A DNA stretch of 64,000 nucleotides, taken from an uncultured Acidobacteriia bacterium (GTDB taxonomy: Bacteria; Acidobacteriota; Terriglobia; Bryobacterales; Bryobacteraceae). Below, piece by piece: positions 1-64,000 of the stretch; within the stretch, counting starts at the first letter, position 1, and each line of letters opens with the position of its first letter. Position numbers and translations under genes: made by a program. The stretch covers positions 1 to 64,000 of the forward strand of contig CAIVPR010000121.1 of NCBI GenBank assembly GCA_903907865.1. Direction: 5' to 3'. Below the pieces are notes generated by a model that saw nothing but the letters and a program-made list of their open reading frames with translations, had not been told where the DNA came from and made no database searches.

Positions 1-132
1 CGCCTTCTCACAGCCACCCAAACCTGCCGCGTCCAGGGCCGCAATCCTCTCGACTACCTCAAACAGGCTGTCCGCTCACACCGCGCGGGCCTTCCCGCAC
101 CTTCGCTCCTACCCGCCAAACCACGGGGCTGA
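1..132 (+). CDS. IS66-family transposase, C-terminal fragment
   Basis: Forty-three codons are visible in frame 1, ending at TGA 130-132. The peptide contains TCRVQGRNPLDYLKQAV followed by RSHRAGLPAPSLLP, which matches my recollection of the extreme C-terminus of IS66-type DDE transposases (TCR-x-QGRN/S-x-L-x-YL, then an AHRAG-x-PAPSLLP tail). The catalytic domain lies upstream of the window. The stop codon sits only 8 bases before the predicted element end. Whether the full transposase is intact cannot be judged here. Confidence 0.8.
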   Translation, partial: RLLTATQTCRVQGRNPLDYLKQAVRSHRAGLPAPSLLPAKPRG

Positions 133-140
133 ACTGTTAC
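1..140 (+). mobile_element. Right end of an IS66-family insertion sequence
   Basis: The window opens inside an IS66-family element. Its transposase tail stops at 132 and the element appears to end at 140. Read inward from 140 on the minus strand, the sequence starts GTAACAGTTC. IS66-family terminal inverted repeats characteristically begin GTAA, and the family makes 8-bp target duplications, so bases 141-148 (aacaacgc) are the predicted duplication. The left end and its inverted repeat lie outside the window, so this rests on the tail peptide and the terminal bases only. Confidence 0.72.
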
Positions 141-203
141 AACAACGCTCTATTCCAGAATCCCTACGTTGCGGACAACAGCCGCAAAGAAATCATCGCG
201 GCG

Positions 204-3200
204 GTGGGTACTTTCCTAGCATCTCCGGAATCTGGCAGCACGATTCGAATTCAGGGTCCTGCCGGTGTCGGCAAGTCCAGACTGGCGCTTGAAGCTCTTT
301 CGGTTCTGGATCTCGCCAAGTCGGCAATCTACGCTGTGGATGCGGAGTTTACCCAAGTCCAAGAGTTATTGTCGGATCCCGCGAGCGGGGGTATTGTGGT
401 CGTGGACGAGTGCACCATGGATCGTCAGGAAGTATTGACTCGACACACCGAGTTGCTGTGCCCCGGTGTCAGGCTTGTGTGCGTGGGCCCATCCGAGAAG
501 CGCCTGCGCTCTGGAGTGACCCAAGTCTACGACGTAAAGCCCCTTCCTGACGCAGACCTCCGTGCCGTGCTGCTCGCCGATGATGCTCGACTACCCCCTG
601 AGATCGTCGCAACCACAATTCGCGTTTCCGGCGGCTACGTTAAACTGGCAAGGTTTGTGGCACGGAACCTGGCTCTCCACAACGCACCGCTGGCGGAGCT
701 ACACCGGTTCACCGGAATCAGTGAAATCCTGACGAAAATTGTGCCGCAATCAGCCCGCGAAGGCTTGCAAGTTTTGTCCTTGTTGGCTCGGGTTGGCTGG
801 GAGGACGAGGTTCAGGTCGAGGCAGAGTCGATCGCACGGTCAATAGGGTTGCCTTTCGTCCAACTACAAAAGGCGGTGAGAGACCTTCGGGAGCAAGGCG
901 TGGTTCTACCACGTGGCCGCTACCTCTATGTCTCGCCCGACCTTCTGGCCGTGACGGCAGCTGCCGAATTGTGGAGTGAGCGTGGGCCCGACCTGATCCG
1001 CGTCATAGAAGATTTGCCCGGTCCCGTACCAAGACGGCAATTCCTCCTACGCCTCGTAATGATGGCAGAGCACGATATGGTCAACAAGGCGGTTGTGCGC
1101 CTTCTCGGCGAAGACGGTCTTTTCCGGTCCGTTGAGGACTTGGACAGCGAGTTCTTGAGCGAGGTCTTCCTCGCGCTCAGCGTCGCATTGCCACGCGCTG
1201 CGGTGGAAGCCTTGGCTCGAGTACTTGACGGAACGCCAAGGTCGAGACTGCTGTCTTTTAGATCTGGCCGCCGCAATGTCATTTGGGCATTGGAGTCGCT
1301 TGTGCGCTGGCCCGAAACATCCCTCGAAGCGGCCCGGTGCCTGAAACTGCTAGCGCTTTCCGAGAATGAAAGCTTTGCCAACAATGCAACCGGAATTTTT
1401 TGCCAGTTCTTTCAGTTACATCTCAGCGGCAGTCCGATACCCATTGCTGGGCGCCTGAGGCTACTAGATGATCTGATCGAGGCCGTCGATTTAACGGCCA
1501 ACGAGTTGGCGGTTAACGCCGCCAGTGCTGCCCTGACTCGCAGGGAGTTTCGAATGGGGGGGGATGAGGAGTCGATGTCCAGCCGGCTCTTTCCTCCAGA
1601 ATGGAGGCCCCGCAACACCCAGGAGGTTTGGGATGCCCGTCGGGCAGCCGTGGCATGCCTGCAACGGCTACTCGGCTCGGGGGGAGCCGCGGCGGCGTCG
1701 GCGTTGGAGAAACTGATACATAGTGCGGAGGTCCTCACAAGGGATGGACTCGCGGATGATGCGATTGAGCTATTGGAATGCCTGCAACCGAAGTCAATGA
1801 AGCACTCCAAGCTCAAGGCAAACACAGCCTATTGGATTCTTGAACACGATACCGTCGAAATCTCGCCCTCACAGCGTGCGCGATTGGCGCACCTTTCCTC
1901 CCCCGATTTTGGCGACGATCTGATGGGGGCACTCATGCGCTGGGCGGGCCCACGCCTAGATCTCGATTACGACAGTGGGCCTGCATTTGCGCGTGCCGAT
2001 TCGCAGCTTCTCCAACTGGCGGAAACGGCTTACACGCAAGGGCTCGATGACAAGGTCCTGTCGTGGCTCTGCACTTCGGAGGCAGATAACGTCTGGCCCT
2101 TTGGTAAACGGCTGGGAGAACTGGACACGCACCGGTTGTTCTTGGACCGAATCGTTCAGGCGACACCAGAGAGGGATACCTGCGCGTTTCTGGTATCGTA
2201 CATCGGTGGATTGGCCTCAGTCCTCGGCCTCAACGTATGGGATGAAATCTGCGGGCCGCTGTCTCAGACACGTCCCGTCCTGGCATACCAAGTCATTTGC
2301 CGGGGCCCGGCAACGGCAGCCAGCGGGCGGCTGGTTTTGGGTCTCATCGACGCGGGCAAGCTTCCGGGTGAAATGATGGCGCTGCTCCAATACGGGGGAT
2401 GGGCACCATCTCTCCCGGTTCCAGAAAGACGGGCGCTCATTCAGAGACTGCTCGAACGGGAAGACCCATTTGGATCAGAGTCACTGTCGATCTTATCTGG
2501 TTGGCTGGAATCGGATTCGCGCTCAGCTCTTGAGGCACGGGACCTGATGTGGGCTGCAATAAGGGCCGCCCCTGTGAAGTCAGCAATCTCAATGCACCGA
2601 AACTGGGCGGGGTTGGCCAAAGCACTTGTCCCGGACGAACCAACAGCGGTCGCAGACTTAGTCATCCGTAGAATTACTTGCGGGTCCGGCTGGCCGCACT
2701 TCAATGACATCGGGAAGACTGTCCTCGCTGCAGCCTTGAAGGTCGATCCACGAGGCGTTTTTGAACTTGTGGCGGATGCAACTCTTGAGAGTGGGCATGA
2801 GGCATTTCGCTTGTTGCTTGCACTCGAACGATGGTTTGGTGAGCTGGTCCCCACTGAAATTGTAGTGGAGTGGGCGCAGTCCCGTCCACCCAAGGCGAGA
2901 TCCGTCGCAGCGAGGCTGATTACCGTGGAGGGCGTTCCCATGCCCGCCAGAGTCAGAGCTTTATTCCAAGCGTTTCCCCATGATCAATCCGTAGTGGGGT
3001 CAGTGCTCGCCAGTCTTGGCAGCGGCAGTTGGTGGGGTGAGTACTCGGCAAGGCTAAGGAAGGAGCGGGACGTCGTAAGCACATGGGCCACGGAAGCCGA
3101 TCCCACGATCAGCAAATGGCTGCGGGATGAGGTTCGCCGAATGGATCGGGCAATTGCCAAGCAAGTGATGCTCGAGGACGAAGTAGCGTGGCTTGAAAAT

Positions 3201-3233
3201 GCCCAGGCCCGAACGGATGCGGCTGCCGCCTAA
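204..3233 (+). CDS. STAND-like P-loop NTPase with long helical C-terminus, 5'-truncated by IS66
   Basis: This is a 1009-residue protein from the first available start (GTG 204), which has no Shine-Dalgarno. The frame stays open back to the IS66 boundary at 141 and encodes protein-like sequence (NNALFQNPYVADNSRKEIIAAV) with no ATG, GTG or TTG, so the true N-terminus was almost certainly removed by the insertion. Walker A is GPAGVGKS at residues 18-25 and Walker B is VVVDEC at 65-70. A winged-helix-like region follows at about 180-260. The remaining 700 or so residues are helical without obvious motifs, as expected for an alpha-solenoid. The layout resembles STAND NTPases such as Avs-type antiphage sensors, whose effector domain is N-terminal. 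The similarity is architectural only and no family was assigned. The neighbours are unrelated housekeeping genes. Confidence 0.7.
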   Translation: MGTFLASPESGSTIRIQGPAGVGKSRLALEALSVLDLAKSAIYAVDAEFTQVQELLSDPASGGIVVVDECTMDRQEVLTRHTELLCPGVRLVCVGPSEKRLRSGVTQVYDVKPLPDADLRAVLLADDARLPPEIVATTIRVSGGYVKLARFVARNLALHNAPLAELHRFTGISEILTKIVPQSAREGLQVLSLLARVGWEDEVQVEAESIARSIGLPFVQLQKAVRDLREQGVVLPRGRYLYVSPDLLAVTAAAELWSERGPDLIRVIEDLPGPVPRRQFLLRLVMMAEHDMVNKAVVRLLGEDGLFRSVEDLDSEFLSEVFLALSVALPRAAVEALARVLDGTPRSRLLSFRSGRRNVIWALESLVRWPETSLEAARCLKLLALSENESFANNATGIFCQFFQLHLSGSPIPIAGRLRLLDDLIEAVDLTANELAVNAASAALTRREFRMGGDEESMSSRLFPPEWRPRNTQEVWDARRAAVACLQRLLGSGGAAAASALEKLIHSAEVLTRDGLADDAIELLECLQPKSMKHSKLKANTAYWILEHDTVEISPSQRARLAHLSSPDFGDDLMGALMRWAGPRLDLDYDSGPAFARADSQLLQLAETAYTQGLDDKVLSWLCTSEADNVWPFGKRLGELDTHRLFLDRIVQATPERDTCAFLVSYIGGLASVLGLNVWDEICGPLSQTRPVLAYQVICRGPATAASGRLVLGLIDAGKLPGEMMALLQYGGWAPSLPVPERRALIQRLLEREDPFGSESLSILSGWLESDSRSALEARDLMWAAIRAAPVKSAISMHRNWAGLAKALVPDEPTAVADLVIRRITCGSGWPHFNDIGKTVLAAALKVDPRGVFELVADATLESGHEAFRLLLALERWFGELVPTEIVVEWAQSRPPKARSVAARLITVEGVPMPARVRALFQAFPHDQSVVGSVLASLGSGSWWGEYSARLRKERDVVSTWATEADPTISKWLRDEVRRMDRAIAKQVMLEDEVAWLENAQARTDAAAA

Positions 3234-3263
3234 CTCACGCTCCACTTCGTCTCCAACAATCGC

Positions 3264-3269
3264 TATACT
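3264..3269 (+). promoter_or_regulatory. -10 box TATACT for a leaderless pepP transcript
   Basis: TATACT ends 7 bases before the ATG at 3277. There is no purine-rich ribosome binding site between them, so transcription would start at or very near the initiation codon. Confidence 0.5.
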
Positions 3270-3276
3270 CAAATCC

Positions 3277-4545
3277 ATGCGCCGCGCCGTCACCCTCCTC
3301 GCAGCCGCCCTCCAGCTAGGGGCGGCGGTTTCCCCCGAATACGCCCAGCGCCGTGAAAAGCTCCGCGGCAACTTCTCCGACGGCGTCCTCGTCCTGTTCG
3401 GGGCCAAGGAGTCCGAAGACCTCCACTACGGCTTCTTCCAGGACACCAATTTCCTCTATCTCACAGGCTGGGAGGAGCCCGGAGCGATTCTCATCCTTAC
3501 CCCTGAGGTCGACAAAGACGACCCGGCCGCCGCCGAACGCTCGAAGCTGCCGCGTGAGATCCTGCTGCTCCCCCAGCGCGTTCCCCGCGAGGAAAAATGG
3601 ACAGGCCGCAAACTCGGGCCCCTCGACGCGAGCGTCTCCGACACCACCGGCTTCAGCACCGTCCTCCCGGCAGAACGGCTCGAGGCGGAGCTGCGGCGCC
3701 TCCTTGAGGTTTATCCCAACGTGTTCACGGTCGGTGCGGAGTCCACGGAGCGGCTAAAGAAGATCGCCCCGGGGCGGAATGTCAACGACGCTACGATTCG
3801 TCTGGGCTACCTGCGCATGCGCAAGTCCGAGCGCGAGATCGCCCAGATCCAGCACACAACCGACGTTTCCGTCGCAGCCCACCTCGCGGCGTGGAAGGCG
3901 CTGAAGCCCGGCCAGTACGAATACGAGATGGCCGCCGTGATGACCGGCACATTCATGCGCGAGGGTTGCCGACGCGGGGCTTACATGCCCATCGTCGGAT
4001 CGGGTCCGAATTCGACAATCCTGCACTACTCGCGCAACTCGCGCCGCATGGATTCCGGCGAGGTTGCGGTGATGGACGTGGCCGCCGAATGCGACAACTA
4101 TGCCAGCGACATTACCCGCACAGTGCCTGTCAACGGCAAGTTCGGCAAGCGGCAGCGCGAGGTGTACGAGGTCGTCCTCGGGGCGCAGAAGGCAGCCATC
4201 GACGCCATCAAGCCCGGCGTCACCATCCAGCAGTTGACCAAGATCGCCCGCGACTACATGAATGCGCATGGCAAGGACCTGCACGGCGACCCGCTAGGCA
4301 AGTATTTCATCCATGGACTGAGCCACCATGTTGGCTTAGATGTCCACGACGAGTCGACAACGACGGTGCCGCTGGCCGCGGGAATGGTGATCACGGTCGA
4401 GCCGGGGATCTACATCCCGGAGGAAAGCTTGGGCGTCCGCATCGAAGATGTGGTCCTGGTTACCGCCACCGGGTCGAAGAACATGAGCGGGGCGCTGCCA
4501 CGCAATCCCGACGAGTTGGAACGTGCGCTGGCCACGTCGAAATAA
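3277..4545 (+). CDS. pepP: Xaa-Pro aminopeptidase (M24B family), probably exported
   Basis: This 422-residue metallopeptidase removes an N-terminal residue preceding proline. The N-terminal creatinase/prolidase-like domain (about 20-170) is followed by the pita-bread catalytic domain. Candidate metal ligands are visible: the two Asp residues of DVAAECDNYASDITRT, the His of HGLSHHVGLDVH, the Glu of VEPGIYI and the Glu of RIEDVV. The start at 3277 (MRRAVTLLAAALQL) gives a short signal-like hydrophobic N-terminus. A longer reading from 3193 would overlap the upstream gene and adds unlikely sequence. The 3' end overlaps the next gene, a sensor kinase, by 23 bases, so the two may be co-transcribed although no functional link is obvious. 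Confidence 0.9.
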   Translation: MRRAVTLLAAALQLGAAVSPEYAQRREKLRGNFSDGVLVLFGAKESEDLHYGFFQDTNFLYLTGWEEPGAILILTPEVDKDDPAAAERSKLPREILLLPQRVPREEKWTGRKLGPLDASVSDTTGFSTVLPAERLEAELRRLLEVYPNVFTVGAESTERLKKIAPGRNVNDATIRLGYLRMRKSEREIAQIQHTTDVSVAAHLAAWKALKPGQYEYEMAAVMTGTFMREGCRRGAYMPIVGSGPNSTILHYSRNSRRMDSGEVAVMDVAAECDNYASDITRTVPVNGKFGKRQREVYEVVLGAQKAAIDAIKPGVTIQQLTKIARDYMNAHGKDLHGDPLGKYFIHGLSHHVGLDVHDESTTTVPLAAGMVITVEPGIYIPEESLGVRIEDVVLVTATGSKNMSGALPRNPDELERALATSK

Positions 4546-6394
4546 CCTCAGCTTTGCCTGGTCGATCCTGGCGGCGCTGATGGTGGCGTCGGTTGGCTTG
4601 GGGCTGGCGCTCAGTTGGACTGCGTTGGGCCGACAGTTCGACAACTACGCCTACGATTTCCTGTTCCGCGCATTGCAGCCGGAACCGTGGGAGCCGTCGT
4701 CGATCATTCTGGCCATCGACGAGCCTACGCTGGCGAAGTACGGCGGCAACACGGGCATCCGCAGCGCTTTGGCCGTGGGACTGGAACGGATTGCACCTGC
4801 GAAACCGGCTGCGGTCGCCGTCGATGTTCTTCTGGCTGAGACCAGTCTGCCGGAGATTGACGATCGCCTGGAGAAAGCCCTCGCTGCGACGCCAAATCTC
4901 GTCCTCCCGGCCTACATCCTGCGCAACGGCGAGTGGGGGAACCCGATCCCGCGCTTCGCCCAACATGCGTACGCGATTGGGCAGGTCCACGCCAGCCTCG
5001 ACAAGTTTGATTCCGTTTCCAGGGAGGCCCCGCTGATGAAGGCCGGGGGGCATGTCCGGCGATGGTCGCTGGCGCTGGAAGCGTTCCATGCCGTGGTGGG
5101 GGGCCAGATCATCGAATCACCGGAGGAACTGGTGGTCGGGAAGTTGCACATTCCCTCCACGCTGAAGGACGAATACGTGGACGGTCGCATGCTGCGCATC
5201 CGTTATCCGCCGGTCAAAATGGGCGGGATCCCGCGGATTTCGGTGGCCGAACTCGACGCCAACCCCGCGTTGGCGGCCCGATTCGCGGGCAAGGCGGTGT
5301 TTGTTGGGGTCACGGCGCAGGCGTCGGGTGACAGCCGCATCACCCCGTACTCCAACACCGAGCCCGTTCCCGGGATCGAGATCAACGCCAGCGAGTACGA
5401 GACCATCGCGCGGGGCATGTTCCTGGTGGACGTCCCTTGGCTATCCGTGGCCGCCGTTTGCTTGTTGCTGGCTGGCATGACAGGCACCGCGTTCGCAATC
5501 ACTAGCGGCACCCGGCCCGATTGGATCGCAAACACCGCGGCGGCGGCGCTGGCGGTTGGGTCGCAATTCGTGCCCGCCATGGCTTTCACCCATTCGACGG
5601 TCTGGCCTTGGTTGCCCGGCACCTTGTCGACGCTGTTCGCTATCGCGGGAGCCGCGTTCTGGCGGCAGATGGTGGTCCGCAGGGCCCTCAACCGGGCTGA
5701 AAACGAGCGCTCGCGCTACCAAAAGGCCATGCAGTTCGTCACACACGAGATGCGGACGCCACTCACCGCCATCCAAGGCTCCAGCGAACTGATCAGCCGC
5801 TACGGGTCGATGCCCGAGGCCAAACGCAAGCAGATGGCGGAGATGATCAACGCCGAGTCCAAGCGACTCGCCCGGATGATCGAGACCTTCCTCAGTGTGG
5901 AACGCCTTTCGGCGGGGCAGATGGAGATGAAGCAAGAGCGCTTCGCGCTCGGCGACGTTGTGGACACGTGCGTGGCCCGCGCCCGCGCCTACGCCGAGCG
6001 GAAGCTGATCGAGATTGATGTCACCGAACTGCCAGCCTGCGACCTTATCGGCGACCGCGAATTGATGGAATACGCCGTCTACAACCTCCTCACCAACGCC
6101 GTCAAGTATTCGCAGGAAAAAACACGGGTAACGGTGCTGGGCGAAGATGGTAGAGGGGACTACGTCAACCTTTCGATCCAGGACCAAGGCATCGGCATGG
6201 ACAAGAAGGAAGTGCGGCGGGTTTTCGAGAAGTTCTACCGGACCAAGTCGGCCGAGCAGTCGGGCGAGTTGGGCACCGGAATCGGGTTATCCATAGTGGA
6301 GCAAATTGTGACGCAACACGGCGGCACCATCCAAGTTGAATCGGAGCCGGGCAAGGGGTCTAAGTTTACCCTCGTGCTCAAACGCGCCATATGA
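4523..6394 (+). CDS. CHASE2-domain membrane sensor histidine kinase
   Basis: This 623-residue sensor starts at GTG 4523 inside the end of pepP. The order is: N-terminal membrane segment (about 10-31), extracytoplasmic CHASE2 domain (about 35-295, with DEPTLAKYGG and a PVPGIEINASEYETIA stretch near its end), three membrane segments at about 298-378, a HisKA domain with the phospho-acceptor His408 in THEMRTPL, and a HATPase_c domain with an N-box (NLLTNAVKYS near 520), DQGIGMD (near 553) and GTGIGLS (near 588). All catalytic boxes look intact. It overlaps the downstream sigma-54 response regulator by four bases (ATGA), so they are a cognate pair. CHASE2 ligands are generally unknown, so the signal cannot be named. 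Confidence 0.93.
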   Translation: MRWPRRNNLSFAWSILAALMVASVGLGLALSWTALGRQFDNYAYDFLFRALQPEPWEPSSIILAIDEPTLAKYGGNTGIRSALAVGLERIAPAKPAAVAVDVLLAETSLPEIDDRLEKALAATPNLVLPAYILRNGEWGNPIPRFAQHAYAIGQVHASLDKFDSVSREAPLMKAGGHVRRWSLALEAFHAVVGGQIIESPEELVVGKLHIPSTLKDEYVDGRMLRIRYPPVKMGGIPRISVAELDANPALAARFAGKAVFVGVTAQASGDSRITPYSNTEPVPGIEINASEYETIARGMFLVDVPWLSVAAVCLLLAGMTGTAFAITSGTRPDWIANTAAAALAVGSQFVPAMAFTHSTVWPWLPGTLSTLFAIAGAAFWRQMVVRRALNRAENERSRYQKAMQFVTHEMRTPLTAIQGSSELISRYGSMPEAKRKQMAEMINAESKRLARMIETFLSVERLSAGQMEMKQERFALGDVVDTCVARARAYAERKLIEIDVTELPACDLIGDRELMEYAVYNLLTNAVKYSQEKTRVTVLGEDGRGDYVNLSIQDQGIGMDKKEVRRVFEKFYRTKSAEQSGELGTGIGLSIVEQIVTQHGGTIQVESEPGKGSKFTLVLKRAI

Positions 6395-7704
6395 GCGAAA
6401 AGATATTACTGGTCGAGGACGATGCGAGCGTCCGCCTGACGGTTGTGACCTTTCTGGAGATGGAAGGCTACGAGGTCGAAGCCGTTTCGAACACGCGCGA
6501 CGCGTTGGCAAGGCTCGCCAAATCGACGTATCCGCTGGTGATTTCGGATATCTACATCGACGACCGCACGGGCATCGATGTCCTGATGGCAGCCAAAAAG
6601 GCCGACGAGAAGGCGCTGGTGATCCTGATGTCCGCCCGCGGCACCATGGAAACCGTGATGGCCGCGACCCGCAACGGTGCTTTCGACTATTTGGCCAAGC
6701 CGTTCGAGCTCGATACGCTGCTAGAGGCCGTCAAGCGCGCTTTGGACGCCCGGAATACGGACGACGAGGAAGTGGAGTTCGAGGAGCTTCCCGAAAGCGA
6801 GATGATCGGCAGTTCGGCTGGCATGGTCGAGATTTACAAGACACTGTCGAAGGTGGCTCCGACCGACGCGACCGTCATCATCCAGGGCGAGACCGGGACG
6901 GGCAAGGAACTGATCGCGCGCATGATCCACCGGTTCAGCAACCGCGCGTCGCAGGCGTTTGTGCCCGTGGATTGCAGCGCTATCCCCGCTGCGCTGCTGG
7001 AGAGCGAACTCTTCGGTGCCATGAAAGGGGCGTTCACCGGGGCTGAGCGGGACAGAATCGGCGTTTTCGAATCCGCGAACAAGGGGACGGTGTTCCTGGA
7101 TGAGATCGGGGATATCGATCCTTCCTTCCAAGTGAAGCTGTTGCGGTTCTTGCAGGAGCGCGAAATCCGGCCCGTCGGCGCGTCGCGCGAGAAGAAGGTG
7201 GACGTGCGGGTCATCGCCGCCACCAACCGCGACCTGCAGAAGATGGTGGACGATGGTAAGTTCCGCGAGGATCTGTGGTTCCGCCTGAACGTGGTGCGGC
7301 TGGACCTGCCGCCGCTGCGCGAACGCCGCGTGGACGTGCCACTACTGGCGCAGTATTTCGTGGCCAAATACAACGGGCGTTATAACCGGGATGTGAGGTT
7401 GACGGAATCGGGTCTGCGGACGCTGAAGGATTTCACGTGGCCCGGGAATGTGCGGCAGTTGCAGCACTTGATCGAGCGGCTGACGATCTTGGCACCGAAC
7501 GACCGGATTGATTCCGAGGCCGTCCACGACGCCATTTCGGCGATGGAGCCGAAGGAGGGCTTGGGCGAGACGCTGGCGGAGACCGAATCCGACCAGATTC
7601 GGCGGGTGTTGGCGGCTACGGGCGGGAACAAGAGCCGGGCGGCAGCGATTTTGGGGATTGAGCGGAAGACGTTGTATCGGAAGTTGGAACGGATGAAGCT
7701 TTGA
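6391..7704 (+). CDS. Sigma-54-dependent response regulator, NtrC type
   Basis: This 437-residue regulator has three modules. The receiver domain has an acidic pocket (D10, D11) and phospho-acceptor Asp53. The AAA+ domain has Walker A GETGTGKE near 166-173, the sigma-54 contact loop GAFTGA near 213-218 and Walker B FLDEIGD near 237. The C-terminal Fis-type helix-turn-helix includes NKSRAAAILGIERKTLYRKL. The intact GAFTGA loop means it should activate RNA polymerase carrying sigma-54. It is translationally coupled to the CHASE2 kinase through an ATGA overlap. No -24/-12 promoter was seen nearby, so its targets are probably elsewhere. The gene ends 12 bases from the convergent vapC. Confidence 0.95.
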   Translation: MSEKILLVEDDASVRLTVVTFLEMEGYEVEAVSNTRDALARLAKSTYPLVISDIYIDDRTGIDVLMAAKKADEKALVILMSARGTMETVMAATRNGAFDYLAKPFELDTLLEAVKRALDARNTDDEEVEFEELPESEMIGSSAGMVEIYKTLSKVAPTDATVIIQGETGTGKELIARMIHRFSNRASQAFVPVDCSAIPAALLESELFGAMKGAFTGAERDRIGVFESANKGTVFLDEIGDIDPSFQVKLLRFLQEREIRPVGASREKKVDVRVIAATNRDLQKMVDDGKFREDLWFRLNVVRLDLPPLRERRVDVPLLAQYFVAKYNGRYNRDVRLTESGLRTLKDFTWPGNVRQLQHLIERLTILAPNDRIDSEAVHDAISAMEPKEGLGETLAETESDQIRRVLAATGGNKSRAAAILGIERKTLYRKLERMKL

Positions 7705-7716
7705 TCGCAGGATGCT

Positions 7717-8148
7717 TTACGTTTCGGAACTCCATGGATTCACAATCTCGACTCCTAGTTCGACAAAGTCTTTGACGTTTCTCGTCACGACACAGAGTTC
7801 ATGCTCCAACGCCGTGGCGGCGATAAGGCCGTCGGCCATCGCAAGGGGACGGCCTGCCAGTTTTCGCTGGGCGCTCAGAACCCCCCATCGTTCAGCGACC
7901 GTCTGTGTTACCGGGAGAACGCGGCGGTAAAATAGGGGAAGGATCTCCGTGTCCAGCCACTCCTCGAGTTGAAATCGCCTCCGGCCTACTGGCATCGTCG
8001 CCACACCCTTCCGCAATTCCCCCACGGTGATCGCGCTTAGGAACAGCGTAGTGTCGTCTTGGGCACTCACCCACGAAACAACCTTCGGGCTCGGGCGCGA
8101 CAGAATCAACTCCGACGGAATGTTGGTGTCAAGCAGGAAGCCGTTCAT
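7717..8148 (-). CDS. vapC: PIN-domain ribonuclease toxin, VapC type
   Basis: This 143-residue PIN-domain protein starts LLDTNIPSEL, supplying the first catalytic Asp. A conserved Glu lies in TVGELRKG, and a late acidic residue in MADGLIAATA. This four-acid arrangement is typical of Mg-dependent VapC RNases that cut tRNA or rRNA sites. The start ATG (8146-8148) overlaps the stop of the upstream antitoxin in an ATGA, the standard arrangement for an antitoxin-toxin operon. The length is normal for the family and there is no sign of decay. Confidence 0.92.
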   Translation of the reverse strand: MNGFLLDTNIPSELILSRPSPKVVSWVSAQDDTTLFLSAITVGELRKGVATMPVGRRRFQLEEWLDTEILPLFYRRVLPVTQTVAERWGVLSAQRKLAGRPLAMADGLIAATALEHELCVVTRNVKDFVELGVEIVNPWSSET

Positions 8149-8378
8149 AGAACGATGTCGCGGCCGGGCGACGGGTCACGGCTGAAGTCGACATCATCCG
8201 CCAATCCCCGGACTTTGGCGCACACGTCAACCAGCGTGCGACCCGATGTCAAACCCGTGGCACGGACATTTTGCTCGGCCAAGCCGATCAGCCATCGATC
8301 CACGGACAGGCCCTGCGTCAGCGCCTCGCGTCGGAATGCTACCACCCGCTCTTCGGGAATTTCGAGTGTGACGTTCAT
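8145..8378 (-). CDS. VapC-associated antitoxin
   Basis: This 77-residue protein lies directly upstream of vapC and overlaps it by four bases. The start chosen is the ATG at 8378, six bases after an AAAGG ribosome-binding-like stretch; a GTG two codons earlier is the alternative. The N-terminus (MNVTLEIPEERVVAFRREA) resembles the short beta-strand plus helix of ribbon-helix-helix-like antitoxin DNA-binding domains. The acidic C-terminal half is expected to mask the toxin. Family membership is inferred mainly from size and position. It should bind VapC and repress its own promoter. Confidence 0.8.
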   Translation of the reverse strand: MNVTLEIPEERVVAFRREALTQGLSVDRWLIGLAEQNVRATGLTSGRTLVDVCAKVRGLADDVDFSRDPSPGRDIVL

Positions 8379-8641
8379 CGGCACCTTTCACATTTAGGAT
8401 AGCCGATTCGGAGAATGAAGCCACGGGACCCGCACTTGTCGCCACTGTCATAGCAAACAGACAACGCCACGCCCCCGGTATCCGCCCTCCCGCTCGCCAT
8501 GGACACCCGCCCAGCGTTTCCTTTTGCGCGAGATCGAACGCGGGTTGCACACGTAGCCAGTGTCTGGCGTTGGACCATCCCAGCCGCTCCATGCCATCGG
8601 TTCGCCCGGCCTTTTCCGAATGCTGGATCTCGAAGAAGGCG
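8379..8641. other. Intergenic region between the vapBC start and the MazF-like gene
   Basis: About 260 bases separate the two divergent toxin loci. It must carry the vapBC promoter; on the minus strand a TATCCT hexamer lies about 20 bases before the antitoxin start. A 48-codon ORF (8499-8645) ends in an ATGA overlap with the MazF-like gene but is Arg/Ala/Pro-rich and unlike an antitoxin. No convincing gene was seen. Confidence 0.4.
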
Positions 8642-8962
8642 ATGACACCAGCCCGAGGTGAGGTGTGGTTGTTCGATTTGGGCCACGCGGCCAAGGTGCG
8701 CCCGGTTCTGGTCATCAGCATTCCATACGGCGATGATGACCGGGCGCTCAACACGATCATTCCCCACACGACCAGCGCCCGCGGATCCACCCACGAAGTC
8801 CGGGTCGATGTGCCGTTCCTCAAATCCGGAGCATTCTTGGTGCAGGGTGTCGCCACCTATCCCGCTAGCGCGAAGATCAGAAAGCTTGGAGAGTTGCGCC
8901 CTGAGCTGTTTGCTCTTGTGATGAAGGGCCTCGCACGGTGGCTGGGACAGATGCCGAACTAA
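8642..8962 (+). CDS. PemK/MazF-family endoribonuclease toxin, apparently without antitoxin
   Basis: This 106-residue protein has the MazF/PemK fold signature: ARGEVWLFDLG at the start, then KVRPVLVIS, a TIIPHTTS strand and a final KLGELRPELF segment. Members cleave single-stranded mRNA at short motifs. The start at ATG 8642 follows an AAGAAGG ribosome-binding site; an in-frame extension back to 8570 looks non-coding. MazF toxins normally follow a 70-90 codon antitoxin, but nothing convincing lies in the 260 bases upstream. It may be a solo member, be neutralised in trans, or be a remnant of a pair. Confidence 0.85.
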   Translation: MTPARGEVWLFDLGHAAKVRPVLVISIPYGDDDRALNTIIPHTTSARGSTHEVRVDVPFLKSGAFLVQGVATYPASAKIRKLGELRPELFALVMKGLARWLGQMPN

Positions 8963-9213
8963 GCCCGTCGAAACAGGATTCCTGGGTGCGTATCGGCATT
9001 TCCGTGATGGGCGACGGAGCGCTAATCCGTCACATTCGCGATCTGGCCTCGTAAGAAGCAAAAGACCGAAGCTGGATTGATTGGCGCAGCCAGCTCCGAC
9101 GGGGGCGGCAGAGATCGCGTTAGCCCCAGTACCCGCACTCCAATTTCGCGAAAAAAGTCGGAGACAAATCCCCCGGTCGCGACACTATACCAGTGGAGGC
9201 AAGGAATCCCGCA
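8963..9213. other. Gap between the MazF-like toxin and a small Cys protein
   Basis: No gene was seen in these 251 bases. The distal part holds the likely control region of the next gene: TATACC at 9187-9192 and a GGAGG stretch overlapping the short distance to its ATG at 9214. Confidence 0.4.
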
Positions 9214-9423
9214 ATGGTGTCGCTGCTCACTGGACTCTTCGGTTGTCCCCACCGCAAGACCACGTTCCCCCGGACGAGGCTCCGGGCCGACGGAGTCAAG
9301 GAAACGTATATGGTCTGCCTCGACTGCGCCAAGCAGATCCCCTACAATTGGACCCGCATGCGCGTCGGTCGCATGGCACCGGTCGCGCCGACCGCTCCGG
9401 AACAGGCCCGGCAAGCCGGGTAG
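9214..9423 (+). CDS. Small Cys-rich (zinc-ribbon-like) protein
   Basis: This 69-residue protein has CPHRKTTFP near the N-terminus and VCLDCAKQIPYNW in the middle, giving a C-x-H plus C-x-x-C arrangement that could bind a metal. The start at ATG 9214 is preceded by GGAGGCAAGGAAT. The C-terminus is Ala/Pro-rich and likely disordered. No function is known to me. Its stop lies six bases from the end of the convergent YihY/BrkB gene. Confidence 0.65.
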   Translation: MVSLLTGLFGCPHRKTTFPRTRLRADGVKETYMVCLDCAKQIPYNWTRMRVGRMAPVAPTAPEQARQAG

Positions 9424-9429
9424 TCCCGG

Positions 9430-10374
9430 TTACCTTGCGCCGTCTCCCGCGGGCACAGGCACCGTGGCAGTGCTCCTGGTCTCGCCGACGATGGTGGACA
9501 GCTCTTCCACCTCCGGTCGTTTCCGCGCCGACCATTCCGCCCCTGCGAGGACCAGCAACGAAGTCGCCATCGCGAACACGATGATCGATACGGAGTAGGA
9601 GAAAGGCCCGTACTCGTTGGTGAACTTCTTGTTCAGCCATGGCCAGGCGAACAGGAACAGGTATTTCACAGCCTCAATGCCCAATCCGACCGCGCATGCG
9701 ACCGGCACGATCCGGTCCAGAGGCACCCGCCTGTTGGGCAGGATCCAATACGTCAGACACAGGGACAGCATGGTGATCGGAATCGCCGCCAGCTTGAAGA
9801 TCGTCAGCGAGAGCCATGCTGGAATCACGCTGATTCCGTATTGCATGGCCACGTAGCGCTGGCTGACGGCGGTCAACAAGACAGAGCCAAGCGCGAGGCC
9901 GCCGCAGAGCAGGATCATGAACAGGCTCAGGATCTGGTTCTTCAGATAGCTGCGGTTTTCGGTGACACCCCACGCGCGGTTGAGTGCGACCTCCAGGGGC
10001 TCGAAAATACCGTTGGCCGTGAACAGGAGCAGGATGATCGAAGTCATCTGGAACCGTCCGTGGTTGACCTTGGTCAGGTTCCGGATGATGAACGTTCCCA
10101 AGTCGCCCGGAAAGTAGTCGCCAAGGGCCAGGACCAGGGCCCGCTCCGCTGCCGAGAAGTGGAACACGTCCCGCAGCAGCGTCAGCATGACGATCAGGAA
10201 AGGGAAGAAACTGAGCAGAACGCTGGCCGATATCGCCAACCCGTAGACGTGGACCTCGGTCTGCGAAAGATAGTGGATTGTGGGCGTCCAACGCGGAGGA
10301 CGCTGGACGATGAACAGGTCCTCGTCGGTTCCACCGCTTTTTCCACTTCCCGGTCTTTCGATGATGATGCGCAC
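9430..10374 (-). CDS. YihY/virulence factor BrkB family membrane protein
   Basis: This 314-residue integral membrane protein has about six hydrophobic segments, with the family's features: a SASVLLSFFPFLIVMLTL first helix, a GIFEPLEVALNRAWGV segment in the middle and alternating helices to about residue 285. Members were once misnamed RNase BN, and the molecular role remains uncertain. The protein has a roughly 40-residue hydrophilic N-terminus and a Pro/Ala-rich tail. It stands alone on the minus strand. Confidence 0.9.
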   Translation of the reverse strand: MRIIIERPGSGKSGGTDEDLFIVQRPPRWTPTIHYLSQTEVHVYGLAISASVLLSFFPFLIVMLTLLRDVFHFSAAERALVLALGDYFPGDLGTFIIRNLTKVNHGRFQMTSIILLLFTANGIFEPLEVALNRAWGVTENRSYLKNQILSLFMILLCGGLALGSVLLTAVSQRYVAMQYGISVIPAWLSLTIFKLAAIPITMLSLCLTYWILPNRRVPLDRIVPVACAVGLGIEAVKYLFLFAWPWLNKKFTNEYGPFSYSVSIIVFAMATSLLVLAGAEWSARKRPEVEELSTIVGETRSTATVPVPAGDGAR

Positions 10375-10560
10375 TGCGACCCTTTATTCCATGGTAGCCG
10401 CGCGGGACGATTGGTCGGGAAGGCCCTACCCCGGTAGTAACAATACGGCACGCGAGGTTGCCTCGTCTTCCGTGAACTTCGACTCCAAACCAGCCCGCTG
10501 GATACTTCTTGTTCATCGACGGGGCAATCCAGCCGTCCGTTTCCTTGTCTTGACGCTTCC
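10375..10560. other. Divergent intergenic region, brkB-like / eamA-like
   Basis: This 186-base stretch separates two divergently transcribed membrane-protein genes and should hold both promoters. TTGACG at 10550-10555 resembles a -35 box, but no well-spaced -10 was found after it. Nothing else is recognisable. Confidence 0.35.
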
Positions 10561-11466
10561 GTGAAGCAGCGGTGGGCCGTGTCTTACCTTAGAGAATTGA
10601 TCGATCCAGCACACAAACAGGAACATCGCCGCATCTACCGGGTCCTGATCTTCCTCGCAGCCTTCCTTTTCTCGACCGGAGGCGTGGCGATCAAGGCCTG
10701 CTCGCTGACCAATTGGCAGGTGGCGGGATTCCGCTCGGGCATAGCGGCAGTGGTGCTTTGCCTCGTGTTGCCGGAGGCGCGCCAGGGCTGGAACCGCCTC
10801 ACCTTCCTCGCCGGGATCGCCTACGCCGCCACGCTGGTGTCGTTCGTGGCGGCGAACAAGATGACGACGTCGGCCAACGCAATCTTCCTGCAATCGACCG
10901 CGCCGCTTTACATGCTGTTCCTGTCGCCGCTGGTGCTGAAGGAGAAGATCCGGCGGCACGATGTCGCGGTGGTGGCGGCCGTGGCGGTCGGTGCCTTCCT
11001 GCTGCTCCGGGGCTCCGACAATTCCGGCCACGGTGCGGCTCTTGGGAATGCGATTGCGGTATTTTCGGGTTTCGCGTGGGCGCTCACGATGACCGCCCTG
11101 CGCTGGATCGGCTCCCGTGGCAATTCACTTTCCGTAGCGGCGCTGGGGAACGTGATTGCCTTCTTCGGTTGCCTTCCGCTGGCGCTGGCCGATCCCATAC
11201 ATGCCGGAACCTCCGACATCGCCGTCCTGCTGTACCTGGGAGTGTTTCAGATCGCCCTGGCCTATATCTTCCTGACCCGGTCGATCCGGCACGTGCGCGC
11301 CATTGAGGCTGCGACTTTGCTGCTGGTGGAACCGGTCTTCAACCCTGTGTGGAGCTGGGTGATCCGAAACGAACGGCCCGGCGCGGCGGCCTTGGCCGGT
11401 GGCGCGATCATCGTCTTCGCGGCCTTTGGCGGGACTTGGTTCCAGAGCCGGTACTCCGCTACCTAA
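10561..11466 (+). CDS. EamA/DMT-superfamily exporter
   Basis: This 301-residue drug/metabolite-type transporter has ten predicted membrane segments in two EamA repeats (about 30-155 and 165-295). Typical features are FSTGGVAIKA in the first helix, the SANAIFLQSTAPLYMLF segment at the end of repeat one, and AATLLLVEPVFNPVWSW in repeat two. Substrates in this family are small metabolites or amino acids and cannot be predicted. Alternative starts exist at GTG 10579 and TTG 10597; the longest was kept. The stop overlaps by eight bases the end of a convergent small gene. Confidence 0.88.
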   Translation: MKQRWAVSYLRELIDPAHKQEHRRIYRVLIFLAAFLFSTGGVAIKACSLTNWQVAGFRSGIAAVVLCLVLPEARQGWNRLTFLAGIAYAATLVSFVAANKMTTSANAIFLQSTAPLYMLFLSPLVLKEKIRRHDVAVVAAVAVGAFLLLRGSDNSGHGAALGNAIAVFSGFAWALTMTALRWIGSRGNSLSVAALGNVIAFFGCLPLALADPIHAGTSDIAVLLYLGVFQIALAYIFLTRSIRHVRAIEAATLLLVEPVFNPVWSWVIRNERPGAAALAGGAIIVFAAFGGTWFQSRYSAT

Positions 11467-11644
11467 AAATGCGCAAGGGAAGGGTTACGATTCCCCAAAC
11501 CAAGGACAGCACGCCGCCTACGGCAATCCCGACGATCCGCAACGGCAACAGGATCAGCCAGATGATCGGATAGAGGACCAGTGCCACGAGCGCGATCGGC
11601 CAGGAGAGGACAAACAGGATGCACCACACCAAGAAAGTGAACAT
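11459..11644 (-). CDS. Small two-helix membrane protein
   Basis: This 61-residue, almost entirely hydrophobic protein (start MFTFLVWCILFVLSW) has two membrane-spanning stretches separated by a short LLPLRI turn, ending LPLRIFR. A long minus-strand frame continues far upstream but is the shadow of other genes; the ATG at 11644 is the sensible start. Function is unknown. The final eight bases overlap the end of the convergent exporter gene. Confidence 0.6.
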   Translation of the reverse strand: MFTFLVWCILFVLSWPIALVALVLYPIIWLILLPLRIVGIAVGGVLSLVWGIVTLPLRIFR

Positions 11645-11705
11645 GGCGTCTATCTGATGGGACGAACGGGCGCGGCAGTCAGTTCGTCCGTGCTTGAGAT
11701 TTCTG

Positions 11706-11711
11706 GTATGA
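11706..11711 (+). promoter_or_regulatory. Extended -10 box (TGGTATGAT) for the AhpD-like selenoprotein gene
   Basis: TATGAT preceded by TG-G forms an extended -10 element about 30 bases before the ATG at 11741. A GGAG ribosome-binding site follows near 11730, so this gene, unlike several neighbours, has a conventional leader. Confidence 0.4.
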
Positions 11712-11740
11712 TCGGTGGATTCGAAATCCCGGAGACAGCA

Positions 11741-12370
11741 ATGAGTGACGACATAAAACGCGGCCCAGGCATGAAGCCGATGTTTCTGCCGGACGTCGAG
11801 CGCAGCGAAAACCCTTCGGTGTATACGACCATGATTCGTGACCGGCGGGCGGCGGGCGTCGAATACCCGCAGATCTGGCACATGTTCGCGTATCTGCCGA
11901 AAGCCACGGAGCATCTGGCGCGATTTACGCAGGAGATCCTCCGGGGGCCGGCACCGCTGAGTCCGGGAATGCGAGAACTCATCGCGGCATACACGTCGTA
12001 CCGGAATGACTGTCCTTTCTGACTGCAGTCGCACGCCGCAGTTGCGGCGGAATTGCTGGGCAGCGAGACGCTGGTGTGGGGTGTATTGCGCGACTTGGAG
12101 AATTCGGAACTGGACGAGAAGCACAAGGCACTGTTCCGATTCGTGCAAAAGGTGAACGAGGAATCGCCGAAAATCACGGCGGAGGACATGGAGCCGCTGT
12201 ATGGGCAAGGCTGGACGGATGAGGCGATCTATTTTGCGATCACGGTGTGCGCGCTGTTCAACTTCTACAACCGCTGGATTGACTCGAGCGGGGTTCATGC
12301 GTTGTCGGAGGAAGCCCACCGCGAGGGGGGAAAGAGGACGGCGTTGAATGGATACGCGCGGAGTTCTTGA
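11741..12370 (+). CDS. AhpD-like peroxidase-related selenoprotein (CxxU), TGA at 12020 read as Sec
   Basis: The frame 11741-12370 encodes a 209-residue carboxymuconolactone-decarboxylase/AhpD-like protein interrupted by a single in-frame TGA at 12020-12022. That codon falls exactly at the second active-site cysteine: the sequence reads YRNDC-P-F-TGA-LQSHAAV, so Cys91 and the recoded residue 94 form CxxU, followed by His98 at the spacing of the AhpD CxxCxxxH motif. Homology-like sequence continues without shift to the end (AAELLGSET, then YFAITVCALFNFYNRW). AhpD-like selenoproteins are an established bacterial family. The first part is preceded by GGAG. A hairpin right after the TGA fits a bacterial SECIS. 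The role is probably thiol/selenol peroxide or quinone reduction. The last 23 bases overlap the start of the MFS transporter gene. Confidence 0.85.
12023..12058 (+). promoter_or_regulatory. Candidate bacterial SECIS hairpin
   Basis: Directly after the TGA, CGCCGC (12034-12039) pairs perfectly with GCGGCG (12044-12049) around the loop AGTT. The loop begins 18 bases after the TGA and has G in its second position, as expected for SelB-recognised bacterial SECIS elements. CAG 12026-12028 can pair with CTG 12056-12058 as a lower stem. Confidence 0.65.
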
Positions 12371-13607
12371 CGGCTGGTCCGAAACGGCTGAAGCCGAGTC
12401 GGCCGAAGGCTGGCGGGTGGTACTGGCTGCATATTGCGGCGTGATGGTGAGCTTCGGCTCGATGCTGGTGTTCAGCTTCGGCACGTTCCTCAAACCACTG
12501 AGCGCCGAATTTGGCTGGACCCGCGAGGCGGTTTCGGCAGCCTTTGGATTCGCCGCGCTCACGGTGGCGTTCTGTTCGCCGGTGCTCGGGCGCCTGCTGG
12601 ACCGGAGTTCGGAGCGGGGAGGTCCGCGCAGGGTGATTTTGCCGTGCATGGCGATCTTCGGAACGGCATTCGCCTCCCTCGGATTCTTGACCTCGAACAT
12701 CTGGCAGTTGTATGCCACCTTCGTGGTGCTGGGAATTGTGGGCAACGGGACGACGCAGATGGGATATTCGCGCGCCGTTTCCACGTGGTTCGTGCGGAGG
12801 AGGGGTCTGGCGCTGTCGCTCGTGATGGCGGGTTCGGCGACCGGAGCAATCGTATTTCCGCCGCTGGCACAGGCGCTGATTGGCTCAACGGGATGGCGCA
12901 GCGCCTATTTTGTGCTTGGCGCGATGGTGTTTGTGTTCGGCATCCCGTTGACGGCGCTGTTTGTGCGCGAGCGTCCTTTGGCCCCGAAACAGACGGCCCA
13001 ACCGAGGGCGGGCCTTACTGCGCGCGACGGGCTGAAGTCGCGCGCATTTTGGATACTGATCGGCACGTTGTTTCTCGGATCGCTGAGCGTGAACGGCGCG
13101 ATCACCCATCTATCGGCGTTGCTCACGGATCGTGGCATCAGCCAGGAGCATGCGGCATTGCTGGCATCGGCGCTGGGCCTGTTCAGCTTCGCGGGACGTT
13201 TGGTTACGGGGCAACTGCTGGACCGGTTTTCGGGTCCGCGTGTTGGCTTCTGCATCCTTGGTGCCGCGGCGATGGGGATATTACTTTTGGCTGTGGCCGC
13301 CACGACCACGTCCGCGCTGGGCGCGGTTGCCCTGATCGGGTTCGGGATGGGTGCCGAGGCGGATATCACGCCCTATCTCTTGAGCCGGTATTTTGGACTG
13401 CGGGCATTCTCCACGTTGTATGGATTCACGTGGACGGCGTATGCGGTGGCCGGAGCGCTGGGTCCGGTGCTGATGGGGCGGGCGTTCGATCTGACGGGTT
13501 CGTACACTTCGTTGCTGCAGCTGTTGACGGTGTCAACGGCGGTCTGCGCGGCGCTGTACCTCATTCTGCCCGCGTATCCGCGGCTTGAGGTTAGAAACGG
13601 CAGTTGA
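12348..13607 (+). CDS. MFS transporter, monocarboxylate/oxalate-formate type
   Basis: This 419-residue protein has twelve predicted membrane helices. The N-terminus resembles the oxalate/formate antiporter and monocarboxylate group (GTFLKPLSAEFGWTR, then an RLLDRSSERGGPRRV loop between helices 2 and 3). The central loop after helix 6 holds KQTAQPRAGLTARDGLKSRAFW. It starts within the selenoprotein gene (23-base overlap), so the two are translationally linked; the substrate may be related to that enzyme but cannot be named. The final codons (VRNGS and the stop) are supplied by an intergenic repeat that recurs at about 62,460. Confidence 0.88.
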   Translation: MDTRGVLDGWSETAEAESAEGWRVVLAAYCGVMVSFGSMLVFSFGTFLKPLSAEFGWTREAVSAAFGFAALTVAFCSPVLGRLLDRSSERGGPRRVILPCMAIFGTAFASLGFLTSNIWQLYATFVVLGIVGNGTTQMGYSRAVSTWFVRRRGLALSLVMAGSATGAIVFPPLAQALIGSTGWRSAYFVLGAMVFVFGIPLTALFVRERPLAPKQTAQPRAGLTARDGLKSRAFWILIGTLFLGSLSVNGAITHLSALLTDRGISQEHAALLASALGLFSFAGRLVTGQLLDRFSGPRVGFCILGAAAMGILLLAVAATTTSALGAVALIGFGMGAEADITPYLLSRYFGLRAFSTLYGFTWTAYAVAGALGPVLMGRAFDLTGSYTSLLQLLTVSTAVCAALYLILPAYPRLEVRNGS

Positions 13608-13713
13608 CGCGCGACGGCCCATTTTCGGTTCCCCGAACAAACGCTCCCTCGCGGTGGCGGCTCTGCCGAACTAGCATGTTACCGAGGCACTACCGCGCGG
13701 GAGTGTTTGTTCG
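13589..13713. repeat. Palindromic intergenic repeat, copy 1
   Basis: The segment begins with GGTTAGAAACGGCAGTTGAC, shared inverted with copy 4, and continues into a long imperfect palindrome. The left arm starting CGAACAAACGCTCCC at 13634 pairs with the right arm ending at 13713 (20 of 22 bases), around a core with CTCGGTAACATG in inverse orientation. It overlaps the end of the MFS gene and lies before the convergent metE-like gene, so it could also act as a bidirectional terminator. Confidence 0.7.
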
Positions 13714-13729
13714 AGCGCTGAGGTCGCGG

Positions 13730-14746
13730 TTAAGCGGTCAAGCCGAGGTACAGGTCGCGGCCCTGTGCCAACGCCGCGATTTTGCGGTCGGCAACGCTGC
13801 GCTTCAACATCCAGAAGCCGCAGTCGGGGTGGATCCAGCCGACCCGGCCGGCTCCCGCCACCTTCTCCACGGCCTCGATCCGGCGGGCAATCTCCTCCGG
13901 TGTCTCGACGTGGTTGTCCTTCACATCAACCACCCCGATACCAAGCTTGATGCGGGGATCGATGTCCTTCATGGCTTCCAACTCCGACGGCGGACGCCGG
14001 GCGAGTTCCAGCACCACGTGGTCGGCATGCAGTTCGTTGAGGAACCAGGTCAGACGCGCCCATTCGCCTTTCTGGATGGTCTGGCCGCCGTAGTTGCCAA
14101 AGCACAGGTGGACAGCGCGGTTCTTCGAAGTCACCGCGTCTAGCACCGTGTTGATGGCGCGGGCGGCGAGCGGCGCGTCATCGGGGTTGCCGGGGATATT
14201 GGCCTCGTCGACCTGCAGGCAGTCGCAGGGAAGGCCTCGAACCTGATCCGCCAGCACGCGGGCGACTGCCATCGTGAGCTCCTCGAAATTCCCGTAATGC
14301 AGGTCCAGCATGGTGCGGGACAGCATGTAGGGGCTGGTGACGGTGAATTTGAACGGACCACCAGCGCAGCGCGCGGCGAGTTCGCAATCGGTGAGCAGAT
14401 TCAGGCCGCCCTCGCCGAGTTCGTCGACGACGGCGACGGAGGGCTTGCGGCGGAAGCGCATCGCCTCCAGCTTGGAAAACGCCTCGCAATCGCTGCGTCC
14501 GAGCTGGGTCCGGACACCGGCCATGGGACGGACGAAATATTCGATCATCCCGTTGGTGTCGGGGTGGTTGACGTCGAAGCGGTAAAGTTCGCCGTCGGTC
14601 GGCAGGTCGATCCGGGCACGGCGCTGGATGTCGAAAACGACGCGCGTGGCGTCCTCCCGGGCTTGTTCACTGGGTAGGGCGGCGAGCCAGTCGGGGATGG
14701 GGTAGGAACCCACGGTGGTGGTGAGGATCTGTGGCACTGAGGACAT
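13730..14746 (-). CDS. Core-type cobalamin-independent methionine synthase (MetE C-terminal domain)
   Basis: This 338-residue protein corresponds to the catalytic C-terminal barrel of MetE only, without the N-terminal folate-binding half of the roughly 750-residue enzyme. Zinc ligands are in place: His and Cys in VHLCFGNYGG, Glu in HVVLELARRP and Cys in IHPDCGF. Early motifs are TTTVGSYPIP and the LQVDEANIPG segment. Core MetE proteins transfer methyl groups to homocysteine and often use methylcobalamin-type donors rather than methyltetrahydrofolate. The start ATG at 14746 is 29 bases from the divergent msrA start. A longer reading to 14926 overlaps msrA and is unlikely. Confidence 0.87.
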   Translation of the reverse strand: MSSVPQILTTTVGSYPIPDWLAALPSEQAREDATRVVFDIQRRARIDLPTDGELYRFDVNHPDTNGMIEYFVRPMAGVRTQLGRSDCEAFSKLEAMRFRRKPSVAVVDELGEGGLNLLTDCELAARCAGGPFKFTVTSPYMLSRTMLDLHYGNFEELTMAVARVLADQVRGLPCDCLQVDEANIPGNPDDAPLAARAINTVLDAVTSKNRAVHLCFGNYGGQTIQKGEWARLTWFLNELHADHVVLELARRPPSELEAMKDIDPRIKLGIGVVDVKDNHVETPEEIARRIEAVEKVAGAGRVGWIHPDCGFWMLKRSVADRKIAALAQGRDLYLGLTA

Positions 14747-14760
14747 TTTATGCCTTGACC

Positions 14761-14766
14761 TATGCT
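14761..14766 (+). promoter_or_regulatory. -10 box TATGCT for msrA in a 29-base divergent gap
   Basis: TATGCT ends nine bases before the msrA ATG at 14776. The whole gap to the divergent metE-like start is 29 bases, so the two promoters must interleave. TTGACC lies immediately before TATGCT, too close to be its -35. Confidence 0.45.
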
Positions 14767-14775
14767 GGAAGCAGA

Positions 14776-15312
14776 ATGGCAAAAGAAATAGCGACGTTGG
14801 GCGGCGGGTGCTTCTGGTGTCTGGAATGCGTGTACAACGACACGCGCGGCGTGGAGAGCGCGATTTCGGGCTATATGGGCGGTGCGCGGTCCAATCCGAC
14901 ATACCAGCAGGTGTGCAGCGGCGCAACCGGGCATGTCGAGGTGGTGCAGGTGGCGTTCGACCCCGAGGTGATCAGCTTCCGCGACATCCTGGAGATCTTC
15001 TTCGTCATCCACGACCCCACGACGCTGAACCGGCAGGGGAATGACGCGGGGACGCAGTACCGGTCGGTGATCTTCTTCCACTCGGCGGAGCAGGAGGCCA
15101 CGGCGCGCGAGATCATCGCGGAGTTGACGGCGGCGAAGGCATTCGACGCCCCGATCGTGACGGCGGTCGAACCGGCGAAGGCGTGGTGGCCCGGCGAGGA
15201 ATACCACCAGAACTATCTTGCGAACAACCCCAACCAGCCTTACTGCCTGTACGTGGTGCGGCCCAAGCTGGACAAGTTCCGGAAGAAGTTTGTGGAAAGG
15301 CGGAAGTCATAA
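14776..15312 (+). CDS. msrA: Peptide-methionine (S)-S-oxide reductase
   Basis: This 178-residue MsrA has the diagnostic GGCFWCLE motif at residues 10-17, whose first Cys attacks the S-sulfoxide, and the downstream YRSVIFFHS and EEYHQNYL signatures of the family. It repairs oxidised methionine in proteins using thioredoxin-type reductants. The start at 14776 places MAKEIATLGG at the N-terminus; an upstream in-frame start at 14731 would run into the divergent gene. The shared 29-base gap with a methionine synthase-type gene links methionine synthesis and repair. Confidence 0.95.
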   Translation: MAKEIATLGGGCFWCLECVYNDTRGVESAISGYMGGARSNPTYQQVCSGATGHVEVVQVAFDPEVISFRDILEIFFVIHDPTTLNRQGNDAGTQYRSVIFFHSAEQEATAREIIAELTAAKAFDAPIVTAVEPAKAWWPGEEYHQNYLANNPNQPYCLYVVRPKLDKFRKKFVERRKS

Positions 15313-15325
15313 ATCGTCTGCAGGT

Positions 15326-15331
15326 TACAAT
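15326..15331 (+). promoter_or_regulatory. -10 box TACAAT upstream of the jelly-roll/NDT-like fusion gene
   Basis: TACAAT lies 14 bases before the ATG at 15346, with GGGAGAAAG between them as a ribosome-binding site. It gives this gene its own promoter separate from msrA. Confidence 0.45.
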
Positions 15332-15345
15332 GTGGGAGAAAGATA

Positions 15346-16341
15346 ATGCTCATGATCAACGGGAAAACGGCTAACGGGAAGAATGGGCACCCCAACAGAT
15401 GGGTGCCTATCATTGGAAATTGGGAAATTCCGGTATCTGATGAAATGGTCAACGACGCGAAGGATCGCCGTGGACTACGGTTCCTAGGTTCAGGGAAGCG
15501 GGCCTCCGCCCACGGAGAGACGTTTCCAATGGGCTTGGCCGTGAGCAATACGACACTCAGGAATGGCACCTGCGGTGTCGCGGTCCGGTTCTCAGGTTCA
15601 TTTGGGGACACTGAGCAGGCCGCTGGCATAGTGGTTGGGTATCATTCTCCAGACCAGCACTACGTATTCGTCGAATTGGGAGCCAACAAGAGCGCGTACA
15701 CTGTTGGGGAACACGAACCGGGATTCGGCTGGCGACCCATCGCTTCGACTGGTGAGTTGGGGAACTTGAGGGCTGACAGAGACTACGACCTCCACATCTC
15801 GGTGCAAGGCCAAGAATTGAGGATGTTTGTCGACGATGTTCCAGTCATGGAGCAACTCCTGACAAAACCACTTGAGGGGCGACAGGTTGGACTGATCGCC
15901 GCAGGGAACAAGACGGTTTCCTTTTCACGGTTCACCGCCTCGAGCAGCGACCCGAGAGCGTTCGTGGCCATGCAGTTCGCCGAGCCTTACGATACATTCT
16001 TCCGCGATGTCATCAAGGTCCAAGCCATGAAAGCTGGCTACGTACCCTTTCGAATCGACCAACAGGCCGGCCCAGGTATCATCTTTCAGGAAATCCAGCG
16101 CGAGATTGAGCAATCCGATATTGTAATCGCAGAGATCAGCCCCTCCAACCCAAACGTCTTCTACGAGCTGGGTTACGCGCACGCCCTTCACAAACCCACA
16201 ATTCTGCTCGCTCGCCGAGAGACCCAGTTGCCTTTTGACATTAGAAGCTATCGGGTTGTTTTTTATAACGACACCATCGGTGGCAAGACCGAGGTCGAGG
16301 AGAACTTGGCAAGACACTTGGCCGCCATCGCGGGACGTTAG
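15346..16341 (+). CDS. Fusion of a concanavalin-like jelly-roll domain and a nucleoside-deoxyribosyltransferase/TIR-like domain
   Basis: This 331-residue protein has two parts. Residues about 18-198 are beta-rich and resemble LamG/concanavalin-like domains (GNWEIPV, FVELGANKSAYTVGEH, LHISVQGQELRMFVDD, VGLIAAGNKTVSFSRF). Residues about 204-310 have the alternating beta/alpha pattern of nucleoside 2-deoxyribosyltransferase and TIR-like proteins: AFVAMQF, VIAEISPSNPNVFYELGYAHA with candidate catalytic Glu274, and LPFDIRSYRVVFY. Such domains cut N-glycosidic bonds and some serve in NAD-depleting immunity. The ATG at 15346 has a good GGGAG site; ATG 15352 is an alternative. There is no signal peptide, so it is cytoplasmic. 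Function is unknown; a sensor-effector role is inference. Confidence 0.75.
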   Translation: MLMINGKTANGKNGHPNRWVPIIGNWEIPVSDEMVNDAKDRRGLRFLGSGKRASAHGETFPMGLAVSNTTLRNGTCGVAVRFSGSFGDTEQAAGIVVGYHSPDQHYVFVELGANKSAYTVGEHEPGFGWRPIASTGELGNLRADRDYDLHISVQGQELRMFVDDVPVMEQLLTKPLEGRQVGLIAAGNKTVSFSRFTASSSDPRAFVAMQFAEPYDTFFRDVIKVQAMKAGYVPFRIDQQAGPGIIFQEIQREIEQSDIVIAEISPSNPNVFYELGYAHALHKPTILLARRETQLPFDIRSYRVVFYNDTIGGKTEVEENLARHLAAIAGR

Positions 16342-16349
16342 GAGACTGG

Positions 16350-16742
16350 ATGACCATCGAAGTACGGCAAACCGGCACCTCAACATCCGAGGCCGCGATA
16401 CGCGAACACCGGATCGCAATCGACCGCCCGCTGGAAAAAGGCGGCTCCGACGCCGGGCCGATGGGCGGCGAATTGTTCCTCGCCGCGATTGGCGGGTGCT
16501 TCATGAGCAACCTGCTGGCGGCGGTAGTCGCCCGGAAAGCCGACGTTGCCGACGCCCGCGTCACAGTCAATGCGACCGTCTCCGGCACGCCGCCGACGTT
16601 CACCCGGATCGAACTGGCCGTCTCGGCCACCTGCGCCGATCCCGAACTGCTGGCGAAGTTGGTCGAAATCGCGGACCGCGGCTGCATCATGATGAACACC
16701 CTGCGGGGCAAGCTCGACCTCGCGGTCAGGATCGCGGGCTGA
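16350..16742 (+). CDS. OsmC-family peroxidase/redox protein
   Basis: This 130-residue protein has the OsmC fold pattern: an N-terminal beta layer, GPMGGELFLAAIGGCFMSNLLAA carrying the first reactive Cys on the central helix, and DRGCIMMNTLRG carrying the second. OsmC proteins reduce organic hydroperoxides with this Cys pair. The gene starts eight bases after the NDT-like fusion and ends one base before the APC permease start, so it is probably co-transcribed with both. Peroxide defence fits the nearby msrA and AhpD-like genes. Confidence 0.9.
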   Translation: MTIEVRQTGTSTSEAAIREHRIAIDRPLEKGGSDAGPMGGELFLAAIGGCFMSNLLAAVVARKADVADARVTVNATVSGTPPTFTRIELAVSATCADPELLAKLVEIADRGCIMMNTLRGKLDLAVRIAG

Positions 16743-16743
16743 C

Positions 16744-18054
16744 GTGGGTCGCGCCAGCCGCAAGGTCACGCTGGCGCAGCTGGCGATGGCGACCTATCTC
16801 ATGTCGTCCGGGGGACCGTACGGCATCGAGGAGTTGATCGAGCGCTCCGGATACCGGATGGGCGTGCTCCTGCTCGTGCTGGTGCCAGTGCTTTGGAGTT
16901 TTCCCGTCGGCTTGATGGTGGGCGAACTAGGGTCGGCAATTCCCTCCGAAGGCGGGTTCTATGTCTGGGTGCGGCGGGCCTTGGGGCCGTTCTGGGGCTT
17001 CCAGGAGGCGTGGCTTTCGCTGTTCTCCAGCGTTTTCGACATGGCCGTGTACCCGACGCTGTTCGTGCTGTCCCTGGGCAAGCTGTGGCCCCCGGCGACG
17101 GCGGGACACAACGGTTTGTTCATCGGCGCGGCGCTGGTGGCGGCGTGCGTGCTGTGGAACCTGATGGGGGCGCGGGCGGTTGGTGAGGGCTCGCTGGTCG
17201 CCGGGCTGGTGTTGCTGAGCCCGTTCGCGGTGATCATCTCGCTCGCGGTACTGAATCCGGGGGCGGCGACCGGGTTCAAGGCGCATCCGTTGGAACCGCC
17301 GGACTTTCTCGCCGGCCTGCTGGTCGCGATGTGGAACTACATGGGCTGGGACAACGCATCCACCATTGCTGGGGAGGTCGAGAACCCGCGGCGGACGTAT
17401 CCAAACGTGATGGCGGCTGCAATCGGGCTGGCGATGGTGGCCTACGTCGTGCCCGTGGTGGCGATCTGGCATGCCGGGTTCCCGCGCGGGGTCTGGGCGA
17501 CGGGGAGCTGGGTGGAAATCGGCTCGCACATGGGAGGCCAATGGCTCGGGGTGGTGTTGCTGTTGACGACCATGGTCAGCACCATGGGGGCGTTCAATTC
17601 CCTGACACTGTCCTACTCACGGATTCCAGTGGTGATGGCCGAGGACGGGTACCTGCCGACGGCACTTACGAAACGGCTGGCGAACGGCGCGCCGTGGGTC
17701 TCGGTCACGGTCTGCGGCATCGCGTGGACGGCGGCGTTGGGGCTCAGTTTCGACCGCCTGCTGATGCTCGACATCCTGCTTTACGGGGCCAGTCTGGTGT
17801 TGGAGTTTGCGGCTCTGGTGGCGCTGCGGATTCGGGAGCCGGAGTTGCCGAGGCCGTTCCGTGTGCCGGGCGGGATCGTCGGAGCGGTGCTGGTCGGAGT
17901 AGGGCCCACGGTGCTGCTGGTCTGCGCGGGCATCCAGAGTCGCGGCGACAAGCTCGGGGAGTTGAGCGCGGCGGCGGTCGGTGTGGCTGTGATGGCTGCG
18001 GGGGTGGTGTTCTATTTCGTGTCGGATGCGTGGCGGCGGCGCAGTTCCCGATGA
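16744..18054 (+). CDS. APC-superfamily amino acid permease
   Basis: This 436-residue permease has about twelve membrane helices. The N-terminus has the YLMSSGGPYGIEELI segment, where small residues in an unwound helix 1 bind substrate in APC transporters, and helix 3 begins EGGFYVWVRRALGPFWGFQEAW. The WNYMGWDNASTIAGEVENPRRTYP segment is also typical of the family. The start is GTG 16744, one base after the osmC-like stop. The substrate is probably an amino acid or polyamine; the sequence does not settle which. Confidence 0.9.
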   Translation: MGRASRKVTLAQLAMATYLMSSGGPYGIEELIERSGYRMGVLLLVLVPVLWSFPVGLMVGELGSAIPSEGGFYVWVRRALGPFWGFQEAWLSLFSSVFDMAVYPTLFVLSLGKLWPPATAGHNGLFIGAALVAACVLWNLMGARAVGEGSLVAGLVLLSPFAVIISLAVLNPGAATGFKAHPLEPPDFLAGLLVAMWNYMGWDNASTIAGEVENPRRTYPNVMAAAIGLAMVAYVVPVVAIWHAGFPRGVWATGSWVEIGSHMGGQWLGVVLLLTTMVSTMGAFNSLTLSYSRIPVVMAEDGYLPTALTKRLANGAPWVSVTVCGIAWTAALGLSFDRLLMLDILLYGASLVLEFAALVALRIREPELPRPFRVPGGIVGAVLVGVGPTVLLVCAGIQSRGDKLGELSAAAVGVAVMAAGVVFYFVSDAWRRRSSR

Positions 18055-18097
18055 CCCGCCGTTAGGCACTGGCGACTATCCTGTTATTAGTTCCCGC

Positions 18098-19114
18098 ATG
18101 ACCCTAGACCTACTCCACGCCGTGGTTGACGGCGGCTTGCTGTCAGAATCCGAGGCGGAAACCGCCATGCGGTCCCTGTTGGGAGGCGAATCGACACCGG
18201 TCCTGACCGCAGCCTTTTTGACCGCGCTGCGGGTGCGCGGCGAGACGGTCGACGAACTTACCGGTTTCGCCCGGGCAATGCGCTCCCTAGCTTTGACCAT
18301 TCCCATCGATGCCGATTGCAGGCCGGTGATCGACACCTGCGGCACGGGCGGCAATCCGACCGCAGGGTTCAACATCTCCACGATCGCGTCGTTTGTGATC
18401 GCCGGGGCCGGAGTGCGGGTGGCGAAACACGGCAACCGTTCCATTACCAGCCGATCCGGCAGTGCCGACCTGCTCGAAGCGCTGGGGGTCCGCACCGCAG
18501 TCACGCCCGAGGTTGTGGCCCGCTCGATCCGCGACGCCGGGATGGGATTCCTCTTCGCCCCTTCGTTCCACGGCGCGGTGCGGCACGTGCAACCCATCCG
18601 GCTGGAATTGAAATTTCGGACGGCCTTCAACTTCCTTGGGCCGCTGACGAACCCCGCGCGCGCCGAGATCCAGATCGCGGGGACATGGTCCGATGGCGCG
18701 GCTGCGAAGATTGCCGGGGCGCTGGCCCGCCTCGGCCTTGAGCGGGGTTTCGTGGTGCACGGCTCGGACGGCATGGGCGAGGTCACGCTGACCGGGCCGT
18801 CCACAGTGTTTTCAGTTCAACGGGGGCAGGTGGAACAACTCACGGTCGAGCCGGAGGACTTCGGCTTCCCTCGACGCCCTCTGGATTTGATCCGGGGTGG
18901 CGACGTGGCCTACAACCACGCGTTGGCGTTGGCGATCCTGGAAGGTTCGGAACATGGGCCGCCGCGCGAGATCGTCCTTGTCAACGCTGCAGTGGCGTTG
19001 GTGGCGGCAGGCCGGGCGGGGGATTGGAAGTCGGGTGTGGAGATGGCCGCGCACTCGCTCGATTCCGGCGGCGCGCTGGCGCGCTTGGAATTGCTCCGCA
19101 AGGCGACCAATTAA
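18098..19114 (+). CDS. trpD: Anthranilate phosphoribosyltransferase
   Basis: This 338-residue enzyme joins anthranilate and PRPP in tryptophan synthesis. The motifs are intact: DTCGTGGNPTAGFNIST for pyrophosphate binding, KHGNRSITSRSGSADLLEALG and FAPSFHGAVRHVQPIR for anthranilate, and the FNFLGPLTNPAR signature. The start at 18098 avoids the overlapping tail of the permease; a frame to 18026 is open but less likely. TTATTA ends eight bases before the ATG and may be its -10. No other trp gene is in the window, so trpD is separated from the rest of the pathway here. Confidence 0.95.
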   Translation: MTLDLLHAVVDGGLLSESEAETAMRSLLGGESTPVLTAAFLTALRVRGETVDELTGFARAMRSLALTIPIDADCRPVIDTCGTGGNPTAGFNISTIASFVIAGAGVRVAKHGNRSITSRSGSADLLEALGVRTAVTPEVVARSIRDAGMGFLFAPSFHGAVRHVQPIRLELKFRTAFNFLGPLTNPARAEIQIAGTWSDGAAAKIAGALARLGLERGFVVHGSDGMGEVTLTGPSTVFSVQRGQVEQLTVEPEDFGFPRRPLDLIRGGDVAYNHALALAILEGSEHGPPREIVLVNAAVALVAAGRAGDWKSGVEMAAHSLDSGGALARLELLRKATN

Positions 19115-19147
19115 CGCTACACTGCTGAAGAGGGATCAGCAACCGCA

Positions 19148-19465
19148 ATGCGCGTCAGAATCCGCCTTGGAAGCGGACCGGTCGTCACCCAGAAGCCTGG
19201 CAAGAACAGCCGGGCGGCCATGCTGTCCGCGAGCTTGCTCACCATGGGCGCGATCTGCCTGGTTTCCATGGGGCTGTGGCGGGCGGCGGGGGATCTCGAC
19301 CTTGCCGGCGGATTCCTGTTCACGGACGGGATTCTTTCGCACTACCAAGTCTGGTTCGCGGCCGCAGGCGTGGTGCAGTACACCGCGTGGTGGTTGAACG
19401 AACATGCCAAGGCCGCCAACGCGGTGCCGACCGAATCCTCGCCGGAGCCGCAGGTCAAGGCCTGA
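19148..19465 (+). CDS. Small membrane protein of unknown function
   Basis: This 105-residue protein has a basic N-terminus (RVRIRLGSG), two hydrophobic segments at about 25-45 and 60-82, and a polar tail rich in Glu/Pro. The start ATG 19148 is preceded by AGAGGGA; TACACT further upstream may be its promoter. I recognise no family. It lies 33 bases after trpD and is followed after ten bases by an intergenic repeat copy. Confidence 0.6.
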   Translation: MRVRIRLGSGPVVTQKPGKNSRAAMLSASLLTMGAICLVSMGLWRAAGDLDLAGGFLFTDGILSHYQVWFAAAGVVQYTAWWLNEHAKAANAVPTESSPEPQVKA

Positions 19466-19475
19466 GTAAGAAGGG

Positions 19476-19562
19476 CACTCCCTTGCGGTCGCGGCTCGGT
19501 CACATGTTGATTCTGCCGAGCTGGGAACCGAAATGCGCCCAGGCACGGCCAACTCCCGTTTC
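19476..19562. repeat. Palindromic intergenic repeat, copy 2
   Basis: The core CACTCCCTTGCGGTCGCGGC is followed by CTCGGTCACATG and a CTGCCGAGC return arm. It continues with GGGAACCGAA and AACTCCCGTTTC, which match the right flank of copy 4. It begins ten bases after the stop of the preceding membrane-protein gene. Confidence 0.65.
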
Positions 19563-19680
19563 GGGAATCAAAGGCCTCCCAGCCGAGGCTGGGCACCAAT
19601 TGCAACTCAATTTTTGAGGTTCCACGAAGCGGGTGATATCCTCAAATCAGGTCCGCAGTCTGGCCCGCCAGGCCCGCCTC

Positions 19681-20466
19681 ATGCGATACGACGTTCCCTA
19701 CCGCGGTCGAAATTCGATGCTTTCCCTGCCGTTCCCGAGCGGCGTGAAGGCCTTGGTCCTCACGAATATTGCGGTCTACATCGTCTATTTCTTCGGCTCC
19801 CTGATCGCGGACAGGCCCATCTTCGAGTCCCTGCAACTGGTGCCCATCGACGTGGCCTACCGGTTCGAGATCTGGCAGCTTGTGACCTACATGTTCCTGC
19901 ACAGCCTGCAGAGCTTTTGGCACATCCTCTTCAACATGTTGACGCTGTGGATGTTCGGCACGCCACTGGAGCAGACGTGGGGCACCAAACGGTTCGTGCA
20001 GTATTACTTCGTGTGCGGCATCGGCGCGGGCTTCTGCGTTGTGGCGATGAACATGCTGTTCGGCGACCCCCGGCAACACGTTCTCGGGGCCTCCGGCGCG
20101 ATTTACGGCCTCCTTCTGGCCTACGGAATGCTTTTTCCCGACCAGCAGGTGCTCTTTTCATTCCTGTTTCCCATCAAAGCCAAATACATGGTGATGATCA
20201 TGGGCGGCATCGCGTTCCTGAGTTCCTTCCAGACGGGTGGCACCGTGAGCAACCTGGCGCACCTTGGGGGCATGCTGTTTGGTTTCCTCTACATTCGGAC
20301 GCAGTTCGGAGGTCGGAGGCGTCGGACGAGTCCGGGCATGCGTGGCGGCGCGGGCGGTTTCGATCTTGGTCGGATGTGGCGGGACTACAAACTGCAGCGT
20401 GCCAAGAAAAAGTTCCAAGTCTACATGCGGAAGCACGATTCCGGCCGCGGGCCATGGGTGAACTGA
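19681..20466 (+). CDS. Rhomboid-family intramembrane serine protease
   Basis: This 261-residue protein has six predicted membrane helices. The catalytic Ser lies in GASGAIYGLL (Ser near 139) and the catalytic His in NLAHLGGM (near 194), with WHILFNMLTLWMFG as the family's loop/helix 2 motif. It cleaves membrane helices of unknown substrates. The start at 19681 (MRYDVPYRGR) was chosen over one at 19633, whose extra residues are unlike the family. The C-terminal 60 residues are basic and cytosolic. No partner gene is evident. Confidence 0.92.
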   Translation: MRYDVPYRGRNSMLSLPFPSGVKALVLTNIAVYIVYFFGSLIADRPIFESLQLVPIDVAYRFEIWQLVTYMFLHSLQSFWHILFNMLTLWMFGTPLEQTWGTKRFVQYYFVCGIGAGFCVVAMNMLFGDPRQHVLGASGAIYGLLLAYGMLFPDQQVLFSFLFPIKAKYMVMIMGGIAFLSSFQTGGTVSNLAHLGGMLFGFLYIRTQFGGRRRRTSPGMRGGAGGFDLGRMWRDYKLQRAKKKFQVYMRKHDSGRGPWVN

Positions 20467-20552
20467 GTGAGCCCGATTGATCGGGGTAACCCCGGTTCGT
20501 CCCGCGCCGTCCACCGTCTTCCCTTATTATTGGTTTGCAGGAGTCTCGCAGC

Positions 20553-21701
20553 ATGAAAACATGGATCGCAATCCCCGCCCTCGCAATCGGCATGGCGCTG
20601 GGCGCATGGGTGGATCTCAAGGCGCAGGAAGGCCCACAGCAGCAGGGCAGTGAAACGGTGGCCCGGCCGCGTAAGAAGGCCGATTCAAAGTCGAACCCCG
20701 ACAACGCCCAGCCCGCCGACCTGCCCAAAATCCCCTCCAAGCTTTCGGAAAAAGCGCGCGCCAACGAGGATGCCACCACCGCCGACGTCAGTTTCCGCGC
20801 CGACGCCAACGTAGTCAACATCGGTGTATCCGTCCTCGACAACAACGGAAACCCCATCCCCAACATCCCCAAAGGCAACTTCCGCATCCTTGAGGACAAC
20901 ACGCCCCAGACCCTGACCCAGTACTCGATCGAGCAGGCTCCCATGACCGTCGCCCTCGTGATCGAGTTCAGCGCCCGCTACCAGAGCTATTGGAGCCAAG
21001 GGTGGCGCGAAACCCTGAATGCCGCCTATGGTTTTGTTCAAACCCTCCGGCCCGACGACTACCTGGCCATCATCGCCTACGACCTCCGCACCGAAATCCT
21101 CACCGATTTCACCAACGACAAGGGCAAGATCTCCGAGGGGCTGCAGCGGCTGCGCATCCCCGGCTTCTCCGAAAGCAACATGTTCGACGCCATCACCGAC
21201 ACCGCCGACCGCATGTCGAAGATCGAGGGCCGCAAGGCCATCGTCCTGATCACCTCGGGCATCGACACCTTCAGCAAGCTGACCTACGACAAGACCCGCA
21301 AGCAGCTCCAGGAGTCCGACGTGCCGATCTACCCCATCGGAATTCTGCAACTGGCGCGCCAGATGGCCGAAGCCCGCGGCGCCAACACGATCGACTTCCT
21401 CCAGGGCGACAACGAACTCCGCACCTTCGCCAAGGAGACCGGTGGCCAGGCATTCTTCCCCCGGTTCATGGCCGAGATGCCCAATGCCTTCTACAAGATC
21501 AACCAGGCGCTGCGCACCCAGTACTCGCTGGGCTACACGCCGACCAACCAGGCCAAGGACGGCAAGTTCCGCAAGATTACGGTGCAACTGGTCAACCCCG
21601 CCACCAACGAACCCCTCCGCGTCACCGACCAGAAGGGCAAGCCGATCAAGTACCAGATCGTCGCCAAGGCCGGGTACAAGGCCCCGCTGCCGGTCCAATG
21701 A
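20553..21701 (+). CDS. Secreted VWFA-related protein of the acidobacterial type
   Basis: This 382-residue protein has a signal peptide (about 1-25, ending LKAQ) and a charged linker, then a von Willebrand factor A-like domain at about 75-330. The start with FRADANVVNIGVSVLDNNGNPI and IPKGNFRILEDN, and the end with LRTQYSLGYTPTNQAKDGKFRKI, are typical of the acidobacterial VWFA-related family. The metal-binding MIDAS is altered: the expected DxSxS reads EFSARYQS. Role is unknown; such proteins occur in many copies in Acidobacteria. AGGAG ends nine bases before the ATG. The next gene is a receiver-only protein. Confidence 0.9.
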   Translation: MKTWIAIPALAIGMALGAWVDLKAQEGPQQQGSETVARPRKKADSKSNPDNAQPADLPKIPSKLSEKARANEDATTADVSFRADANVVNIGVSVLDNNGNPIPNIPKGNFRILEDNTPQTLTQYSIEQAPMTVALVIEFSARYQSYWSQGWRETLNAAYGFVQTLRPDDYLAIIAYDLRTEILTDFTNDKGKISEGLQRLRIPGFSESNMFDAITDTADRMSKIEGRKAIVLITSGIDTFSKLTYDKTRKQLQESDVPIYPIGILQLARQMAEARGANTIDFLQGDNELRTFAKETGGQAFFPRFMAEMPNAFYKINQALRTQYSLGYTPTNQAKDGKFRKITVQLVNPATNEPLRVTDQKGKPIKYQIVAKAGYKAPLPVQ

Positions 21702-21804
21702 GGGCTTCAAGGATAGGCGCATCGGGCCCCGGAAGTCAAGAACTCGATTCGCCTTCGTTTCAGAGAGATGCAGGGCTGTTGACAGTCGAATGAAAGGGCT
21801 GGTA

Positions 21805-22302
21805 ATGTCAACGAGTCCCTGCATGAAGAAAGATCCCGCGGCACCTGTTCGAATCCTCCTCGTTGACGACAACGGCCATGGCCTGGTAGCCCGCCGCATG
21901 ATCCTGCAAGCCCAAAACTACTCGGTCGAGGCCACTTCCACCGGCACCCAGGCTTGGGAGTCCTTCCAAGCTGCGGCCCTCGCTGGCACCGGTTTCGACA
22001 TCGTGATTGCCGACTACAAGATGGGCGACGACATGGACGGGCTGGAGTTGATCCGCCGCATCCGCGATTTCGACAACGCGGCACCCATCCCGACGCGAAT
22101 CATCCTGTTGACCGCGCACGCCGACTATCTCGGCATACCGGACTCGGAGACGGGCGCCAACGCCGTGATTCCGAAGACCAACACCGAGGTGCCGGAGCTG
22201 ATCCGAACGGTGAAGAAGCTCGCAGTCCATCCTCCCCGCCGCCGCCCGCCAACCTCCGTCCCCCGTCCGCCAAAGGCGGTCCGAAAGTCAGAATCCGCGT
22301 GA
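21805..22302 (+). CDS. Single-domain response regulator (receiver)
   Basis: This 165-residue receiver protein has the acidic pair in ILLVDDNGHG, the phospho-acceptor Asp in VIADYKMGDD, a Thr in LLTAHAD and the Lys of IPKTNTE. After the receiver (about 12-135) there is only a Pro/Arg-rich tail and no DNA-binding or enzymatic output, so it may act by protein contact as CheY does. The start at ATG 21805 is six bases after AAGGG; ATG 21790 and 21823 are alternatives. The stop overlaps the GTG of the GH3 gene. No cognate kinase is nearby. Confidence 0.82.
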   Translation: MSTSPCMKKDPAAPVRILLVDDNGHGLVARRMILQAQNYSVEATSTGTQAWESFQAAALAGTGFDIVIADYKMGDDMDGLELIRRIRDFDNAAPIPTRIILLTAHADYLGIPDSETGANAVIPKTNTEVPELIRTVKKLAVHPPRRRPPTSVPRPPKAVRKSESA

Positions 22303-24113
22303 GCCGGCCGGGCCTCTTGCCGATGGCCGGCTTCGCCCTTTTTGGAGCGATGCTGGTGGCTGCACCGGCGAAGAAGCCCGTAGTACACGCCTCCCCGTCC
22401 GCCCAGAGGAAGCCTGCCGTCGGGAAGGTCGCCCCAATGGCCGACGAGGAGGCCGTCAGCCACTGGCTGAAATCCCTCACGCCGCGCGAGAAGGTGGCAC
22501 AACTGGTGATGGTCCAATTCAGCGGATTCACGCCACGGCCAAAGTCCAGGGAGGCTCGCAAGTTCGCCCAACTCACGAGCTTCGAACATGTCGGCGGACT
22601 CGTCCTGATCAACGGCCCTGCCGGACGCCCCAACGCCCCGGATGTCGCAGCCCTCCTCAACCGCCTCCAGAAGACCGCCAAAGTCCCGTACCTCGTAGCT
22701 GGCGACTTCGAGCGCGGCCTCTCCATGCGCATCGACGGCACCACCATTTTTCCCAGCGCCATGGCCTTCACCGCGACTGGCGACCACGCCTTGGCCCGAG
22801 CCGAAGGCATGGTGACCGCGAAGGAGGCACGCGCGCTCGGCTTCCATTGGATCTTCTCGCCCGACGCGGACGTCAACAACAACCCCGACAACCCCATCAT
22901 CAACACGCGCTCGTTCGGAGAGGACCCTGCCGAGGTCTCCCGGATGGTTTCGGCCTTCATCGAAGGCGCGCATGCCATTCCGGGCCCCCGGGTGATGGTT
23001 ACGGCCAAACATTTTCCCGGCCATGGCGACACTTCTACGGACACCCACCAGAACCTGGCGGTGATCCCGGGCGACCGCCCGCGCCTCGAGAAGATCGAAT
23101 GGGCTCCGTTCCGGTCGGCGATCAACGCGGGGGTGGACGCCGTGATGACGGGCCACTTGGCCGTCCCGGCCTTGGACGCCCCGGGGCTTCCTGCCACGCT
23201 TTCGACGAAGATCGTCAACGGCACGCTCCGGGGCGACCTTGGCTTCCAGGGGATCGTGGTTACCGACGCGCTGCAAATGACCGGGTTGTCGCAGGACTTC
23301 GCTAGCGGCGAGGCGTCCGTCCGGGCGCTTGAGGCCGGTGCGGACGTCCTGCTGATGCCATCGGATGCCACTGCCGCCATCAACGCTGTGGTCGCCGCGA
23401 TTCGCAGCGGTCGGTTGACCCAGAAACGCATCGACACAAGCTTGCAGCGGGTACTTATGGCAAAGGCGAAGGCGGGCCTGGGCAACCCGCGGGTTGTGGA
23501 CATCGGCGGCATTCCCGCGACGGTGGATACGGCGGAAAACGATGCCTTGGCGGAGAAAGTGGCGGAGCGGTCGGTCACCCTCGTGCGCAATCAGGTCGGT
23601 CTGCTGCCCTTGCGGACGGCTGGTGGCCCGGAAACTGCGTTCTATATCTTGGCGGAGAACCGGAAGGGGGTCGAGGGCCAAGCTATGGCGGCGGAACTGC
23701 GACGGCGGGTGCCCGCCGCGATCGTGATTCAGGTTGACGCCAAAATGTCGGATACCGAGCTGGATGCCGCGACCGTCCAAGGCTCGACGGCTGCGCGTTA
23801 CGTTGTGGCGGCGTTTGCGTCGGTGGCGGCATTCAAGGGGAATCCGCCGCTCGGGGGTTCCTTGCCCCGGCTCGTCCAGAGCCTGATAGTCGGGAAGAAG
23901 CCCGTGGCGCTGGTCGCGATGGGCAATCCATACCTGCTGCGGAACTTCCCGGAGGTGGCGGCTTACCTCACGACGTACAGCACTGTACCCCCGTCGGAGG
24001 TCGCGGTCGTGAAGGCGCTTTTCGGCGAGATTCCAGTCACGGGCAAGCTCCCGGTGACCATCCCCGGGTTGGCCAAATACGGCGATGGCATTGCGCTTCC
24101 GAAGCGGCCTTAG
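22299..24113 (+). CDS. Glycoside hydrolase family 3, beta-N-acetylglucosaminidase-like, secreted
   Basis: This 604-residue protein starts at GTG 22299, overlapping the receiver gene's stop. A signal-like hydrophobic segment (GLLPMAGFALFGAMLVAAP) is followed by a linker and the GH3 barrel. The KHFPGHGDTSTDTH loop near 237 supplies the Asp-His acid/base of NagZ-type enzymes, and the nucleophile Asp lies in IVVTDALQM near 323. A second alpha/beta domain occupies about 420-604. It likely acts on N-acetylglucosamine-containing wall fragments or chitooligosaccharides outside the cytoplasm; the exact substrate is inferred from the dyad motif. Confidence 0.9.
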   Translation: MSRPGLLPMAGFALFGAMLVAAPAKKPVVHASPSAQRKPAVGKVAPMADEEAVSHWLKSLTPREKVAQLVMVQFSGFTPRPKSREARKFAQLTSFEHVGGLVLINGPAGRPNAPDVAALLNRLQKTAKVPYLVAGDFERGLSMRIDGTTIFPSAMAFTATGDHALARAEGMVTAKEARALGFHWIFSPDADVNNNPDNPIINTRSFGEDPAEVSRMVSAFIEGAHAIPGPRVMVTAKHFPGHGDTSTDTHQNLAVIPGDRPRLEKIEWAPFRSAINAGVDAVMTGHLAVPALDAPGLPATLSTKIVNGTLRGDLGFQGIVVTDALQMTGLSQDFASGEASVRALEAGADVLLMPSDATAAINAVVAAIRSGRLTQKRIDTSLQRVLMAKAKAGLGNPRVVDIGGIPATVDTAENDALAEKVAERSVTLVRNQVGLLPLRTAGGPETAFYILAENRKGVEGQAMAAELRRRVPAAIVIQVDAKMSDTELDAATVQGSTAARYVVAAFASVAAFKGNPPLGGSLPRLVQSLIVGKKPVALVAMGNPYLLRNFPEVAAYLTTYSTVPPSEVAVVKALFGEIPVTGKLPVTIPGLAKYGDGIALPKRP

Positions 24114-24133
24114 CCAGCGGCGGCAAATTTTCT

Positions 24134-25036
24134 CTAGATCTTCAGCAGGCGATGGGCGTTGTCCCACGTGAGCTTCCGGAAGATCGTGGGGGTGGCTAGC
24201 TGCTTGAGCGCGGTCAGGGTCTCGCGGGCCACACATTTGTTCTTGATGAGCGGTTCCTGCGAGACTTGTCCGTCGCCGTGCCCGTCACGGCAGGGGCAGT
24301 CGCTGCCGAACATGAGCTTGTCCTGGTGACGGACGAGGAATCTGGCGGCGAAATCGGGATCACGCCCGAGCGCGTTGCGGCCGGAGTTCGCCGAAAGGTC
24401 GGCGAAAAGGTTGGGGAACTCGGAGAGCATGCGGTCGGTGAGGCCGCCGGGGACGACCTTGCCGGTGGGATAGGCGGGGCCGTCGGGGACATCGGCGCTG
24501 ATGTTGGCCCAGAATGCGTTGGCGTGGCCGATGAACTTGGTCTTCGGGTAGGCCTTCATCATTGCGGGCAAGCCCTTGAGGGGCGCGGTGAACTGGCCGG
24601 AACGGTCCTCCTCGCAGTGTATGGTGACCGGGACATCCAGTTCTGCGGAGAGTTCGTACACGTGGCGCATCTCGGGACTGTCGACGGCCACGTTGAATTT
24701 GATCTCGCCGAGCCCGAGGGCACCCGCTTGGACGGCTTTCCGCATTTGCCCGATGCCATCGGGTTGGGTGATGTTGGCGGTGGTGAATCGGACGTAGCGG
24801 CCCGGGTGTTTGGCCAGGGCTTCCAGCGCGGCGGCGTCCTGGGCGGCTGGCGTCAGCAGGTTGGCGACAGTGACGCCGGATCCTTCGATGTGGGCAAAGT
24901 TTCCGTCACTCCCGCGGAAGTGCAGGTGGATGTCGAGGACCGGACCGCCCCACTCGTTGGCGGGCTGCTGGGCTTGGAGTTGGGATGCGGTTGCGGCGAG
25001 GGTGGCTGCTTCGAGGAAATAGCGTCGGCTGATCAC
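24134..25036 (-). CDS. Exported amidohydrolase (metal-dependent TIM-barrel hydrolase)
   Basis: This protein of about 300 residues has an N-terminal RRYFLEAATLAATASQL signal resembling a Tat leader. It has amidohydrolase-2 features: the metal site LDIHLH, VTIHCEE, FIGHANAFW and the MFGSDCPCRDG segment. It may hydrolyse or decarboxylate a small cyclic or acyl substrate, not identifiable here. Start: GTG 25036, six bases after TAGACT on the minus strand; a TTG at 25039 is also possible. It converges with the GH3 gene and is tail-side of the broken SDR gene. Confidence 0.87.
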   Translation of the reverse strand: MISRRYFLEAATLAATASQLQAQQPANEWGGPVLDIHLHFRGSDGNFAHIEGSGVTVANLLTPAAQDAAALEALAKHPGRYVRFTTANITQPDGIGQMRKAVQAGALGLGEIKFNVAVDSPEMRHVYELSAELDVPVTIHCEEDRSGQFTAPLKGLPAMMKAYPKTKFIGHANAFWANISADVPDGPAYPTGKVVPGGLTDRMLSEFPNLFADLSANSGRNALGRDPDFAARFLVRHQDKLMFGSDCPCRDGHGDGQVSQEPLIKNKCVARETLTALKQLATPTIFRKLTWDNAHRLLKI

Positions 25037-25066
25037 CAATGCAGTCTACACCCGGGCTACACGGTT

Positions 25067-25818
25067 TCAATCGTAGGCGGGCGGGGTTGCGCTGCCGTCG
25101 ACATCTTGGATGCCGCATTCCAATGCGAGCTGCGCTGCGAGGGAGACCTTGCCCGAACGCTCCATCAACATGTGATCGCGGCACAGTGCCGCGATCACAT
25201 GTCCAAGGAACTCCGGGCTCTCGCTGTTCGAGATGTCGAGCCAACCACCAGCGGCCGCGTCCATCACCGCCTCGGTGCGCACCAATCCGGGATAGAGCGA
25301 CACAACAGCGACCCCATCGGATCGGAGTTCATGTGCCATGTCCGCGGTCAACTTGTCGATCGCTGCCTTGGCCACTCCATAGATGGTGTTGCCTATATAT
25401 TACTGTGCCGCCCAAAATCCGATGTTGACGATGAGACCCCTCCCGCGTTCGACCATACCCGGTGCGACTGCCGATGAGCCTTCCCACGCCGCACGTACTT
25501 CGACGTCCATCATCGACGTCCAGCGGTGCGCCGGTTGTTGCCAGAACGGCAGGCCCTAGGTGAAGTTGCCGTCCTCCACCATGCGTTCATAGCCTCCCCA
25601 GGCGTTGTTGACGAGCAGATCGACCGGGCCCGTTTGTGCGAAGGCCTCCCGCGTTTGAGCGGGATCGAGGTGGTCGCAGGGAATTCGCTCGATGCCGTGA
25701 GGCAGATCCGCGGAAGCGATGGACCGGCTTGTTGCGAAGACCCGGAAACCTTCTTTCGAGAGCCCAATCGCAATCCCGCGACGCCGCGGCCCGCACCGGT
25801 GACAAATGCCATCTTCAC
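25067..25818 (-). pseudogene. Short-chain dehydrogenase/reductase gene, broken
   Basis: The reading begins MAFVTGAGRGV, the NAD(P)-binding Gly-rich loop, then shifts frame: the next frame continues GIAIGLSKEGFRVFATS. In that frame there is an in-frame TAG after VEDGNFT, where relatives I recall have Trp, and an in-frame TAA after IGFWAAQ, where relatives have Lys. The reading resumes as YIGNTIYGVAKAAIDKL, with the catalytic Tyr and Lys, and runs to the C-terminus. With three lesions the gene is surely inactive. The otherwise well-kept sequence, similar to DHRS1-like SDRs, suggests recent decay. Confidence 0.87.
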
Positions 25819-25894
25819 CTTGCCATCATCGCAGAGCCGTCCAGATGACGGTCCGATGAAATTTCAAAGCCATCAGGAGCGGTGTGGAATCCTG

Positions 25895-26740
25895 ATGTCG
25901 ATGCCTTGTTCCATCGACGTCCTCAAAGAGATACCCCTGTTTTCGCTGCTCGACGACGACGAAATGGCCGTTCTGGCTGCTCAGGTCGAGTTGCGCGAGT
26001 TCGCCGTCCGCCAAAAAATCTACAAGGTCGGCGAGCCCGGCGAACGCGCTTACTTCCTCGTCAACGGCCACGTCCACGTCACGATGGTGGACGAGGACCA
26101 TCAGGAGGTGCTGGTTGCGGATCCCGAGGTGGGCGAATTCTTCGGTTTTGCGTCCATGATGACCGGGACCACGCACACCACCAGCGCGACCGCTCTCGAA
26201 GCGACCACTTGCGTCGAAATCGACAAAAATGACATCTCCGCGCTGTTGCTCACGAAACCGCACGCGGGCATGGACATGATGGCGGTATTGGCCCGGCAGT
26301 TCCATGCCTCCCAGGAGCTGGTTCGGGGTCGGGCGGGGCGCAATCCGAATGAGGTGATCGACGACGAGGCCAGTTTCGGGGAGCGCATCGCCGACCAAGT
26401 TGCCAAGTTCGGCGGCTCGTGGGCCTTCATTATCAGTTTCTTCGTGATTCTTGTGGTCTACTCTGCCATCAATGTCGTCATTGGCAAGGAGGCTTGGGAC
26501 CCTTATCCCTTCATCCTTCTCAACCTGCTGCTATCCATGCTGGCGGCGATCCAAGCGCCTGTCATCATGATGAGCCAAAACCGGCAGGACACCAAGGACC
26601 GTCTGCGCGGCGAGTTGGACTACGAGGTGAATGTGCGGTCCGAGGCGGAAATCCGCGGCCTGACGGCGAAGGTGCACACCTTGGACGACAAGCTTGACGA
26701 CGTGGTGGAGCTTCTGCGTGAACTGCAATCGCGATGTTAG
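25895..26740 (+). CDS. Cyclic nucleotide-binding domain plus DUF1003 membrane protein
   Basis: This 281-residue protein has an N-terminal cNMP-binding beta-roll (about 10-125; LVNGHVHVTM and VGEFFGFASMMTG form the phosphate-binding-cassette region). A DUF1003 module follows: FGGSWAFIISFFVILVVYSA and a second helix LLNLLLSMLAAIQAPVIMMS, then a charged coiled-coil tail. The arrangement suggests a membrane protein gated or localised by a cyclic nucleotide or a related ligand; no catalytic domain is present. The start is uncertain: ATG 25895 and ATG 25901 are both in frame. It is divergent from the SDR pseudogene. Confidence 0.83.
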   Translation: MSMPCSIDVLKEIPLFSLLDDDEMAVLAAQVELREFAVRQKIYKVGEPGERAYFLVNGHVHVTMVDEDHQEVLVADPEVGEFFGFASMMTGTTHTTSATALEATTCVEIDKNDISALLLTKPHAGMDMMAVLARQFHASQELVRGRAGRNPNEVIDDEASFGERIADQVAKFGGSWAFIISFFVILVVYSAINVVIGKEAWDPYPFILLNLLLSMLAAIQAPVIMMSQNRQDTKDRLRGELDYEVNVRSEAEIRGLTAKVHTLDDKLDDVVELLRELQSRC

Positions 26741-26744
26741 AGCG

Positions 26745-27329
26745 CTAGAAGTGGATGCCCACAAGTACTTCCGCTTGGTTGAGATTCGACACATTGGCGA
26801 ACGCCGCGACGGTGTCCCGCGTGTAGCGCAGTTCGCCGCTCAGGCGGAACAACCCGGGGATTTTCGCTTCAGCCCCTGCACCCAGGACCACGCTGGCGTC
26901 GGATTGGTGCAGCAGTTGGCCCGGACCGCTCTTGATGGCGGACGTAACCGCCGTGGACAGCCCCGACAAGTGGTTGAAGGAAAGGCCGCCTTCCACGAAC
27001 GGCCGGATCAACTGGTTGCCCAGCCGGTATTGCAGCAGTACGGGGAACCGGAATTGATGTGCCGAAATAGCGCTCGAGGCTCCCAATGACGCCAGCGAGA
27101 AGGAATATGGCCGGAACAGGGCGTCCACTTCGATTCGCAACTTCATGGGCAACGATACCTGAAGCGACCCGCCACCGGTGACGTTTGTACTTTTAGCAAC
27201 CGACTGGATACCGGAGACCGTGGCGTTGTTCACCACGTCGGTAAACGGCGCGCCCGCAAGCGCACCAACGGAGATGTTCTGGGCCTGGGCCGAAATGGCG
27301 GTCAACGTGAGCAGCAGTAGGCGTCGCAT
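26745..27329 (-). CDS. Outer-membrane beta-barrel protein
   Basis: This 194-residue protein has a signal peptide (MRRLLLLTLTAISAQAQ) followed by alternating amphipathic strands: ISVGALAGAPF, GGGSLQVSLPMKLRIEVDAL, FRFPVLLQYRLG, FVEGGLSFNHL, ASVVLGAGAEAKI and a terminal AEVLVGIHF ending in Phe, as outer-membrane barrels do. It is probably an eight-stranded OmpA/OprF-like barrel of unknown role. Its end is four bases from the convergent cNMP-DUF1003 gene, and its start is divergent from the beta-lactamase-like gene. Confidence 0.78.
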   Translation of the reverse strand: MRRLLLLTLTAISAQAQNISVGALAGAPFTDVVNNATVSGIQSVAKSTNVTGGGSLQVSLPMKLRIEVDALFRPYSFSLASLGASSAISAHQFRFPVLLQYRLGNQLIRPFVEGGLSFNHLSGLSTAVTSAIKSGPGQLLHQSDASVVLGAGAEAKIPGLFRLSGELRYTRDTVAAFANVSNLNQAEVLVGIHF

Positions 27330-27382
27330 TGTATTCAATGGTAAGACGGGTGGAATCGCCGACGCGGTTGCTGCCCTTCCGT

Positions 27383-27388
27383 TAAACT
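27383..27388 (+). promoter_or_regulatory. -10 box TAAACT for a leaderless beta-lactamase-like gene
   Basis: TAAACT ends six bases before the ATG at 27395. The same hexamer at the same distance precedes the YkgJ-family gene at 56212. Confidence 0.5.
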
Positions 27389-27394
27389 TTGATA

Positions 27395-28399
27395 ATGCAG
27401 GTGCGAGTCCTCTTTCTTTCGATTTTGGCGACGGTGTCCGCAGTCGCCGCCTCCCCGGATCCAGCGCTGGCGCGCGTGGAACGGCAGTTGGAACTAGTTG
27501 CGAGGGCCACAACGGATGCGGTGGTCGGCATTTCCGCGACCCACATCGAATCGGGCCGTACGGTATCGGTGCGCGGCGGCGAAGGGTTTCCCATGGCCAG
27601 CGCGGTAAAGATTCCGTTCGCCGTGCAGCTCATGAGCTTGGTCGAGGCAGGCAGCGTCTCGCTCGACAAGATGGTGCCATTGGCTCCCAAAGATCTACAT
27701 CCGGGGTCTGGAAAGCTGAGCGAGCTATTCTTCCATCCGGGCGTGTCCTTGTCGCTGGAGAACTACATGGAACTGATGCTGGTGATCAGTGACAACTCGG
27801 CGGCTGACGTGGTTTTGCGCGCGGGCGGCGGGCCGGCGGCAGTCACGGCCAAGATGAAGGCACTGGACTTGCCGGGCATCCGCGTGGACCGCAACATAGC
27901 GCTGCTGATTTCCGACTGGATGGGCGCGAAGAACATCCCGCCAGAGAGCGAGTGGAACCGCGACATCTGGGACCGCTTGTACGATGCGGTTCCCCAGCAG
28001 GAACACATGGCCGCCCGGCGCGCCCAATGGGCTGACCCCCGCGACACCGCGACTCCCGAAGACATGACCAAGCTGGTGACCCGCATCTGGAAGCGCAACC
28101 TCTTCAGCTCCGCCAACAACGCCGTGCTGCTGGGCATGATGGAGCGCTGCCAGACAGGCAAGGCGCGCATCAAGGGCCTTTTGCCTGCCGGTACACCCGT
28201 CGCGCACAAGACGGGAACCTTGGGGGGCGTGGTGGACGATGTCGGGGTGATCACCCTGCCAGGCGACGCCGGACACATCGTGATCTCCGTATTCACAAAG
28301 GGGTCTTCGCGTCCCGAGGAAGCGTCTGAGAAGGCCATCGCGGAAGTTGCCCGCACGGTCTATGACTACTTCACGCTAGTGCCGGGAGGGAGAAACTAG
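27395..28399 (+). CDS. Class A beta-lactamase-related serine hydrolase
   Basis: This 334-residue protein has a signal peptide (MQVRVLFLSILATVSAVAA) and the complete class A set: Ser69-x-x-Lys72 in ASAVKIPF, the SDN loop in VISDNSAAD near 132, and KTG near 272 in AHKTGTLGG. The Glu of a class A omega loop is not obvious in the expected form, so it could be a true beta-lactamase or a D,D-peptidase/esterase-like relative. The likely location is the periplasm. The last base of its stop codon is the first base of the methyltransferase GTG, so the two are co-transcribed. Confidence 0.87.
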   Translation: MQVRVLFLSILATVSAVAASPDPALARVERQLELVARATTDAVVGISATHIESGRTVSVRGGEGFPMASAVKIPFAVQLMSLVEAGSVSLDKMVPLAPKDLHPGSGKLSELFFHPGVSLSLENYMELMLVISDNSAADVVLRAGGGPAAVTAKMKALDLPGIRVDRNIALLISDWMGAKNIPPESEWNRDIWDRLYDAVPQQEHMAARRAQWADPRDTATPEDMTKLVTRIWKRNLFSSANNAVLLGMMERCQTGKARIKGLLPAGTPVAHKTGTLGGVVDDVGVITLPGDAGHIVISVFTKGSSRPEEASEKAIAEVARTVYDYFTLVPGGRN

Positions 28400-29169
28400 T
28401 GGCCGACAAATGGGATAGCTCCTTGTACGAGGACAGGCATTCGTTTGTCTGGAAGGCGGCTGCTGGGCTTGTGGACCTGCTGGACCCGAAACCCGGCGAG
28501 CGGATTTTGGATCTTGGCTGCGGCACGGGCCAACTGACCGCGCAGATTGCCGAGCGCGGAGCCGAGGTGTTGGGGATTGATTCGTCGGTCTCGATGGTGG
28601 CGCAAGCCCGCCAGAACTATCCGAAGATGAAGTTCGCGCTGGCCGATGCGCGGAACTTTGAGGTGCAGGGCCACTTCGACGCGGTGTTCTCCAATGCGGC
28701 GTTGCACTGGGTGTTGGAACCGGAGGCTGCGATCCGGTCCATGTCGCGGGCGTTGAGGCCTGGCGGGCGGCTGGCGCTGGAATTCGGGGGACTGGGCAAC
28801 ATCTCCCGGATCATGGCGGCGATTGAGTCGGTCCTGCGCCCGGCGGGCTACAAGGCGCAACATACGTGGTACTTTCCGTCGATAGGGGAGTATGGCGCGC
28901 TGCTCGAAAGAAACGGCTTTCGCGTGCTCTTGGGGCACAATTTTCCGCGTTGGAGCAAGTTGGAGCACCCTGAGCGCGGGATGCGGGAGTGGATCGAAAT
29001 GTTCTGTGGAGCTTATTTCGAGGATGTGCCGAAAGGCGCGCAGGCGACGCTATTGACGGAGATCGAGGAGAGGTTGAGGCCTGAACTGCACCTTGATGGG
29101 TTCTGGCATGCGGACTACCGGCGGCTGCGGGTGCATGCGGAGAAGGAATCATGCCAAGGGTTGGGTTGA
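28399..29169 (+). CDS. SAM-dependent methyltransferase, class I
   Basis: This 256-residue protein has the SAM-binding motif ILDLGCGTGQLT (residues about 36-47), then VLGIDSSVSM and FDAVFSNAALHWV, the last typical of trans-aconitate-methyltransferase-like and ubiquinone/menaquinone-type enzymes. The start is GTG 28399, overlapping by one base the stop of the beta-lactamase-like gene. The substrate is unknown and the cysteine-poor C-terminal half gives no clue. The convergent hemG gene ends about 67 bases later. Confidence 0.88.
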   Translation: MADKWDSSLYEDRHSFVWKAAAGLVDLLDPKPGERILDLGCGTGQLTAQIAERGAEVLGIDSSVSMVAQARQNYPKMKFALADARNFEVQGHFDAVFSNAALHWVLEPEAAIRSMSRALRPGGRLALEFGGLGNISRIMAAIESVLRPAGYKAQHTWYFPSIGEYGALLERNGFRVLLGHNFPRWSKLEHPERGMREWIEMFCGAYFEDVPKGAQATLLTEIEERLRPELHLDGFWHADYRRLRVHAEKESCQGLG

Positions 29170-29236
29170 TTCCCGGACCTTACCGGCTGTTCGGTTCCCG
29201 AATTGGAACGCCCGCCAAGCGTCCGCATGTCTTTGC

Positions 29237-30547
29237 CTAAACGACGGAAGCCCGGATTGCGTCCGCTGCCGCCATTGCGCTCTTGACACAATCTGGAATG
29301 CCGATGCCGTTGTATGCGTTTCCCGCCAGGTACAGGCCCTGAATCTCCGCCACGCGGGCCTCGATCTCGGCCACCCGCACCGAGTGCCCCACGGTATACT
29401 GCGGCATCGAGTCCGGCCAGCGGTGGTTCACGGCGAAGATGGGCTCGCCCGAAATGCGTAAGAGCCGATGCAGTTCGCTCTGCGCCGCCTCCCGCGTCAC
29501 GTCCACATCCGTGGAGAAGCAGCGGAACACGGCCTTGTCGTCCGGTACCCGCCCCAGCCATTTGCTGCCCAGCCAAGTGCAGGCCATGATGGCTCCGCGC
29601 TCGGGCTTCGGCACGAGGAATCCGAACGCGTCGAGCGGATGATGGACGTCCGTCCGCTTGTATCCGAAGGTCCAAATTGAACTGCCGGTGTACGGAATCT
29701 CCCCCAGGAGGCCCGCCAACTCCGCGTCCACCGGACTCAGCAGCTTTGCCGCGCCGTTCGAGCCGCATGCCAGGACCACTTGGTCGAAGTGGTGCGACTG
29801 TCCCTTTATGCGGATATTCCAGCCCGACTCGGCCGCCTCCACCGCGTCGACCCGATTCCGCACCACCTGCACGCGCTCCAGCAGCGCGTCGATGAGCGTG
29901 CCGACTCCCTGCTTCAACGACATGAAGATGGATCGCCCGGTGGGCTTGCGCTTGTCCCGCATGGTGCCGACCACCACGCTGCCGTACTTCTGTTCGTACT
30001 CGACGAATTTCGGAAGGACGCTCGGGGCACTAAGATCGTCCGGAGATCCTCCGTACACACCGGCCAGAAGCGGTTCGGCGAGATAGTCCACGGCCTCGGG
30101 GCCGAAATGGTCCGCCACGAACTCTGCAACCGACCGGTCGGGCAGGGTCTTCGGATTGCGGAAGATTTCGAGGCCCATCCGGATCTTGGTGCCCCAGCCG
30201 AACAAACTGGACTCGATCACTGGCATGACCTTGGTCGGCGCTACCATCTGTAGTCCGTCGGGCAAGGTGACGAAGCGACCGCCGCGCAGGACGTAGGTCC
30301 GGCGCTTGGCGTCGTTGGAGCCGGTCAACTGGTCTCCGAGGCCCAGTTCGCGGATCAACTGTTCGGCCCAAGGCTTGGCCGCGAGCCAACTCTCTGGGCC
30401 CGTTTCCAGGATGCAGCCCTCGATAATGACCGTGCCGATGGGACCGCCCGGCGCGGGATCGAAAACAGTCGCGTCCACCCCGGCCTTGCCCAGGTAGTAG
30501 GCACAGGAAAGGCCGGTGATTCCGCCGCCGATGACACCGACCTTCAT
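29237..30547 (-). CDS. hemG: Oxygen-dependent protoporphyrinogen oxidase
   Basis: This 436-residue flavoenzyme oxidises protoporphyrinogen IX to protoporphyrin IX. The dinucleotide loop is at the N-terminus (VGVIGGGITGLSCAYYL). Family motifs include ETGPESWLAAKP, DYLAEPLLAGVYGG and the C-terminal FAD segment GLYLAGNAYNGIGIPDCV. The enzyme is the HemY/PPO type. It follows hemE after 28 bases with TAGGAT six bases before its ATG, so it may also have its own leaderless start. Ferrochelatase, usually between hemE and this gene, is missing here. Confidence 0.92.
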   Translation of the reverse strand: MKVGVIGGGITGLSCAYYLGKAGVDATVFDPAPGGPIGTVIIEGCILETGPESWLAAKPWAEQLIRELGLGDQLTGSNDAKRRTYVLRGGRFVTLPDGLQMVAPTKVMPVIESSLFGWGTKIRMGLEIFRNPKTLPDRSVAEFVADHFGPEAVDYLAEPLLAGVYGGSPDDLSAPSVLPKFVEYEQKYGSVVVGTMRDKRKPTGRSIFMSLKQGVGTLIDALLERVQVVRNRVDAVEAAESGWNIRIKGQSHHFDQVVLACGSNGAAKLLSPVDAELAGLLGEIPYTGSSIWTFGYKRTDVHHPLDAFGFLVPKPERGAIMACTWLGSKWLGRVPDDKAVFRCFSTDVDVTREAAQSELHRLLRISGEPIFAVNHRWPDSMPQYTVGHSVRVAEIEARVAEIQGLYLAGNAYNGIGIPDCVKSAMAAADAIRASVV

Positions 30548-30553
30548 GTGTCC

Positions 30554-30559
30554 ATCCTA
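30554..30559 (-). promoter_or_regulatory. -10 box TAGGAT before hemG
   Basis: On the minus strand TAGGAT ends six bases before the hemG ATG, inside the 28-base gap after hemE. It would allow leaderless expression of hemG in addition to read-through. Confidence 0.35.
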
Positions 30560-30575
30560 ACGTCCCGTTCCGCCC

Positions 30576-31610
30576 CTACGCGCGGAATTCGCGGACCATC
30601 TGCACCACTGCCTTCACGTTCTCGACCGGGGTCTCGGGAAGGATCCCGTGTCCCAGATTGAAAATGTGGCCGGGGCGGGTGCCTGTGCGCCGCAGCAGGT
30701 CCTGGACCTTGGCCTTGAGTTCGGGCAGGGGCGCGAACAGGGCCACGGGGTCGAGGTTGCCCATGATGGCGGACCGATATGAAATGTCCAACCATGCGGA
30801 GTCGATATTGGTGCGCCAGTCGCAGCCCATCACGTCTCCGCCAGCCGCGTGGAGTTCGCGGAAGTAGCCCGAGGCACCGGTGCCGAAGTGGATCACCGGG
30901 GTGCCGGTCGCCTTGATGCGCTCGATGAGGGCGCGCGAGTACGGTTGGGCAAAGCGCACGTAATCGTCGCCGGCCAACGCCCCGACCCAGCTGTCAAAAA
31001 CCTGGATGGTTCGGGCACCGGAGGCGACCTGCATAACCGCGAACGGCGCCAGCACGTCGACAATCTTGCCCATCAGGCGGCGCCAGAGGGTTTCGTCGGT
31101 GTACATCATGCGCTTGGTGCGGATGAAATTGCGCGACGAACCACCTTCGATCATATAGCTGGCGAGGGTGAACGGCGCGGCGCAGAAGCCGATGACCGGA
31201 ACGCGGCCCGCGAGGGCGCGAACCGTCTGCTGGATCGCTTCGCCGACATAGCCGAGATCGTCGGTGTTGGAAGTCGAGATGGCGTCCACGTCCTCGCTCG
31301 TGAGGATGGGGTTCTCAATGTACGGACCTTCCTTGGGGTAGGCCAACTTGAGTCCCATGGGCTCGACAGGCAACAGCAGATCGGCGAAAATGATGGCCGC
31401 ATCCACATCGAGGGCCTCGACGGGCTGGAGTGTCACCGCAGCTGCCAGATCGGGACGCTTGCAAATTTCGAGCATCGTATGCCGTGCGCGTATGTCCCGG
31501 TAGGACTTCATGTACCGTCCGGCTTGCCGCATGAACCACACGGGGCGGACATCGGTTGGCCGACGTCTGCAAGCATCAAGAAAACGACTCGTCATTGGAG
31601 CCACGCGCAT
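30576..31610 (-). CDS. hemE: Uroporphyrinogen decarboxylase
   Basis: This 344-residue enzyme decarboxylates the four acetate arms of uroporphyrinogen III. The signature PVWFMRQAGRYMKSYRDIR near the N-terminus holds the conserved Arg residues for substrate binding. The IIFADLLLPVEPMG and GFCAAPFTLASYMIEGG segments are typical, as is the closing FNLGHGILPETPVENV. The start at 31610 has AAGGTGG upstream; ATG 31595 (MTSRFL) is the alternative. It overlaps the end of apbE by 19 bases and precedes hemG, making an apbE-hemE-hemG operon. Confidence 0.95.
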   Translation of the reverse strand: MRVAPMTSRFLDACRRRPTDVRPVWFMRQAGRYMKSYRDIRARHTMLEICKRPDLAAAVTLQPVEALDVDAAIIFADLLLPVEPMGLKLAYPKEGPYIENPILTSEDVDAISTSNTDDLGYVGEAIQQTVRALAGRVPVIGFCAAPFTLASYMIEGGSSRNFIRTKRMMYTDETLWRRLMGKIVDVLAPFAVMQVASGARTIQVFDSWVGALAGDDYVRFAQPYSRALIERIKATGTPVIHFGTGASGYFRELHAAGGDVMGCDWRTNIDSAWLDISYRSAIMGNLDPVALFAPLPELKAKVQDLLRRTGTRPGHIFNLGHGILPETPVENVKAVVQMVREFRA

Positions 31611-32584
31611 GGTTGATCCACCTTGTCTTCGCAGTAAAATACCCGGAACTCCCGGGGCTTGTGGGCGGCCGTCCACTGACGGCCGAGTATGAAGTATGGT
31701 TTCGCCCAGACCTCGCTGTCAAGTGTCAGCGGCGAAACGATAGAAACGGAAAGGGTTCCCTGTGAGGGGTAGCCCGTCCTGGGGTCCATGATGTGACTCC
31801 AGGTTTTGCCCTCGGCAACAAAAAACTTTTCATAGCTGCCTGAAGTCGAGAGGGACTCGTCCTTCAGGATCACTTCGGTCGCGCGCTTGAACTCGTCGCG
31901 CGGATCCTTGATCTCGATGGTCCAGCCGGGCTCGTCGGGCGGGGTCCCGATGCAGTAGATGCTCGATCCGCCACCGGAGACCAAGGCGGACTGGATCCCT
32001 TCCTTGCGCAGAACCGCCACCATGCGGTCCACCGCATAGCCTTTGCCGACGCCGCCGGGGTCCATGTTGAGGCCGGGCTTCTTGAAAGACACCGTGTGGT
32101 CCACGGGGTTGAGGACGATGTTCCGGTAGCCGATCTGCCCGAGCGCCTTTTCCACGTCGCCCGGTTTCGGCAGATGTCCGGAATCCTTGTAGAAGCCCCA
32201 GACCTTCATCAGAGGCCCGACAGTGATGTCGAAGGCGCCTTCGCTGCGGCGGCTGTAGTCCAGACAAGTCGACAGCAGGTCGAAAAGTTCCGGGGAAACG
32301 GCGACCGGACGGTCGGCAGCCTGGCTGTTCACCCGGCTCCACTCGCTTGCGGGCTTGTAATTGGATAGCAAGAGGTCCAACCGACGCGCCTCGTCGAACG
32401 CGCTTTCTGCCGCGGCTTCGAGTTTGTTGCGGTCTTCGCCGTACAAGACCAGGGAATACGTCGATCCCATGGCGTCCGCATTGGCCTCCAGACGCAAAAC
32501 GTCTGCGGCCGACGCCCGGAGGGCAAAGACCTGTAGGATTATGAGGACTAACACGAAGCGTTCCAGAGATGCTCGTTCTTTCAC
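31592..32584 (-). CDS. apbE: FAD:protein FMN transferase
   Basis: This 330-residue lipoprotein-type or secreted protein has an N-terminal hydrophobic segment (FVLVLIILQVFALRASA) and the ApbE fold. Motifs are MGSTYSLVLYG, SEGAFDITVGPLMKVW, NMDPGGVGKGYAVDR with the metal/FAD-binding Asp, and SHIMDPRTGYP. The enzyme attaches FMN covalently to Thr of periplasm-facing redox proteins such as NqrB/RnfG types. No such target is in the window. The start is GTG 32584. The 3' end overlaps hemE, so haem and flavin maturation genes share a transcript. Confidence 0.92.
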   Translation of the reverse strand: MKERASLERFVLVLIILQVFALRASAADVLRLEANADAMGSTYSLVLYGEDRNKLEAAAESAFDEARRLDLLLSNYKPASEWSRVNSQAADRPVAVSPELFDLLSTCLDYSRRSEGAFDITVGPLMKVWGFYKDSGHLPKPGDVEKALGQIGYRNIVLNPVDHTVSFKKPGLNMDPGGVGKGYAVDRMVAVLRKEGIQSALVSGGGSSIYCIGTPPDEPGWTIEIKDPRDEFKRATEVILKDESLSTSGSYEKFFVAEGKTWSHIMDPRTGYPSQGTLSVSIVSPLTLDSEVWAKPYFILGRQWTAAHKPREFRVFYCEDKVDQPCAWLQ

Positions 32585-32815
32585 CAGCTACGATTCACGG
32601 GCTGCAATCAAGCCCGAGGCCGGTACCCAAAATTGGAATGGAGGGTCCAGCGCCCTGCTTCGCGAACCGTCCGGCCATTTGTTGCGGACCCGGTGCTCGC
32701 GGGGCTATTGAACCATTGTAGAAGATTTGGCGGTGACAGTGAAGTGTTTTGGACGGTTTCCCTCTGCCTGGACTGAAGAAGTTTCAAGCGCACGGGCCTG
32801 GTACCATCGGGTCAG
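32585..32815. other. Divergent intergenic region, apbE / MFS exporter
   Basis: This 231-base region must hold the promoters of the apbE operon and the MFS gene. TACCAT at 32802-32807 ends eight bases before the MFS ATG and is the likely -10 of that gene. Nothing else was recognised. Confidence 0.4.
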
Positions 32816-34057
32816 ATGGCTCGGGGCGTAGCCGCGACGACAGTGCGGGCCTTGCGGCACCGGAACTTCCGCCTGTTCTTTGCGGGGCAGATCGTATCCG
32901 TCACCGGGACTTGGATGGAGTCGGTAGCCCAGTCGTGGCTTGTGTACCGGCTCACCGGTTCCTCGATGCTGCTGGGAGCCATCACATTCGCGTTGCAGAT
33001 CCCGGTTCTCCTCTTTTCGCCGCTCGGCGGGCACTTGGCGGACCGTTTCAGCCGCCGGAGTATCATCATTGCCACCCAGGCGGCGTCGATGGTGATCGCG
33101 CTGGTGCTCTCCTGGCTCACTCTGACCGGACGTGTCCACATCTGGGTCCTGATGGTGATGGCCGCACTGCTGGGGATTGTGAACGCCTTCGACGTGCCGG
33201 CCCGGCAGTCGTTCCTCGTGGAGATGGTGGGCCGGGAGGACATGATCAACGCCATCGCGCTGAACTCCACCATGTTCAATCTGGCGAGGATGGTGGGGCC
33301 TGCCATGGCGGGCCTGCTGGTGGCGAGGTTCGGGGAGGGCTGGTGCTTCTTTGCCAACGGGATCAGCTACGCGGCTGTGATCGCGGGGCTGCTCTCGATG
33401 CGCTTGGAACCGTTTGCGCCCCCGGCGCGGACGGGGTCGGCGTTGGGAAACATCCGCGACGGTTTCCGGTATGTCGCCGCGACCAGCCCGATCCGCGACT
33501 TGTTGCTCCAATTGGCGTGCCTCAGCTTTTTCGGCTATCCGGTGACAGTGCTGATGCCGGTTTTCGCCGGCCGGATCTTCGGCAAGGGCTCGCAGGGGTA
33601 CGGACTGTTGGCCAGTTCCATCGGTCTGGGGGCGTGTACGGGGGCCTTGCTGTTGGCATCCCGACGGGATGTGCAGGGCCTCAGCCGCTGGCTGGCGCTC
33701 GCCGGAGCCGGTTTCTCGCTCTCGCTGGCCGCGTTTTCCGCCTGCCGTCTGTTTCCGGTGTCGTGCGCCCTTTTGTTCTTCGCCGGGTTCAGCATGATGG
33801 TGCAGGTAGGTGCTTCGAATACTTTGATCCAGTCGATGGCACCGGAGGCCTACCGGGGCCGGGTGATGAGCTTGTATTCGATGGTCTTGATTGGAATCAG
33901 TCCGCTGGGCGCGATGGCGGCGGGGGTGGAGGCCGAATGGTTCGGGGCACCTTGGACGCTGGCGGTGGGCGCGGTCGCCAGTGCGGGTGCGGCGGGAATG
34001 TTCGCTTGGCGCTTGCCCCGTTTCAGGAAGGCGGCGCGAGAACTGCTTCCGCTCTAA
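32816..34057 (+). CDS. MFS transporter, enterobactin-exporter (EntS) type
   Basis: This 413-residue transporter has the MFS_3 pattern: ALRHRNFRLFFAGQIVSVTGTW at the start, then a LGGHLADRFSRRS loop between helices 2 and 3, and AFDVPARQSFLVEMVGREDM after helix 4. The AYRGRVMSLYSMV segment before helix 10 is also characteristic. Such proteins export siderophores or drugs; the substrate is unknown. The start ATG 32816 follows TACCAT by eight bases. Its stop TAA shares bases with the stop of the convergent metalloprotease gene (CTAA). Confidence 0.9.
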   Translation: MARGVAATTVRALRHRNFRLFFAGQIVSVTGTWMESVAQSWLVYRLTGSSMLLGAITFALQIPVLLFSPLGGHLADRFSRRSIIIATQAASMVIALVLSWLTLTGRVHIWVLMVMAALLGIVNAFDVPARQSFLVEMVGREDMINAIALNSTMFNLARMVGPAMAGLLVARFGEGWCFFANGISYAAVIAGLLSMRLEPFAPPARTGSALGNIRDGFRYVAATSPIRDLLLQLACLSFFGYPVTVLMPVFAGRIFGKGSQGYGLLASSIGLGACTGALLLASRRDVQGLSRWLALAGAGFSLSLAAFSACRLFPVSCALLFFAGFSMMVQVGASNTLIQSMAPEAYRGRVMSLYSMVLIGISPLGAMAAGVEAEWFGAPWTLAVGAVASAGAAGMFAWRLPRFRKAARELLPL

Positions 34058-36588
34058 TTCCGTTCCACTGCCAACATGCCGAAAACAGAATTGCCGGGGA
34101 GGCTGGAGACCAGGATGGAACTGGGGAGACTGCTCTTGCCATCCAAATACACCACCAACTGCTGGGACGTGCCTGTGGCATCCTGGGCCGTGAGTTGGAA
34201 TGTCACTTGGTAGACCCCGTTCTGTCCCGCCACCTGGATTGCGGGATGCAGGACCGCACCCACCGCGACCTGCATGCGGCTCGGCGCGATGGTGGCAACT
34301 CCGTTGGGTAGGTTGGCCACCGAAACCGTGATCGTGTCACCCGCCTTGGCCGGATGGGAAAGATCCAAAGCAGTGCCTCCTGCCGTCGCTATTCCCAAAA
34401 TCAGGGACGGCTGCGGATCAATGGTAACCAGCACGCTGGGCGCGTTGATGGCACCGTTATTCAGAGACAGAAGGGTGTTGCCCGCCTGTAGAGTGCTCGG
34501 TATCTGCACGATGATTTGCGTCGGTGCCACGGAAAGAACCGGAGCTGCGAGGCCGCCAATGACCACTGACGGCAGACTACCATTCACGGAGAGGTTTGTC
34601 CCTTGAATGGAGACCAAGGCGCTTGGATAAGCCCCGTTCAGGCCGGCAGCCGTATTGGTCAGGATCGGCAAGACCGATGGCTGACCGGCCGGCGTTGCGG
34701 AAACTTGGAATGACAACGGCGCAAAAGCCGCTTGGAAGCCGGAGATGATGCTGATATCCGATGCCCCGAGGGCTGCTCCTGCCGCGACCGACACGTTGAC
34801 TTGGAAGTGGTTCGGCGAAAGGGCCACCACGCGCCGAACTGTAATGTCGCTGCTGCCGAAACCAACCAGCGGGGGTGCCTGGCCGGCGGAGAATCCCACC
34901 GTGGTCAGATCCACCATCGACTCGGCCCCGGCGGGAAGGGTCGCTGGCAGGATCCCCACAATCTGCGGTGTTGGCGACAATGACGAGTAGGAAAACGTGA
35001 TTGGCGCAGCCGATTGAAGGAGCTGCGAACTCTGCCCGTCGGAATTGAAGGCGCTGACGGTGGCGGTCTGGGAACTTGCACCGACCGGTACCACGACACT
35101 GGCCAGTCCGCGCACCGGGTCCAACGACACGATGGTCGCCGGGAGGCTGTCAAAGTAAATCTGGGTATCGGTCGCCCAATTGGTCCCGCTGACCGCAACC
35201 GTGCCGTCCGGGCTCGCCGATACACGGGTAACGATGGGCGGCGGGGTCTGGGTAGCGACGATTCCGGCGGGGAGCACGTGCATGAAGTCCGACGTCGCAA
35301 AGACGACATGCTGGGGTCCGGGTGCCGCTGCTTGGTTGAACGTCAAATCGAGTGCGATGTAGGTGTAGCCGCCTGAAAGATATGGGCGGACGCCGCCGTC
35401 CCGCACCCTGGCCGCTCCGTCGAACAGTTGCACCGTCAGGCCCGGGGCTTGGCCGTTCGCGCCAAGGCCGGCGCCTGCCGCCACCAAAGTCGTGTCTCCG
35501 GTGAACATGTCGACGTAGGCGGGCTTCACCGCAACCGTGCTGGTGAGAAAGGAATAAACGGAAGCGTCGTAGATGCTGACGACGGATCTGGAGGTCAGGG
35601 CAAGGTTGATCCCGTCGGTCGAGCGGCCGGCGGAAACCGTAACCGGCGTTGCTCTGGTCAGATCTGTGGTTCCGGGGTAAAACAGCGCGTTGGTGGGGTT
35701 GGAGGCCGCGACAATGCTGCCGTCGGGGTTCCATGGTCCGCGAATGTCGGCATCGGGCGGGAGTGGATGCGCATAGATCGAGTACGTTCCCGGTGGCACG
35801 CCGTCGATCCGGTAGCTGCCGTCCCTGTTCGTAATCCCGCTGACCGCTCCGTACCCGGGCTTGATCGCAACCACGGAGGCCATGTGCACGCCCGACCCGC
35901 CCGCGGTGATCCTGCCGGTGATGCTGCCAAGCTGCGCGAGTCCGGGGTTGGGGTACAGCACCGAAATTCCCGCAATGTCGTCGGCGTCGATTGGACGCAG
36001 CAACGTCGTCGCGCGGGTGATGGCGGTCGACATTGTCGACGAGGTGAATGTGTGCTGCAGGCCCATCGCGTGGCCCATTTCGTGGACCACCGTCATGAAG
36101 AACGTCTCGTTGAAGCTGGGCCCCGGCGCGATGGTCAGGTTGCGGTTGAGGTGGACCGCGGAACGCCGGATCGGCACGAACGTGCTGCCACCCGAGGTGG
36201 TCGGGCCGGCGTTGGAGGTTGGTCCGCCGTAGCCCAGGAGTCCGGGCGGCAGATCCTCGAAAACCACGTCCCCGCCGGGCGTGTTTTGGGCGGTGGCGGC
36301 ATTTTCCACGCCGCCAAAGTTTACGCGCAGGTCGGAGGTGGCGACGGCATTCCACACTGCGGTGGCTTGGCGGACCTGTCCGAGCACGGAGCCGAAACTG
36401 TCCGTGGCGGAATACGCCGAAGGTCCCGAGTCGGTCACGAAAAACGTGATGGTCTTGTTCGGGAGCGCGGAGAGGTCGAACTTTTCAACGGCGTTGCCGC
36501 CGGCCAGGTAGTGGACGAAGTGGTAGTAGGCGGAAGCCGGCACGCACGCCAACGACATCAGGACGATCTTTGCGGTCGCGCGCCTCAT
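34054..36588 (-). CDS. Secreted matrixin-type metalloprotease with carboxypeptidase-regulatory-like and IPT domains
   Basis: This 844-residue secreted protein has a signal peptide (about 1-20), then a metzincin catalytic domain (about 35-215). The zinc motif is HEMGHAMGLQH (His169, Glu170, His173, His179), with STMSTA as the Met-turn. Next comes a carboxypeptidase-regulatory-like fold (GSITGRITAGGSGVHMASV and DGSYRIDGVPPGTYSIYA, about 225-290), then several immunoglobulin/IPT-like repeats with PQIVGILPATLPAGA and PSALVSIQGTNLS, the last ending near 844. Acidobacterial secreted proteins often share this tail. The gene overlaps its upstream partner by four bases. Confidence 0.87.
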   Translation of the reverse strand: MRRATAKIVLMSLACVPASAYYHFVHYLAGGNAVEKFDLSALPNKTITFFVTDSGPSAYSATDSFGSVLGQVRQATAVWNAVATSDLRVNFGGVENAATAQNTPGGDVVFEDLPPGLLGYGGPTSNAGPTTSGGSTFVPIRRSAVHLNRNLTIAPGPSFNETFFMTVVHEMGHAMGLQHTFTSSTMSTAITRATTLLRPIDADDIAGISVLYPNPGLAQLGSITGRITAGGSGVHMASVVAIKPGYGAVSGITNRDGSYRIDGVPPGTYSIYAHPLPPDADIRGPWNPDGSIVAASNPTNALFYPGTTDLTRATPVTVSAGRSTDGINLALTSRSVVSIYDASVYSFLTSTVAVKPAYVDMFTGDTTLVAAGAGLGANGQAPGLTVQLFDGAARVRDGGVRPYLSGGYTYIALDLTFNQAAAPGPQHVVFATSDFMHVLPAGIVATQTPPPIVTRVSASPDGTVAVSGTNWATDTQIYFDSLPATIVSLDPVRGLASVVVPVGASSQTATVSAFNSDGQSSQLLQSAAPITFSYSSLSPTPQIVGILPATLPAGAESMVDLTTVGFSAGQAPPLVGFGSSDITVRRVVALSPNHFQVNVSVAAGAALGASDISIISGFQAAFAPLSFQVSATPAGQPSVLPILTNTAAGLNGAYPSALVSIQGTNLSVNGSLPSVVIGGLAAPVLSVAPTQIIVQIPSTLQAGNTLLSLNNGAINAPSVLVTIDPQPSLILGIATAGGTALDLSHPAKAGDTITVSVANLPNGVATIAPSRMQVAVGAVLHPAIQVAGQNGVYQVTFQLTAQDATGTSQQLVVYLDGKSSLPSSILVSSLPGNSVFGMLAVERN

Positions 36589-37127
36589 TTGCCTGCCCCC
36601 GGTGCCGCTTGGCTCTTCATCGCGGCCAGAGGCATCGATACGGGCTGGTCCGCGACCTTGTTCCCGCGCTTGTCCAGCATGGTTTCGCCCAGCTTGTGGC
36701 GGTCCACGGTGACAGAACCATCGGAACGGTGGTTCACCGTGAACGCTCCCTGGCCGAGGCCCATCAAGTGCACGATGCCGGTCGACGGCGACTTCCAGAG
36801 GAATAGGACGTACTCGGTGCCTACCTGCAAGTCCGGCATGCCCGGAAATGTCTGGCGCAGGCCGCTCGCCTGTCCGCCGGGAACCAGCACTTCCGGTACC
36901 GGTTGGCCCTTCCAGATTTCAAGAGTGGTGAGCTTGTAGTGGGTGTAGATGGTCGATCCGGCAAAGGCCGCCGACGAGCCGGACACCGTGGCCCGGACAA
37001 TGGTGGTGGCACCGGACGCCATCTCGTCCATGGACAACTGTTGGAGCGTCGCGGCAGGCAACAGCCCGGTACCCGCGAGCATCGCTGCGGTCAGGCTTGC
37101 TGCGAGATGTGAAAACGACAAACGCAT
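36585..37127 (-). CDS. Secreted protein of unknown function, partner of the matrixin gene
   Basis: This 180-residue protein has a signal peptide (MRLSFSHLAASLTAAMLAGTG), then a beta-rich domain: TTIVRATVSGSSAAF, TIYTHYKLTTLEIWKG and VPGGQASGLRQTFPGM. It ends with a charged, Met/Pro-containing tail. It overlaps the matrixin gene by four bases (ATGA), so the two are translated together. It could be an inhibitor or chaperone for the protease. I recognise no family. The frame remains open to 37313 but the start at 37127 gives a proper signal peptide. Confidence 0.62.
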   Translation of the reverse strand: MRLSFSHLAASLTAAMLAGTGLLPAATLQQLSMDEMASGATTIVRATVSGSSAAFAGSTIYTHYKLTTLEIWKGQPVPEVLVPGGQASGLRQTFPGMPDLQVGTEYVLFLWKSPSTGIVHLMGLGQGAFTVNHRSDGSVTVDRHKLGETMLDKRGNKVADQPVSMPLAAMKSQAAPGAGK

Positions 37128-37415
37128 CCGATGCCACCAAGTGCAACTCCGGGGCCAAATGTGTCTGTTGAAACCACACGGCTTACGGAATGGCGGTCCC
37201 GGGCACGAGTACCACTTCGACACGGAAGCGGGACAAGCTGCCCCACATTTGGAACAGTCCGGGGCCACCCGCCCGGATCCGAACTTTGCCGTCCCCTCCG
37301 CAACTTGGTACACTAGATCTATGTCATAACGGTTTCGTCACAATTCCCAGTTCGTCCACCCCGTCGCGGGAGGCCGAAACAGACCAAATTCCCATCCATA
37401 GGAGAACGAAATCCG
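37128..37415. other. Divergent intergenic region, matrixin operon / lysozyme-like gene
   Basis: This 288-base gap holds two divergent promoters. TACACT and TAGATC near 37310 and TCATAA near 37324 are possible -10 boxes for the right-hand gene, and AGGAGA near 37402 is its ribosome-binding site. No gene or repeat was seen. Confidence 0.35.
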
Positions 37416-37904
37416 ATGAGGCGATTTTTGCCACAAGGGGTAATGGTGTTCGCGGGCATGCTCGGGATAGCTGCCGCCACCGCCCATGCTGAACAGGACG
37501 TCACCAAAATCCGCAGGAAGTTCGATTTGCGCGAAGCGATGCTGCGCAAGTTTTTCAACGAGTACCGCTGCCCGGCTGAACGCTTTGCCGGCGTGTTTGT
37601 TTCCGAGGCCGATTCCCACCAACTGGACTGGAGGTTGCTGCCGAGCCTCGCTGTGATCGAGACCGGTGGCGGACGTACCGCTCCGGGCAACAATCTCTTT
37701 GGCTGGGCGAACGGCAAGACGCGGTTCGACAGCATCAGCGAGGCTGTCCACACCGTTGCCGCCGCACTGTCGTTCGGCTCGGCTTACAAGGGCAAGGATA
37801 CGAGCGGCAAGCTCAAGGTCTACAACCAGCACGCTGACTACGGTGCCAAGGTGGCCGTGTTGATGAACCGCATCGCCCCGTCCCAGTTTGTCGACTCGGA
37901 ATAG
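37416..37904 (+). CDS. Exported lysozyme-like / N-acetylglucosaminidase-type protein
   Basis: This 162-residue protein has a signal peptide (about 1-25, ending AHAE). The core reads VSEADSHQLDWRLLPSLAVIETGGGR then NNLFGWANGK, which is the arrangement in small lysozyme/glucosaminidase-fold proteins, where the Glu of AVIETGG is the likely acid. The rest carries AVHTVAAALSFG and YNQHADYGAKVAVLMNRI. It would cut glycan strands of peptidoglycan. AGGAGA lies about ten bases before the ATG. A strong palindrome follows its stop. Confidence 0.77.
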   Translation: MRRFLPQGVMVFAGMLGIAAATAHAEQDVTKIRRKFDLREAMLRKFFNEYRCPAERFAGVFVSEADSHQLDWRLLPSLAVIETGGGRTAPGNNLFGWANGKTRFDSISEAVHTVAAALSFGSAYKGKDTSGKLKVYNQHADYGAKVAVLMNRIAPSQFVDSE

Positions 37905-37911
37905 CAATGTG

Positions 37912-37937
37912 CGGGCCCGGATTCGAATCCGGGCCCG
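37912..37937. terminator. Perfect 13+13 palindrome, bidirectional terminator candidate
   Basis: CGGGCCCGGATTC is followed at once by its exact reverse complement, eight bases after the stop of the lysozyme-like gene and 12 before the end of convergent cysN. The stem is very GC-rich. There is no clear T-run on the plus side, so termination may be factor-assisted. Confidence 0.6.
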
Positions 37938-37949
37938 GTATCTGAAATC

Positions 37950-39527
37950 CTAAATACCTTCGCCTGCCGTTAGCTCCGCCTCGTGGCCTTGCAGGGTCGC
38001 TTTCCGTTCCAACTGCCGGATCGCCTCGTGGGTCGCCATTCTGCGCAGGTCCACTGCTCCGGCAGGCACCACTCCAACGGCGATCAAGATCAATCCCGCC
38101 GACTTTGCCAGCGCCAGGGCACCCGGATCCGGGGACGCCAGTACTGCCACGTTCGCACCCCGGTCGAACAGTTCCCGTTCCAGCAGCAAGGCGGATTCCG
38201 TGTCCTCCACCGCGACTACGGCCCCGCGATGGCCGAACCGAGACTCGCGTTCGCCCTTCGATACCTGGCCGCGCGTTTCCTCCTTGCCCTCGATATCCAC
38301 GATCATCCCCGCGCCGAGCGTTTCGTTCGACAAGGGGTCGATCACAATGAACGCACCGGTCACGCGGTTGGAGGAATAGGCGTCGAAGTACAACGGGTGG
38401 TGGGTCTCGACCGAGATCTCGCCAATCTCGTTCAACTGTAGCCGTGTGGCACCTACCCGCTCAAGCGAATTCACGTCGACCCGGAAGTTGATCGCGCGCA
38501 CCACGCCCCGCACCTGGTGGCTGGTGTGCTTGATGAAATACCCGCGACCCGGTTCCAGCGCCTGCGCGTTCATCCAGACGATGTTGGCTCGGAAGCGGCG
38601 GGCCACATGGGGGGCCGCCGTTGCGGGCACCAGTACGTCGCCGCGGCTGATGTCGATTTCGTCGGCGAGGCAGATCGTGACCGATTGCGGGGATCTGGCC
38701 GCCTCCAAATCCCCGTCGTACGTCACGATGCGCGTGATCTTGGAGGTGCGCCTCGCAGGAAGGGCCATCACTTCGTCGCCGGCGTGGAAAACTCCCGACG
38801 CAACTTGGCCCGCATAGCCGCGGAAATCCAGATTGGGCCGCACCACATACTGTACCGGAAAACGCGCCGGGAGGAGTTCACGCTCCTCGTCCACCGCCAC
38901 CGTTTCCAAGTGTTCCAGCAGGGCCGGACCCTCGTACCAGGGAGTGTTGGCGCTGCGGTCCACCACGTTGTCGCCGTCGCGGGCGCTGATCGGGATGAAG
39001 AGCGCGTCCGGAGCACCGATGCGGCGGAGGAATCCGGTGAATTCCGTCTGGATGGCATCGTAGACGGAGCGGTCGAAACCGACCAGATCCATCTTGTTGA
39101 TCGCCACCACAAAATGCTTGATTCCGAGCAGGTTGGCAATGAACGCGTGGCGGCGCGATTGCTGCAGGACGCCGTTCCTTGCGTCGATCAGGATGATCGC
39201 GAGGTCCGCGGTCGAGGCCCCGGTGGCCATGTTGCGGGTGTACTGCTCGTGGCCGGGCGTGTCGGCGATGATGAACTTGCGTTTCGGCGTCGAAAAATAG
39301 CGGTAGGCGACGTCGATGGTGATGCCCTGCTCGCGTTCGGCGCGCAGTCCGTCTGTCAACAACGCCAGATCGATGCGCCCGCCGGGGACGGAGCTGCCCG
39401 CCGAGGCCTTGGCGACACTAGCCAACTGGTCTTCGTAGACACCCTTCGAATCGTAAAGCAGCCGACCGATGAGGGTGCTCTTGCCGTCGTCTACGCTACC
39501 GGCGGTGGAAAATCGGAGGAGGCTCAT
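37950..39527 (-). CDS. cysN: Sulfate adenylyltransferase subunit 1 (GTPase) with a degenerate APS-kinase-like tail
   Basis: This 525-residue CysN is the regulatory GTPase of ATP sulfurylase. GTPase boxes are intact: GSVDDGKST at 10-18, DTPGHEQYTRNM and NKMD. Beta-barrel domains fill about 220-425. The final 95 residues resemble the APS kinase (CysC) half of a CysNC fusion: RFGHRGAVV runs directly into ELFDRGANVAVL with the P-loop missing, the DGDNxRxGL region is absent, and AGLILIAVGVVPAG matches the later CysC strand. So the tail cannot phosphorylate APS. It follows cysD by one base on the minus strand. Confidence 0.92.
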   Translation of the reverse strand: MSLLRFSTAGSVDDGKSTLIGRLLYDSKGVYEDQLASVAKASAGSSVPGGRIDLALLTDGLRAEREQGITIDVAYRYFSTPKRKFIIADTPGHEQYTRNMATGASTADLAIILIDARNGVLQQSRRHAFIANLLGIKHFVVAINKMDLVGFDRSVYDAIQTEFTGFLRRIGAPDALFIPISARDGDNVVDRSANTPWYEGPALLEHLETVAVDEERELLPARFPVQYVVRPNLDFRGYAGQVASGVFHAGDEVMALPARRTSKITRIVTYDGDLEAARSPQSVTICLADEIDISRGDVLVPATAAPHVARRFRANIVWMNAQALEPGRGYFIKHTSHQVRGVVRAINFRVDVNSLERVGATRLQLNEIGEISVETHHPLYFDAYSSNRVTGAFIVIDPLSNETLGAGMIVDIEGKEETRGQVSKGERESRFGHRGAVVAVEDTESALLLERELFDRGANVAVLASPDPGALALAKSAGLILIAVGVVPAGAVDLRRMATHEAIRQLERKATLQGHEAELTAGEGI

Positions 39528-39528
39528 T

Positions 39529-40443
39529 CTAGAAGTACCCCTCGCGCTTCTTGATCTCCATCGACCCTTCCTGGTCGTGGTCGATGACGCGGTTCTCGCG
39601 TTCGGAGCGGCGGACCAGTTTCATTTCGTCGATGATCTTCTCAATGGTGTCGGCTTCCGAGCGGATGGCCCCCGTGCACGGACTGCAGCCCAGGGACCGC
39701 ATTCTGCACATGACCATCTCGGCCTTTTCGCCGGGCTGGAGCATGAAATCCTGCTCGACGGGGATCAGCGACGCGCCCCGCACCACCATCGGGCGTGGCT
39801 TGGCGTAGTAGAGGGGAACGATGGGAATGTTCTCGCGGCCGATGTACTGCCAGACGTCCAATTCCGTCCAGTTGGACAGCGGGAAGACGCGGATGTGCTG
39901 GCCCTTGTCGACGCGCGCGTTGTAGACATTCCACAATTCGGGGCGCTGGTTCTTGGGGTCCCACTGCCCGAATTCGTCGCGGAACGAGTAGACTCGCTCC
40001 TTGGCGCGCGATTTCTCCTCGTCCCGGCGCGCGCCGCCGAACGCGGCGTCGTAGCCGCCAGCCGCCAAACCGTCCAGCAGGGCGCGCGTCTTCAAGAGCC
40101 CGCAGCACTTCTGGGTTCCGATGCGCAAAGGGTTCGCGCCGTCGGCGATAGCCTGGGTGTTGGTGTGCACGATGAGGCGCGCCCCGATGGATTTGATGAA
40201 TTCATCGCGGAATTCGATCATCTCCCGGAACTTGTAGGTCGTGTCTATGTGAAGCAGGGGGAACGGAATCTTGCCGGGATGGAAGGCCTTTTGGGCGAGG
40301 CGCACCATCACGGAGGAGTCCTTGCCGATGGAGTACAGCATCACCGGGTTTTCGAATTCGGCCGCTACTTCACGGATGATATGGATGCTCTCAGCTTCGA
40401 GCAGGTCGAGGTGGTCCACTGAATCTCCAGAATACACCCTCAT
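39529..40443 (-). CDS. cysD: Sulfate adenylyltransferase subunit 2
   Basis: This 304-residue catalytic subunit of ATP sulfurylase makes adenylylsulfate (APS) with CysN. It belongs to the PP-loop superfamily: the nucleotide loop reads [12 protein letters not shown], followed by [32 protein letters not shown] and the C-terminal [10 protein letters not shown] with two Cys. The start ATG 40443 gives the family length; the frame is open farther upstream but overlaps the next gene. CysD and CysN are adjacent with one base between. No CysH or other sulfate genes are in the window. Confidence 0.94.
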
Positions 40444-40466
40444 CCCTATCGAGATGGGGTAGATGG

Positions 40467-41159
40467 CTATTTGGGTAGGACCAGCGTCAGGGCCGCGTTC
40501 CAGACCGGGCCGTAAACGTAGTCGATCAGCCGCCATCCAAGGACGAGTCCGAGGAATGTGAAGCTGCGGTATTCGACGCGCCATTCCTGCAGCTTGCGCG
40601 CCCAGTCCGGCGTTATGAAGAGTCCCAGAACGCCAAATCCGTCGAGCGGCGGAAACGGCAGCAGGTTGAAGATGCCGAGGAGGATATTGAGCGAGAACAT
40701 TACGCTCAGGACAATCGCGAAACCTTCCGCAGCCGATCCCTGGGGTGCCGAAACCAAGTGGTACGGGCTGATGTCGCCGTAGGAGAAAACCCCGGCCATC
40801 AACCCGATGCGGATTGCCAATGCGGCCAGCAGGCTGAGGGAGAAGTTCGCGGCGGGTCCGGCGAGCGACATCCAGGCTGCCCGTTTTGGGTAACGCATTG
40901 CCCACAGGGGATCGTACGGGGCGCTCGCCCAACCGATGAGCCCCGATTGGGACAGCCAGCCGAGAAGCGGCATGACGACCATTCCGAAGGGTTCCCGGCG
41001 AATGTGGGGCAGGGGATTGAGGGATACTTGGCCGCTCTCGGCGGCGGTTAGATCGCCGCCAATTTGGGCTGCAAAAGCGTGCGCAGCCTCGTGGCAGGTG
41101 GTGGAGAGCAGGAATACGACGTACTGGACAAATCCCAGCGCGATTTGATCGGGAGTCAA
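40467..41159 (-). CDS. Site-2 protease family (M50) membrane metallopeptidase
   Basis: This 230-residue integral membrane protein has the zinc motif HEAAH in [13 protein letters not shown] and the second-site PFPPLDGFG (an N/LPxPxLDG variant that supplies the third ligand Asp). There are about five to six membrane helices. It resembles the short S2P proteins without PDZ domains; the role in regulated membrane proteolysis is uncertain. The likely start is TTG 41159, five bases after TATACT on the minus strand, another leaderless case. The gene ends 23 bases before the cysD start. Confidence 0.9.
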
Positions 41160-41164
41160 TGGTC

Positions 41165-41170
41165 AGTATA
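41165..41170 (-). promoter_or_regulatory. -10 box TATACT for the M50 peptidase gene
   Basis: TATACT on the minus strand is followed after five bases by the TTG start codon at 41159. There is no room for a ribosome-binding site, so the transcript is expected to be leaderless. Confidence 0.45.
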
Positions 41171-41178
41171 GCCCGAAA

Positions 41179-42378
41179 TCAGCGCGCCTGCGGCGTAACC
41201 GACGGTTGCGCACGCCAACCCCACCACGCGGTGGCCGCCAGCACTGCCTGGATCGCCACCAGCAGTGCCACGCAACCGGGCCAGCCATATGCGTCCCAGA
41301 TCCACGCCGGACCGGTGGAACCGAAACTGCCGCCGGTGTAGTAGAAGCTCACGTAGATGCCGACCGCAAGCGCCTTGGCTTGGTCCGCGACCACTCCCAC
41401 GTGGCTCACGGCGGCCGAGTGCGCGATGAAGACGCCGCAGCTGCCGAGTGTCAGGCCGAGCAGGATGGCGGGGATGGTGGGAACCAGTGACACCAACGCC
41501 CCGAGCGTGCCCAGCACTGTTGCCAGCAGGACTACGGGCCTGTGTCCGTGCTTGTCGATGGCGCGGCCCGCGATTGGTGTGGCCACCGCGCCAAACAGGT
41601 AGACGCAGAAGATACCGCCCAGTTGCCCCGGACTAAGCAGGAACGGCGCTTCCGCCAGATGGAACGTGGCGTAGGTGAACAGCGCGATCATCGAAAACAG
41701 GATGCAGAAGCCGGAGACGAAGGTCGCCAGAAGTCGCCGGTTGCGGAAGTGCGCCAGCGCCGGCTTCCAAATCGACGTTCGGGTGGTAGCGACAAAGCCG
41801 CGCTGCGGGGGCAAGCCACGGGCGATCATCGCAGTCATCGCCAAGCTCGAAACGCCGACGATGAGGAAGATCCACTGCCACGGCAGGAATTCGGCCACCA
41901 GTCCGGACACCATGCGTCCGCTGAATCCGCCGAGGATGGTGCCGCTCACGTAGGCCCCCACCGCCGAGGCGGCGCGCCGGGGCGGCCATTCGTCGTTGAT
42001 ATAGGCCACTGTCACGCCGAACACGCCCGGCGTCGCCAATCCCTGCAGGAACCGCCAGAATACGAGCCACGGCAGATTGCTAGCCGTCGCCGAGAGGATG
42101 GTCGTGAGGCTGAGCGCAAACGCGGCCCAGACGATGACTTTGCGACGGCCCATCCGGTCCGACAGCACTCCCGCAAAGGGGGCGGCAATCGCGACGCCGA
42201 ACGTGGCCGCCGTGATGGTGAGGCTGACCCCGGCCTTGCTGGCGTGGAAAATGCGACCGAGCAGCGGGAGGATCGGTTGGGTGACGAAGAGATTGTAGAA
42301 GGCGCAGAACCCCGCCAACATCAGCGGGAGTGTGCTGCGTTCGGAGGTCGCGTCGTGGCTGTTCGGGGTGCCGGTCAA
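41179..42378 (-). CDS. MFS transporter, YnfM/AraJ-like
   Basis: This 399-residue transporter has twelve predicted helices. The loop between helices 2 and 3 reads FAGVLSDRMGRRKVIVW, the motif A of the MFS, and YINDEWPPRRAASAVG lies after helix 4. The second half begins after a cytoplasmic loop with IWKPALAHFRNRRLLATF. It would export a small compound such as a drug, sugar or metabolite. The start is TTG 42378 (MTGTPNSHD), an uncommon codon that shares a 44-base divergent region with the J-domain/LRR gene. Confidence 0.87.
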   Translation of the reverse strand: MTGTPNSHDATSERSTLPLMLAGFCAFYNLFVTQPILPLLGRIFHASKAGVSLTITAATFGVAIAAPFAGVLSDRMGRRKVIVWAAFALSLTTILSATASNLPWLVFWRFLQGLATPGVFGVTVAYINDEWPPRRAASAVGAYVSGTILGGFSGRMVSGLVAEFLPWQWIFLIVGVSSLAMTAMIARGLPPQRGFVATTRTSIWKPALAHFRNRRLLATFVSGFCILFSMIALFTYATFHLAEAPFLLSPGQLGGIFCVYLFGAVATPIAGRAIDKHGHRPVVLLATVLGTLGALVSLVPTIPAILLGLTLGSCGVFIAHSAAVSHVGVVADQAKALAVGIYVSFYYTGGSFGSTGPAWIWDAYGWPGCVALLVAIQAVLAATAWWGWRAQPSVTPQAR

Positions 42379-42410
42379 CGGGAGGAGAATCCCCAGCTTA
42401 ACCCGTTTGC

Positions 42411-42416
42411 TATCCT
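42411..42416 (+). promoter_or_regulatory. -10 box TATCCT for the J-domain/LRR gene
   Basis: TATCCT ends six bases before the GTG start at 42423, with no ribosome-binding site between. Confidence 0.45.
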
Positions 42417-42422
42417 GGGCCA

Positions 42423-43970
42423 GTGAATTCCTCGGTTGGTCAACTGGAACTCGCCTTGCTGCGGGCCCACCTCCACTCTTTCGAACGTCGATTCTACGAT
42501 CTCCTTGGTCCGCGCTACATCCAGTTGGACGAGGCGCGAGCCCAAGCGGCCCAGCTCCGAGCCCGCTACATCCCGACGGCCCACAAGGACGCCATTGCCG
42601 CCCGTCAACTGGTCCGGCAATCAGCCGAGGAGTGCGAAAACGTCTCCAAACGGCCCCCCGCCGATCCCGACAAGCTCAAGAAGTTGCAGCGCGAGCTGGC
42701 CCGCGCGTTCCATCCGGACTTGGAACCCGACGAGGCCCGCCAAGCCGTGCGGCAACGCCTCATGGTCGAGGTCAATCTCGCTTACCAAGACGCCGACATC
42801 CGCCGACTGCGCCTGCTGGAGCAAGCTCTCGAGCGCGACGAGACCGGCGACGCGGCCCGGCAGTTGGCCGAACTTGTCGCGTCGCCGATCAACGAGCTCC
42901 GCGAGCGTGTGGAGTACGCCACCCGGCACGACAAGGATTTGCTGAGGCAACTTTCGGGCTACCTGCTCAAACAGATGGAAGAGGCTTTCCAAATGGGTCC
43001 GCGGCTGATTCCCGTCGCGTCGCGGTTTTCCAATCTGGTGGAACGGGCACGGGCGGACCTCGGCACACTGTCCAGTTCGCGCCAGCTCCAGTTTTCCGAA
43101 CTGCGGAACATGGGCGAGATTTCGATCCGCGCGATGCGTGACATCGACGCGCCCCTGACCCCGGTCGGCAAGGCGCAGGGACTGGTCAACGTGCCGCATG
43201 GCAAGGCCGTGATCCTTCGGTTGTCGAATCAATGCAAGGACTTGAAGCAGTTGGAGAAGCTCGATCCGGGCGACCTCCAGGGCTTCATCGACGAGTGGCC
43301 CGATTTTGTGAACTTCCGCGATGACGATCTCCTGCCCCTCGCCCGCTTCCGGGGGATGGAGATGATCTCCCTCGGCCGCACCGAGATCACGGGCCGCGTG
43401 TTCGACAAGTTTCCGACGCTGCACGAACTGCGGGTGCTGATTCTAGACGAGACATCCTTCGACGACGCCGGGCTGATGCGGCTCGAAGAATGTGTCTGGA
43501 TGCAGCGGCTCGACCTGAGCTTCACCCAGGTCACCGGGACCGGCGTCAGGGCAATCCACAACATGACGGCCCTGCGCGAGTTGAACCTCTACGGGACGGA
43601 CACGCACGACGAGGATTTGTTCGTGTTGGACAGGATTCCGGGTTTGCGTAGTTTGAATCTGGGGCTCACCAGCGCCTCCGATGCCTGCGGCCAGCATCTG
43701 CGCCATCTGAGCCACCTGGAGGTGCTCAACATGGGTGGCACCAAGATTACCGACGCCATCATGGACACGATCCTCCAACTGCCCGCGCTGCGAGAGCTGG
43801 TGCTGTGGGAAACCGCGATCACGGACGCGGGATTGAATCGCATCAAGCTGATCAAGACCTTGGAATATGTGGACGTGGACCAGACGCAGGTGACGCCGGC
43901 GGGCCTCCAGGCATTCCGGCCCGCCCGTCCAGAGGTGAAATTGCCGAGCGATATTTGGGCTGAGTCTTAA
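42423..43970 (+). CDS. J-domain-like protein with C-terminal leucine-rich repeats
   Basis: This 515-residue cytoplasmic protein has a helical N-terminus (about 1-80), then a J-domain-like block with the invariant HPD at 97-99 (LQRELARAFHPDLEPDE), followed by helices to about 240. Residues about 320-500 form leucine-rich repeats of 23-24 residues: LRVLILDETSFDDAGL, MQRLDLSFTQVTGTGV, LRELNLYGTDTHDEDL, LEVLNMGGTKITDAIM, LRELVLWETAITDAGL. J domains stimulate Hsp70, and LRRs bind proteins, so it could be a DnaK adaptor. The fusion is unusual for bacteria as far as I know. GTG start, no operon. Confidence 0.8.
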   Translation: MNSSVGQLELALLRAHLHSFERRFYDLLGPRYIQLDEARAQAAQLRARYIPTAHKDAIAARQLVRQSAEECENVSKRPPADPDKLKKLQRELARAFHPDLEPDEARQAVRQRLMVEVNLAYQDADIRRLRLLEQALERDETGDAARQLAELVASPINELRERVEYATRHDKDLLRQLSGYLLKQMEEAFQMGPRLIPVASRFSNLVERARADLGTLSSSRQLQFSELRNMGEISIRAMRDIDAPLTPVGKAQGLVNVPHGKAVILRLSNQCKDLKQLEKLDPGDLQGFIDEWPDFVNFRDDDLLPLARFRGMEMISLGRTEITGRVFDKFPTLHELRVLILDETSFDDAGLMRLEECVWMQRLDLSFTQVTGTGVRAIHNMTALRELNLYGTDTHDEDLFVLDRIPGLRSLNLGLTSASDACGQHLRHLSHLEVLNMGGTKITDAIMDTILQLPALRELVLWETAITDAGLNRIKLIKTLEYVDVDQTQVTPAGLQAFRPARPEVKLPSDIWAES

Positions 43971-43979
43971 AGCGCAAGA

Positions 43980-44037
43980 GCCGCCGGACGCGGTGCCATA
44001 GGCTAGAGGAACCACCCGTCCAGCCGCGTCCGTCGGC
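43980..44037. repeat. Imperfect inverted repeat after the J-domain/LRR gene
   Basis: Arm 43980-43993 (GCCGCCGGACGCGG) pairs with 44024-44037 at 13 of 14 positions, with a 30-base loop. It begins nine bases after the stop codon and could be a terminator or the end of a small mobile remnant. It is unrelated to the other repeat family here. Confidence 0.45.
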
Positions 44038-44062
44038 GTGACTTGCGCGTGTTCCTCAAAAA

Positions 44063-44315
44063 ATGCCGATCACGTCAGTGCCGAAGGCCAGCGTCGCCTT
44101 GTGCCAAACCGCGGTGGATACCTACGCGAGCGAGACGAACAAGACCACGTCGATCTTCGAGGCCTTTGCGGCGGCGGACCCAGGCTGGCGGCGTCATTGC
44201 GAAGTCGATGACGGTGCTGGAGGTGATGAAGCACCAACTCCTGAGCGAGCGCCGGTTTTTCGCGGAGTTTCTCGGCCTGCCGGAGCCTCCGTGTACGGTC
44301 CGACCGCTGACGTAA
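44063..44315 (+). pseudogene. DinB-family gene, frameshifted and truncated
   Basis: The first part (MPITSVPKASVALCQTAVDTY then ETNKTTSIFEAF) and, after a frameshift near 44190, the second part (KSMTVLEVMKHQLLSERRFF then AEFLGLPEP) together resemble the N-terminal half of DinB/YfiT-like four-helix proteins. The second frame stops at 44315, so only about 84 of a usual 160 or so residues remain. The metal-binding His residues would be incomplete. Nothing of the C-terminal half is found before the YkgJ gene. Confidence 0.72.
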
Positions 44316-44352
44316 CTTGGTCCGGTGCCGACCCGACGCTGACGGTCAATCC

Positions 44353-44754
44353 TCAGGGGTAGAGGTGCGGGTGGGCGCGGCGCATCTCCTCCGCTTGGGC
44401 CTCCGCCGATTCGATGTTGACCAGTTCCCCCTTGCCGATGCCCGGACAGTTTGCACCCGTCTCGTGCCAGCGCCGTCGGGTAGCCAGGATTTCGGGCCAG
44501 AACGGGAATGTGCGGCACTGCACCGGCTTCACCGCATGGATGCTACACCTTCCGTCAACAAGAAACGTGCACTGCGCATGCCGGGGTACACGGAGGCGGA
44601 GTAGATTCTTGGTGCGGAACGTGTGCTGGGTTTCGAATTCAGCCTTTGACTGGCCGAGGAAAGCGGCGATCCTGTCCGCATCGTCCTCGGTCAGATAGAC
44701 GAAACCCTGCTGGTCGCAGCAGTTGGTGCAGCCGGGCTGGCATTCGAATCGCAT
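44353..44754 (-). CDS. YkgJ-family cysteine-cluster protein
   Basis: This 133-residue protein has the zinc/iron-chelating cluster of the YkgJ family: CQPGCTNCCDQQG at the N-terminus, then CTFLVDGRCSIHAVKPVQCRTFPFWPE, and a late Cys in ETGANCPG. The eight or so cysteines are at family spacing. Function in metal binding is generally accepted but the exact role is unknown. The start at 44754 (MRFECQPG) is the first sensible one. It is divergent from the SDR gene, with only 56 bases between. A second, longer YkgJ protein is at 56212. Confidence 0.85.
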   Translation of the reverse strand: MRFECQPGCTNCCDQQGFVYLTEDDADRIAAFLGQSKAEFETQHTFRTKNLLRLRVPRHAQCTFLVDGRCSIHAVKPVQCRTFPFWPEILATRRRWHETGANCPGIGKGELVNIESAEAQAEEMRRAHPHLYP

Positions 44755-44810
44755 CGGGTGTGGCTTTCGGGGGCAGCTTCTGGGGCAAGTATGGCATGCT
44801 GGTGTTGAAT

Positions 44811-45587
44811 ATGAAACTGGCGGGGCAAGCGGCATTGGTAACCGGCGCGGCGCGCGGGTTGGGTCGAGCGATAGCACGGCGATTGGCGGCGGACGGGGCC
44901 GTGGTCGCGGTGAACTACGTCGTGCGGGCCGACGCCGCTGACAGCTTGGTCGACGAGATCCGTGACGCCGGGGGCAGGGCAGTGGCACTGCGGGCGGACA
45001 TCGGGGATCCTGCCCAAGCAGAGGCCTTGGTTGACGCTACGACACGGGAACTGGGTCCGCCGTCGATTTTGGTGAACAACGCGGGCGTGGCCTACCGGGC
45101 GACGCTGGACACGTTTGAGGCCGTGGAGATGGAGCAGATGCGGCGGACCAACGTGGACGGTCTGATCCACGTGACCAAGTTTGCCGCGCGCGGAATGAAG
45201 GCTGCGGGATACGGGCGGATCGTGAACCTCGGGTCGATCGCGGGCCACGGGACGGCGCTGCCGGGGAACGCCTTCTATGCCGCGACGAAGGCGGCGGTCG
45301 GGGTGCTGACCAAGCGCTTCGCGATGGAACTCGGGCCGTTCGGGATCACGGTGAACGCCGTGGCACCGGGGTTCATCCTCACGGACTTGGTGAAAGTGGG
45401 ACGGACGCCCGAGGAGTACATCGCTACGGTCGAGCGGATGCAAAACGCGGCGATGGTGGGGCGGACCGGCGTGCCCGAAGACATCGCGAACGCGGTTGCG
45501 TTCCTCGCGGCGCGGGAATCGGGGTTTGTGACGGCCCAGATTCTAACGGTGGATGGCGGGCGGATGGATTACATCACGCACGGGTAG
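44811..45587 (+). CDS. Short-chain dehydrogenase/reductase, FabG-like
   Basis: This 258-residue SDR has the cofactor loop TGAARGLGRA, the structural NNAG motif in LVNNAGVAYRA, catalytic Ser in NLGSIAGHG, and Tyr/Lys in AFYAATKAAV. The C-terminal AQILTVDGG is typical of 3-oxoacyl-ACP reductase-like and related SDRs. NADP preference is suggested by the Arg in the Gly-rich loop. The substrate is unknown; no fatty acid synthesis genes are near. The start is ATG 44811 or, five codons earlier, ATG 44796. An intergenic repeat lies 28 bases after the stop. Confidence 0.88.
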   Translation: MKLAGQAALVTGAARGLGRAIARRLAADGAVVAVNYVVRADAADSLVDEIRDAGGRAVALRADIGDPAQAEALVDATTRELGPPSILVNNAGVAYRATLDTFEAVEMEQMRRTNVDGLIHVTKFAARGMKAAGYGRIVNLGSIAGHGTALPGNAFYAATKAAVGVLTKRFAMELGPFGITVNAVAPGFILTDLVKVGRTPEEYIATVERMQNAAMVGRTGVPEDIANAVAFLAARESGFVTAQILTVDGGRMDYITHG

Positions 45588-45615
45588 CGAAGTTTCACGA
45601 TTGCCGCAGTCCCAA

Positions 45616-45680
45616 CACTCCCTTGCGGTCGTGGCTCGGAAACATGCTGGTTCAAGCCGAGCCGCGACCGCGAGGGACCG
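45616..45680. repeat. Palindromic intergenic repeat, copy 3
   Basis: CACTCCCTTGCGGTCGTGGC opens the copy. The left arm TCCCTTGCGGTCGTGGCTCG pairs with a right arm ending CGACCGCGAGGGA (19 of 21 positions), around AAACATGCTGGTT. It lies between the convergent SDR and lactate permease genes and could terminate both. Confidence 0.68.
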
Positions 45681-45691
45681 TCAATCCAGTA

Positions 45692-47308
45692 CTACGGGGC
45701 CAGATTCGGTGCCACGTAGGCGTAGAACATCGAAATCATCCCGATCACCGCTGCCAGGAACACGCTGTGCTTCATGGTGAAGCGGAACAGCTTGCTCTCC
45801 TCGCCCCCGCCCATCGACGTTGCCGCCGATGCCACCGCGACGCTCTGCAGGCTGATCATCTTGCCCATCACGCCGCCTGCCGAATTCGCAGACGCCATCA
45901 GTGTCGGGTTCATCCCTAGATGTTGCGCCGTCACGACCTGCAAATTGCCGAACAGCGCGTTTGCCGATGTGTCGCTGCCGGTCAGGAAGACGCCCAGCCA
46001 GCCCAGCATCGAACTGAAGAACGGGAACGCCGCGCCGGTTCCGGCGAACGCCAAACCCATGGTCGCGGTCGAGCCGGAGTAGTTCATCAGGAATGCCAAG
46101 CCGAGCACGGTTGCGATGGTGAACTCGGCCTTCACCAACTGCTTGCAGGTCGAGCCCAGCACCTTGAAGAAGTCGCCGATGGACATCCGCAGCACCAACG
46201 CCGACAGAATTGCTGAAATCAGGCAGGCGGTGCCGGCGGCGGACAGCCAATCGAAGCTGTACTTCGCCTCATAAGGAACCTCCTTGGCGGTGACCGGAGG
46301 CATCTTGTGGATCAAGTTGTGCAGACCCGGCCATTCGAAAGCGATGCTGTGCTTGTTGAGTTCCGGCTTCATGAAGCCCCAGGTGAGCACGCAAACCACC
46401 AGCAAGATGAAGGGCATCCACGCGAGGATTGTATCCCCGCCCGAAACCTTCCTCATGGCGGGGGCGGGGGTGTCGCCCTCGAGCTTGAAGTTGTCGGTCG
46501 GCTGCCAGACCTTCAGCAGCAGCACCAGGCCACCCAGCGCCGCTAGCGACGACAGGATGTCGGTCAGCTCCGGGCCGATGAAATTCGAAACGAAAAACTG
46601 TGTACCGCCGAACAGGACCCCGCACACGATGGCTGCGGGTAGTATGCCCCGCAAGGCCTTCCAGCCCCCCATCACCATGATCAGGTATGCCGGCACAATC
46701 AGCGAAACCGGGGCGCAGATTCGTCCAACGCCTGCGCTCAAACGCGCCATGGATAGTCCCGTGACCTTCTGGAGGGTGATGATCGGGATTCCAATGGAGC
46801 CGAAAGCAACTGGAGCCGTGTTCGCCAGCAGGCAGATGCCGCCCGCGTAGAATGGCTGGAAGCCGAGTCCGGTCAGCATGGCGGCCGCGACTGCGACGGG
46901 AGTGCCGAAGCCTGCGGCGCCTTCGATGAAGGCTCCGAACGCGAACGCGATCAGGAGGGCCTGCAATCGGCGGTCGGAGGTGAGCCCGCCGATGGAATTC
47001 TTCACGATCTCAAACTTGCCGGTCTGAACCGTGATGTTGTACAGCAGGATGGCGCTGAAGACAACCCAGCCGATCGGGAACAGGCCTTGCGCGGCTCCGT
47101 ACGCGATGGAACTGAGCATCGGGCCCGCAGGCATCCGGTACGCGAGCAGCGAGACCAGAACCGCGGCCAAAAGGCCGGCCAGGGAGGAAATCCAGGCTGC
47201 CTTGCGCATCACGCCGATCATGAACAAAAGCACGAAAATCGGTATCGCGGCGACCAGCGTCGAGAGGGCCAGGCTATCGCCAATGGGAGTGTAGTTGTGT
47301 TGCCACAT
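45692..47308 (-). CDS. lctP: L-lactate permease (LctP family)
   Basis: This 538-residue membrane protein has about thirteen predicted helices. Family segments include FGAFIEGAAGFGTPVAVAAAML, SIGIPIITLQKVTGLSM and GVFLTGSDTSANALFGNLQ, with the late FFKVLGSTCKQLVKAEFTIAT. LctP transporters take up lactate or glycolate with protons. The starting ATG at 47308 is preceded by TATGAT, 11 bases upstream on the minus strand. No lactate dehydrogenase gene is in the window. It is divergent from the ABC exporter gene. Confidence 0.94.
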   Translation of the reverse strand: MWQHNYTPIGDSLALSTLVAAIPIFVLLFMIGVMRKAAWISSLAGLLAAVLVSLLAYRMPAGPMLSSIAYGAAQGLFPIGWVVFSAILLYNITVQTGKFEIVKNSIGGLTSDRRLQALLIAFAFGAFIEGAAGFGTPVAVAAAMLTGLGFQPFYAGGICLLANTAPVAFGSIGIPIITLQKVTGLSMARLSAGVGRICAPVSLIVPAYLIMVMGGWKALRGILPAAIVCGVLFGGTQFFVSNFIGPELTDILSSLAALGGLVLLLKVWQPTDNFKLEGDTPAPAMRKVSGGDTILAWMPFILLVVCVLTWGFMKPELNKHSIAFEWPGLHNLIHKMPPVTAKEVPYEAKYSFDWLSAAGTACLISAILSALVLRMSIGDFFKVLGSTCKQLVKAEFTIATVLGLAFLMNYSGSTATMGLAFAGTGAAFPFFSSMLGWLGVFLTGSDTSANALFGNLQVVTAQHLGMNPTLMASANSAGGVMGKMISLQSVAVASAATSMGGGEESKLFRFTMKHSVFLAAVIGMISMFYAYVAPNLAP

Positions 47309-47319
47309 GAGCGTAGGGA

Positions 47320-47325
47320 ATCATA
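47320..47325 (-). promoter_or_regulatory. -10 box TATGAT before the lactate permease gene
   Basis: On the minus strand TATGAT ends 11 bases before the ATG at 47308. No clear ribosome-binding site intervenes. Confidence 0.4.
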
Positions 47326-47430
47326 TCAGACCCACCCGACCGGTTTTGGGGCACGTTGCGCCGACGCCTGTTTGAGTTGCTCTTCAAAGGCACGTCACGG
47401 GCCTCCGGGCATGCGATACTCATCGCTGGG

Positions 47431-49686
47431 ATGCCATCTGGAGGCGAGCAGGAATTGCGCGAGGAGAGCGACGACAGTCCGGTCTCACGGCCGTTTCCCT
47501 TCTTGCCTTCTGGGGCGCTATTTTATTTGAGCGCGATCCTCGCGGCGGTGCTCTTGGAAGCGCTTCTGCTTGCGGGGATTCCCGTGGTGGCGGGCTGGGT
47601 TCTGGACCACGGGTTCAAGACCACAGACAAGCCGGGCTTATGGAACACGCTGCTGTTGCTTGGCAACGGCGTGGTCGCAGCCTTGGCCGCTGGTTTCTTG
47701 CGGGACTACCTGCTCTCGAAATTCCACGCCAAGACCATCGCCCACGTGCGGCAGAACATGTTCGAGGCCATGCAGTCGATCCCGGTCGACGCGCCGGTGG
47801 GCCAGGAACCGCTGGAGAGTGTTTCGAGCGCCGTGATTGACCGATTTGCGAACGATCTTGCCAGCATTGACGAGTCGCTGGCCATGGCCGTCCCATGGGG
47901 CGTGCTTCCTTTGCTCGAGAGCCTGCTGTGCACAATCCTGATGTTGGGTCTGAATTGGCGTCTGGGCGTCTTCATCCTGCCCCTTTGGCCGTGGATTCTG
48001 CTCGCGTCGCGCCGCTTCGCCTACAGGGCGGCCTTGGCGGGCGAGGACGCTGCGCAGACCGAGGAAAAGCTGCTCGGCACCGTGGAAGAGACTTGGTCTG
48101 CGCAGTGGTTGATCCGCGCGTTCTGCATGGAGGAAACACGTGCCCGGAAGTTCAGGGGCGGCAACGAGGGACTGGCGCGCCGGACTGCCAAGGCCGGCTG
48201 GCTTGCGGCGCTCCTGGAACGCTTTACAGGCGGCGGGCTGCTGGCGGCTCAACTGGCGATTCTGGTCGCGGGGGCGTCGCTCCTGTCAACCGGGCGGGCC
48301 ACGCCGGGCACCCTGGCCAGCGAGTTGCTGCTGGCGGTGCTGCTCGGGAATTCGCTCCAGTACATGGCGGAGTACCTGCCCGCCTTGGCAAACACGCTTC
48401 GCGCCTGGAGCCGGATCAAGGAGGGGTTTGCGGGCGACTCGGTGTGCCCGCCCGACGCACCCGACGCCCGCCATCTGCCACCGCTGCAGCAAGAAATTGT
48501 CGCAGCCGACGTGTCATACGGGCAACCCGATACCTTGCCCGAACTGGAAGCCGTTTCCTTCTCGATTCGACTCGGCGAGCATGTCGCGTTCGTGGGCCCC
48601 AGCGGGTCCGGCAAGAGTTGCATGTTGCGCTTGTTGATGCGGCTGCAGAATCCCACAGCGGGTCGAATCACGTTCGACGGGCACGACTTGCAGGCTGTGA
48701 CCGCCGCCTCCTTGAGGGCCCAGATCGGCTTTGTGCCGCAGCATTGCCATATTTTCGACGGCACAGTGCGGGAAAACATTCAGATGGGCCGAACCAGCTT
48801 CTCCCCCGAGGCCTTGCAGTCTGCGGCTCGGCTGGCTGGTCTGAATCTCGATCCGAATTCAGAGCATTTTCCCGGCGGCTTGGAAACAAAGCTTGGGGAG
48901 GGCGGTCGGCGGGTCTCGCTTGAGTCCGCCCAACGATTGTCTTTGGCCCGAGCGCTCGTGGGAGATCCGAAGATCCTGCTGCTCGACGAGGTTTGTTCGT
49001 CCTTGGAGCCGTTGGAGGAGGAAGCTTTGAACCGGACGTTGGCCCATGTCGTACGCGGTCGGACAGTGGTATCGGTAACGCACAGGCTTGCCAGCGTCGC
49101 TTGGGCCGACAGGATCTACCTCTTCGACAGGGGCGGGGTCTTGGAACATGGCAGCCACTTCGAGTTGTTGGCTCTCCGCGGCGCGTATTCGGACTTGTGG
49201 CGCAAGCAGGCGGGATTCCGCGTCTCCGCCGACGGAAGGCATGTGGATGTCGATGCGCAGCGCCTCAAACAGCTTCCCTTCTTGGAGAGGTTGGACAAAG
49301 GGTTGCTGACGGAACTCGCCCCGTTCTTTGCCACCGAGACCTTCCCTGCCGGGCGCGACATCGTCTGCCAGAACGACCACGGGGACAAGTTTTACATCAT
49401 CGTCCGGGGCCGGGTTGATGTATGGCGGACCGAAGAACATTCCGGTCGCACGCTCCGTGTGGCATCGCTGAACGATGGCGACTACTTTGGGGAGATCACG
49501 CTGATTACCGGTTTCCCAAGGACGGCCACCGTACGAACGGTTACGCCCTCCACCTTCCTCTCCATCGAACGCGGCCAATTTACCCGGCTCATGGAAGGCT
49601 TCCCGGAGTTGCGCCGTGAACTGTCGGAGGTTGCGGTACAGCGCCTGCGGTCGTCGAGTCAAGCGGTGGCGGATTCGCGGCGCTAA
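47431..49686 (+). CDS. ABC exporter (fused permease-ATPase) with C-terminal cyclic nucleotide-binding domain
   Basis: From ATG 47431 (ten bases after GATACT) this is a 751-residue half-transporter; the frame is open to 47356. The membrane domain is at about 25-320 with six helices, and the ATPase at about 355-590. Walker A is GPSGSGKS near 389-396, the Q-loop is VPQHCHIFDG, and Walker B is ILLLDEVCSSLEP. The signature LSGGQ is degenerate (VSLESAQRLSLARAL). After it comes a cNMP-binding domain at about 625-740 (FYIIVRGRVDVW and DGDYFGEITLITGFPRTATV). The fusion suggests transport controlled by a ligand. Substrate unknown. It overlaps the convergent RES gene end by four bases. Confidence 0.87.
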   Translation: MPSGGEQELREESDDSPVSRPFPFLPSGALFYLSAILAAVLLEALLLAGIPVVAGWVLDHGFKTTDKPGLWNTLLLLGNGVVAALAAGFLRDYLLSKFHAKTIAHVRQNMFEAMQSIPVDAPVGQEPLESVSSAVIDRFANDLASIDESLAMAVPWGVLPLLESLLCTILMLGLNWRLGVFILPLWPWILLASRRFAYRAALAGEDAAQTEEKLLGTVEETWSAQWLIRAFCMEETRARKFRGGNEGLARRTAKAGWLAALLERFTGGGLLAAQLAILVAGASLLSTGRATPGTLASELLLAVLLGNSLQYMAEYLPALANTLRAWSRIKEGFAGDSVCPPDAPDARHLPPLQQEIVAADVSYGQPDTLPELEAVSFSIRLGEHVAFVGPSGSGKSCMLRLLMRLQNPTAGRITFDGHDLQAVTAASLRAQIGFVPQHCHIFDGTVRENIQMGRTSFSPEALQSAARLAGLNLDPNSEHFPGGLETKLGEGGRRVSLESAQRLSLARALVGDPKILLLDEVCSSLEPLEEEALNRTLAHVVRGRTVVSVTHRLASVAWADRIYLFDRGGVLEHGSHFELLALRGAYSDLWRKQAGFRVSADGRHVDVDAQRLKQLPFLERLDKGLLTELAPFFATETFPAGRDIVCQNDHGDKFYIIVRGRVDVWRTEEHSGRTLRVASLNDGDYFGEITLITGFPRTATVRTVTPSTFLSIERGQFTRLMEGFPELRRELSEVAVQRLRSSSQAVADSRR

Positions 49687-50138
49687 ATCACCCGGACGTC
49701 GAAGCAGAACGGGCGCTCCTTCACGATCCGCACCAGTCGCGCGTCTGGATGCTGCGGATTGAAGACGACGTTGCGCTCTTCGGGCAGCACGACCGAAGGG
49801 ACTGCCAACATGCACGACGTTCCCGAGTTGCGCCACTCCTTGCCCAAATGCCGGGTTGCGGCTTCGTTGCGGCCCCAGTCGGGCGGCAAACTGTAAAGTG
49901 TTTCAACCCTTGGGCAGGCGATCGTATCCGGATATTCGAACAACCCGAGCCGCAGATCGGCGGGGACTAGGTCTGAATCGGTATGGGCGAGTCTTTCCAG
50001 CACCGCGATAGCGGCACACGCGCCAAAGTACACCGTGGGCTGACCGAGGGCATTCCACCGTCCACTCGTGAAGAAGGCCCCGGCACCGTCCAGTCCCGGA
50101 CCGTGCGCGGCCCGGAACAGCCTCCACAGCGTCGCCAC
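49683..50138 (-). CDS. RES-domain toxin
   Basis: This 151-residue RES-domain protein starts LWRLFRAAHGP and continues with GRWNALGQPTVYFGACAAIAVLE. RES toxins degrade NAD+ or modify related targets and are named for conserved Arg, Glu and Ser. Arg (LWRLFR and SGRWN), Glu in AVLERLAH and the Ser of VPSVVLPEERNVVFNP can be seen. Start GTG 50138 lies directly after the stop of the Xre/DUF2384-type antitoxin gene, so both are made from one transcript. The sequence looks intact and the length is usual. Confidence 0.9.
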   Translation of the reverse strand: MATLWRLFRAAHGPGLDGAGAFFTSGRWNALGQPTVYFGACAAIAVLERLAHTDSDLVPADLRLGLFEYPDTIACPRVETLYSLPPDWGRNEAATRHLGKEWRNSGTSCMLAVPSVVLPEERNVVFNPQHPDARLVRIVKERPFCFDVRVI

Positions 50139-50561
50139 CTAGAAAACAAATCCGAATTGGATCTGGCGCAGTTCCCGTTCCACGAACTGGGTGCCCATGT
50201 CGGTATCCAGCAAGCGCAGTGGCACTTCGTTGCCCAATGCGCGGCTTGGACGCTTCAGCCATGTCGCGGCCATGGCCGTGTCGCCGAAAATTTCTCCGGC
50301 GAGGTTGAAGATCCGCTCGATTCTGGAGAGGCGGTCCGATGCGGCAGGGCTCAGCAGGCTGGCGGCGGATTCCTTCCGCTGCACCGTCCGTTCCGACACC
50401 CCCAGGATGTCCAAGAGCGCGGTGCGGTCGATCCCGAGGGCGTCCGAGAGAAAATCCAAGGTTGTAACGGGCAGGCCGTTGCGGATTCCCGTGATCGCCG
50501 GGTTCAACGGCGGCAGTGGCGGAGGGAGCGGTGCTGGTGCGGCTGCGGTGGTTCGTGACAT
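50139..50561 (-). CDS. RES-toxin antitoxin, Xre/MbcA/ParS (DUF2384) type
   Basis: This 140-residue protein has an N-terminal Ala/Pro stretch, a helical HTH-like domain (ALGIDRTALLDILGVSERTVQRK, about 45-70), and the DUF2384 toxin-binding domain (ASDRLSRIERIFNLAGEIFGD, then ALGNEVPLRLLDTDMGTQFV). It should neutralise the RES toxin and repress the operon. ATG 50561 is preceded by TAAAAT, eight bases upstream on the minus strand; a start at 50582 is also open. The stop abuts the GTG of the toxin gene. Confidence 0.89.
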   Translation of the reverse strand: MSRTTAAAPAPLPPPLPPLNPAITGIRNGLPVTTLDFLSDALGIDRTALLDILGVSERTVQRKESAASLLSPAASDRLSRIERIFNLAGEIFGDTAMAATWLKRPSRALGNEVPLRLLDTDMGTQFVERELRQIQFGFVF

Positions 50562-50569
50562 CTGTCTCA

Positions 50570-50575
50570 ATTTTA
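50570..50575 (-). promoter_or_regulatory. -10 box TAAAAT for the RES toxin-antitoxin operon
   Basis: TAAAAT on the minus strand ends eight bases before the antitoxin ATG at 50561, with no ribosome-binding site between. The antitoxin is expected to repress here, but no operator symmetry was seen. Confidence 0.45.
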
Positions 50576-50607
50576 ACGCCACATGGCACTGCGCTGCAAG
50601 CAGTAAT

Positions 50608-52320
50608 TTAATCCGGCTTGGGCCGGGTCATCTCGCGCACCAACTCGCCGCCGATGCCGCCGAAGTCCACAAATACCTTCCGTGCACGGTCCAACGCCTC
50701 GTCGACATTGGGCAGGATGTTCTCCGGACCGATCTTGCCCGCCAGCTCGGAGTTCGCCAGCAGCCGGGCAGGCTGGTCCCTGGCCCCACAGAGGATCAAC
50801 GTCCGCCCGGAGTCCATCAGCCGCTTGGCCAACTGGTCCAGCGCGTGGAGGCCTGTGGCATCCAGCGCGGTCATGTTGCGGAGCCGCAGGACCACCACTT
50901 GCGGGAAACCTCGCAGATCCGCCGTGGCCTCCATCAGTTTTTCCGTGGCCCCGAACAGGAATGGCCCGTGGATGCGCAGGATCTTCACGTACGGGGGCAA
51001 CTGCTTGTCCTGCAGGATGTGGGCTTTGCCGTCGCGGATGTATTGTTCGGTGACGGGAGCCACGCTGGTGGTTTCGGCGATCCTGTAGATGTAGAGCAGC
51101 GATGCCAGCGCCATCCCGACTTCGACGGCAACGGTCAGATCCGCCAGCACGGTCAGGGCGAAAGTTGCGGCCCACACCGCAATGTCGGTCTTGGCCAGCC
51201 TGAGGATGATGCCGATCTCTTTCCACTCGCCCATGTTCCAGGCAACCACGAAAAGCACGGAGGCAAGGGTCGCCAAGGGGATGAATTTGGCGGCGGGAGC
51301 AGCCACCAGCAGGATCGCCAGTAGTGTCAGCGCATGGACGATGCCCGCCACCGGGGTCTGCGCCCCGCTTCGGACGTTTGTCGCGGTCCGGGCGATGGCA
51401 CCGGTCGCCGGGATGCCTCCGAACAGCGGTGACACGATGTTGGCGATTCCCTGCGCCACCAGCTCGACGTTGGAATTGTGCCGGTCCCCGCTCATGCCGT
51501 CCGCCACCACCGCCGAGAGCAGGCTCTCAATGGCAGCCAGCAGGGCCACCGTGAGTGCCGAGGGCAGCAGGGGCACTATGTGGGCAGACCGCAGTTCCGG
51601 CAGATGGAAAGGCGGGAAGCCGCTCGGGATGCCCCCGAACTTTGAGCCGATGGTCTCCACCGGCAGTTTGAAGATCGCCACCACCGCCGTCGTCAGCAGC
51701 AGCGCGACGATGGACCCCGGCACCTTGCGGGTCACACGTGGTAGCCCTAGGATGATCACGAGCGACACCGTGCCGACAGCCAGCGCCATTCCGTTGGCGG
51801 AAAGCGCATTGGCGGCAAGAACTTCCATCCGGGCGAGGAATTCGCTTGGAACCGGAGGCGTGGTCAGTCCGAAGAAATCCTTGATTTGGGTGGACGCTAT
51901 GAGCAGGGCGATGCCGTTGGTAAAGCCGATGGTGACAGGTCGCGGGATGAACCGTACGGCCGATCCCAAGCCGGTCACGCCCATCGCGACAAGGATCGCC
52001 CCGGCCATCATCGTCACCAATGCCAAGCCGCCCAACCCGAACTTGGCCACGATGCCGGCCACGATGACGACAAACGCGCCGGTCGGTCCGCCGATCTGCA
52101 CTCTGGAGCCACCCAAGGCGGAAATCAGGCCACCGGCGACCACAGCCGTGTATAAACCGGCCTGCGGGGTCACGCCCGAGGAGATGCCAAACGCCATCGC
52201 AAGGGGCAGCGCTACCAAGCCGACCGTGATTCCGGCGGTGACATCCTTGGCGAGGTTTTCGGCTGAATACCCCCGCAGGCATGTGAAAAGCCTGGGGGCC
52301 CAGCGTTCTTCGGTTGTCAA
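50608..52320 (-). CDS. SulP-family anion transporter with STAS domain
   Basis: This 570-residue transporter has ten to fourteen membrane helices and a C-terminal STAS domain (about 445-555; LRIHGPFLFGATEKLME and VVLRLRNMTALDATGLHAL). Family motifs in the membrane part are ITVGLVALPLAMAFGISSGVTPQAGLYTA and the IGGPTGAFVVIV segment, plus the FGGIPATGAIARTATNVRSGA near the middle. Substrates are sulfate, bicarbonate or other anions; sulfate would fit the cysDN genes but they are 10 kb away. The start is TTG 52320. Downstream on the same strand lies the RES operon. Confidence 0.92.
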   Translation of the reverse strand: MTTEERWAPRLFTCLRGYSAENLAKDVTAGITVGLVALPLAMAFGISSGVTPQAGLYTAVVAGGLISALGGSRVQIGGPTGAFVVIVAGIVAKFGLGGLALVTMMAGAILVAMGVTGLGSAVRFIPRPVTIGFTNGIALLIASTQIKDFFGLTTPPVPSEFLARMEVLAANALSANGMALAVGTVSLVIILGLPRVTRKVPGSIVALLLTTAVVAIFKLPVETIGSKFGGIPSGFPPFHLPELRSAHIVPLLPSALTVALLAAIESLLSAVVADGMSGDRHNSNVELVAQGIANIVSPLFGGIPATGAIARTATNVRSGAQTPVAGIVHALTLLAILLVAAPAAKFIPLATLASVLFVVAWNMGEWKEIGIILRLAKTDIAVWAATFALTVLADLTVAVEVGMALASLLYIYRIAETTSVAPVTEQYIRDGKAHILQDKQLPPYVKILRIHGPFLFGATEKLMEATADLRGFPQVVVLRLRNMTALDATGLHALDQLAKRLMDSGRTLILCGARDQPARLLANSELAGKIGPENILPNVDEALDRARKVFVDFGGIGGELVREMTRPKPD

Positions 52321-52335
52321 ACCCTATTGTCGCAC

Positions 52336-52364
52336 TTGGAGAATCGACCCGGACGCGCTACAAT
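52336..52364 (+). promoter_or_regulatory. Sigma-70-type promoter of the RNA candidate
   Basis: TTGGAG (52336-52341) and TACAAT (52359-52364) are separated by exactly 17 bases. Transcription would start near 52371, precisely where a long-range stem begins. Confidence 0.6.
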
Positions 52365-52370
52365 CAACCC

Positions 52371-52572
52371 TTGGAGCGTTCCTGCGGAGCAGGTGTGGCC
52401 TTTCATTTTTGATCCAATGCTCAAGAATGAGGGAGTTGGCCAAGGGTGTCTGTGCGCTGGTCCCTGTCGGTCGCAAGACCGATGGATGGCCCCTAATGGC
52501 ACCCGGTTGATTCCCACCCTTTACAAACGAGGGTCAAAATCCGGGCTGGCACGGCCGAGTGGTGCGCTCCAT
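52371..52572 (+). ncRNA. Structured RNA candidate of about 200 nt, 6S-like
   Basis: No convincing protein is encoded here, but the DNA has RNA-like structure. TGGAGCG at 52372-52378, at the predicted transcript start, pairs perfectly with CGCTCCA at 52565-52571, so the two ends close on each other. Inside is GTCGGTC-GCAA-GACCGAT, a seven-pair stem capped by a GNRA tetraloop, and CCTGCGGAGCAGG, a short hairpin. A closing stem, about 200 nt length and a good promoter fit 6S RNA, but I did not recognise conserved 6S bases, so the class is tentative. The plus strand here also carries an 86-codon frame of no clear coding quality. Confidence 0.5.
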
Positions 52573-52583
52573 ACCCCTCAACT

Positions 52584-53483
52584 CTAGTTCTTCAGAACTT
52601 CCGCGAAGAACTCCAAGGCCCGCGGGTCTTTCGATTGTTCCAAGGCCGTCATCGCCCGCTTCCTGAGGGTCGCGTCGGGTTCCCTGCGCGCCATTTCGAT
52701 CAGGGCCGGGATACCGCGACCTTCGGGAATGTCGCGAAGGGCCGAGACGGCTTGGTCCCTAACCGATTTTTCGGCGTCCTCTTTGATGGCGCGCCGGAGT
52801 TCGGATTCCGCCCGCGCCGGATCGACCTTGCGCGCGATCCAGAACAGCGCCCTCCCCCGCACCTTCGGCGAGGCGTCCTTCCTGGCAACTTCCAGAACTG
52901 TATCCATCGAGCCTGGTGCCTTGCTGGACGAGAGAAACAGCACCGCCTGTTGCCGGATGTGTTCCGTCTTGCCTGCGGTCGCCAGCGATTTCAGTTCGCG
53001 CGCGGCCTCGGAACCGGCTTGGAGCGACAGCGGATACACCCAGCGGTCCGTCTGGCCGGTCGTGGCGTTCGCCTGCGAGCCGAGCCACTCGGCGCTTGCC
53101 GACGCCGGAACGTTGTCGATCCAATGGAACGGCAGCCCGCCGCCATCGAGCCGGCAATCCGCGGAGGTGACCTTGAGGCGCTCCACAGACCCGTTCTCGA
53201 CCCGCAGGAGGACTACCATCGTCGTCGGACCCTCCAGGCGCACAGGAACGCCGTCGGCATGATGTGGTTCCCAGTCCCCATTGCCGTCCTGCCAGCACAT
53301 ATCGCCTCGACCGGGAACCATCGGCTCGGCGTAGCCCGCCCACAAGGGCCCTCCGCCGAGCCCCTTCAACTGCGCCGCCAGCGAGCCCGAGAACGCATGC
53401 GTTTCCACCTTCGCGTTCTCGATCTGGGGCTTGTCGGCGGCCGTCGCGCAGATCGCCACCAGCATGAGCAGCGCCGGTCTCAC
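52584..53483 (-). CDS. Secreted HEAT-repeat protein
   Basis: This 299-residue protein has a signal peptide (MRPALLMLVAICATAA), a beta-rich middle, and about four to five HEAT/Armadillo-like repeats in the C-terminal half (LEVARKDASPKVRGRALFWI, ELRRAIKEDAEKSVRDQAV and LIEMARREPDATLRKRAMTA). These make a protein-binding solenoid. It is the last gene of the sigma/anti-sigma operon and its GTG start overlaps the stop of the preceding HEAT gene. Its precise role is unknown. Confidence 0.83.
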   Translation of the reverse strand: MRPALLMLVAICATAADKPQIENAKVETHAFSGSLAAQLKGLGGGPLWAGYAEPMVPGRGDMCWQDGNGDWEPHHADGVPVRLEGPTTMVVLLRVENGSVERLKVTSADCRLDGGGLPFHWIDNVPASASAEWLGSQANATTGQTDRWVYPLSLQAGSEAARELKSLATAGKTEHIRQQAVLFLSSSKAPGSMDTVLEVARKDASPKVRGRALFWIARKVDPARAESELRRAIKEDAEKSVRDQAVSALRDIPEGRGIPALIEMARREPDATLRKRAMTALEQSKDPRALEFFAEVLKN

Positions 53484-54823
53484 TTGAGCAGCTCCATCAT
53501 GTAGTCGGTCGCTTCCTTGCTCTTCATGCCGGAGAGGCGGCTGACGATGAACTTCTTCATCTCGGGGTCCGATTCCTTGCGGGCCAGGTCCACAAGAGAC
53601 TTGGCGTCGTTGCGGCCCGAGAGCCCATCTACGATCTCGCGCTTGCCTTTTGCATCTGAGGCCGAGCCATACATTTGCAGCAGGAGGTCGGTCGGGGTGG
53701 AGTGCGATCCCGCGATGCTGCGCACCATCTGGGATCGGACTTTTTCGTCCTTTTCAGTCTTGGCGAGCGCGACCAGCTTGTCGGAGGCCCCGGCAGAACC
53801 CAACGCCCGTACAATCTGGGTTTTGGCGTCTGCCTCGGTTTCGTAGCCGTACAACTGGGCCAGTTGATCGCCTGCTTTCAACGCGCCGAGGTAGCGGATC
53901 GCTTCCGCCTTGAGCGCGGGGTCCTTTTCCGTCTTGGCGATGTTGAACAGGGCATCCTTGTTCTTCGAGGACATTAGCCAGCGCAAGATTTCGCTTTTGA
54001 CGGTAACGTCGTTCGCGGTCGAATACGAGCCGGCCAGCATTTGTTGCGTCTCCGGCGTCCCCGACATCCCCAGATACCGGATGGCGTGCACCTGCAAGTC
54101 GGGATTGCCCGCGCCCTTGGCGAATTCGGTCAAGAGTTGGGACGCCCTGGGTGCCTTGCTTTGCGACAGGACGAACATGGCACGGTCCTTGACGCGCGGT
54201 GCGGCGGAACCCTTGAGAAGTCCTTCCAGCAGCGGGATGGCGCGGTCGGGATCGGCGTGCATCAGGCCGTTGATGGCCATCAGCTTGACGTCCTCGTTGG
54301 ACTGCGCCTCTGCGGAGATCGGTCCGGATCCGGCCTTGACCTCCGCCTCCAGCGCTTGGGCGTCGCCCAGCCATCGGCCGTTGGGGAACTGCGACCTCAG
54401 CGCGGCCAGCGATGCCAGCGCCTCGTCTTTGCGGCCAGCCCGGTTCAGCGCGTAGGCTTTCCAATAGAGCGCCCCTTCGACGCGAGCCTGTTTCCTGTTG
54501 ATCACGCCGTCGAAGAGCCGGACGGCCTCGTCGTACTTGTGTTCGTCGAGCGCCCGCTTGCCTCGCTCATAGGTGTCCGAGCCGAATCTCATGGACGCGG
54601 CTTGAACTTCGACGCTGGCCCGCACTTTTTCGCGGATCTCGGCCGCCATGGCTCGGGCGTCGGCGGCCGATGCCTTGGCCTGGGCCTTTGCCTCCGAAAC
54701 CTGGCCCTGTGCATCCTCTAGCGCGCTGTCCACCTGGCTTTGAATTTGCGCCGCAAGATCCTGGGGCACTTGCGCGAACACCGGCACTGCCAGCAGCGCC
54801 ATGGGTAGAATGAATTTCCTCAT
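53480..54823 (-). CDS. Exported TPR/HEAT-repeat protein
   Basis: This 447-residue protein has a signal peptide (MRKFILPMALLAVPVFA), a coiled-coil rich in Ala/Glu (about 20-75; QVDSALEDAQGQVSEAKAQ), a TPR-like part (RGKRALDEHKYDEAVRLFD, about 85-165) and a long run of HEAT repeats to the C-terminus. Repeat units include LTEFAKGAGNPDLQVHAIRYLG, LFNIAKTEKDPALKAEAIRYLG and LVALAKTEKDEKVRSQMVRSI. It probably binds proteins in the periplasm. The ATG overlaps the anti-sigma stop, and the gene is coupled to the downstream HEAT gene. Confidence 0.84.
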   Translation of the reverse strand: MRKFILPMALLAVPVFAQVPQDLAAQIQSQVDSALEDAQGQVSEAKAQAKASAADARAMAAEIREKVRASVEVQAASMRFGSDTYERGKRALDEHKYDEAVRLFDGVINRKQARVEGALYWKAYALNRAGRKDEALASLAALRSQFPNGRWLGDAQALEAEVKAGSGPISAEAQSNEDVKLMAINGLMHADPDRAIPLLEGLLKGSAAPRVKDRAMFVLSQSKAPRASQLLTEFAKGAGNPDLQVHAIRYLGMSGTPETQQMLAGSYSTANDVTVKSEILRWLMSSKNKDALFNIAKTEKDPALKAEAIRYLGALKAGDQLAQLYGYETEADAKTQIVRALGSAGASDKLVALAKTEKDEKVRSQMVRSIAGSHSTPTDLLLQMYGSASDAKGKREIVDGLSGRNDAKSLVDLARKESDPEMKKFIVSRLSGMKSKEATDYMMELLK

Positions 54824-55542
54824 ATCGTCTTTCCGTCCTTGTATAGATTGGTTTCCAAGACCTTAGCCTTGAACAGCAGGGAGCCCGAGTCGATCCGGTC
54901 CCGCAGCCGCCGAACTTCTACCGCGTTGATTTGATCGGGTGTGTTTGCAACCTCCACCAGCACGCGTTCCACCTCGTCCACGATTTCCAATGTTGCGCTT
55001 TCGCCCGATTCGGCCAACGTCTGGCGCAGCAACCGCCCTTCGTCCACCAAGTCCTCGGCTTGCGGACGTTGCGATGCCGGGTCGCCCTCGTTGGCAACCT
55101 CGGTCAGCACCATGCCGGCCCGCTCCAAGTGGTCGGCCAGTGAAATGGCAAGAATCCGCTGGCGCGCCTGAGCCGAAAGTCCAGCGGTCATCGGGACGCC
55201 GCGCGACGGCACGGTCGCCCGGCCGATCAAGAACGCCGCCACAAGCGCCGCGAAGGCTCCGGCCAACCCCCAGACGGGCTTCCATGCCCACCGCCTTTGG
55301 GGGCGGTCCTCAAGCAAGGGGGCCAACTGCGCCCAGGTGGAGCGCCCGTAATCGACTGAGGGCTCCGGCGTCTCCAATGCCGAGCACAATTCCAATGTCT
55401 CCGCCAACGCCTTAGCCGATTCGCGGCAGGCCCGGCATTCCTGCAGGTGCGCCACCCCGTCCGCGCGTGCCTCCGGCTCGCGGTAGTACAGCAGGATCAA
55501 ATCTTCTTCCGACAAATGCTGTTCCGACAAGTGCCCGCTCAT
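54820..55542 (-). CDS. Anti-sigma factor with zinc-finger domain and one membrane helix
   Basis: This 240-residue protein begins with a zf-HC2-type anti-sigma domain: LSEEDLILLYYRE, then HLQECRACRESAKAL with the His-x3-Cys-x2-Cys zinc ligands. One membrane helix follows at about 88-110 (VWGLAGAFAALVAAFLIG), then a periplasmic helical domain. It should hold the ECF sigma factor inactive until a signal arrives. The gene overlaps sigma upstream and a HEAT gene downstream by four bases each, as expected for a co-regulated set. Confidence 0.9.
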   Translation of the reverse strand: MSGHLSEQHLSEEDLILLYYREPEARADGVAHLQECRACRESAKALAETLELCSALETPEPSVDYGRSTWAQLAPLLEDRPQRRWAWKPVWGLAGAFAALVAAFLIGRATVPSRGVPMTAGLSAQARQRILAISLADHLERAGMVLTEVANEGDPASQRPQAEDLVDEGRLLRQTLAESGESATLEIVDEVERVLVEVANTPDQINAVEVRRLRDRIDSGSLLFKAKVLETNLYKDGKTI

Positions 55543-56105
55543 CGAGCCACTCCTTCCAATGCCAACCGCAACTTCGCGACCGCGCGGAAAACCGAATGTT
55601 TGGCCGCTCCTGGCTGCACTCCCAAGGTGCGCGCGATATCTTCGATGCCCATGCCTTCGTAGTGCCGCATCACGAACGCCACCCGCTCCGCCTCGGTCAG
55701 TCCGTCCATCGCCCTAGCCAGAATCTCCCCGACCTCGCCGCTTAGCGCCAAGCGTTCCGGCGACGGACCCTCCGCAGCCACTCGTTCCATGCCGTCCTCC
55801 ACACCCGACTCCGACCCTGCGAACACCTGTGCCCGCACCCGTTTTCGGGCCCGCAGCAGATCGAGCGAGCAGTTTGCGCAGATCCGGTGTAGCCACGTGC
55901 CGAAGGATGCGCGCCCGTCGAACCTGCCGATCTGCTTCCATGCCCGAAGGAATGTCTCCTGCACCATGTCGTCGGCATCGGAGTCGTTGCCGGTCATGCG
56001 GAATGCCAGCCGGAACACGCCGCGTGCGTGTTCCTCAACGAGCGCGCGGAACGCATCCCGGTTGCCCCGCTGGGCTTGTCCAACCATGTCGGCGTCGATC
56101 CGCAT
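55539..56105 (-). CDS. ECF-type RNA polymerase sigma factor
   Basis: This 188-residue sigma factor has region 2 (FRALVEEHARGVFRLAFRMTG then DADDMVQETFLRAWKQIGRFDG, recognising the -10) and region 4 (LTEAERVAFVMRHYEGMGIEDIA, ending with LGVQPGAAKHSVFRAVAKL, recognising the -35). There is no region 1 or 3, as in ECF sigma factors. It heads a four-gene operon with its anti-sigma and two exported HEAT proteins, probably self-regulated. The ATG is at 56105; AAGAGG lies about 12 bases upstream. Confidence 0.93.
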   Translation of the reverse strand: MRIDADMVGQAQRGNRDAFRALVEEHARGVFRLAFRMTGNDSDADDMVQETFLRAWKQIGRFDGRASFGTWLHRICANCSLDLLRARKRVRAQVFAGSESGVEDGMERVAAEGPSPERLALSGEVGEILARAMDGLTEAERVAFVMRHYEGMGIEDIARTLGVQPGAAKHSVFRAVAKLRLALEGVAR

Positions 56106-56199
56106 CCGTTACAGCCTCTTAGACTATGCGACCTCGCGCCGGTTAGCTTCTTTTCGACCGCATTGGCCTGTTGGCGGAGTGGGGTGCCCCGCGGCGCGG

Positions 56200-56205
56200 T
56201 AAACT
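56200..56205 (+). promoter_or_regulatory. -10 box TAAACT for a leaderless YkgJ-family gene
   Basis: TAAACT ends six bases before the TTG start at 56212. The same hexamer and spacing precede the beta-lactamase-like gene at 27395. Confidence 0.5.
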
Positions 56206-56211
56206 AGAGTC

Positions 56212-56733
56212 TTGATCACTGATCTCGTCCAAATCCGCCGCTTGGGCGAAAAGAAGGTCCAGGAAAACGAGTTGTTCCGTCGGCACATGAAGCGGCACGA
56301 TTTCCCGGAGCGCCGTTTTCGCAAAGTCGCCGAGGAGTTGGAAGAGAAAATCGACTGCCGCGCCTGCGCCAATTGCTGCAAGGTGGCCGAAACCAACATC
56401 ACCGAGCGCGACATCGAGCGTCTTGCGTGGAGCATGCGCATTTCGCCGAAGCAGTTCGTGGAGAAGTTCACAACCAACTCCGTGCAGGAGGAGGACGAGA
56501 TCATTCTGCGCCGTACTGACGCCGGCTGTGTCTTCCTCGACGGCAATGACTGCACGGTCTACGAGGCGCGCCCGGACACGTGCCGCGATTTCCCGCACCT
56601 GATCCGCGGCGCGGGGTCCATCCAGAGCCGTATGTGGCAGATGGCCGACCGCGCGACATACTGCCCCATCGTCTACAACGCGCTGGAGGAGTACAAGGAC
56701 ATCGTGGGGTTCAAGCGCGTCGGGACTTGGTGA
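56212..56733 (+). CDS. YkgJ-family cysteine-cluster protein
   Basis: This 173-residue protein has an N-terminal basic helix (KKVQENELFRRHMKRHDFPER), then the Cys cluster: DCRACANCCKVAETNIT, DAGCVFLDGNDCTVYEARPDTCRDFPHL, and ATYCPIVYN. Ligand spacing fits the zinc/iron-chelating YkgJ family. The function is unknown. The probable start is TTG 56212, which follows TAAACT by six bases. The gene ends ten bases before the convergent sugar isomerase gene and faces the sigma operon at its 5' side. Confidence 0.87.
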   Translation: MITDLVQIRRLGEKKVQENELFRRHMKRHDFPERRFRKVAEELEEKIDCRACANCCKVAETNITERDIERLAWSMRISPKQFVEKFTTNSVQEEDEIILRRTDAGCVFLDGNDCTVYEARPDTCRDFPHLIRGAGSIQSRMWQMADRATYCPIVYNALEEYKDIVGFKRVGTW

Positions 56734-56742
56734 GGCGGGGCC

Positions 56743-57567
56743 CTACAGGGCCCGCACGTACCCGAGGTTCCGCCGCATGTCCTCTTCGAGCGCGCCGGGC
56801 CTCGACTCGGTTTCCAGATTCGCGTAGCCCGTAAATCCGATCTCCCGGATGGCGGCAATCACGTCGGCGAATCGGATCTTCCCATCGCCCAGGTACATAG
56901 GCTTGTCCTTGAGGTGGATCTGACAGATCCGGTCCTTGCCCAACCAGCGGATTTCCTTGACCACGTCGTACCCGCCGATGTTGGTGGAATTGCCGACGTC
57001 GTAATAGACCAGAACGTTCTCGGCGCGGGAGCGGTCCATGATGCGCACGTTCTCTTCGGCGGAGTTTTCGTCCTCCAGCCCGAGGATCACGCCAACCTTC
57101 TGCGCCTCCGCGGCGAGTTCGCGGAGCACGTCCCCGACGTAGTTCCGCTCATCCTCGGTCTTCATCGCGTTGCGCCCGAAGAACGGCAAGAGCAGGACCT
57201 TGGTTTTGAGCGCCGCTGTCAGGCGGATGGAGTCTGCGACCCACTTCATGGCGAGCTTGTCGCTCTTCAGGCCATTTGTGTGGAGCATATCGACGCAAGT
57301 ACCGTCAATGGGAAGGCCGTGTTCCGCCGAGAGCTTCAGGTAGCGCGCCACGAGATCGGGGCTGTCTCCAGGAAGCCTTCCGTCCACCAAATTCCGCCCG
57401 AAGGACACTTGGACGCCGTCGAAGCCCAGTTTCTTGGCCAGAGGGACGGACTCGGGGTCGGCGGTCAGCTTGAGGTTCCAGTCGGTCACTCCGACCAAGA
57501 GCTTCGGACCCGCCGCCCGGACGGCACCGGCCGCCCCAATCGTGCCAAGAAACTGTCTGCGATTCAT
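56743..57567 (-). CDS. Sugar phosphate isomerase/epimerase-like TIM-barrel protein, Tat-exported
   Basis: This 274-residue protein has a Tat signal (MNRRQFLGTIGAAGAVRAAG) and a xylose-isomerase-like barrel. Metal-site residues appear in LGLEDENS (Glu), VYYDVGNSTNIGGYD (Asp, Asn), QIHLKDKP (His) and NLETES (Glu). Substrates in this fold are sugars or inositols; which one is not settled. The ATG 57567 is preceded by GGAGG about nine bases upstream. It is convergent with the YkgJ gene and sits 35 bases downstream of recA on the same strand. Confidence 0.9.
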   Translation of the reverse strand: MNRRQFLGTIGAAGAVRAAGPKLLVGVTDWNLKLTADPESVPLAKKLGFDGVQVSFGRNLVDGRLPGDSPDLVARYLKLSAEHGLPIDGTCVDMLHTNGLKSDKLAMKWVADSIRLTAALKTKVLLLPFFGRNAMKTEDERNYVGDVLRELAAEAQKVGVILGLEDENSAEENVRIMDRSRAENVLVYYDVGNSTNIGGYDVVKEIRWLGKDRICQIHLKDKPMYLGDGKIRFADVIAAIREIGFTGYANLETESRPGALEEDMRRNLGYVRAL

Positions 57568-57602
57568 ACCGCGAACCTCCGGGGACTATGTTATCCCCAG
57601 TG

Positions 57603-58703
57603 TTACCCCCGTCGAGGAGCCATCGCCGGAGCCGCCTTTGGAGCGCCGCCCGCCGCTGGAATCGGAACCACTTGCGGGCCGTTTGCCGAGGCTGTCGCCG
57701 GATCGGACTTCACCAACCCCAACGCTTTTCGGAGTTCCGTCTCGATGGTCGCGCGGAAATCGGTGTTCTCCTTCAGGAACTGGCGCGCGTTCTCCCGGCC
57801 TTGGCCGATGCGGTCGCCCTTGTAGCTGAGCCAGGATCCGCTCTTCTCGATCACGCTGTTGGCCACGCCCAGATCAATCAGGTCGCCTTCGCGCGAGATG
57901 CCCTCGCCGTAGATGATGTCGAACTCGGCCTCGCGGAAGGGCGACGCCAGCTTGTTCTTCACGATCTTGACCTTGGTGCGGTTGCCAACCACCGCCTCAC
58001 CGTCCTTGATCGCGGCAATGCGCCGGATGTCCACGCGGACCGACGAGTAAAACTTCAGCGCGCGGCCGCCGGTGGTGGTTTCCGGGCTGCCGAACATCAC
58101 GCCGATCTTCTCGCGGATCTGGTTGATGAAGATCAGGCAGGTCTTCGACTTCGACACCATACCAGTCAGCTTGCGCAGCGCCTGCGACATCAACCGCGCC
58201 TGCAATCCGACGTGCGAATCGCCCATCTCGCCGTCCAGTTCGGCCTTCGGAACCAGCGCCGCCACCGAGTCGACCACTAGCACGTCGATCGAGCCCGACC
58301 CGATCAGCGCAGCCGCAATTTCCAGCGCCTGTTCGCCGTAGTCCGGCTGCGAAACCAGCAGGTTGTCGATGTCGACGCCCAGCTTCCGGGCGTAGGCCGG
58401 ATCCAAGGCATGCTCGACGTCGATGAACGCGGCCATGCCGCCCTTCTTCTGGGCCTCGGCAACCACCTGCAACGCGATGGTCGTCTTACCGGAGGATTCC
58501 GGTCCGAAGATCTCGCAGATCCGTCCGCGCGGGAAACCGCCGGTGCCGAGCGCGGCGTCGATCGAGATCGCGCCCGACGAGATCACCGAAACCGGAACAA
58601 TGGCGTCCTTCGAGCCGAGGCGCAGGATCGACCCCTTGCCGAATTGCTTCTCGATTTGTCCAAGCGTCAGTTCCAGTGCCCGCGCGCGTTCTTTTTCGTC
58701 CAT
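57603..58703 (-). CDS. recA: Recombinase A
   Basis: This 366-residue protein has all RecA hallmarks: Walker [10 protein letters not shown] near 66-74, the Walker B region LVVDSVAAL, the [29 protein letters not shown] segment containing the L2 DNA-binding loop, and [14 protein letters not shown]. It forms filaments on single-stranded DNA and triggers LexA cleavage. GGAGAG lies nine bases before the ATG. The C-terminal tail is rich in Ala/Pro rather than the usual acidic residues. A clear LexA operator was not found upstream. Confidence 0.98.
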
Positions 58704-58811
58704 GATATAGCTCTCCAGATGTCCGTCGAAAGGTCAGGCCGTAATGCCCGCGGACGCGAACAAAAGGCGAAGATCCAGTATAGCGCGAAAACGTGCTTTG
58801 GCAATCACGTT

Positions 58812-60299
58812 TTATTCGATCCGGTAATTCGGAGCTTCCTTGGTGATGATCACGTCGTGGACGTGACTCTCCTTCAAGCCCGCCGGCGACACGCGCACGA
58901 ACCGGGTCTTGTGGTGCATCTCCTCGATGGTCCGGCAACCGCAGTAGCCCATGCCCGACTTCAAACCGCCTACCAACTGGTAGACGAGATCTGAAAGCGG
59001 TCCCTTGGAAGCAACCCGGCCCTCAATGCCCTCCGGAACCAGCTTCTGGTTGGGGTCGAGGCCGTAGCGGTCCACGCTGCCGGTCGACATCGCGCCTAGC
59101 GAGCCCATGCCGCGGTAGCTCTTGAAGGTGCGGCCTTGGTAGAGGATGGTCTCGCCCGGGCTCTCGTCGGTACCCGCCAGTAGGCTGCCGATCATTACAA
59201 CATCCGCGCCCGCCGCGATCGCCTTCGAAATATCGCCGGAGAACTTGATGCCGCCGTCCGCGATCAGCGGAACACCAGCCTCGCGCGCCGCCTTGCTGCA
59301 TTCCATGACGGCTGTCAACTGCGGCACGCCGGCACCGGAAACGATGCGGGTGGTGCAGATCGAGCCCGGTCCGATGCCGACTTTCAGCCCGTCCACGCCC
59401 AGATCGATCAAGCCCCGAGCCGCCTCGTAGGTGCCGATGTTGCCCGCGATCAGTGGCACGTTGGGCAGAGCCTTCTTGACCGCCTTCACGGCCTCGAAAA
59501 CGCGGATGCTGTGGGCATGCGCGGTGTCGATTGCGATGACGTCCACCTTGCGGTTCACCATCTCTTGGGCGCGTTCGAGGAAGTCCCCCGTCGCCCCGAT
59601 GGCCGCGCCGCAGAGCAAGCGCCCCTGGCCGTCCTTGGCGGAATTGGGGTACTTCAGCTTCTTCTGGATGTCCTTGACCGTGATCAAGCCCTTGAGGACG
59701 TAGTGTTCGTCAACGACCAGCAGCTTTTCCACGCGGTACTTGTGGAGGATCTCCTCGGCTTGTTCCAAGGTCGTCCCAACCGGCACCGTGATGAGGTTGT
59801 CCTTGGTCATCACGTCGGAGACAGGAAGGTCGGACCGGGTCTCGAAGCGGAGGTCGCGGTTGGTGAGGATGCCGACGAGTATCCCGCCGTCGCGCGTCAC
59901 CGGCACGCCGGAGATGCGGTAGCGCTGCATCAGCGCCAACGCGTCGGAGATCTTCTTGTCCGGGTGGATGGTGATCGGATCGACGATCATGCCGCTTTCA
60001 CTGCGCTTGACCCGATCGACCTCCTCGGCCTGGCGCGCAATCGGCATGTTGCGGTGGACGAAGCCGAGGCCGCCCTGTTGCGCCAGCGCGATGGCAAGGT
60101 GGGACTCGGTAACCGTGTCCATCGCGGCGCTCACGATGGGGATGTTCAGGGGGATCGTCCGAGTCAGCCGGGTCTTTGTTTCCACTTCGGTGGGGAGGAC
60201 GTCGCTCCACGCCGGCACAAGCAGAACGTCGTCGAAGGTCAGGCCTTCCGGAATGGCCCCCCTCACTGGATGGGCAACTTGGACACTCGGATCAGTCAT
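58812..60299 (-). CDS. guaB: Inosine-5'-monophosphate dehydrogenase
   Basis: This 495-residue enzyme makes XMP from IMP in guanine nucleotide synthesis. The barrel begins [17 protein letters not shown], interrupted by two CBS domains at about 100-215. The catalytic loop [21 protein letters not shown] holds the nucleophile Cys, and RGMGSLGAM and the ending [20 protein letters not shown] are the flap and C-terminal part. It lies 108 bases upstream of recA on the same strand. GGGAGA precedes the ATG by about seven bases. Confidence 0.97.
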
Positions 60300-60351
60300 G
60301 CGGTGTTCTCCCAGTGTAACGTGGGGCGTTCGGGAGGGTCGGCGGACGCGT

Positions 60352-60357
60352 CATAAT
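60352..60357 (+). promoter_or_regulatory. -10 box CATAAT for the multiheme cytochrome gene
   Basis: CATAAT ends eight bases before the ATG at 60366, within the 66-base divergent gap to guaB. Confidence 0.5.
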
Positions 60358-60365
60358 AGGCCGAG

Positions 60366-62315
60366 ATGCGCCCCTGTCCCCGAATCGCTTTGGCAGCCGT
60401 GCTGGCGTTGGCCGCCAGCATGGTTTCCGTCGGCTGCGCGCATCCCGCATCCGCCCCGGCGGCTCCGGAAAACCATTACGTCGACGCCGCCCGCTGCGCC
60501 AACTGTCACGCCGCAATCGCGGCAACCTACCGCCAAACGGGCATGGCGCGAGCCTTCTACACACCCGCGCCGGAGGACTTTCCCGCGTCGCGTCCGTTCC
60601 ACCATGCGGCGTCGGACACATGGTACCGGATCATTGCGCGCGACGGTCGGTTCTATCAGCGGTCGTGGCAGATCGGCCCTTCCCGACGGGAGGAATCGGT
60701 GTCGGAAACTTCCATCGACTCGATGATGGGATCCGGCAACCACGTCCGCACCTACCTGCACCGCACGCCCCGAAACACGTTGGTCGAGCTGCCCCTCGCC
60801 TGGTACGCGGAAAAAGGTGGCTATTACGCCATGAACCCGGGCTTCGACACCCCGCATCCCCCGGCCTCAAGGCGCGTCGGCTACGACTGCATGTTCTGCC
60901 ACAACGCGTATCCCGAAATTCCCGTCGGGCACGACGACTCCGGCTCCGAGCCCGTCTTCGCAGCCAACCTCCCTTCCGGCATCGACTGCCAGCGGTGCCA
61001 CGGACCCGGCGAGGCGCACATCGCGACTCCCTCCAAGTCCAACATCGTGAATCCGGCGAAGTTGTCCGACGAGCGCGCACTTGATGTTTGCGCCCAATGC
61101 CACCTCGAAACCACCAGCTTCCCGCTTCCCAACGTTGTCCGCCGTTTCGACAAGGGCCCGTTCGACTACCAGCCAGGCCAGTCGCTGTCGACCTTCGTGC
61201 TCCACTTCGACCACGCCCCGGGCACGGGACACGACGACAAGCTGGAAATCGTCAGTTCCGTCTACCGGCTCCGCAAGTCGCAGTGCTTCCTGCAATCGCG
61301 CGGCGCGCTCACCTGTACCACCTGCCACAACCCGCACGACATCCCGCACGGACCCGGTGCGGCGGCCAAGTATGACAAAGTTTGCGGAAAGTGTCACGCG
61401 GCGAAAGTGCAGACGCTGGTCGCGGCGCAGTCCCACCCCTCAGACACACGTTGCACCGCATGCCACATGCCGAAGCGACGCACGGAGGATGTGGTCCACG
61501 CCGTGGTGACCGACCATCTGATCCAGCGCCGCGCGCCCGCCAACCCGACTGCGGAACTCGCCGAGCGCCATGGCCCGGCGGCGCAGTACCGAGGCGAGGT
61601 TGTGCCGTACGGGGAGTCGGAACCGATCTACACCGCGTTCGCGCAGGTCAGCGCCAAGAGCAATTTGGAGGCGGGCATTCGGCGGTTGGAATCCGACATC
61701 GAGACGTTGAAGCCGGCCCGTCCCGAGTTCCTCATCGAACTGGGCGACGCCTACAGCGCGACGGGGCAGTCGTCCAAGGCCGCCGAGGCTTACCGCCGGG
61801 CCTTGGCCAAGCGCCCAAACTCCGCCCTCATCCTCCGGCGGCTGGGCGATCCGTTGCAAGCCACCCGCGTCGATCCGAACGATCCCCAGGCATGGTACGA
61901 CCTCGGTTTGGCGCAATCGAACGCCGACGCGCTTCGCCGGGCCATCGCCTTGGATCCAGAATTTGCCGAGGCCCACAACACCCTCGGAGCGGTGCTTGCG
62001 GAATCGGGACATGCCTCGGAAGCCGAGTCGGAGTTCCAGACCGCGCTGCGGTTGGCGCCGGCGAACGCCGGGGCGCACGGCAATATCGCCCATTTGCTGG
62101 CGGAGCGCGGCGATCTCGCACAGGCCGCGTGGCACTACGGGAAGGCTGGCGACAGCGCGCAGGACCAGTTCAATTTCGCGGTGACGCTCGCGCGGATGAA
62201 CCGCCTCGCCGAGGCCCGTGTCCATCTCGAAGCAGCGCTCAAGGCGGATCCGAAGATGCCGGAGGCCCTGCGGCTGAGGGCGGATCTGGACGAGATGTTG
62301 GGTCGGGGACGCTGA
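60366..62315 (+). CDS. Seven-heme cytochrome c with C-terminal TPR repeats, exported
   Basis: This 649-residue protein has a signal-type N-terminus (LAAVLALAASMVSVGCA, with a Cys that could be a lipoprotein site). Seven CxxCH heme-binding motifs follow: CANCH, CMFCH, CQRCH, CAQCH, CTTCH, CGKCH and CTACH, spanning about residues 40-370. The C-terminal third (about 435-640) consists of tetratricopeptide repeats (LIELGDAYSATGQSSKAAEAYR, AHNTLGAVLAESGHASEAE, and further copies). It is probably a periplasmic or outer-surface electron carrier or assembly protein; the acceptor is unknown. A repeat copy begins five bases after its stop. Confidence 0.92.
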   Translation: MRPCPRIALAAVLALAASMVSVGCAHPASAPAAPENHYVDAARCANCHAAIAATYRQTGMARAFYTPAPEDFPASRPFHHAASDTWYRIIARDGRFYQRSWQIGPSRREESVSETSIDSMMGSGNHVRTYLHRTPRNTLVELPLAWYAEKGGYYAMNPGFDTPHPPASRRVGYDCMFCHNAYPEIPVGHDDSGSEPVFAANLPSGIDCQRCHGPGEAHIATPSKSNIVNPAKLSDERALDVCAQCHLETTSFPLPNVVRRFDKGPFDYQPGQSLSTFVLHFDHAPGTGHDDKLEIVSSVYRLRKSQCFLQSRGALTCTTCHNPHDIPHGPGAAAKYDKVCGKCHAAKVQTLVAAQSHPSDTRCTACHMPKRRTEDVVHAVVTDHLIQRRAPANPTAELAERHGPAAQYRGEVVPYGESEPIYTAFAQVSAKSNLEAGIRRLESDIETLKPARPEFLIELGDAYSATGQSSKAAEAYRRALAKRPNSALILRRLGDPLQATRVDPNDPQAWYDLGLAQSNADALRRAIALDPEFAEAHNTLGAVLAESGHASEAESEFQTALRLAPANAGAHGNIAHLLAERGDLAQAAWHYGKAGDSAQDQFNFAVTLARMNRLAEARVHLEAALKADPKMPEALRLRADLDEMLGRGR

Positions 62316-62320
62316 ACCTG

Positions 62321-62482
62321 GAAACGGCAGTGGCGTTTCAGCGGAGAGCAACGCTCGCCCGTTGGGTGAACAGCCTACACTCCCTCCCTTGCGGTGGTGG
62401 CTCGGTCACCTGCTGATTCCGCCGAGCGTTTGTTCGGGGAACCGAAGATACTCCGCGGCGCCGTCAACTGCCGTTTCTAACC
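62321..62482. repeat. Palindromic intergenic repeat, copy 4 (longest)
   Basis: The left flank GAAACGGCAGTGGCG is mirrored by the right flank CGTCAACTGCCGTTTCTAAC, the inverse of the start of copy 1. Between them is CACTCCCTCCCTTGCGGTGG, then CTCGGTCACCTGCTGATTCC and CGTTTGTTCGGGGAACCGAA. It fills most of the gap between the cytochrome and the GH43-like gene. Confidence 0.68.
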
Positions 62483-62497
62483 GGAAGCAAGGAACGG

Positions 62498-62503
62498 TAT
62501 ACT
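62498..62503 (+). promoter_or_regulatory. -10 box TATACT for the GH43-like gene
   Basis: TATACT ends eight bases before the GTG start at 62512, just after repeat copy 4, with no ribosome-binding site between. Confidence 0.5.
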
Positions 62504-62511
62504 TTCGAAAA

Positions 62512-63444
62512 GTGCTCCACCTCTTCCTACTGCTCGTCGCCGCCCTGCCTTGGGGCGACACATCACGCCTCGGGCGTCCGTTTGCCAAGGACCCCTCCGT
62601 CATCAAGTTCCACGGCCGCTATCTGATGTACTTCTCGGTGCCCGCCTACGGAGACGGACGCCCCAATGACGGCTGGGCCGTGGGGATCGCCGAAAGTTCG
62701 AACTTGGTGGATTGGAAGAAGATCGCCGAGGTTCCGCCCGCCGGTGAATACGAAAAGAAGGGGCTGGCCGCACCCTACGCCCGCGTCATTGATGGCAAGG
62801 TCCACCTTTTCTACCAGACCTATGGCAACGGCGCGAACGACGCCATCTGCCACGCCGTCTCCGACGACGGTCTGGCGTTCACACGGGACGCCTCCAACCC
62901 GGTCTTCCATCCCACCGGCGACTGGAACGCCGGACGCGCCATCGACGCCGAGGTCGCGCGGTTCCAAGGCAAGTGGTTCCTCTACGGAGCGACCCGCGAC
63001 CCCCAGATGAAGGTGCAGATGCTGGTCGGGGCGGTCTCAACCGGGGGCTTCGACCGGTCGTCGTGGAAGCAGTTCGAGGGCGGGTCGATCCTGAAGCCGG
63101 AATTGCCGTGGGAGCAGCAGTGCATCGAGGCACCGTCCGTGGTGGAACACAACGGCGAACTCTACATGTTCTACGCGGGGGCATACAACAACGCCCCGCA
63201 GCAGATCGGAGTGGCGCGCAGCAAGGATGGATTCCACTGGACCCGCGCAAGCGACCAACCGCTGTTGCCGGTGGGCGCTCCGGGATCGTGGAACTCCTCG
63301 GAATCGGGCCATCCGGGGGCGTTTGTCGATGACGACGGCCAGATCTACCTCTTCTACCAAGGCAACAACGACAAGGGGAAGACATGGAAGCTGTCGTTTG
63401 TGAAGATTGGTTGGAAAGGGGATCAACCGTATGTCATGCCTTAG
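62512..63444 (+). CDS. Secreted GH43-like (five-bladed beta-propeller) glycosidase
   Basis: From GTG 62512 this 310-residue protein has a short signal peptide (MLHLFLLLVAALPWGD). It has the five-bladed propeller pattern of GH43/GH130-type enzymes: FAKDPSVIKFHGRYLMYFSV with the Asp near the N-terminus, ESSNLVDWKKIAEVPP, then repeats of the form KVHLFYQTYGNGAND, GKWFLYGATRD, ELYMFYAGAYNN and GQIYLFYQGNN. The catalytic acid may be the Glu of CIEAPSVVEHNGE. The substrate is unknown; arabinan/xylan or mannan-type glycans are likely. It overlaps by 14 bases the FAD-oxidoreductase gene that follows. Confidence 0.82.
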   Translation: MLHLFLLLVAALPWGDTSRLGRPFAKDPSVIKFHGRYLMYFSVPAYGDGRPNDGWAVGIAESSNLVDWKKIAEVPPAGEYEKKGLAAPYARVIDGKVHLFYQTYGNGANDAICHAVSDDGLAFTRDASNPVFHPTGDWNAGRAIDAEVARFQGKWFLYGATRDPQMKVQMLVGAVSTGGFDRSSWKQFEGGSILKPELPWEQQCIEAPSVVEHNGELYMFYAGAYNNAPQQIGVARSKDGFHWTRASDQPLLPVGAPGSWNSSESGHPGAFVDDDGQIYLFYQGNNDKGKTWKLSFVKIGWKGDQPYVMP

Positions 63445-64000
63445 GCTTTCGACGCTGCTGCTATCGTGTCTGGCCGCGCACGGGGCAACCCGTAATTTCG
63501 ATGTGGTCGTCTACGGTGGCACTGCGGGAGGCGTCATCGCGGCCGTTTCCTCAGCCCGCGAAGGGCTGAAGACGGCACTGGTGGAGCCGACCGCCCACAT
63601 CGGCGGAATGGTTTCCGGTGGGCTCGGCTACACCGACTTCGGCAAAAAGGAAGTCATCGGTGGCTATGCGCTCGAGTTCTACTACCGGGTGGGACGCTAC
63701 TACGGCATGAACCGGTACTCCAACGACGTTTCGTGGTACCACGAGCCGCACGTGGGCGAAAAGATTCTGCGGGACATGCTGGCCGGGGCGGGTGTCCAAG
63801 TCTTCGAGCGGTCGCGAATTCGCGAAAAAGGCGGCGCCGCGAAAGATGGAACGCGGATCGTGTCGCTGACGACCGAATCCGGCGACGTCTTCAACGCCGC
63901 CGTCTTCATGGATTCCAGCTACGAGGGCGATCTGATGGCGCAGTCGGGGGTGACCTGGACCTACGGGCGGGAGTCAACGGCGGAATACGGCGAATCGCTG
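63431..64000 (+). CDS. FAD-dependent oxidoreductase, secreted (3' end outside window)
   Basis: The frame from ATG 63431 is open to the window edge (190 codons seen). A signal-type start (MSCLRLSTLLLSCLAAHGA) leads to the dinucleotide-binding segment FDVVVYGGTAGGVIAAVSSAREGLKTALVEP and HIGGMVSGGLGYTDFG, typical of large FAD-dependent oxidoreductases (FAD_oxidored type) common in Acidobacteria and Planctomycetes. FMDSSYEGDLMAQSG is the next family motif. Overlap of 14 bases with the GH43-like gene suggests a shared transcript and a linked sugar-processing role. The rest lies beyond 64000. Confidence 0.85.
   Translation, partial: MSCLRLSTLLLSCLAAHGATRNFDVVVYGGTAGGVIAAVSSAREGLKTALVEPTAHIGGMVSGGLGYTDFGKKEVIGGYALEFYYRVGRYYGMNRYSNDVSWYHEPHVGEKILRDMLAGAGVQVFERSRIREKGGAAKDGTRIVSLTTESGDVFNAAVFMDSSYEGDLMAQSGVTWTYGRESTAEYGESL

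Follow-up and report, generated by a model that had tools for sequence, protein, structure and literature searches.

A gene in a 64 000 nt stretch of DNA from an uncultured member of the Acidobacteriota (the whole of this stretch is called the window) very probably encodes a redox selenoprotein with the AhpD fold, from the carboxymuconolactone-decarboxylase (CMD) superfamily and of the COG2128 type, in which an in-frame UGA would be read as selenocysteine (Sec) by means of SelB, tRNASec and a hairpin in the mRNA. The probability of this reading is put at ∼0.93. That the product is a selenoprotein is held with near certainty, Sec insertion itself being predicted from comparison of sequences. 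A role in peroxide or thiol-redox chemistry is moderately favoured. An earlier note on this DNA had proposed an AhpD-like CxxU selenoprotein with a bacterial SECIS element in a Sec-inserting organism, and the proposal is supported by the sel genes of the genome, by the distribution of TGA and Cys codons among homologues and by a covarying hairpin. The features concerned are listed in Table 1.

Table 1. Coordinates in the window of the AhpD-like gene and of the elements associated with it
Feature	Position	Strand	Remarks
Likely ribosome-binding site GGAG	11731..11734	+	5′ of ATG 11741; probable, assigned by eye
AhpD-like (TIGR01926/CMD) selenoprotein gene, predicted	11741..12370	+	one internal TGA, taken as Sec, within 209 residues; stop codon TGA, 12368–12370
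Cys91 codon TGT	12011..12013	+	first residue of CxxU
In-frame TGA, predicted Sec94	12020..12022	+	
Candidate bacterial SECIS apical hairpin CGCCGC-AGTT-GCGGCG	12034..12049	+	bases 12–27 after the TGA; loop starts after 17 nt
MFS transporter	12348..13607	+	overlaps the 3′ end of the selenoprotein gene; homologue in 36/94 loci

Between the initiating ATG and the terminal stop, the frame contains one internal TGA. Residues 91–98 read C-P-F-U-L-Q-S-H, with Sec as residue 94 and His as residue 98 (C91-P-F-U94-xxx-H98); coordinates, frame, TGA and the C-P-F-U-x-x-x-H motif had thus been accurately described. Under standard gene calling the frame stops at 12022, and an ORF listing with translation table 11 splits the gene in two, as had been anticipated, giving 11399–12022 (with an upstream GTG start) and 12053–12370. 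This behaviour would suit a genuine stop codon, with the locus being either a decaying pseudogene or the gene of a short protein of 93 residues, but such a reading is very improbable. A first argument against it comes from selection: the pooled dN/dS (window versus 80 relatives, synonymous sites being near saturation) is 0.118 5′ of the TGA versus 0.135 3′ of it and, by this measure, purifying selection is alike on both sides of the codon. A second concern is an antisense ORF of 441 amino acids, at 11459–12784 on the minus strand, which spans the whole selenoprotein gene and could be the real gene, with the plus frame as a by-product. This is scarcely credible, since Pfam and NCBIfam matches were found in a family search of the plus frame and since most nucleotide differences fall at plus-strand third codon positions (3776 and 4617 on the 5′ and 3′ sides of the TGA, respectively, versus 1423–2027 at positions 1 and 2). 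Neither Rfam at gathering thresholds nor ARAGORN (for tRNAs) returned a match in the window. A promoter and terminator scan of 11460–12450 gave no promoter-like site and two terminator-like sites, both on the minus strand.

The protein scores 87.4 bits on TIGR01926 (peroxidase-related enzyme; cut-off 81.8) and 29.8 bits on Pfam CMD PF02627 (cut-off 23). A profile of 21 sequences, comprising the window protein and 20 relatives, finds 2pfx, 2prr, 3c1l, 2oyo and 6k40 as best PDB matches (E-values 7e-21 to 4.1e-18). The best predicted model has a pLDDT of 85.1 and a pTM of 0.82, the other four models having pLDDT values of 68.7–74.9, and residues 1–15 are unreliable; a fold search with the best model places the same five structures on top, with TM-scores over the query of 0.66–0.73. 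In the 21 sequences, E79, C91, F93, U94 and H98 are invariant. Their spacing is that of the relay E118/C130/H132/C133/H137 of Mycobacterium tuberculosis AhpD, described in PMC3141380 as Glu118, Cys130, His132, Cys133 and His137. Together, the two family matches and this spacing uphold the assignment to AhpD-like proteins with a CxxU site.

The identity of the codon at the Sec site was followed in homologous loci. A genome collection yielded 163 relatives, of which the best 80 were fetched and 83 left out; 30 further loci were taken from 396 searched genomes of the phylum, the window's own genome among them, 154 of which had a match. TGA occupies the site in 80/80 of the fetched relatives (the best 80 of 163). 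Over the 110 loci, the CxxU motif aligns with the CxxC motif of Cys homologues, and the codon is TGA in 91, TGC in 12 and TGT in seven, with neither TAA nor TAG nor any other codon. Close homologues thus keep TGA and others have Cys at the site, which answers the earlier concern that the codon might be a true stop in close relatives and is the second argument against a genuine stop. A sequencing or assembly error that turned TGC or TGT into TGA in one genome is an even remoter explanation, the least probable of all those considered: TGA is indeed one base away from the Cys codons, but the same TGA recurs in many separately deposited genomes. TGA copies have 44–100% identity, except L127 (36%), and Cys copies form a closer set of four (L103, L104, L108 and L109, 50–53%) and a distant set of 15 (34–40%). 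Among 29 extra loci, TGA is found in all 19 with at least 54% identity (eight of these new) and in L155–L162 (31–35%), which belong to a different branch; TGC is found in L153 (48%) and L154 (35%). Many other distant matches of the 396-genome search, outside the 110-locus tally, contain TGA somewhere, and the alignments of L114 and L115 also cross a TGA at query position 32. Genome G427 has a second copy, 56% identical, without an internal stop.

The 6 bp hairpin with an AGTT loop, announced at 12–27 bases past the TGA, is indeed found there. According to the bacterial SECIS model of PMC13188914, the loop has 3–9 nt, the upper stem 4–16 bp, the distance from UGA to loop is 16–37 nt and the folding energy is ≤ −7.5 kcal/mol, and one of the first two loop bases is G, as a rule with G or U after it. 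The present hairpin lies within all these published limits (loop AGUU of 4 nt with G second, stem of 6 bp, distance of 17 nt, −10.8 kcal/mol when folded alone). On a single sequence its folding is not beyond chance: the 56 nt stretch has z = −0.66 versus dinucleotide shuffles, and codon-preserving redraws give a mean z of −0.55 over the 91 TGA loci and +0.74 over the 19 Cys loci. The reason for such unremarkable values is that Ala codons largely fix four of the seven pairs of positions (13–26, 14–25, 16–23 and 17–22, numbered after the TGA).

Conservation of the hairpin was consequently gauged by a fixed-pair test instead of single-sequence folding, on 107 of the 110 loci (88 distinct TGA and 19 Cys loci; the duplicates L100–L102 were dropped). 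In pairs 12–27, 15–24 and 18–21, both partners are third codon positions. Complementarity holds in 83/88, 87/88 and 87/88 distinct TGA loci, respectively, counts reached in 0/2000 shuffles, a test inflated by kinship among the sequences; exchanges at these pairs include C-G to T-A and A-T to G-C. All seven pairs are kept in 80/88 distinct TGA loci, eight failing to do so, versus a mean of 8.2 and a maximum of 19 in 500 synonymous redraws, and in 0/19 Cys loci; this redraw control and the contrast with Cys copies do not rest on shuffles alone. Seven of eight further TGA loci with >45% identity, new to the test, also have all seven pairs. The loop is GGTC in 47/88 loci, AGTT in 33/88 and different in 8/88, with G as its second base in 87/88. 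Its bases 1 and 4 covary among relatives (A/T or G/C) and, as pair 18–21 lies inside the four-base loop, they may touch across the loop instead of forming an ordinary stem pair. This resembles the N1-N2 pair across the loop of the published model, but with only two bases between. As judged across the aligned relatives, the hairpin is maintained by compensatory change, well beyond chance. Its agreement with the published limits and its covariation bear out the claim of a SECIS-like element at the right distance for SelB, and its restriction to TGA copies is the third argument against a genuine stop.

The genome that contains the window (7.5 Mb in 186 contigs, completeness 98.27, contamination 1.8) possesses a full set of Sec genes. 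tRNASec scores 69.4 bits, over the Rfam cut-off, and is given the anticodon TCA by ARAGORN; a second Rfam match over the cut-off (49.8 bits) is a tRNASer according to ARAGORN. Genome searches found selA (494.6 bits) and selB (363.7 bits), both nearly full length, and selD (363.7 bits), which has its own in-frame TGA followed by a hairpin GTCCAA-AGTTA-TTGGAC, whose loop begins at the same distance from the TGA as that of the AhpD-like gene. In selD (L129, minus strand), the TGA lies near locus base 2393, in a motif read by eye as G-U-A-S-K-L. For comparison, among 14 well-known control genomes the cut-offs are passed by tRNASec in five, selA in one, selB in two and selD in two. The sel genes sit on contigs other than that of the window, and wrong binning of these contigs is possible but unlikely because of the relatives. 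The presence of selA, selB, selD and tRNASec agrees with the earlier expectation of an organism that inserts Sec.

UGA read-through occurs in bacteria, and a near-cognate or suppressor tRNA might insert Trp or Cys at the codon independently of SelB. This reading is about as improbable as that of a genuine stop, in view of the complete sel machinery, the second TGA gene (selD), the covariation of the hairpin and the sole occurrence of Sec and Cys codons at the site. Under the preferred Sec reading, SelB and tRNASec would decode the UGA at 12020–12022 as selenocysteine, with the hairpin at 12034–12049 directing the insertion. Recognition of SECIS elements can differ from one species to another.

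Co-occurrence with the sel genes was examined in two sets of genomes. Among 31 chosen genomes, selA and selB are both over the cut-off in 10/10 with a TGA copy, 3/19 with a Cys copy and 0/2 without a match (Fisher p = 1.4e-5 for 10/10 versus 3/19, kinship uncorrected). The contrast is confounded by kinship because 15 of the 19 Cys genomes belong to one family (f2); likewise, 15/19 Cys copies come from the distant set (34–40%), and in the TGA genome G156 the sole copy is a distant one (36%). Among 41 nearer relatives, selA is over the cut-off in 16/19 genomes with a close TGA gene and in 16/21 without a close copy, as well as in G439, the sole genome with a Cys copy. Within this set, selA is independent of the AhpD-like gene, as expected if Sec has other uses. 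Three TGA genomes depart from the rule: no selA over the cut-off was found in G407 and G409 (stated completeness 83% and 91%), and G419 has selA as two contig-end pieces only (80%). With the window's genome included, selA is over the cut-off in 27/30 TGA genomes and 4/20 tested Cys genomes.

A midpoint-rooted tree of 106 of the 110 loci (87 Sec and 19 Cys proteins), with long branches and an unsure deeper order, requires three changes of the Sec/Cys label. The closer set of four Cys copies falls within the Sec clade, next to L087 (support 97/92; 99/94 for the four together), which suggests a loss of Sec in favour of Cys there. Three of their four genomes are without selA and selB over the cut-off, and G086 has both. 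The distant branch L155–L162, from the same order (e.g. L156:1495-2022, minus strand; 31–35% identity), has TGA at the position of the second Cys in 8/8 loci, in a motif CHY-U-VDxH; its hairpin is another one (CGACCTC-loop-GAGGTCG), and the TIGR01926 score of L156 is 139 bits. Three loci labelled Chthoniobacterales, Cyanobacteria and Proteobacteria (L019, L054 and L058) nest among Acidobacteria copies. As L054 equals L100, from a genome of the same phylum, over the compared stretch, mislabelled bins or transfer are possible.

Downstream of the gene, the MFS transporter resembles lactate and oxalate/formate carriers most closely in NCBIfam, with every score below cut-off. Its homologues were counted by tblastn over 94 loci, which include duplicates and loci truncated at contig ends. 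This count was preferred to a clustering of neighbours based on long ORFs, which was noisy and whose largest cluster probably consisted of spurious ORFs. The 36 positive loci include the window's own, the duplicate L101, the Cys locus L108 and three partial matches. In 35/36, the match is on the same strand and centred ∼460–1000 bases past the TGA; in L093 its centre is at 1959. Further downstream in the window lie msrA (14776–15309, plus strand, over the NCBIfam cut-off) and, by eye, a putative OsmC-like gene (16350–16742, plus strand); neither was found in the 94 neighbour loci, not all of which extend far enough downstream to show it. A gene for a methionine-synthase-like protein occupies 13730–14926 on the minus strand, with all NCBIfam matches well below cut-off. 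It is tempting, albeit doubtful, to propose that in this mostly soil clade Sec is the older state, with Cys arising by reversion, partly in genomes without sel genes, and that the gene and a carboxylate-type MFS carrier often make up a two-gene unit; this would suggest substrate-specific redox chemistry or dehalogenation acting on a compound taken up by the cell rather than a general defence against peroxides. What the family does, and when Sec is abandoned, can be approached through the recurrent MFS neighbour and the apparent reversion from Sec to Cys.

The AhpD relay spacing, with Sec in place of Cys133 and Phe in place of His132, makes it likely that C91 and U94 undergo a redox cycle, as far as can be deduced from the sequence. 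C91 and U94 would form a selenenylsulfide redox pair, aided by E79 and H98, and this pair may reduce peroxide or hand electrons to a partner peroxidase. The spacing Glu-12-Cys-3-Cys-4-His is common to the present protein, M. tuberculosis AhpD and Pseudomonas aeruginosa PA0269 (as described in PMC3141380), but Sec here replaces the second Cys, and Phe93 stands at the His132/Tyr50 position of AhpD proteins. Peroxidase activity may thus be weak or different.

CxxU selenoproteins of the AhpD-like type, COG2128 or TIGR01926, have been published in 2005 (PMC1088965), 2008 (PMC2398784), 2022 (PMC9312934) and 2026 (PMC13188914). Selenoproteins had been recognized in this redox family before, and the finding, though correct, amounts to no more than an additional member, the underlying principle being established. 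The rarity that the earlier note implied is overstated: the family is published and, in addition, 19/60 searched relatives of the genome have a TGA copy with at least 54% identity. In Acidobacteria, a 2006 survey describes four selenoproteins of three families (PMC1794560), and three known selenoprotein genes are described in Occallatibacter riparius (PMC12013277). Among the papers listed on selenoproteins in connection with AhpD-like proteins, Acidobacteria/Acidobacteriota, soil, Solibacter usitatus and Bryobacter, none describes the present clade in its title or abstract opening. A well-supported selenoprotein is added to a phylum, Acidobacteriota as judged by the record titles of the relatives, for which these two sources describe few.

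Comparison with known systems delimits the place of this protein. The structures found by both profile and fold (2pfx, 2prr, 3c1l, 2oyo and 6k40, all peroxidase-related) are its best matches, yet share only 20–25% identity, and 2pfx, 2prr and 3c1l have CxxC where the present gene has CxxU. Foldseek gives a weak match with AhpD of M. tuberculosis (best E = 0.22). Also weak, at 29.5 bits versus a cut-off of 175 bits, is the match with NF041238, an AhpD-related family of alkylhydroperoxidase-related (seleno)proteins with the motif CFYUT, which may hold Sec. Nearest in kind are the AhpD-like selenoproteins of the Sargasso Sea and GOS selenoproteomes, which, by their published description, have in common with the present protein TIGR01926, CxxU and a SECIS element with a G in the loop. 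The published members are described from marine metagenomes, Alkaliphilus and MCB9421940.1 (PMC1794560 included), whereas the present gene belongs to a clade with CPFU-xxx-HAAVAA whose records are mostly labelled as Acidobacteria or its subgroups.
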